Source: a virus. From it: a stretch of 23,286 nt of DNA. How positions within the stretch are numbered: the first letter of the stretch is position 1; each line of letters opens with the position of its first letter. Positions 1 through 23,286 of the stretch are shown in pieces. Location: positions 1 to 23,286 of the IMG/VR virus record IMGVR_UViG_3300007539_000235; one strand, written 5' to 3'. Under the pieces are notes generated by a model. It searched no databases. It was given only the letters and a program-made list of their open reading frames with translations, and was not told the origin of the DNA. The position numbers were made by a program, and so were the translations under genes.

Positions 1-424
1 AATAAGTATGCTGGTTAAACATGTCCGCCGTGTTAACTTTTTCTTGGTTGTATGTTGTGAGCTCGCCGGCTAATGTAGCAAATTCACGTTGTATATCGTT
101 CATTCTGTTTATACTGTTTTGGTATTCCTCTGAAGAATGATCGTCAATACGCGCTACCATATTTGCAAGCTCATTATATTCATTACGAGACTCTGTTAAA
201 TAGCGACGCACCTCTTTTTCCATTTCTGGTGTTAAAGAAGTAAAATCAATATCGCTTTTTAGGTTAGCCATATAACCAGCTACCTCGTTTTGTACGGCTT
301 GTCTTTGTTTTTCAGCTTTTTGTACCGCGGGCATAAAAGTTTTCATAAACTCCCCTGCGATATCTACTGGCATTTGCGATTTAGCTAATGCGCCAGCCGC
401 TGCTATCAATCCCTTATCTGCCAT
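1..424 (-). CDS. Putative internal virion protein, 3' end beyond the window
   Basis: An open frame starts at an ATG (424-422) that overlaps the stop of the preceding gene as TAATG and runs 141 codons without a stop to the window edge, so the C-terminus is missing. The protein begins MADKGLIAAAGALAKSQ, then becomes strongly helical and charged (around residues 35-130, rich in Glu, Lys, Arg, Gln and Asn), as in a coiled-coil or rod-like protein. It follows the nozzle-type gene and an Ala/Gln-rich ejection-type gene, the position where podoviruses keep internal core or pilot proteins. I infer a structural, possibly ejected, virion protein from position and composition. There is no catalytic motif in the visible part, and a lysozyme or peptidase domain could lie in the missing part. 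Confidence 0.75.
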   Translation of the reverse strand, partial: MADKGLIAAAGALAKSQMPVDIAGEFMKTFMPAVQKAEKQRQAVQNEVAGYMANLKSDIDFTSLTPEMEKEVRRYLTESRNEYNELANMVARIDDHSSEEYQNSINRMNDIQREFATLAGELTTYNQEKVNTADMFNQHTY

Positions 425-1203
425 TATTCTATTATTTCACCGGTTACTGGGTCAATTTTTCTACCTAAAGCATCATACTGTGGTGTATAAGTGCCAAAGT
501 AACCAGACCCACTGGTTCGCGTTAATTCGCCTGAATTAACGTTGTCCATTGTCATTTGTGGCAAATTAACAAATTGCACACCATCTCCCATGTCAACGGT
601 TTTGCCTTTGTAATTTTGATACATACCAACTCCGCCGGCTACAAGATTACCCGCACCGCCAGCAACATTAGTTATTGCTTGATTTCTCGCGGCTTCAGCG
701 CCTGCTAGCGTCTGCATATTCATTCCAAGCTCTGTACCCAAAATATTGCCTTTAAAAGCACGTGCACGCTCAGCGCCCATTCTCTCCATGCCTTCAATGC
801 GCATTGCACCTTGCGCAGCCATGCGTTGATTAGCCGCTTCTTGTTGTGCGATACTCGCGCTAGCGCGCTGAAGGTTTTGCGCTTGTTGATTAGCGAGGAC
901 TTGTGCAAAAGCGGAAATATCTCCACCTGTTGAGGTTTCTTGAAAACGAGACATCATATCCGCCATACCACGCTGTTGCTCTTGTGCTTGAAACTGTGCC
1001 GCTTGCTGATTTACAGTTAAATCTTCGTATGGATTTTCTAGATTTGCGTATAGATTACTTGTATCCTGAGCCCTATATTGTTGCATAGAACGCTCATATG
1101 CAGCTTGCGCAGCACGGCGGCGTTTATTGGCCTCCGCCAACTGCATTGCTCCTAACCCAAGTTGAGCTGCCCCTGATATTGCAAAAATTAATGGTGCTGG
1201 CAT
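424..1203 (-). CDS. Putative internal virion / DNA-ejection protein
   Basis: This 259-residue protein starts at an ATG after an A/T-rich leader. The N-terminus (about residues 3-22) is a hydrophobic Ala/Gly/Leu segment that could insert in a membrane, followed by a long Ala-, Gln-, Arg- and Met-rich helical region (about 25-175) and a Gly-rich hydrophobic stretch (about 176-196). The last 60 residues look beta-like and end DPVTGEIIE. Helical, Ala/Gln-rich proteins with small hydrophobic ends are typical of ejected proteins such as T7 gp14 and P22 gp7. The gene follows the nozzle-type gene directly and is coupled (TAATG) to another putative virion protein. The role is inferred from composition and position. 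It could instead be a tail or core protein that is never ejected. Confidence 0.75.
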   Translation of the reverse strand: MPAPLIFAISGAAQLGLGAMQLAEANKRRRAAQAAYERSMQQYRAQDTSNLYANLENPYEDLTVNQQAAQFQAQEQQRGMADMMSRFQETSTGGDISAFAQVLANQQAQNLQRASASIAQQEAANQRMAAQGAMRIEGMERMGAERARAFKGNILGTELGMNMQTLAGAEAARNQAITNVAGGAGNLVAGGVGMYQNYKGKTVDMGDGVQFVNLPQMTMDNVNSGELTRTSGSGYFGTYTPQYDALGRKIDPVTGEIIE

Positions 1204-1234
1204 ATTAAATTAGTTTATAAATTATTATTACGTA

Positions 1235-4200
1235 TTATTCGCTGCTGATAAATACCTCAGAGTTAAGCGCAAACAGTTCTTTTTTGTCTCCACTTGTCGT
1301 TGTAAGTTTTGTTTCAGCATAGTATCCTAAAATTCCCGATGTATTCTTTTCTTCGTCTTTTACGACAAATACATACTCTCCACCTTGTGGTTCGTTACCT
1401 GCGCCAAATAAATCGCTAACACGGATACTTTTATTTGGTCTATCTATACTGATAACCTTACCGATTTCATCAATATCCCCACTTCCACGCTTAACAAAAA
1501 GCCTATCGTGTACTTGTGCAGAAACATTAATTGTTTGGCCCATTGTTAAATCAAAAGGACCAGGTGCAATGAGTGGATCAACAGTACTTATATTACCAAT
1601 TCCCTGTGTTGAAAACTCACGGAAGTCTAATGTTCCGGTTTGTGCACCGTTATTCCATGTAGACTTTATACCACTAATATAGTTAAAATATATACCCTCT
1701 CTTTCTACCCAAGTATTTACCTGTCCTTCTTGTTTATTTGTTGTGACCGCGGCTGTCCACCCTTCATCACCTTCATAAGATAGGGTCTTAAAGTTTTTAA
1801 CACTTGCGGGTGCATCATTGATAATAGGTGTGACAGTTGTGTCCTCTTGTACTCCATAGAAGTTTGACCTTGTTTCATTTGTGTGTTCCCACAATTCCCC
1901 GTTGTAGAAGGTATAATATTCATTATTTAAAGAAAGACCAAACTCCGGCTGGTATGTTAATCTTGTTGACCAGCCATCTACGTTTTCTTTGAATGATAAT
2001 AGCTCATTACCTACGCTCACGTTGTATGATGATGAGTTTTCGTCATACATACCTAATATAGGTCTTACTTGTGTTCTAAAGCCGTCTTGGAAAAAGTCAG
2101 ACATACCTTTTTCTGAAATCTCTGTAATGCCATCGCGAGACAGTCGTATTACAGCTCCCCTTGATTTGTCTGCATAGTAAGCTCTGAAACCGTACGAAAC
2201 AAACGATTCGGGGTTTTTGGATATTCCGAATTCACCTGCGAACGGAACTGCTTGTCCAAGAACATTTTTATTAGAAGTGACGTTGGTGTTCCCATCTGCG
2301 TTAAATAATGCGTCTTTGTTTGCTAATATACGGAAAGATTTGTCTTCGCAAAGCGTAATAAGATCCGTGTCTCTAGCGTGTAGCTTCTGAATACTACCGT
2401 ATATAGGGTTTAAATCTTTAGTAATATCTTCGCTGGTTAAAAACTGGTTTGTATTGTTTATACCTGTAATTGAATTATAGATGCCGCTAAAAATCAACCC
2501 AGCTTTTCGTCTTTCTTGTATATAAGGCTCTTCAATAGTTGAGCTTACCCTAACGCCTTTTCCTAAAGTCGGCGCGTTAAAATCGTCTCTAATACGATCT
2601 GATTCAACACCATTACCAAATGAATAGCAGTTAAACCACGTAAGAGTTTGATAAGTATTTACATCACTAATATCGATAGCATCGCTGGCTTCATAATAAA
2701 TATCAAGGTCTGCAAATTCTTCTGGTTCTGTTTCAAAAATAGCAGGATTCGAAGAAGAAGCTATGGTTTCTCTAGTATTATTTTTTTCTTTATATATAAT
2801 AATGCCAACAATCTGATTTGCAGTTGGAGTACCGCTAAATTGTGTATCATCAAAAAGACGGTCGAGCTGATATTCATAATTAACCCCAACGCCATTCGAG
2901 GTCCCGGTTCTATTGTATACGCCTAAACTACCTCCGCTTGTTTCTCTTGAAATTATAGTATAAAAATTAGCGCTTTCTGTACCATTTGAATACAAAAATT
3001 TAATTTTAGCTGCTTCTATTAGCTTATAATAATAATTAGATGCTGTTATTGGTCTATATGTGCTGCTAAAACCATCTATTCTAGCCATAGCTACTCTAAA
3101 TAAATCCGATCCAGAAGCGGGTAAATCAGATGTTGTACCTGTTGCTGGATTTAATGAATCTACCCAATACAAATCTGTATCAGTAGACCCAAGAGAGGTG
3201 CCGGCTTGAGGAAAAATATTTAATGTAGTGTCTTGTACAAGATTTATTGTATTTAAATCCGCAAAAGCAGCAGAAACGTTAGATGTAAAAGTTCCGTTAG
3301 GATTTATTTTAACAAAAAATCTACCTTCAAATTCAGGCAAATTTCTTTTTTCGTTAGTAAATACAGCTGCTCTAAATTCATCATTAGTTCCTAAATTTTC
3401 TAGCCAAACATCATTTGCTGAAATATTTTGAAGCAATGTAATTTCATAAACACTATATACTGCACTTCCAATTGTTGCAAGCGCGCCAGTTGGGCCACCA
3501 CTGATAATTTCATACAAATCAGACTTACTATCACTTGGATAGGGTGAAAATTGTATAAAGTTACCCTGCTTTATATTTTCATAAAAATTTATATTTGCAC
3601 CAGAAATAGGAACACCATTATCTTTATCAGCAATAGAACCGTTTGGCCCATAAAAGTAAGCTTTATTATTACCTACTTTGAATTTTAAAAAGGCGTCAGC
3701 TGGAAAAGCTTTTACTTGTCCGCTTGCTACAATAGTCTTAACATTTGCTAAATGCTCTGGTGCCTCATTTGACACTGCGTTAATTTTATACCTATTATTT
3801 ATTTTAATAGGAGTATCGTTATCATGCCCCTTCTTTAAAATAATAAACTGCCCCTCTTGTACTTTGTTTCTTTCAGAAGAAGGGAAAGAAAGCCAAACGT
3901 TACCGTCTACAGCATCGTAGTAACGGTCAAGGCCTAAGTTATAATATTCAGGTGTATTATTTTTAACGTAAAGTTTGAATTTATCTGCCCAAGCCGGCGT
4001 GGTTGATATTGCGTTTAATCTAGCTTGAATTTTATTTTCTTTATCGCAATTTTCTTTTTGCAAAGATATAGAGCCTTGTACAGAAGTAAAAACCGGGGAT
4101 TCTCTTCCATATTCATCTAAAAAGCTAATACCAATTTGGTATTTTCTATCTGTTTTTACAGATTCTTTACCAAACCCAATAGCGCTATGTGTTGAATTCG

Positions 4201-5626
4201 TTTGATCAACTTGCATGCGAATGCTACCATTAATAACATCATAATTATGCAAATAATTTCCATATACAATACGGTTACCTATAATTTCTTGAGCTTGAGC
4301 TTTTATAGGCACGGCATCGTAAAGTCTTAATAATTGATTGCTTTCTATAACTCTACCTAAAGAATCAGAGGTAATATCAACGATTAAAGCGGGTGTAGTG
4401 CCTGTAAAATCGTAATTAAATGTTTCTATCAAATAAATATTATTTGACGATGCGTTTTTATACACCACTTCAACCTGATCGACGGTTACAGGTGTGAGCG
4501 GGAAATTAGATAACGTTATTTTTCTAATAACGTCTTCCATGCCTTGGTTGAAACCGTCTCTTCCTGAATACTCAAATTTTCCTGGTACAAATGCTGCTTT
4601 GGTAAACGGCGCGTAAGTAGAATACTCGCCATCTAAGTATTTATATCTATATGAAAATCTTGGAAAATCGTTTTTAAATATGGGTTCGTCTTCAACCAAA
4701 ACCATTTTAAAATCTGTAATAGACGTTGAAATATTTGGCGTTAAACTATCTATTGTAATTGTCGCACTTATAGTGCCAATGGAGCTTAATGTACCTATTA
4801 CTTGGTATTTGTTTACAACGCCGTTGTTTTCCTCAAGTTCAGCTGTAATTAATACAGTAGGATTAGTAAGCCCCGTCCATGTAATCGTCGGCGTCCATGA
4901 TAACCCAGAAGTATTGCCCGGCTCAAGGCCACTTGGGTGAATAGCAAAAGAAGCGTCTTCAATAGGGTTTATGCCAGTACCTGGCCCGCTATAAATAGAA
5001 TCAGCTGTAGTAACAGTTAATGCCTCTTTTGGTGATTCTTTTATTACTGTAATATCTGTGTCTACAAAGTCTCTTGCGGCACCGTATACATGTGTATGCT
5101 GTGTAAGTTTCGGCCCTGGCTGAACAGATCCAGCTTTAAACCTATCTATATTTAATACACGCGGCTCATTGAGGTTATCTGTCCAATACAACATACCGTC
5201 TAGAATATTAACGCCTGTAATTAAATTATTTTCGCTAAAATTTAAAACATCGTTTAAATCTACAATAACAGGTGCTACAATACCCGTTGCTTGATCAAAT
5301 TCTAAAATAGCATCAAGATATATACCAGCACCTGGGTTACGGCCGGTAATAAACCAGTACAACTTTTCATTTTCTGTATCGCGTATAGCACCAATACAAT
5401 CCGCTTCAGTTAAACCAAATATCGGATCCCAAAAAACATCAGGATCGGTTGATAATAGGTTTTTCTTGGTGTTACCCAGTATATTTTTAATCGCACCAAC
5501 ATCAGAATCTTCAGATGTACTTACCTGTATATTCTGCGCATCACGATATTCGCCGTTGGGCACAAGTCTTTCATCAAGATCTTTGTTCATTCGCCCACGT
5601 ACGAAATTGTGTTGTAGCTTTGCCAT
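1235..5626 (-). CDS. Giant tail nozzle / muzzle-type structural protein
   Basis: At 1463 residues this is the largest gene here. The N-terminus carries RGRMNKDLDERLVPNGEYRD, then an Asn-Ile-Gln-Val-Ser-Thr-Ser-Glu run and VGAIKNILGN. I recall this signature from phage 'stabilization' or structural proteins in crAss-like and marine phages. Its layout resembles the start of T7 gp12 (tail tubular protein B). The rest is rich in Thr, Ser, Asn, Gly and aromatic residues, with many predicted beta strands and no hydrophobic membrane segment, as in beta-propeller nozzle proteins. The length is close to what I remember for the crassvirus muzzle protein. It follows two adaptor-type genes and precedes two ejection-type genes, as expected for the distal end of a short tail. 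I infer that it forms the tail nozzle. The family link is from memory, and a fibre or receptor-binding role is a less likely alternative. Confidence 0.9.
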   Translation of the reverse strand: MAKLQHNFVRGRMNKDLDERLVPNGEYRDAQNIQVSTSEDSDVGAIKNILGNTKKNLLSTDPDVFWDPIFGLTEADCIGAIRDTENEKLYWFITGRNPGAGIYLDAILEFDQATGIVAPVIVDLNDVLNFSENNLITGVNILDGMLYWTDNLNEPRVLNIDRFKAGSVQPGPKLTQHTHVYGAARDFVDTDITVIKESPKEALTVTTADSIYSGPGTGINPIEDASFAIHPSGLEPGNTSGLSWTPTITWTGLTNPTVLITAELEENNGVVNKYQVIGTLSSIGTISATITIDSLTPNISTSITDFKMVLVEDEPIFKNDFPRFSYRYKYLDGEYSTYAPFTKAAFVPGKFEYSGRDGFNQGMEDVIRKITLSNFPLTPVTVDQVEVVYKNASSNNIYLIETFNYDFTGTTPALIVDITSDSLGRVIESNQLLRLYDAVPIKAQAQEIIGNRIVYGNYLHNYDVINGSIRMQVDQTNSTHSAIGFGKESVKTDRKYQIGISFLDEYGRESPVFTSVQGSISLQKENCDKENKIQARLNAISTTPAWADKFKLYVKNNTPEYYNLGLDRYYDAVDGNVWLSFPSSERNKVQEGQFIILKKGHDNDTPIKINNRYKINAVSNEAPEHLANVKTIVASGQVKAFPADAFLKFKVGNNKAYFYGPNGSIADKDNGVPISGANINFYENIKQGNFIQFSPYPSDSKSDLYEIISGGPTGALATIGSAVYSVYEITLLQNISANDVWLENLGTNDEFRAAVFTNEKRNLPEFEGRFFVKINPNGTFTSNVSAAFADLNTINLVQDTTLNIFPQAGTSLGSTDTDLYWVDSLNPATGTTSDLPASGSDLFRVAMARIDGFSSTYRPITASNYYYKLIEAAKIKFLYSNGTESANFYTIISRETSGGSLGVYNRTGTSNGVGVNYEYQLDRLFDDTQFSGTPTANQIVGIIIYKEKNNTRETIASSSNPAIFETEPEEFADLDIYYEASDAIDISDVNTYQTLTWFNCYSFGNGVESDRIRDDFNAPTLGKGVRVSSTIEEPYIQERRKAGLIFSGIYNSITGINNTNQFLTSEDITKDLNPIYGSIQKLHARDTDLITLCEDKSFRILANKDALFNADGNTNVTSNKNVLGQAVPFAGEFGISKNPESFVSYGFRAYYADKSRGAVIRLSRDGITEISEKGMSDFFQDGFRTQVRPILGMYDENSSSYNVSVGNELLSFKENVDGWSTRLTYQPEFGLSLNNEYYTFYNGELWEHTNETRSNFYGVQEDTTVTPIINDAPASVKNFKTLSYEGDEGWTAAVTTNKQEGQVNTWVEREGIYFNYISGIKSTWNNGAQTGTLDFREFSTQGIGNISTVDPLIAPGPFDLTMGQTINVSAQVHDRLFVKRGSGDIDEIGKVISIDRPNKSIRVSDLFGAGNEPQGGEYVFVVKDEEKNTSGILGYYAETKLTTTSGDKKELFALNSEVFISSE

Positions 5627-5629
5627 ATA

Positions 5630-6541
5630 TTAGTGTTTAATCCACTTAGATTGATTTCTCATTACTTGCGCTAGCTCAGCAATTTTCAAATTAGAAAGAC
5701 GCAATTTAGCATTACGTTTAGCTGCTCGCATTTCTTTTTTATAGCGGTTAATTTGGTATTCGGGAGTGTTTGCTCGTGTAGCTAGAATAGCGTGAGCAAT
5801 GTATTTGTAGATAGCGTCTTCAGCAAATTTATGCACTTTCATTTCTTCGTCTGTGCCTAGCCCGTCGCTAATGTATTTCAATGTTACTATTTTATTAACT
5901 AAATTTGAACTAAAGTTAATAATACCGTTTAGTTGATCAATATAAAACACACCGTTGATTTGGGCATTTTCCGGTGTTAAGCCGTATCTATTGCCATAGC
6001 AGTATAAATTATAAAGATCACTAGATGTTAACGCGTCTAAATTATCACCCTGAGTGCCGTTAGTATTGGCTTGAAAACGCTTTAATGTTTCTGAAGGTGT
6101 TGCTTCTGTTATTTCGCCTACTCCGTCAAATAGATATTCGCCAGCGTCATCTTGCAAAATTGCAGACGGGTTACTTGTTTGGCGGGTGGGATAAACAATA
6201 TGTTCGATACCATTACTGTCTGCCCACGTAACTTTTACGTAATTAACATAATCTTGCGGCAGCACCATATTTAACGATGGGGCGACTTCAATTTCGTATG
6301 CCTTTGTAGACGGCAATAAATCAAAACTAAATTCTTGAATAGCACGCTGCGCATGGAACGCTACGTCGGTTCTTTTTATTTTACTGATAATTTTGTCTTC
6401 GCCAACATAAGCAACAACAAAGTTATTAATAATGTCTTTAACGCTTACAAACTGGTAATCGCCGTAATTTTCATCTCCACTATTCCATTGACCGTCGTTG
6501 CCAAGGTAGTATTGTACTGCTGTTTGATTTATTAAACCCAT
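5630..6541 (-). CDS. Tail adaptor / ring-type protein
   Basis: This 303-residue protein starts at an ATG three bases after the preceding stop. A helical part (about 30-75, with DVAFHAQRAIQEFSFD) is followed by a beta-rich segment with LPQDYVNYVKVTW (about 94-106) and YPTRQTSNPSAILQDD, and the protein ends in a basic helical tail (about 230-303). I recall this pattern, especially HAQRAIQEFS and LPQDYVNYVK, from conserved structural proteins of crAss-like and marine podophages, where it may correspond to a ring or tail-tube protein (T7 gp11-like). It lies between a second adaptor-type gene and the giant nozzle gene. I infer that it joins the portal-proximal ring to the nozzle. The exact ring assignment cannot be made from sequence reading alone. 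Confidence 0.88.
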   Translation of the reverse strand: MGLINQTAVQYYLGNDGQWNSGDENYGDYQFVSVKDIINNFVVAYVGEDKIISKIKRTDVAFHAQRAIQEFSFDLLPSTKAYEIEVAPSLNMVLPQDYVNYVKVTWADSNGIEHIVYPTRQTSNPSAILQDDAGEYLFDGVGEITEATPSETLKRFQANTNGTQGDNLDALTSSDLYNLYCYGNRYGLTPENAQINGVFYIDQLNGIINFSSNLVNKIVTLKYISDGLGTDEEMKVHKFAEDAIYKYIAHAILATRANTPEYQINRYKKEMRAAKRNAKLRLSNLKIAELAQVMRNQSKWIKH

Positions 6542-6544
6542 TTA

Positions 6545-7240
6545 TTAAGCTTTTTCCTGTTGTAAGTTTTCCATTTCCATTTGGTTGGCTATCTGGTAAA
6601 TATTTAATTCTTTAATTGCAACGCCTGCAAGTTCTAGAATTTTGTATACCAATTCCGTTTCTTCTGAATCATGCAATTCAAAATCCTCAGAGTTAGATGG
6701 ATCGTATGCGGGTGCGCCACCTAAATCAAGAGGGACCCACGCTACATCCGCTGGTCTTTTAATATAATTACATGTAACACCTGTAGTTAATTCAGATGAC
6801 CCGTATACTTTATAACCGCTATTGCCAGCTACAAAAATAGGGCGCGCATCAGTTGGTTTAGTGAGCGGTGACGCGTTAATGTATAGGTACTCGTTAGCGT
6901 TCACTCTTTCAACTTCTATACCATTATAAATAATAGTACCGATACGATATACGCCATCTGGGTCAACTGGTAATTGCCAGTAACCTGCAGTGTACGTCAT
7001 TGCATCGGTTTTTTCAAAAATATTGATTTTTTCGTTAAGAAGGTTGAGCATGTCAGAATATTCGGTATCATTACCGTGTAGACGACCAAATTGGTTGATG
7101 TCGTAAAAATATTGCTCAAATAAATCTAACTGCGCTTGATTAGCGAATAGATTAAACTCTTGAGGCGAAACATAACCTCTTTGTTCTTTATTAAGAATAG
7201 CTAATACCCTTTGGTATACCGTGTTTACGCTTACGCTCAT
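6545..7240 (-). CDS. Head-tail adaptor-type protein
   Basis: This 231-residue protein begins with a helical segment, VNTVYQRVLAILNKEQRGYV, then SPQEFNLFANQAQLDLFEQY, a motif set I associate with a conserved adaptor in marine and crAss-like podophages. A beta-rich centre (about 85-165) follows, and the C-terminus is an acidic helix. Helical-beta-helical proteins of this size just upstream of the tail tube are usually head completion or adaptor proteins bound under the portal, comparable in role to P22 gp4. The gene follows the hairpin at 7263-7287 after an AT-rich leader, and it is the first gene of the tail block. The family is recognised from memory only. The role as portal adaptor is inferred from order and fold pattern. 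Confidence 0.88.
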   Translation of the reverse strand: MSVSVNTVYQRVLAILNKEQRGYVSPQEFNLFANQAQLDLFEQYFYDINQFGRLHGNDTEYSDMLNLLNEKINIFEKTDAMTYTAGYWQLPVDPDGVYRIGTIIYNGIEVERVNANEYLYINASPLTKPTDARPIFVAGNSGYKVYGSSELTTGVTCNYIKRPADVAWVPLDLGGAPAYDPSNSEDFELHDSEETELVYKILELAGVAIKELNIYQIANQMEMENLQQEKA

Positions 7241-7262
7241 ATTTATAGTTATTATATAGTAA

Positions 7263-7287
7263 TTAGGCCACTATAAAAGCGGCCTAA
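7263..7287 (-). terminator. Hairpin between structural and tail genes, possible terminator or attenuator
   Basis: Read on the minus strand, a 9-bp stem with one G-U pair, TTAGGCCGC against GTGGCCTAA, encloses a 7-base AT loop. It starts 13 bases after the stop of the gene at 7300-8151. The following bases are AT-rich but include no long T run, so termination may be partial. It could also act as an mRNA 3'-end stabiliser or processing site between the gene at 7300-8151 and the tail genes. Confidence 0.5.
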
Positions 7288-7299
7288 CTACTAAGTGAC

Positions 7300-8151
7300 T
7301 TATAGTCGTTTTTCAATTGTATTCAAAACTTCCATTCCTTCGTCAGTTTTGAAATATGCAGCTAATGCTGAATATGGATGTTCATCAAATGGAACAGTCA
7401 TAAGCTTTCGCCCTGTTTGGCCGTAGCTGAACGTTCGGTTATCGGAGGATAACTTAATAATACCCGCTTCTGTAGCTTTAATTCCGATGTTGCGCAAATG
7501 CACATTTTCATCTGTGGCTAAATCTAAGAACAAACCAGGATTTCGACGGGCAAACACAAGCAAATCGCGTTTAAGTTCTTTAGAAGACATCTCAGATACC
7601 TTAGAACCAAATTCTACACGCAAAATTGCCTCAGCTTCGTCAACATCCATAGCCTTAGCTGTATTCATAGCTTCAAGCTCCATTTCTATGTTGTCCACTT
7701 GCCATTCCGCCTCTTGTTCTGGCATATACTCTTTAATTTTACCATTAAGAGTTAACGGGTGGTATAATGAAAGAAGCCTCTGCAGAGCAGGTTGCTCTTT
7801 TGGTACAAACAATCGGCCATTTTCAAAAATAATACGACCTAATGTTGCTGTTCCTTGTTGCTCGTCTACAAAACAAGATTGTTGATTTGTAGCATATCGC
7901 AATTCGCGTTGGTACCCTTTTTCTTTGTCAAACCATAACAATGGTTTTTTAGTAGTGTGCATTGTTGGAATTGACCAAATTAAAGGCTTTTTATTTCCCG
8001 CCATTTCATATAAGCGGTCTTTGTATTCCCACGTTGGCTTTTTAGGCATTGGTGGGGTTTTTTCAGTATTTTCAAATGATACTGTTGGTGCCTCTACGGC
8101 GGTTTCTTTAACAGCAGTCTTTTTTGCTGCCGGTTTTTTAGCTGTTGCCAT
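7300..8151 (-). CDS. Conserved virion-associated protein with a basic Ala/Lys tail
   Basis: This 283-residue protein lies directly after the capsid gene. The N-terminus (1-20) is a Lys/Ala/Pro/Thr tail, MATAKKPAAKKTAVKETAVE, like a histone H1-type disordered arm, and may bind DNA or be flexible. The body contains PLLWFDKEKGYQRELRYATN (about 70-89), SCFVDEQQGTATLGRI, a Glu-rich helical region with EAILRVEFGSKVSEMSSKELKRDLL (split around 174-198), and a C-terminal segment with YSALAAYFKTDEG. I remember similar proteins next to capsid genes in marine Bacteroidota-type phage contigs but know no function. Two hairpins flank the gene, suggesting that it is transcribed as a separate step. A head-decoration, head-completion or DNA-binding virion role is possible. 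I cannot choose between them. Confidence 0.85.
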   Translation of the reverse strand: MATAKKPAAKKTAVKETAVEAPTVSFENTEKTPPMPKKPTWEYKDRLYEMAGNKKPLIWSIPTMHTTKKPLLWFDKEKGYQRELRYATNQQSCFVDEQQGTATLGRIIFENGRLFVPKEQPALQRLLSLYHPLTLNGKIKEYMPEQEAEWQVDNIEMELEAMNTAKAMDVDEAEAILRVEFGSKVSEMSSKELKRDLLVFARRNPGLFLDLATDENVHLRNIGIKATEAGIIKLSSDNRTFSYGQTGRKLMTVPFDEHPYSALAAYFKTDEGMEVLNTIEKRL

Positions 8152-8182
8152 AATATAATATAATTTAATAAAAGAAAATAAT

Positions 8183-8204
8183 GCCCCTGACCTTAGCCAG
8201 GGAC
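8183..8204 (-). terminator. Strong hairpin just after the capsid gene, likely intrinsic terminator
   Basis: On the minus strand a 9-bp stem, GTCCCTGGC against GTCAGGGGC with two G-U pairs, closes a TAAG tetraloop. It starts 14 bases after the capsid gene stop and is followed by a T-rich run (ATTATTTTCTTTTATT). This is the strongest terminator-like element in the window. It probably ends part of the capsid transcripts or stabilises their 3' end, lowering expression of the genes beyond. Confidence 0.7.
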
Positions 8205-8218
8205 AATATTAAAAATGC

Positions 8219-9658
8219 TTAGACTGTTTTCAACAACACAAAGTTGTTAGCAGCCTGTACACAAAGTGCACGCTCAGACAAGAAGTGAACGTTCATTGCA
8301 TCTTCGTCACTAGTATAGTTGCCACCAACTGAACCAGTAACCCAAGATTTCATACGACGATCATCAACCTCGTTAGCGCGGTAACGCACGTGCAAGAATG
8401 GACGAGAAATGTTTTTACCCAATGTTTCGTCGTAAACTGTAGAAGTACCAGCAGGAACCAATACACCTTCGATGTCGCCAATAGCGCCACGAATAGTTGC
8501 ATCGTTCAAGTATTTCCAATCAGTTTTGTAGAAGTCATAAGAACCACGACGGAAACCAGAGAATCCTAAGTTCAAAGCCATATCTTCAGAGTTGTCAAAC
8601 ACACCGTAAGAAGTACCGCCAGCTCCGTAAGAGTTTTGGGCAGCAAGCATGTTGTCAATTTCCAAAGACTTTTGACGATCTAAGAACATCATGTTTTCTT
8701 CGATAGCACCTTGCTTGTCTAGTTGAGCCAATAGAGCATCAAACTCAGCAAGACCACCAGGACCGTCAAAGTCAGTACCAGTGTATACTAAACCGCGACC
8801 TTCAATAGCCGCAAACATACCTTCGGTACCGCTAACAAGCGCGTTACCTTCTTTTGTAGCATCACTACCAGGGTTTTGGTCAGTTTTTTCAGCTTCAACC
8901 ATAGACATTTCTAGGTAGTCTTCAAAACGTAGACGAGACTCGTGCTCAGACTTTAAGTACCACAAGTAGCCAGAAGTACCAGCTTCAGAGGTTACTTCAA
9001 TCCAACCAATTTGAGTAGCGTCAGATCCAGAAACACTGTACTTGTCACGCAAGATAATTGGCTTGTTAGAAAAACGCTCAAAATCAGCTTCACGAGAAAG
9101 ACCGATGTTTTGTGAACCTTTGCCATATTCAGAACCGAACACAAACGCTTTTAAAGCGCCGGTTAACCCAGCTACTGTAAGATCGGTTGCTCCGTAAACA
9201 TCTACAACTACAGTAGTGGTTGTACCAGGAGTTGCTGTTGCGGTTTTTACACGTACTTTAGCAACGTTGTTAGACGCATCAGCAACAACCAAAGTTGTTC
9301 CAACTGCTAATAACTGAGCCTCAGCTGCCGTAGCAAAAGTTAAAGTTGTTACAGCGGTAGTACCACTGCCGGATACAGAAAATGTAACGTTCTCAAATGC
9401 CATGTGCAAACGGCCTTGTTCTGTCCAAATAACTTGGTCAGAAGCCATCGGCATTTCAGCGCTAACCATACGCAAGAAGCCACCTACAGTACGCTTACCG
9501 TAACGCTCTACTTCTTTTTCATATACCTCAGGAAGGTATTGCTGAGCCCATTGACTAAAAGCTGGGTCAGTAAAATTAATGTAATTACCCGAAGTCACGC
9601 TTTTATCGGGACGCGGGGTCAATGGTGCTGGAAACGCACCACCAGAAAAACTTGCCAT
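8219..9658 (-). CDS. Major capsid protein
   Basis: This 479-residue protein follows terminase, portal and a scaffold-like gene, which is the standard capsid position. The N-terminal part has FTDPAFSQWAQQYLPEVYEK (about 29-48) and ERYGKRTVGGFLRMVSAEMP (51-70). A Val/Thr/Ala-rich beta segment (about 90-178) looks like an inserted domain, and the rest alternates helices and strands, with YDFYKTDWKYLND near the C-terminus, consistent with an HK97 fold. Arg is mostly encoded by CGT, unlike the AGA/CGA seen elsewhere, which suggests selection for high expression. A terminator-like hairpin follows the stop. The assignment rests on gene order, size, composition and remembered similarity to marine phage capsid proteins, since no catalytic motif exists to confirm it. 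It is the obvious client for the phage chaperonin. Confidence 0.88.
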   Translation of the reverse strand: MASFSGGAFPAPLTPRPDKSVTSGNYINFTDPAFSQWAQQYLPEVYEKEVERYGKRTVGGFLRMVSAEMPMASDQVIWTEQGRLHMAFENVTFSVSGSGTTAVTTLTFATAAEAQLLAVGTTLVVADASNNVAKVRVKTATATPGTTTTVVVDVYGATDLTVAGLTGALKAFVFGSEYGKGSQNIGLSREADFERFSNKPIILRDKYSVSGSDATQIGWIEVTSEAGTSGYLWYLKSEHESRLRFEDYLEMSMVEAEKTDQNPGSDATKEGNALVSGTEGMFAAIEGRGLVYTGTDFDGPGGLAEFDALLAQLDKQGAIEENMMFLDRQKSLEIDNMLAAQNSYGAGGTSYGVFDNSEDMALNLGFSGFRRGSYDFYKTDWKYLNDATIRGAIGDIEGVLVPAGTSTVYDETLGKNISRPFLHVRYRANEVDDRRMKSWVTGSVGGNYTSDEDAMNVHFLSERALCVQAANNFVLLKTV

Positions 9659-9682
9659 TGTCTATAAATTTTAAATGGATTA

Positions 9683-10864
9683 TTACTTTCTAAATTTAAC
9701 CTTTAGCTTAGAACTGCTTTCCCCACTATCAACTGCGCGCACGCTCCACCCGTTAGACGTTGTAACTTTTTCATGAACCCCTCTCGGGTTCACATCAACG
9801 TTTTTGGATTTAGTAATACTATCTTTAAGAGCGTCGGCTCGGCCTTGCTCATAAAAATGTTGCGCAACTTGATCGGCGTTCATTGCGGTAAACAGAGATT
9901 TATGATAACCTTTAGCGTTTGACATTTCACCTTTTTCGTTCAAGAACTTCTTGACAAAGTTGTTAATGTCGCTTTGGGTTTGCTTAACCTCATTAACGTT
10001 TTTTACACGGAAACGATACTTTTTTTCTCCTACTTGATAATCGAAACCTTCGAACTTATCTGAGAAAACTTTATTGCTTTCTTGTTTAAAACGCTGGGTT
10101 TGTTTTTCCGCTATTTTAGCAGATTCCTCGCTTTCTTTATTATAACGATTGAAAAAATCAATCGCTTTTTGCTGTTCAGGATTCAAACGTGATCCTGCTT
10201 TAATTTCTTCGTAGTATTTAGACTTAAGACCTTCTAAGTGAGTTTTTGCATTGGCAAGCGCTTGTTTACGCTCAACTTTTTTGCGTCGTACTTCGCGCTC
10301 GTCGTCCAATTCCTCTTCATATGAGAACTTGTCTTCCAACATAAAGTCAATGTCTTCTTTGTCTAAATGCGGATTAGTTGCTTGATAATATTCACGAAGC
10401 AATTGATCTTCGTTTAATGACGCATAATCCGTATTAAGCCGCACATAGTCTTCTAATGTACCACCTGTTTCATTTATAAAGTCTACAACTTTTTGAATAT
10501 TTTCTGGAAGCTCTGCGCCTGATTGGGTAGCTTCCTCTACCGCTTCAACAACTTCTTCTTCAAGTTGCCCTGTAGCCTCTTCAACCTCTTCTTCGGTAAT
10601 TTCCTGAAGTACTGTTTCTTCTACTTCTTTTTGCGGCTCTTGCACATCATCGACAATTTGTTCATTTTGAACGGTGTCGCTTTCTCCGGCAGGCTCTGCA
10701 TTTGTTTCTTCGATGTTTTCTTCTGATACTCCTCCGCTAGTGTCGGATTCGTCGCGTACAGAAACCTCATCTGCGCTTTGCTCTTGAATGGCATTTTTAC
10801 TGAAGTCTACTTTAATTGTACCATCGTTATCTACGCTGGTAGCTGGTTTAAATTCTTCGCTCAT
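9683..10864 (-). CDS. Putative capsid scaffolding protein
   Basis: This 393-residue protein sits between portal and capsid genes. Residues 1-120 are extremely acidic and low in complexity (runs of Glu, Val, Ala and Gln, such as ITEEEVEEATGQLEEEVVEA), hence probably disordered. The middle (about 185-290) is a highly charged helical or coiled-coil region with RREVRRKK-type basic clusters. The C-terminus is basic and ends KLKVKFRK. An acidic disordered head plus coiled coil plus basic capsid-binding tail is typical of phage scaffolds, as is the position just before the capsid gene. No protease Ser-His-Asp/Lys motif was noticed, so there is no evidence of a fused prohead protease. It could instead be another internal head protein. 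Confidence 0.8.
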   Translation of the reverse strand: MSEEFKPATSVDNDGTIKVDFSKNAIQEQSADEVSVRDESDTSGGVSEENIEETNAEPAGESDTVQNEQIVDDVQEPQKEVEETVLQEITEEEVEEATGQLEEEVVEAVEEATQSGAELPENIQKVVDFINETGGTLEDYVRLNTDYASLNEDQLLREYYQATNPHLDKEDIDFMLEDKFSYEEELDDEREVRRKKVERKQALANAKTHLEGLKSKYYEEIKAGSRLNPEQQKAIDFFNRYNKESEESAKIAEKQTQRFKQESNKVFSDKFEGFDYQVGEKKYRFRVKNVNEVKQTQSDINNFVKKFLNEKGEMSNAKGYHKSLFTAMNADQVAQHFYEQGRADALKDSITKSKNVDVNPRGVHEKVTTSNGWSVRAVDSGESSSKLKVKFRK

Positions 10865-10896
10865 GATAAGATATTATATAATTATATATGTTATTA

Positions 10897-13320
10897 TTAC
10901 TTAGGTTCAAAGGTACCTAAGCCAAAACCTCCGCCAACTATGTCGTTTCCAGCGGATTCGAAGTTTTTAGGCGGTGTATTATTTTTTCTTTGCTCAATCA
11001 GCTCACTTTGCTGTGTTGCTTGCATTTTAGTTCTTTCGTCTTTGCGATCTTCTTTTTCCTGTTCCTTTTGCTTTTGCCCATCAACCTCAACACCTTTAAG
11101 CTGCATGTTGTATTGGAATTCCAAAGCCATAAGTTCTTTCTTTGCAGCTACTTCCTGTTGAAGTTTTTGCAATTCTATATCGCCCTTCATTTGTTCAAGC
11201 TGCGCTTTGGTTTGGAATAGCGCTTGGTCTTTTTGCACCTCAGCTTGTGCTGCCACTTGTTGTGCCTGTGCGTTTGCTTGTGCCTGTGCTTGGATGTTCT
11301 GCTGCTGCATCATTTGATCACGCTCAAGCTTTTTCTTACGGCGGAGTTTTAACAGTTGATTTGCTAGCTTAATGTTTCTTACTTCGCGAATGTCAATGGC
11401 GTCGTCTAAATCAATAAGACCAGCGGACAACGCTGTTTGAATATTGTTTTCTAACAACTGCTTTTCCTCATCATCCGGTGCTAATTCGATAAATATACCG
11501 AAGTCGTATAAATGCAATTCATTTAGTTCTTCTAATGTAGCTACATTGAACCCGCCAATTTTCTGTATAAATGCTTCTGATGAATCACTGTATTCTAATA
11601 TATCGGAAATGCGTAACGATAAACATTCTGCAGTTTCAGCCGTTAAAAACAAACCAGCGTCAAGAATATGGCGGGTAGCCGTGTTTGAATTTGCCGCCGC
11701 TAATTTTTGCACACCAACTAAAGCTCGTGAATCTGGCATAGAACCGTCACGTGCTTCATTTAACCCCGTTACATCGCGGATCATTTGCAAGTAATAGTTA
11801 TACGTGGTAATAAGCGTTTGCAGCTTTTGGCCGCCGGCACCTGTTTGTAATGGTTGGATTGGCACCTTACCAGGATTCATATCACCTTCTTGCGTAAACG
11901 AACGTCCAATAACAGAACCCGTTTGGAAGAACATATTAAGTGCTTCCTGTGGATTGTAATTCGTACCGTTACCTAAATCAATTTCAGCTAAACCATCTGC
12001 GTCTAAATAAACACCGTCTGGCATCATTTTAGATAATACTTGCTGTAGTTTTAAATGTGTGAGCTGAATCATATCCGCAAATCCGGTACAACGGCTTACG
12101 ATAGATTCAATGCGGCCTTTGTACATTCTAGGTGCTACAATACTATAGTTCATTTTAACTTTAGTATAATCGCTTTTTGGGCGGAGCATGTTTTTAGCTA
12201 TTTCCCACTTAAGCAGCATGTCTGTGCCTAAAACTAAAGCTCCTTCGTACAACACTTCTAGTGAGCGAGATAATTTACCAAACTCCTCGCTATCGGTTGG
12301 TGGATTGTATTGATCATCTCTTTCGATTGCTTTTTCCGCACCGCTAGCTGTCTTTTTAGTTTTATACACTTCATTCATATAGGTCTTATAATTAAAATAT
12401 AAAACCTGAACCGTGTTAGAATCTCTATCGTTGTAATTGTCTAAATGCTGGTTAAACGAGCTTGGGTATTTTCTGGCGCTTTGGCTTTGAATTTTTTCTA
12501 AATCATCATTGGTTAACCCTGGAAATTGCTTTTTAAGTTCGTTAATAGGCACCCATTTTGCTTCACCAACATAATATATATCTTCAAAATAAGGTGACTC
12601 GGTATAAGAATAAACTAAATTTGCCGGGTCTACATATTCAACCTTAACCCCCTCGGAAGTGTTAAATGTATTTTTAACAGCACCAATGCCTAATGTTGTA
12701 ATATCATAATAAACACGCTTTTTAGTAAGATCGTATTTATTGCCATCAAGCAATGTATTAATTGCAACTTCTTCTGCAATTTCTATGTTTTGCTTGTAGC
12801 TTAGCTGCATGTGTAATTCCAACTCTTCTTTGGATTCTGGTAATTCTGCTGGGTTATTTTCGTAAAGATTAATACCAAACGCTTCAGCAGCGTAATCATT
12901 TAATTCGCGTGTTTGCATATCGCGAATAATTGAATCCATATATTTAGTGCGTTTTGCTACGCCGTAAGGATCTTGAGAGTACGCTTTAATATCAAAAGCA
13001 CGATCCGCAATACCGTTAACTACAATATCAACAAATTTAGATAAAATAGGTACGGGTTTCCAGTCTAAATTTAAATAAGATAAATCACCGTTAATAGACA
13101 ACTCATCTTTGTATTTTTGTATACTTTGTTCACCGCGAGCATACAGCCTTAAATTGTGAAAAGTATTTTGATTGCTTTGATAGCGCACAGCCCCCGAATT
13201 GCTCGAAAACCACTCTTGCTGAATGGCTTTTCCTACCTGAAGCCCGTATTCATACGACATCTTTTCTTGGTCGCTAGCAACTTGGCTTGGGAAAAAACTA
13301 TTTACAACTAAGTTAGCCAT
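10897..13320 (-). CDS. Portal protein, crAss-like type
   Basis: This 807-residue protein starts four bases after the terminase stop. The N-terminal region contains LRLYARGEQ (about 57-65) and YLNLDWKPVPILSKFVDIVV (82-101), a pattern I recall from crAss-like portals. The body is mixed alpha/beta. A segment with GLNEARDGSMPDSRALVGVQ (about 550-575) matches the conserved portal region after the clip/stem. The C-terminal ~150 residues are Gln/Ala/Lys-rich coiled coil (QQQNIQAQAQANAQAQQVAA), ending in a short Gly-rich tail. The protein forms the dodecameric DNA channel at one capsid vertex, and terminase and adaptor dock to it. Length and the Gln-rich tail fit the long portals of crAss-like and related podophages. 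Function is well supported, but the exact family is from memory. Confidence 0.92.
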   Translation of the reverse strand: MANLVVNSFFPSQVASDQEKMSYEYGLQVGKAIQQEWFSSNSGAVRYQSNQNTFHNLRLYARGEQSIQKYKDELSINGDLSYLNLDWKPVPILSKFVDIVVNGIADRAFDIKAYSQDPYGVAKRTKYMDSIIRDMQTRELNDYAAEAFGINLYENNPAELPESKEELELHMQLSYKQNIEIAEEVAINTLLDGNKYDLTKKRVYYDITTLGIGAVKNTFNTSEGVKVEYVDPANLVYSYTESPYFEDIYYVGEAKWVPINELKKQFPGLTNDDLEKIQSQSARKYPSSFNQHLDNYNDRDSNTVQVLYFNYKTYMNEVYKTKKTASGAEKAIERDDQYNPPTDSEEFGKLSRSLEVLYEGALVLGTDMLLKWEIAKNMLRPKSDYTKVKMNYSIVAPRMYKGRIESIVSRCTGFADMIQLTHLKLQQVLSKMMPDGVYLDADGLAEIDLGNGTNYNPQEALNMFFQTGSVIGRSFTQEGDMNPGKVPIQPLQTGAGGQKLQTLITTYNYYLQMIRDVTGLNEARDGSMPDSRALVGVQKLAAANSNTATRHILDAGLFLTAETAECLSLRISDILEYSDSSEAFIQKIGGFNVATLEELNELHLYDFGIFIELAPDDEEKQLLENNIQTALSAGLIDLDDAIDIREVRNIKLANQLLKLRRKKKLERDQMMQQQNIQAQAQANAQAQQVAAQAEVQKDQALFQTKAQLEQMKGDIELQKLQQEVAAKKELMALEFQYNMQLKGVEVDGQKQKEQEKEDRKDERTKMQATQQSELIEQRKNNTPPKNFESAGNDIVGGGFGLGTFEPK

Positions 13321-13324
13321 ATTT

Positions 13325-15535
13325 TTATTCTATTATTTTTGAAATAAATCCCTTTTGATCATATCGAGCAATCTTAAGGTTTAATTTTGTTTTTTGTTGT
13401 TCTCCGACGGGTCTGTATAAATCTTTGTGGCAAGCCATAATAGCGAGGCCAGAACTAATAGCAGCATCATATTTTGTTCGGTTATTTATATCAAATTTTG
13501 ACCAATCGTTTAGTGTATCTGTAAAATACATTGTGCCGTAGTTGCCTTCGGATATTAGCCCTACATGCTGCTCGATATACATTTCAATTGCCGCAGCATG
13601 TGCTTGCTTCATGTCCATGCTTGAGTTTGGTATGCCTCCAATTTCTTTTTCAGTTACGGATAACTTGTTCCATAATCTGTCAGGTCGGTTCATCGAATAA
13701 CCCCTATAGCCTCTACGCTTAAAATGATAAAGCAGTCTAGGTTTGTTATTCTCAGCAAGTATAGGCATTCCGTAAAACACACAAGCCATAAGCACGTCTT
13801 CGAAAAATATCTCTGCTGTTTGAGGCCTAGCTATATACTCTAAAAAGAACGAGCTAGGCGGTGCGTCTTCCATTGTAAATTTGGTTAACCCATGCAATGC
13901 ACCTTTTGAGCCTCTGCCGTCAGTCGTACCTGATATATCGTAACTATCACAGCCAAATGCGCCAATATGCTCATTGCCTGGATATTTAATACCATTTTTA
14001 ATTATTTGACGATTTTGCAAGTTACCATTAGGCACCCATGATATTTTAAATCGCCCTTGTGGACTTGGTAAAAATACAACTTTTGTGTCTTTTACTCCGT
14101 TTGCCCATTGAAAATTACCGCGTGTTATAGTGTTACTATTACGCAGATCTTCATTATAATCAATTTGTTCGTATATTTTTGCTAAATTAAATATACTATT
14201 TTTTGTTTCATCGCGAAATGCGTGTTCGGTTGTACGCGGAAACTGTCTATAAAACTCGTTTAAAGCATCCTGGTCACTTCTAAGACCCTCAACTTCGTTT
14301 TCCCAGTAATCTATAACCCCTTGCTCAATAACGTCACCAAACGGGTCCAAAACGGCTTCAGTAGGATTATTAAATACGGGCTGCCCGTGTTCATCAATAA
14401 ATCCTTCGTAGTTCCATTCCATTGGGATAAACAACGAGTATAGCCCGGATTTTGTTTGTCCATTTGAATTACGCTTTGTTACGTCAGAATCGTTATACAG
14501 CTTTTTAAAGTTGTCTCCGCCTTTATCTAAAGCATTCGATGTACTACCCATCATACACTTTCCAATAACACGAGAACCAAGTCTTAATGTAGTTTTTGTA
14601 ACTCGCCAGTTGTTAAGTATATTATCAGGTCTTTCCCACTTACCGCTTTCATCATGCACAAGTAGCTTAAGCTTTTCACCATCGTAAGAGTTGTCGCCTG
14701 TATTTTTCCAGTCAATTGTTGTGTCAAGACCTTCAAGCTGTATTTTTTCCTCTTGGCTTTGTATGCTTTTTCTTGTTAACTTAGAAGCAGGAACCCTATA
14801 CGCCAGTTCAGTCTTCGGTCTATCCATACCATCTTGAATAGGTTTGAAGAAAAACGGGTAGTTGAGCGAAATGGGTACGACTTTATCGGTAAACATTTTT
14901 TTAGCATCTGCACCTGTTTTTGATAAGATACCGAATCTAGCATCACTTGAGATGGTTGCAAGATTAACAGTTTCTCCGGATGCCATAAATGAGAATCCAC
15001 TCCGTCTGTTTTTAAGGTAGCATATTCCGTAGCATCTGCTATCAGCTTTACAGGCTTCCCAGAATATAAAGAAGAGTCTATTTGCTTCTCTGTAATCTGG
15101 ATGCCCGACGTCAATCTTACTCCACTGCAAGTACATGTAGTGAGTGCCAGTAATATAAGTAGGGACGCCTTTATTATAAAACCAGTATCCATTTTCACGG
15201 CGGTTAAATTCATCATCAATATATTCCTCCCATTTATTTTTAAACTCATCAGGATAAGTTTGCCAATCAAATATACTTTTAATATTTTTTAGCTCCTTTG
15301 GGTATTCAGTAACCACCCATTTATCAGGGCCTTTTTTTAAACCCTTTGGAACAGGCGGTAAAGCAATGGTAAGATTTTGTATTTTAATAATTTCACCTAT
15401 CTGACCTGTTTGGCTAATAACCACTAAGTCGTGCTCTTTATTATAACCGTATTTCCATTTCTTACTCTTATTCACTCTGTGAATGGTGGTAAGCTTAACG
15501 GGTTCTACGGTTTTTACTAAATTCTGCTCGTACAT
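13325..15535 (-). CDS. terL: Terminase large subunit (packaging ATPase-nuclease)
   Basis: This 736-residue protein has the two-domain terminase layout. An N-terminal region has GVPTYITGTHYMYLQWSKID (about 123-142), followed by an atypical Walker A with an early lysine, KNRRSGFS (175-182), as in many large terminases. Walker B is LLVHDE (291-296) and the coupling motif is GSTSN (330-334). The RNase H-like nuclease shows FGCDSYD (Asp 530 and 533) and a late Asp in KYDAAISSGLAIM (about 688-700). It cuts the concatemer and pumps DNA through the portal using ATP. The ATG overlaps the preceding stop as TAATG, and portal follows after four bases. It is longer than most terminases because of the extra N-terminal ~120 residues, as in crAss-like phages. 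The call is firm. Confidence 0.95.
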   Translation of the reverse strand: MYEQNLVKTVEPVKLTTIHRVNKSKKWKYGYNKEHDLVVISQTGQIGEIIKIQNLTIALPPVPKGLKKGPDKWVVTEYPKELKNIKSIFDWQTYPDEFKNKWEEYIDDEFNRRENGYWFYNKGVPTYITGTHYMYLQWSKIDVGHPDYREANRLFFIFWEACKADSRCYGICYLKNRRSGFSFMASGETVNLATISSDARFGILSKTGADAKKMFTDKVVPISLNYPFFFKPIQDGMDRPKTELAYRVPASKLTRKSIQSQEEKIQLEGLDTTIDWKNTGDNSYDGEKLKLLVHDESGKWERPDNILNNWRVTKTTLRLGSRVIGKCMMGSTSNALDKGGDNFKKLYNDSDVTKRNSNGQTKSGLYSLFIPMEWNYEGFIDEHGQPVFNNPTEAVLDPFGDVIEQGVIDYWENEVEGLRSDQDALNEFYRQFPRTTEHAFRDETKNSIFNLAKIYEQIDYNEDLRNSNTITRGNFQWANGVKDTKVVFLPSPQGRFKISWVPNGNLQNRQIIKNGIKYPGNEHIGAFGCDSYDISGTTDGRGSKGALHGLTKFTMEDAPPSSFFLEYIARPQTAEIFFEDVLMACVFYGMPILAENNKPRLLYHFKRRGYRGYSMNRPDRLWNKLSVTEKEIGGIPNSSMDMKQAHAAAIEMYIEQHVGLISEGNYGTMYFTDTLNDWSKFDINNRTKYDAAISSGLAIMACHKDLYRPVGEQQKTKLNLKIARYDQKGFISKIIE

Positions 15536-15810
15536 TATTTAGATCTTCTTTCCGCAAAACCTTTAAAGGCTTCTTTCTTTTCCTCGGTAGGTTTATTCTC
15601 AAGAATGTTTTCTTCTTCTTGTATACGATTTAATATCTCGAAGGCGTCAAAGATAGCTAGTTTTTTTGTAGCAGCAGCGTTTTTCAGCCTATCTGCAGAC
15701 ACATCATCTTCTGTGTTTGTGATGATTTTTTCTTCAGCTACTTTGATGAGTTCCTCAACTGCTTTGTGACCAGCTTGGATTATACTCTTCTTCGTCTCCT
15801 TGATATTCAT
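15535..15810 (-). CDS. Terminase small subunit candidate
   Basis: The first ATG gives 91 residues from 15810. A longer frame would need a TTG at 15861 and more overlap, so I chose the ATG. The protein is helical: MNIKETKKSIIQAGHKAVEE at the start, then DDVSADRLKNAAATKKLAIF (about 36-55), DAFEILNRIQEEE, and a basic end, KGFAERRSK. I recall the ADRLKNAAATKKLAIFDAFE pattern from small proteins directly upstream of large terminases in marine phages. Its size, helices and position fit a TerS that recognises the packaging site, but no clear helix-turn-helix can be named. It overlaps the previous gene by 56 bases and couples to terL through TAATG, suggesting balanced synthesis of the two subunits. 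Confidence 0.8.
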   Translation of the reverse strand: MNIKETKKSIIQAGHKAVEELIKVAEEKIITNTEDDVSADRLKNAAATKKLAIFDAFEILNRIQEEENILENKPTEEKKEAFKGFAERRSK

Positions 15811-16345
15811 ATTTAATTGTAATTTGATTAGTTGGCACTCGATACAATCGTTCGCCTTCAATATTAAATTCGTATTCCATTCCTGGTTTAAAACCCACTA
15901 ACCAGTTTTTTTCAAAACCCTCGTCTGGGTATTTAATAATACCAACACCTTCGTGCTCGTGGTTGATTTCGAATTTATGTTTACCAGCAATAGGCTTTAT
16001 AAAACAAAACCCAGGAAGAGCTTTCCAGTCACCATTATTTTTATATGCGTAAATTTGATCAGGTTGCGCAAAAAACAAATCTTCTGAATAGTAAGATTTA
16101 CTATTTTTTTCTTTGCCTCTGATATCTCTAAATCTTCTAAAAATATTGTGGTGTAATATAACTTCATCACCAATCTTTATATCTGTAGGCATAGCTATAG
16201 GCAAAGCTGTTACCACACCTAGCCTGCTTGTATAAAAATGGTTTTGTAATTCAGTATTTAATATCAGCTCTTTATTGTCAATGTTTTTCTTAGAGGTAGA
16301 CCTGCTTTCTTTAGGGGTTACCATAAAATTAAAAACACTTTTCAT
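15755..16345 (-). CDS. Tandem GroES-like protein next to the terminase genes
   Basis: The start is the ATG at 16345, which overlaps the preceding stop as TAATG; an upstream TTG would only add two residues. It gives 196 residues that read as two co-chaperonin-like halves. The first (about 20-100) has RLGVVTALP, then DIKIGDEVILHHNIFRRF and SEDLFFAQPDQIYAYK, matching the GroES order of V-x-x-V..., V-x-x-GD-x-V and a final ligand strand. The second (about 108-190) has FCFIKPI, GVGIIKYP, FKPGMEYEFNIEGERLYRVP and NQITIKYEY, resembling GroES K-x-G-x-E-x-x-I-x-G-E-x-x-x-V. No obvious mobile loop with a GG-hydrophobic-x-hydrophobic motif is visible in either half. Its place before TerS/TerL suggests a virion or assembly role. 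The fold is inferred by eye. It may be a structural protein that reused the GroES fold rather than a cofactor of GroEL. Confidence 0.8.
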   Translation of the reverse strand: MKSVFNFMVTPKESRSTSKKNIDNKELILNTELQNHFYTSRLGVVTALPIAMPTDIKIGDEVILHHNIFRRFRDIRGKEKNSKSYYSEDLFFAQPDQIYAYKNNGDWKALPGFCFIKPIAGKHKFEINHEHEGVGIIKYPDEGFEKNWLVGFKPGMEYEFNIEGERLYRVPTNQITIKYEYQGDEEEYNPSWSQSS

Positions 16346-16563
16346 TACCAAGCTAGATCGTATTCAACTGAAATAGCCATGTTTTTATTAAAATCCTTCC
16401 ATGGCATTACTAAATCACCTTTTTGAATATAGATAGAATACTTTCCTTCTTCTTCTACAATGTTAACTATAGTATGACCACCATACACTTCCTGTCCAAC
16501 AGAGTAGTGCATAGCGTCATTTTTATAGTCCTTACCAATACTAATCTTCCTTATAGTCTGCAT
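16345..16563 (-). CDS. Small conserved-type phage protein, function unknown
   Basis: This 72-residue protein starts at an ATG inside the end of the previous gene (23-base overlap). It has an N-terminal IRKISIGKDYKNDAMHYSVG, then QEVYGGHTIVNIV, a strand KYSIYIQKG, MPWKDFNKNMAIS and the end VEYDLAW. I remember similar short beta-rich proteins (K-I-R-K-V-x-x-G-x-D-Y-K, then M-H-Y-x-V-G-Q) from marine phages, always small and without known role. It is translationally coupled to the tandem GroES-like gene (TAATG). Nothing shows catalysis, DNA binding or membrane insertion. I infer only that it belongs to the head/packaging operon. Confidence 0.8.
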   Translation of the reverse strand: MQTIRKISIGKDYKNDAMHYSVGQEVYGGHTIVNIVEEEGKYSIYIQKGDLVMPWKDFNKNMAISVEYDLAW

Positions 16564-16777
16564 CGGTAATTTCTCCTGTTTTTACGTTAACGGTAATTTC
16601 GCCGTATTCTTTTCGAAGCTCTTCTTGGAAGTCTCGTAATTCTTTATTTATTGAAATAGCTTGCGCTGTTAATTCTTGCTTTTGTAATTCAACACCACCA
16701 ATAGTTGTTTGCAATTGGTTTATTGCATTAACAAACGTTTGTAGCTTTTCAAGCTGCTCTTCTTTGATTTTCTTCAT
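16541..16777 (-). CDS. Small coiled-coil protein, function unknown
   Basis: This 78-residue protein starts at ATG 16777 after an AT-rich leader. Residues 1-55 form a probable coiled coil with heptad-like leucines and many Glu, Gln and Lys (EEQLEKLQTFVNAINQLQTT). A short conserved-looking tail, YGEITVNVKTGEITDADYKE, follows. I recall proteins of this type (helical, then YG-x-x-x-V-N-x-x-x-G-x-I) in Bacteroidota phages and hosts, without function. The 3' end overlaps the next gene by 23 bases, so the two are probably made together. It may be an oligomerising accessory factor for the head genes, but this is a guess from position. Confidence 0.8.
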   Translation of the reverse strand: MKKIKEEQLEKLQTFVNAINQLQTTIGGVELQKQELTAQAISINKELRDFQEELRKEYGEITVNVKTGEITDADYKED

Positions 16778-16788
16778 TTGATTTAAAT

Positions 16789-17625
16789 TTAATTGTTTAT
16801 GTATTTCTTTAATTTATTTGCAACTTTTTCTTCAACTATGGGGTTTCTTTTAGCACCGGATATTAAATGTGTATACCCGACTTCTTTTGCTCTATCTTCA
16901 TAAACCCAAACCTGGTCTAAAACTTCAAAATTAATATTTTTTGCTTGAAGTAATTTTGAAATAAAAAATTGCTCAAAAACTATAGACGGTATATCCCAGC
17001 CATTTACCTTAGTGCCTATTTTTTCAATATAATCCATTGCGCATTCCCACCAAAGAGGTATGATGCTCAAATTATTAAAGCACATGAACCCGCAGTTAAC
17101 AGCGTATTCCTGGTATTCTATACTGTTCTGCTCATAGGGTACAATCGGGTTTTGAATATTTATGTGTTCGTTAATTTTTAATTTATCATTATCACGAACT
17201 TGCTCCACTAGGCTAATGTAAAACTGGTGAAAAGCGTCACTTATATATTCTTTATTTTGAAAAGCCGCGGGTGCATTTAAAATATAATCAGGCGGTCTTT
17301 TAAACCAAATCGCATCAAAATCAATGTGCATAAACGGTTCGTCTTGAATTGAACACGCATAGAGCTTTCCAATAGCCCAATGTATTTCATCAATATGATT
17401 TAGTTTGTCAAGCTCAACTCGAATATTGTCAAACGGCAGTTTTAAATCTTTTATTAAAAATTCATAGCCTTTTTGATCTGTTACGAGCTCAACAGTTTTT
17501 GCCCATTTTTTGCTGTTTAAAATAGAAAGCCGAGCACAGTTTGCAAACGCTTCTTTACTATTAAAACCAACGTGTTCTCCTTCCATTGGCTTTGACCAAT
17601 GGCTATAAACAACTTTATTTATCAT
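16789..17625 (-). CDS. Putative glycosyltransferase, DUF6734-like
   Basis: This 278-residue protein has a GT-A glycosyltransferase look. The N-terminal region has YSHWSKP (about 7-13) and a Rossmann-like strand VELVTD (45-50). An HWAIGKLYACSIQ helix (82-94) is followed by HIDFDAIWFK (100-109), whose Asp-Phe-Asp is in the position of the metal/nucleotide-sugar DXD motif. Later come GFMCFNN, FEQFFISKLLQ (a GT-type Glu helix) and THLISGAKRN near the end, where a His would contact metal or donor. From memory this matches the DUF6734 family found mostly in Bacteroidota and their phages. It may modify phage DNA, virion proteins or host glycans; the substrate cannot be told. It lies among structural genes with no other sugar genes visible. 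Activity is inferred from motifs. Confidence 0.82.
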   Translation of the reverse strand: MINKVVYSHWSKPMEGEHVGFNSKEAFANCARLSILNSKKWAKTVELVTDQKGYEFLIKDLKLPFDNIRVELDKLNHIDEIHWAIGKLYACSIQDEPFMHIDFDAIWFKRPPDYILNAPAAFQNKEYISDAFHQFYISLVEQVRDNDKLKINEHINIQNPIVPYEQNSIEYQEYAVNCGFMCFNNLSIIPLWWECAMDYIEKIGTKVNGWDIPSIVFEQFFISKLLQAKNINFEVLDQVWVYEDRAKEVGYTHLISGAKRNPIVEEKVANKLKKYINN

Positions 17626-17737
17626 CTTTTATATTATTGTAACCAACAATAAAAGAATTTTCTAAATAACTTTGTTTTTTACGTAACCTCAAAAAGAAAG
17701 TCTTCACTTGACTCCACAAACTTTTTATCATTTTCAT
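17615..17737 (-). CDS. Small basic ORF, 40 residues, unknown
   Basis: A 40-codon frame begins with MKMIKSLWSQVKTFFLRLRK and ends VGYNNIKDDK. It starts five bases after the preceding stop, and its 3' end overlaps the glycosyltransferase-like gene by 11 bases, matching the tight packing of this genome. The first 20 residues form a possible amphipathic, Lys/Arg-rich helix with aromatic residues that could touch membrane or nucleic acid. It fills what would otherwise be the largest unassigned gap (about 117 bases). No family is recognised. It could be a non-coding leader that is open by chance. Confidence 0.5.
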   Translation of the reverse strand: MKMIKSLWSQVKTFFLRLRKKQSYLENSFIVGYNNIKDDK

Positions 17738-17742
17738 ATTAT

Positions 17743-17955
17743 TTAATTTAAATTAGCATGCCCTATACCTTCGTTGTATTCAGTAGTATTAATATACTCC
17801 GGGACCGCAATGTCAAAAACAGTAGCTTGCTCCGTTTCTACCGCTGAATTTTTTTTAGCTGGTTCTGTTTCCTGTACTCCGTTTGTATAATTTATTTTTT
17901 GTTCACGGGTAATTAGTTTTTGTATTGCGCTTAATACCAGTTGCCTTATAATCAC
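17743..17955 (-). CDS. Small protein with apparent +1 frame break at its start
   Basis: The 70-codon frame has no ATG; its only good start is GTG at 17955. The ATG expected from this genome's spacing, one base after the previous stop, is at 17965 and opens a different frame reading MRNCDYKATGIKRNTKTNYP before a TGA at 17905-17903. If ribosomes shift +1 at the CCG-TGA end of that frame, the product would be about 73 residues, continuing EQKINYTNGVQETEPAK and ending IGHANLN. Both segments look protein-like. The options are a GTG-started protein, a programmed +1 frameshift, a sequencing indel, or two overlapping small genes. The product is polar and acidic toward the C-terminus, with no recognisable domain. 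Confidence 0.55.
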   Translation of the reverse strand: MIIRQLVLSAIQKLITREQKINYTNGVQETEPAKKNSAVETEQATVFDIAVPEYINTTEYNEGIGHANLN

Positions 17956-17966
17956 AATTACGCATT

Positions 17967-19622
17967 TTACAAATTATTTACACCAACGCCTTCACTGCCG
18001 TAATAGTAGTAGCCGATTGCTGGCGATTGCTCAGGTGACGGGGCATAAACCGTCTGGCTAAACATATAAGCATAATGTGCCTCCCCGTCAATCTCTAGTT
18101 TAGCTGTAATTTTACTGCGTATTGCCGAATAGTCTGCAATTCTTATCTGAGTGGGCATTTGAAAAAAATAGTTCAAATAATCTTGATCTACTTCTCTAGG
18201 TTTTGGTTGATATGGCGTCACAGATGTATTTACCACGCCATTGTCTTCTGTTACAGGCTGTAAATCTTCTGATTTAATGTTGGATATTGTAAAATTTTGA
18301 TTTTGCTTTATAGCTACGCGCCATGAATTGATTCCGTTCTTGTCTTTTACTTGTAGTTCGTGTTTATATCCAATGTTTCTGCCGTACTTTGGGTCTTTTG
18401 ACCACCAAGAGCCTATTGTTGCTTTTTCAACTATTGTGCCGTCTTCGCTTAATATAAGTTTAGGTCTTGATAGCACCGGCCAATACACGCTTTCTTGTTC
18501 GGTATCGTAAAGCGGGGTGTTTGGCGTATTGGTAACTCTAACGCTAGCTCGCGCCTGCGTTACACCGTCCCTGGCCCATGGGTAATATCTTCTTTGTGCT
18601 GGAAGAAGAGGGTAATAAGCATCTCCATATGATGGTAGCTCATTAATTGACGACAACGGATCTTTTCCATAGCGCGATTTGTAACCGATCTCGTCTCTAA
18701 CTTTTGCTTGAGGGTCAATATTTCCTATACCGTAAGTATAAACGTATTCACCCAGCCCGTCGATTTTAAAGGCAACACAATCGGCTGTCGGATAATCAAT
18801 AATCCCTGAACCATTTTCATCCGCGATATTTTGGCTAAATCCTCTAGTAAAAAGCGTTACTGGCTCAGCACCGGTGATTTCCCCATTATAAAATTCATTA
18901 TAAAAAACTACAATATTAATATTTGTTAAGCCGATAACGCCATTAGGCGGCAATAAAGATTGGTGAATACCCATTGGGTATGTAACGTTAATATACTTTT
19001 CATTACCCATCCATTTATATTCAAGTGAATCATCAATAACCGGGCTGCCTTGCATATACGATCCCGTACCAGCAATGGCGGCCTCCCAGTCTTCGGTAAC
19101 CAGTTTGGGGTGAAATAGACCGTCGGTTTTGTGAGGTGAGGCATATCCTTTTTCGTAGGTAATTCCTCTATAACCATCTTCATCTACTTTAACCCAAGGT
19201 CTTAAAAAATTTTTACTCCTTGGCGATTTAGGTTCAAAAATAAAAGACGGCAAATCTCGCCCTGCATAAAAATTAGCGTTTGAAGTTGTATTGGTAGCTG
19301 TAAATTCGCCATATCCTTGTGCATGTGTATATATTTTGCCATTCGGCTTTTGGCGATAATAAAGATTAGCTTTTGGTTTTACATTCCATAGCTCAGCTTT
19401 TCCATTAAACCTGGGAATATTATGTATAGTAACATATATAAATTGGCCTAAATGTTCGCTGGTTGTAGGATTACCGCTGCCAGGCGCATAAGATAAAGAC
19501 ACGTATACACCTCTATCAGATGAATCTTTAGAAAAATTTCTAAGAATGTCCTGGCTTTTAATAGCTTTAACAGATCTTGCTAATGTGCCTTTGCTAATTT
19601 TAGTGCCTGATGATATTTTCAT
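17967..19622 (-). CDS. Large beta-rich protein, probable virion component, unknown
   Basis: This 551-residue protein starts at an ATG one base after the previous TAG. I do not recognise it. A basic Ser/Lys-rich N-terminus (1-35) precedes a long region rich in Tyr, Gly, Asn, Pro and Thr with alternating strands. There are aromatic clusters such as YYPLLPAQRRYYPWARDG (about 335-353) and a Gly/Tyr C-terminus, AIGYYYYGSEGVGVNNL. No signal peptide or membrane segment is evident, and no enzyme motif was found. Composition and size fit a head fibre, spike or tail appendage, and a small beta-rich virion-type gene lies just upstream. A surface-exposed or host-contact role is possible, but nothing shows it directly. 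Confidence 0.8.
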   Translation of the reverse strand: MKISSGTKISKGTLARSVKAIKSQDILRNFSKDSSDRGVYVSLSYAPGSGNPTTSEHLGQFIYVTIHNIPRFNGKAELWNVKPKANLYYRQKPNGKIYTHAQGYGEFTATNTTSNANFYAGRDLPSFIFEPKSPRSKNFLRPWVKVDEDGYRGITYEKGYASPHKTDGLFHPKLVTEDWEAAIAGTGSYMQGSPVIDDSLEYKWMGNEKYINVTYPMGIHQSLLPPNGVIGLTNINIVVFYNEFYNGEITGAEPVTLFTRGFSQNIADENGSGIIDYPTADCVAFKIDGLGEYVYTYGIGNIDPQAKVRDEIGYKSRYGKDPLSSINELPSYGDAYYPLLPAQRRYYPWARDGVTQARASVRVTNTPNTPLYDTEQESVYWPVLSRPKLILSEDGTIVEKATIGSWWSKDPKYGRNIGYKHELQVKDKNGINSWRVAIKQNQNFTISNIKSEDLQPVTEDNGVVNTSVTPYQPKPREVDQDYLNYFFQMPTQIRIADYSAIRSKITAKLEIDGEAHYAYMFSQTVYAPSPEQSPAIGYYYYGSEGVGVNNL

Positions 19623-19623
19623 G

Positions 19624-19911
19624 CTACTTAATTGCTAGAATTGACGAAGCTGAAGTGTTTGTGTCTGTAACGTAGTCGACAATTGCTGGCAAGAAAGTTC
19701 CCTCAGGTACGTTGGCAAAAACGACTGCATTAGTCGCTAAACCGTCACCATCTAATACCGGTTCTATACCTTGCATAATAACACTTACATCACCACCACC
19801 GCCAACAAAAAGAGATGAGCCGTTTAAATATGTGGTTTTATCAAATGTATCACTTGCCGTGATTGACACCGCCTCTGTTGCAAAATCAGGTTGAGTTGCG
19901 TAATTTCCCAT
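19624..19911 (-). CDS. Small beta-rich virion-type protein
   Basis: This 95-residue protein resembles a widespread small phage family that I know from memory. It has an aromatic/Thr N-terminal part with FDKTTYLNGSSLFVGGGGDV (about 23-42), a central Val/Ile strand, then VVFANVPEGTFLPAIVDYV (about 63-81) and a Thr/Ser-rich end, SASSILAIK. The pattern 'L-F-V-G-x-G-G-D-V ... N-V-P-x-G-T-F-L-P' is typical of minor head or decoration-type proteins in marine phages. It has only beta-like segments and no cysteine. It lies between a membrane protein gene and the 551-residue gene, far from the capsid gene, so decoration is plausible but not shown. Confidence 0.85.
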   Translation of the reverse strand: MGNYATQPDFATEAVSITASDTFDKTTYLNGSSLFVGGGGDVSVIMQGIEPVLDGDGLATNAVVFANVPEGTFLPAIVDYVTDTNTSASSILAIK

Positions 19912-19926
19912 GTTTATTATTGTTTG

Positions 19927-20361
19927 TTAGATGAAGCACCACAAAACCCATAGTAATGTACTGCCAATATTAAAAGCTAATGTTTGATTTTTTGTAAGCT
20001 TATATTTTACAGGCCAGCCCAACTTACAGCCTTTATATTGAAACAACCCCGGACCGTTATGACAGCTAAACCAAGATTTTTTACCGAAAAACCATTTCAT
20101 AGGTTTATCTATTAAATCTGGTAAATTAGCCATAATCCAACCCGTGAGGGCTAGCCAAAAATTTCCCGATAATGCAGATGCTATTAAAAATATTAAAAGC
20201 AAAGAACCTTCAATAATTGAAGACTTTAGCGTGTTACCTATAGAGCGTTCTCCAATGTAATCCCAAATAAAATGAGATACAAATGCAGCGGCGGCTCCGA
20301 TTGGGTTGGGAGCAATAACCATTATAGCAGCTCCTGTTGTTCCGTGTACTGAACTATACAT
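19927..20361 (-). CDS. Membrane protein, distantly like DUF457-type metal hydrolases
   Basis: I chose ATG 20361, one base after the previous TGA, giving 144 residues; an earlier ATG at 20427 would add 22 residues and a 65-base overlap. The sequence shows hydrophobic segments near 8-30, 48-75 and 125-144. MYSSVHGTTGAAIMVIAPNP and AFVSHFIWDYIGE (about 26-38) are followed by ANLPDLIDKP (about 77-86) and SCHNGPG. His, Asp and LPDLID spaced among membrane helices recall membrane-bound metal-dependent hydrolases (DUF457/YdjM-like), but the match is weak. Possible roles are inner-membrane remodelling, lysis support or superinfection effects. Its place in a block of small genes does not decide between them. 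Confidence 0.75.
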   Translation of the reverse strand: MYSSVHGTTGAAIMVIAPNPIGAAAAFVSHFIWDYIGERSIGNTLKSSIIEGSLLLIFLIASALSGNFWLALTGWIMANLPDLIDKPMKWFFGKKSWFSCHNGPGLFQYKGCKLGWPVKYKLTKNQTLAFNIGSTLLWVLWCFI

Positions 20362-20362
20362 A

Positions 20363-20677
20363 TCAACAATTCCATCTGCGGCGCGCTGCACGACCGCGTT
20401 CTGATGTCCACCCTTTTGAGCGGGCACAAAATGATTTTCTGCGTTTTGCCGCTCTACTTCCTGGTTTAAGTTCCGATGGTGGAGTGGTTACTGCAGTTTG
20501 CAAATTACTGCCTGGATTGTCCGCTTTGTATTTATCAACACCTTTTTGTGACATACCGCCGCCAGCAGCGGCTCCTGTTCCGGTAGGTTTAGCTTCGTTG
20601 TAGTACCCTTTAGATTTTTTTCTAGAAGGGGCATCGCCTTTCTTTTTAAATGGTGAATTGTTTTGTACGTATGCCAT
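20363..20677 (-). CDS. Small basic protein with RRKSFCAR and RRWNC end motif
   Basis: This 104-residue protein is Lys-, Gly- and Pro-rich at the N-terminus (VQNNSPFKKKGDAP) and probably disordered over about 1-70. It ends with AAKRRKSFCARSKGWTSERG and ARRRWNC as the last residues. I recall small marine phage proteins ending 'RRKSFCARMxG...KW-x-C' and so treat the ending as conserved; two Cys and many Arg suggest nucleic-acid or metal binding. The ATG overlaps the previous stop as TAATG and the next gene begins one base after its TGA. It could be a minor virion protein or a small nucleic-acid-binding factor. No experiment-based role is known to me. Confidence 0.82.
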   Translation of the reverse strand: MAYVQNNSPFKKKGDAPSRKKSKGYYNEAKPTGTGAAAGGGMSQKGVDKYKADNPGSNLQTAVTTPPSELKPGSRAAKRRKSFCARSKGWTSERGRAARRRWNC

Positions 20678-21030
20678 TATTTTTTAGTTTTTTGATATGC
20701 CTCTTTTTCCCACGGCAAATTATGCATGCCCTCAGCCATAATAGACCTATTGTAAAGCTTCATAGGAGATTTAGTCGTAGGTTTCCACATTACGTGATCG
20801 TTAGTGTACGCTAGTTTACCTTGCGCTATTTGCTCTAAATGTACTTTTTCGTGCGCTACAGCATCATTAATTTTCTGCTGGCTTAATCCTTTTTGAACAA
20901 AAATAGTGCCGTCTCGATTGGCTTCAGCCATTACACCGTTGTCTAATTTTTTTTCAAAAACCGGAGTGCCGTGGTCTGACGCTTCTTTATTGATACCAAA
21001 CAGTATCTCTTTGTTCTTAAGTTTAAACAT
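20677..21030 (-). CDS. HExxH zinc metalloprotease-like protein
   Basis: This 117-residue protein carries HEKVH (60-64) inside AVAHEKVHLEQIAQGKLAYT, the zinc-binding HExxH motif with a Gln-rich helix behind it. A likely third ligand is a Glu in LPWEKEAY (about 105-112). The N-terminal half is beta-like (GTIFVQKGLSQQKINDAVAH), which fits small phage/bacterial metallopeptidases related to DUF4157-type domains. It is short for a protease and has no signal peptide, so it would act in the cytoplasm or in the virion. Possible jobs are cleaving a structural precursor or aiding lysis. It is coupled to the next gene by TAATG and follows the Cys-rich small gene by five bases. Enzyme activity is inferred from the motif. 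Confidence 0.82.
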   Translation of the reverse strand: MFKLKNKEILFGINKEASDHGTPVFEKKLDNGVMAEANRDGTIFVQKGLSQQKINDAVAHEKVHLEQIAQGKLAYTNDHVMWKPTTKSPMKLYNRSIMAEGMHNLPWEKEAYQKTKK

Positions 21031-21035
21031 TATTA

Positions 21036-21188
21036 ATTATGACTGCAGCCGCAGCTTTTTTTAATTCTCATAGCTGAAGGTTTAAAATTACCAACGATTT
21101 TACCCGCGCCGTCAATAGTTACTTCTTGCGAAGGGGCAAGTTTATTAGGATCGCATTTTGCTTTTTGTGTAATAGGTTTTGCGTACAT
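21036..21188 (-). CDS. 50-residue Cys-rich protein with CGCSH end
   Basis: A 50-codon frame starts at ATG 21188, overlapping the stop of the winged-helix-like gene as TGATG, and ends five bases before the next ATG. The protein is Lys-rich, MYAKPITQKAKCDPNKLAP at the start and PSAMRIKKSCGCSH at the end. Cys 12, Cys 46, Cys 48 and His 50 could bind a metal together. It is too short for reliable family assignment, but exact fit between its neighbours and coupling at both ends argue that it is real. It may be a zinc-binding adaptor or small regulator. Confidence 0.65.
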
Positions 21189-21628
21189 CATCGCTCTTTA
21201 TCTTTTATCATGTCGTCTATAGCTTTGTTGTAAACTTTATCTATATAAGACTTGTTTTTGTAAAACACGCTAGATTCACCCACTGGTAAATCTTCATAGC
21301 CTAACAATATGTTGTATATTCTAGTGATTAAACGTTTTGTTTTGGGTGCAACTTTAAACACGCTGTATTTAATAGTTGTTCTGTTTCTATGCCTCCATAC
21401 TTCAATCCAGCCTTCTCGACGTAATCTTTCCCAACGGCCTTTATCCCATGAATACGTATAAGTACCGTTAATAAAGTCTTCGCGTGTGAATCTATCTTTG
21501 CAATCAAGATAAATCAAAAGCTCAAGATCCGCATCATTAATCCCGTAAGTTTTACAAGCCCACTTTCTAACGAGCCTGTAATACTTAAACAGGTTTATTT
21601 CACGTAAATCAGATGGAGCTAATCTCAT
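21188..21628 (-). CDS. Winged-helix-like protein, possible regulator
   Basis: I chose ATG 21628, which overlaps the groES stop as ATGA, giving 146 residues; a farther ATG at 21682 would overlap groES by 58 bases. The body reads like a winged helix: ADLELLIYLDCKDRFTREDF (about 33-52) as helices, WDKGRWERLRREGWIEVWRH (about 60-79) as recognition helix and wing, and NRTTIKYSVFKVAPKTKRLI as the final strand and helix. MarR-type DNA-binding proteins show this order, and I recall similar short proteins in marine phages. It may control late gene expression or serve a structural role. It is probably co-translated with groES. There is no visible operator to test the idea. Confidence 0.78.
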   Translation of the reverse strand: MRLAPSDLREINLFKYYRLVRKWACKTYGINDADLELLIYLDCKDRFTREDFINGTYTYSWDKGRWERLRREGWIEVWRHRNRTTIKYSVFKVAPKTKRLITRIYNILLGYEDLPVGESSVFYKNKSYIDKVYNKAIDDMIKDKER

Positions 21629-21882
21629 TCTACAATAACAATATCGCCAAGGTTGATTACGTGGTAAAGCTCTTCTTCCCATTCTATGCCGTGCCCCGCG
21701 TGTTTATCGTATCTAATAATGTTACCGGGCTTTAGCATAGTTACCTTGTCTCCAACACTGACAATTTCAGCTTTAAGATAGCGCACATCTTTGTTTTGAT
21801 CTTCAGTGAGCTCAAGCCCACCTACTTTTTTAGGCGCTTCCTTAATCTTACGTATTACAATATAATGATTAATTGCTTGCAT
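21625..21882 (-). CDS. groES: Co-chaperonin GroES, phage type
   Basis: The ATG at 21882 gives 85 residues; a TTG six bases upstream was rejected. The start [19 protein letters not shown] aligns with the GroES beginning. The mobile-loop signature is GGLELT (about 21-26), matching bacterial GG-(I/L)-V-L-T but with a central Glu instead of Val. SVGDKVTMLKPGNIIRYDKH carries the core strands, and GDIVIVE ends the chain. It is about ten residues shorter than the E. coli protein, and the loss lies where the roof hairpin should be, as in T4 gp31. Seven copies would cap the phage GroEL cage. The gene overlaps the groEL end by 14 bases and follows groEL, the reverse of the bacterial groES-groEL order. 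Confidence 0.9.
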   Translation of the reverse strand: MQAINHYIVIRKIKEAPKKVGGLELTEDQNKDVRYLKAEIVSVGDKVTMLKPGNIIRYDKHAGHGIEWEEELYHVINLGDIVIVE

Positions 21883-23286
21883 TTTCAATACGCTTGTTAG
21901 AAATTATACAATCCGCAGACATAATCGTTGTAGCCACACTCACTGCGTTTTTAAGCGCTGTTTTGGTTACTAGCACTGGATCAATAATACCAGCTTTAAT
22001 CATATTTACAATTTTACCGGTTTTAGCATCTACCCCTTTGTTTTTTGTAACAATTGGCTCATTAAGTGCAATCCCAGCGTTTTCCATTATAGTGTTAAAT
22101 GGCGCACGAATAGCTCTTAACAATATCGTATGCCCTAGGCTTTTAGACTTAATTTTTTGCGAGGCATGCAATAAAGCTGCTCCACCACCGGGTACGACAC
22201 CTTCTTTTAAAGCTGCTTGCACAGCGTAGATAGCGTCTTCAACGCGGTCTTTCTTTTCTTTCAGCTCTACTTGCGAGTCAGCCCCAACGTGTATGATCCC
22301 GACACTGCCGGAGAGCATGGATAACCGTTGCTCGAGCTTGGTTTTAAGGAAACCGTTAGTTTCTTCACTAATTTTTTTGCGTACATCTTCAATACGTTCT
22401 TTTAATACATCGGGTTCTACGTTAACTTGCAGCACGGTACTTTTGTTGTTCGTAACAGCTTTTACAGCAGAACCTAGTACAAGAGGGTCGATTAAATCTA
22501 AATCATCACCTAACTGTTCGTTAATAATTTTTGCACCAGTAAGCAAAGCTAAATCTTCAATAGTATCTTGCTTTGTAGGTCCAAACCCTGGTGGGTCAAT
22601 AATATTAACTTTGATATTCCCTTTTACCTTGTTCGCTAGTAGCGTTTGGTAAGGTTGTTGCTCCATATCGGCAACAATTAGTAAAGATCGGTTATTTTTA
22701 ATTGCAAATTCTAAAATAGATTGAATTCGTCTAATATTAGGTATTGGTGAAGTTACAATGAGCACCAACGGGTTATCGAGCTCTGCAACGCCTTTATCCT
22801 TGTTTGTTACAAGATGCGGCGACTTAAGCCCCGAATCAAATTGTGTGCCTTCAACAAAATCCACATACGTTTCATTTGTTTCGGACTCTTCCATTAATAC
22901 GACACCATCTTGTCCAACTTGGCTGAAAGCTTCTCCAATTTTAGCTCCAAGCTCTTGATCATTGTTACAGCTAATGTAAGCAACTTGCTGTAGCATTTTA
23001 TCTTTAAGCGGAATACTGGTGCGTTCAAGATGAACCATAATTTCTTCAGCACAACTATTAATGCCTGCTTTAATGCTTCTAATTTGCTCTTCATCTATAT
23101 GCTCATTTATTTCTTCTAAAATCGCATGAGCGAGCACGGTAGCTGTTGTAGTACCGTCACCCGCCTCACGCACTGTATTTGCCGCGGCTTCCTTAATTAA
23201 GGTCGCCCCGATGTTTTCGACCGGGTCAAATAAGACTACGCTTTCCGCTACGGTTACACCATCTTTTGTAATGACCGGCCGGCCCA
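21869..23286 (-). CDS. groEL: Chaperonin GroEL (cpn60), 5' end outside the window
   Basis: The frame is open from the window edge, so roughly the first 33-35 residues are missing. It begins with [20 protein letters not shown], then [15 protein letters not shown] with the nucleotide-binding Asp. It continues [16 protein letters not shown] in the apical domain, [25 protein letters not shown] with the catalytic Asp (Asp 398 in E. coli), and [10 protein letters not shown]. The chain ends [11 protein letters not shown], without a Gly-Gly-Met tail, for an estimated full length near 505 residues against 548 in E. coli. It folds proteins in an ATP-driven double ring; here the likely client is the capsid protein. 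Several apical residues that contact substrate and GroES in E. coli differ. groES overlaps its end by 14 bases. The call is firm. Confidence 0.96.

Follow-up and report, generated by a model that had tools for sequence, protein, structure and literature searches.

A putative 551-residue head-spike fibre encoded beside a predicted homologue of the Carin-1 and RcGTA spike bases

We analysed a 23,286-base virus record (IMGVR_UViG_3300007539_000235; the whole stretch is referred to as the window). A 551-residue protein encoded on its minus strand (positions 17967 to 19622) is probably the fibre of a capsid head spike of the kind found in RcGTA and the phage Carin-1, an assignment that we regard as putative. 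The first-pass annotation had guessed at a head fibre or spike, and this guess gains support through the adjacent gene: its 95-residue product is homologous to head-spike bases, and the RcGTA base carries a fibre. Five observations support the assignment, namely the homology of the base, its predicted fold, the 1-nt linkage of the two genes, the recurrence of base-plus-plug pairs in related loci and the replacement of bodies in relatives. The head-spike system is of a known kind; the 551-residue body is an orphan.

The 551-residue protein and its surroundings

The reading frame starts with ATG and fills 17967 to 19622 on the minus strand; the length had been given correctly before, with the strand unstated. 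The plus strand of the same interval is full of stops in frame. When the window was shuffled 50 times by mononucleotides, open runs reached 222 codons at most, so the ORF is not a product of chance. The earlier description of the protein's composition and motifs proved accurate: it is rich in Tyr (7.8%), Gly (8.3%) and Pro (6.5%), has no clear membrane segment (best 19-residue hydropathy, 1.28), and contains the aromatic cluster PAQRRYYPWARDG as well as a YYYY motif 10 residues before the C-terminus.

The absence of a recognised family, also claimed earlier, was borne out. The protein matched no family in Pfam and PHROGs at E values up to 1 or in NCBIfam at E values up to 0.1, and none of an enzymatic or catalytic kind in these three collections. 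A tblastn search of 50,697 phage and 72,556 plasmid records gave no match at E 1, and none of 40 related records matched; the window's own record did. Peptide-pattern scans of viral contigs, taken whole and in thirds, and of genome contigs, which detect close relatives and would let distant ones escape, found no relative. Two phmmer matches in the PDB (E 0.9) were dismissed as chance level. A single-sequence AlphaFold model was useless (pLDDT 29); it gave no support to the earlier description 'beta-rich' and was kept out of the fold search.

The gene lies between the end of the GroEL/GroES region and the large terminase gene (TerL), adjoining the 95-residue gene. The main genes of the window follow one another on the minus strand in the order GroEL, GroES, small genes, the 95-residue gene, the 551-residue gene, a 70-residue gene, a DUF6734 gene, TerL (phrog_6681) and portal (phrog_6547), with further virion structural genes beyond. 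One of these, which matches phrog_13704 and is labelled virion structural, is probably the major capsid protein gene. The region at 1.2-7.2 kb had been called a tail block, a designation that was not confirmed: the sole PHROG label there is 'virion structural protein'. GroEL and GroES occupy 21.6-23.2 kb, and the start of GroEL appears to lie beyond the window end. There are two GroES-like genes, at 15755-16351 (phrog_13932, E = 5.8e-14) and 21625-21888 (NCBIfam GroES, E = 4.3e-8), which together with GroEL at the window end make up a phage chaperonin set. The TerL protein matches 91 phage records (68 Flavobacterium elemo, 15 Cellulophaga; the nearest is MW202828) and at least 600 IMG/VR stretches, the best 80 of which were kept.

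The neighbouring head-spike base

The 95-residue gene (19624 to 19911, minus strand) ends in TAG, followed by one base and then the ATG of the 551-residue gene. Its product had been described as small and of decoration type. Searched alone, the sequence matched 8cjz_h ('Spike Base Protein') with an E value of 0.038. A profile built from five sequences of the family improved this to 5.4e-6 and added the RcGTA base Rcc01079 (0.022); with 48 sequences the E values in the PDB were 1.1e-8 and 2.7e-4, respectively. The third-ranked match was at 0.32, leaving the Carin-1 and RcGTA head-spike bases as the only two solved proteins at E < 0.1.

An AlphaFold (AF2) model computed from the 48-sequence alignment has a pLDDT of 92 and six strands. 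A Foldseek search with this model returned just two entries below 1e-3, 8cjz_h and 6tb9. In VIA-align the model superimposes on the Carin-1 base with a Z score of 11.2 (2.0 Å over 82 residues) and on the RcGTA base with a Z score of 10.0 (3.0 Å over 79 residues); the next row is at 5.1. Rows at Z ~5, which include rotavirus VP5*/VP8* assemblies and particles, were taken to reflect a common jelly-roll likeness rather than kinship. 8cjz is the capsid of Carin-1, and GenBank describes gp40 of this phage as 'head spike base protein, structurally identified and validated'. Judged by sequence profile and predicted fold, the 95-residue protein is a homologue of the Carin-1 and RcGTA head-spike bases.

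The RcGTA spike provides the template for the larger protein. According to PMC7296036 it consists of a base pentamer and one fibre, whose residues 2-10 (IALGLGLGL) are held in pockets of the base; beyond this plug the fibre is flexible, and it is through head fibres that attachment to the polysaccharide capsule becomes possible. PMC10218006 likewise has the fibre anchored by its N-terminus, and binding of capsule polysaccharide by the fibre is reported in both sources.

Base partners and the variable cassette in related loci

To 80 of the 264 qualifying IMG/VR stretches with base homologues we added L084, L005 and L002, giving 83 rows, 82 of which had enough downstream DNA to score a partner ORF. 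An ORF of at least 30 residues starts between -8 and +20 nt from the base stop in 74 of these 82 loci. The partners' N-termini include MGLGLGLGIWW, MIGLGLGTN, MGFGIGIGIGW, MSIGLGTYV, MYISIANAI and MKIGGKIGIS, and 24 of 45 distinct ones contain two or more alternating hydrophobic-small steps, compared with 47 of 1243 background ORFs. Base and partner are most often spaced as in the window, by 1 nt, which is the case for 25 of 43 partner representatives. We found no description of base-plus-plug cassettes in flavophages in the literature searched, a body from which subscription papers were mostly absent.

The eight bases with no adjacent partner ORF are those of L112-L116, L118, L147 and L152. 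In L112-L116 and L118 the next gene, at +83 nt, encodes a different small protein of 85 residues; the base of these loci may act by itself, or its partner may be encoded elsewhere. At L147:2790-3973, a 303-residue protein encoded after the base opens with the base-like MGQYGNQPDFAT and is followed by a plug-like gene (MGMGIGIGW); a duplication or fusion of the base is possible. At the other extreme of partner length, seven of the 43 representatives are just 42-53 residues long. Those of 42-46 residues (L121:4418-4549, L111:6275-6412, L117:3931-4056, L090:4045-4182) carry short ENGDF-like segments after the plug, which suggests minimal spikes or vertex caps. MW202828 has its base relative at about 12866-13336, with a 48-residue peptide next in line; the assignment of the matching pair to 16560-18867 of L001 was wrong.

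More distant TerL relatives have a different small protein in the corresponding region, of either a FPKGxTIYGRW type or an 83-84-residue type. In 15 of 16 examined cases it overlaps by 1 nt a gene that starts with a plug-like peptide (for example MLGLG or MALGLGLGL), as at L031:1914-3037, L052:3767-4974 and L080:4987-5993. We read this as a likely second base family, perhaps unrelated to the first, that uses the same plug. Comparison of genes directly before plug genes (15 sequences) with the base profile was unconvincing (best score, 9 bits). The 128-130-residue genes of several TerL relatives were rejected as a single second base family, the alignment having included a holin-like membrane protein.

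The proposed docking segment of the 551-residue protein is formed by its first 12 residues, MKISSGTKISKG (19587 to 19622, minus strand), the position equivalent to the RcGTA plug. By eye this segment resembles plugs of the MKIGGKIGIS type. By position weight matrix it ranks 19 of 1243 background N-termini, with no alternating steps, a feature shared by five of the 45 distinct partner N-termini; in a gapped alignment to known plugs it ranks 190 of 1350. Both ranks are marginal. In a gapped leave-out test 4 of 52 known adjacent N-termini ranked as low or lower. The ranks are conservative, because the background includes probable plugs of the second kind (L031, L052, L080 and others), although these do not rescue the gapped-test rank. 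Because the N-terminus is a marginal plug match, the fibre assignment rests on position, spacing and variability.

The genes for the base, the 551-residue protein, the 70-residue protein and the DUF6734 protein make up a variable cassette (16789 to 19911, minus strand), as defined by tblastn against eight loci, one of which (L004) begins inside it. The 551-residue, 70-residue and DUF6734 proteins had no match at E 0.01 in these loci. The comparison of variability with neighbouring genes that the first-pass annotation had proposed as a check gave the following: in the three close relatives with a base gene (L084, L010 and L005) the TerL protein is 85-89% identical to that of the window and the base 52-57%, and the 551-residue protein is unmatched (E 0.01). 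Close to the cassette, by contrast, lies a 72-residue gene (16345-16563) that keeps 83-90% identity across the six nearest of the relatives compared. The DUF6734 gene (16789-17625) has a Pfam match of 6.4e-39. A 166-residue protein with hydrophobic stretches (19927-20427) is, like the DUF6734 protein, unmatched in the eight loci, and the two suggest further cargo beside the spike genes.

Partners can differ while the base stays the same. L121 and L122 have 100% identical bases, with dissimilar partners of 44 and 294 residues; in L150 and L157, whose bases are 92% identical, the partners are alike in the first 20 residues only (95%). Among 26 pairs of loci with base identities of 85-99.9%, the partners are similar in 15, match over less than half their length in two, and have no BLAST match in nine, which amount to only about three independent cases because several loci are near-identical. 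Identical bases go with similar partners in 23 of 24 pairs and with dissimilar ones in the remaining pair. Bodies are replaceable on the base; most near-identical bases nevertheless keep similar partners.

The same variability would suit a different role, in which the 551-residue gene is inserted accessory cargo, for example an enzyme, lying between the base and the true, possibly short, fibre, with its product off the virion. Of the parts compared, the cassette varies most, and it also holds the DUF6734 gene and other unshared genes; the N-terminus is only marginally plug-like, and in a close relative (L005/L121) a 44-residue peptide and then other genes come after the base. Bases without a partner and partners of 42-53 residues mean that the true plug could be another gene; a candidate is the 70-residue gene, which lies 11 nt after the stop of the 551-residue gene and begins VIIRQLVLSAI. 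We nevertheless consider cargo unlikely, given the start of the 551-residue gene 1 nt past the base stop, at the commonest partner spacing, and the lack of any enzyme family match in Pfam, PHROGs and NCBIfam.

If the protein is a spike fibre, it might in addition be a polysaccharide depolymerase. In 30 partner bodies scanned we found ArabFuran-catal (four), Laminin_G_3 of the lectin/glucanase superfamily (three), PKD (two) and DUF285 (two), besides matches to PHROGs labelled Hoc-like head decoration (two and one members), virion structural and tail protein. The first two domains, and an aromatic-rich composition that would suit sugar binding, speak for a depolymerase; however, ArabFuran-catal in phage appendages may mark a fold only, and the failure to match a catalytic family in the three collections argues against this specialised version of the spike-fibre reading, which we think improbable.

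Four of five more distant isolates examined have a base-plus-plug pair: Carin-1, Verrucomicrobia phage P8625, immuto and Edwardsiella phage ZHS. The partner in P8625 (gp24, annotated as lectin-like) starts MIGLGLDLS, and the pair adjoins tape-measure and tail-fibre genes. The immuto partner begins MYIGLGISL and its pair comes directly after the major capsid gene; the ZHS partner starts MIGLGLNIW and its pair lies between the portal/minor capsid and major capsid genes. Caulobacter Cr30 has a base relative ahead of its tail sheath gene and lacks an adjoining plug gene. Gene neighbourhood alone cannot decide between head and tail, because the P8625 pair adjoins tail genes; the two solved structures favour a head placement of the base family.

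The label 'tail fiber protein' is carried by phrog_12296, which 41 of the 48 members of the base alignment match, and in GenBank by elemo gp44, immuto gp205 and P8625 gp23. It is likely a misnomer, because profile and fold tie relatives of these proteins to head-spike bases. The 95-residue protein of the window matched no PHROGs family at E ≤ 0.001, phrog_12296 included. That the base and the 551-residue protein are tail parts, an adaptor and a tail fibre, is very unlikely: these labels, the P8625 and Cr30 neighbourhoods and several partner bodies matching tail-labelled PHROGs (for example phrog_5939 in 3 of 30) point that way, but both solved relatives are capsid proteins, the immuto and ZHS pairs sit with head genes, and we have seen no experiment behind the label.

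The proposed spike and known systems

We therefore return to the 551-residue protein as a head-spike fibre. By homology, the 95-residue base would assemble as a pentamer at the capsid vertices, the portal vertex excepted. The extreme N-terminus of the 551-residue protein would dock into the pockets of this pentamer, probably with one copy per spike on the RcGTA model. The Tyr/Gly/Pro-rich body would reach outward and make a reversible first contact with polysaccharides or other glycans of the host surface, before the tail engages.

Much of the 'dark matter' of phages consists of orphan proteins of this sort. In the present case a tiny conserved neighbour and the plug rule suggest a role for a protein without detectable relatives. 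In flavobacterial and other phages the rule points to a host-contact cassette that is mounted on the head and open to change, and whose genes carry the database names 'tail fiber' or 'hypothetical'. If this is true, host contact of these podoviruses begins at the capsid, and position, rather than similarity, can be used to locate fibre genes. A more sweeping version, which we offer tentatively and rate as possible rather than probable, is that very different tailed phages share an exchangeable socket at the capsid vertex: the conserved base pentamer would take almost any receptor-binding body with a short hydrophobic plug at its N-terminus, the head as well as the tail would hold a hypervariable host-recognition cassette, and the 551-residue protein would be a new glycan-binding fold with a divergent, lysine-rich plug. 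As a system this is only modestly new; what stands out is the orphan body of the fibre and the breadth of the base-plus-plug rule.

Three known systems are closest. In RcGTA (base Rcc01079, fibre Rcc01080; PMC7296036) a homologous base is likewise paired with a longer protein, for which N-terminal docking is expected. The RcGTA fibre is shorter (325 residues versus 551), and its clear IALGLGLGL repeat is absent from the window protein, whose PDB matches are no better than E 0.9. In Carin-1, a podovirus of Cobetia (8cjz, PQ119497), gp40 is the closest solved base, and the start of the next gene, for the larger gp39 (384 residues), overlaps the gp40 stop; gp39 starts MLGLGLGIARQ, whereas the window protein starts MKISSGTKISKG. 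The Elemovirus pair gp44/gp43 (Flavobacterium phage vB_FspP_elemoA_7-9A) lies in a stretch that, between the chaperonins and the terminase, is ordered much as in the window, with a base 36-41% identical to that of the window and the partner 1 nt downstream. Its chaperonin genes are on the other strand, and no similarity was detected between gp43 (501 residues, MFISIANAIGV) and the 551-residue protein. The phrog_12296 family differs in two respects: the base of the window falls short of it at E 0.001, and the solved relatives are proteins of the head.
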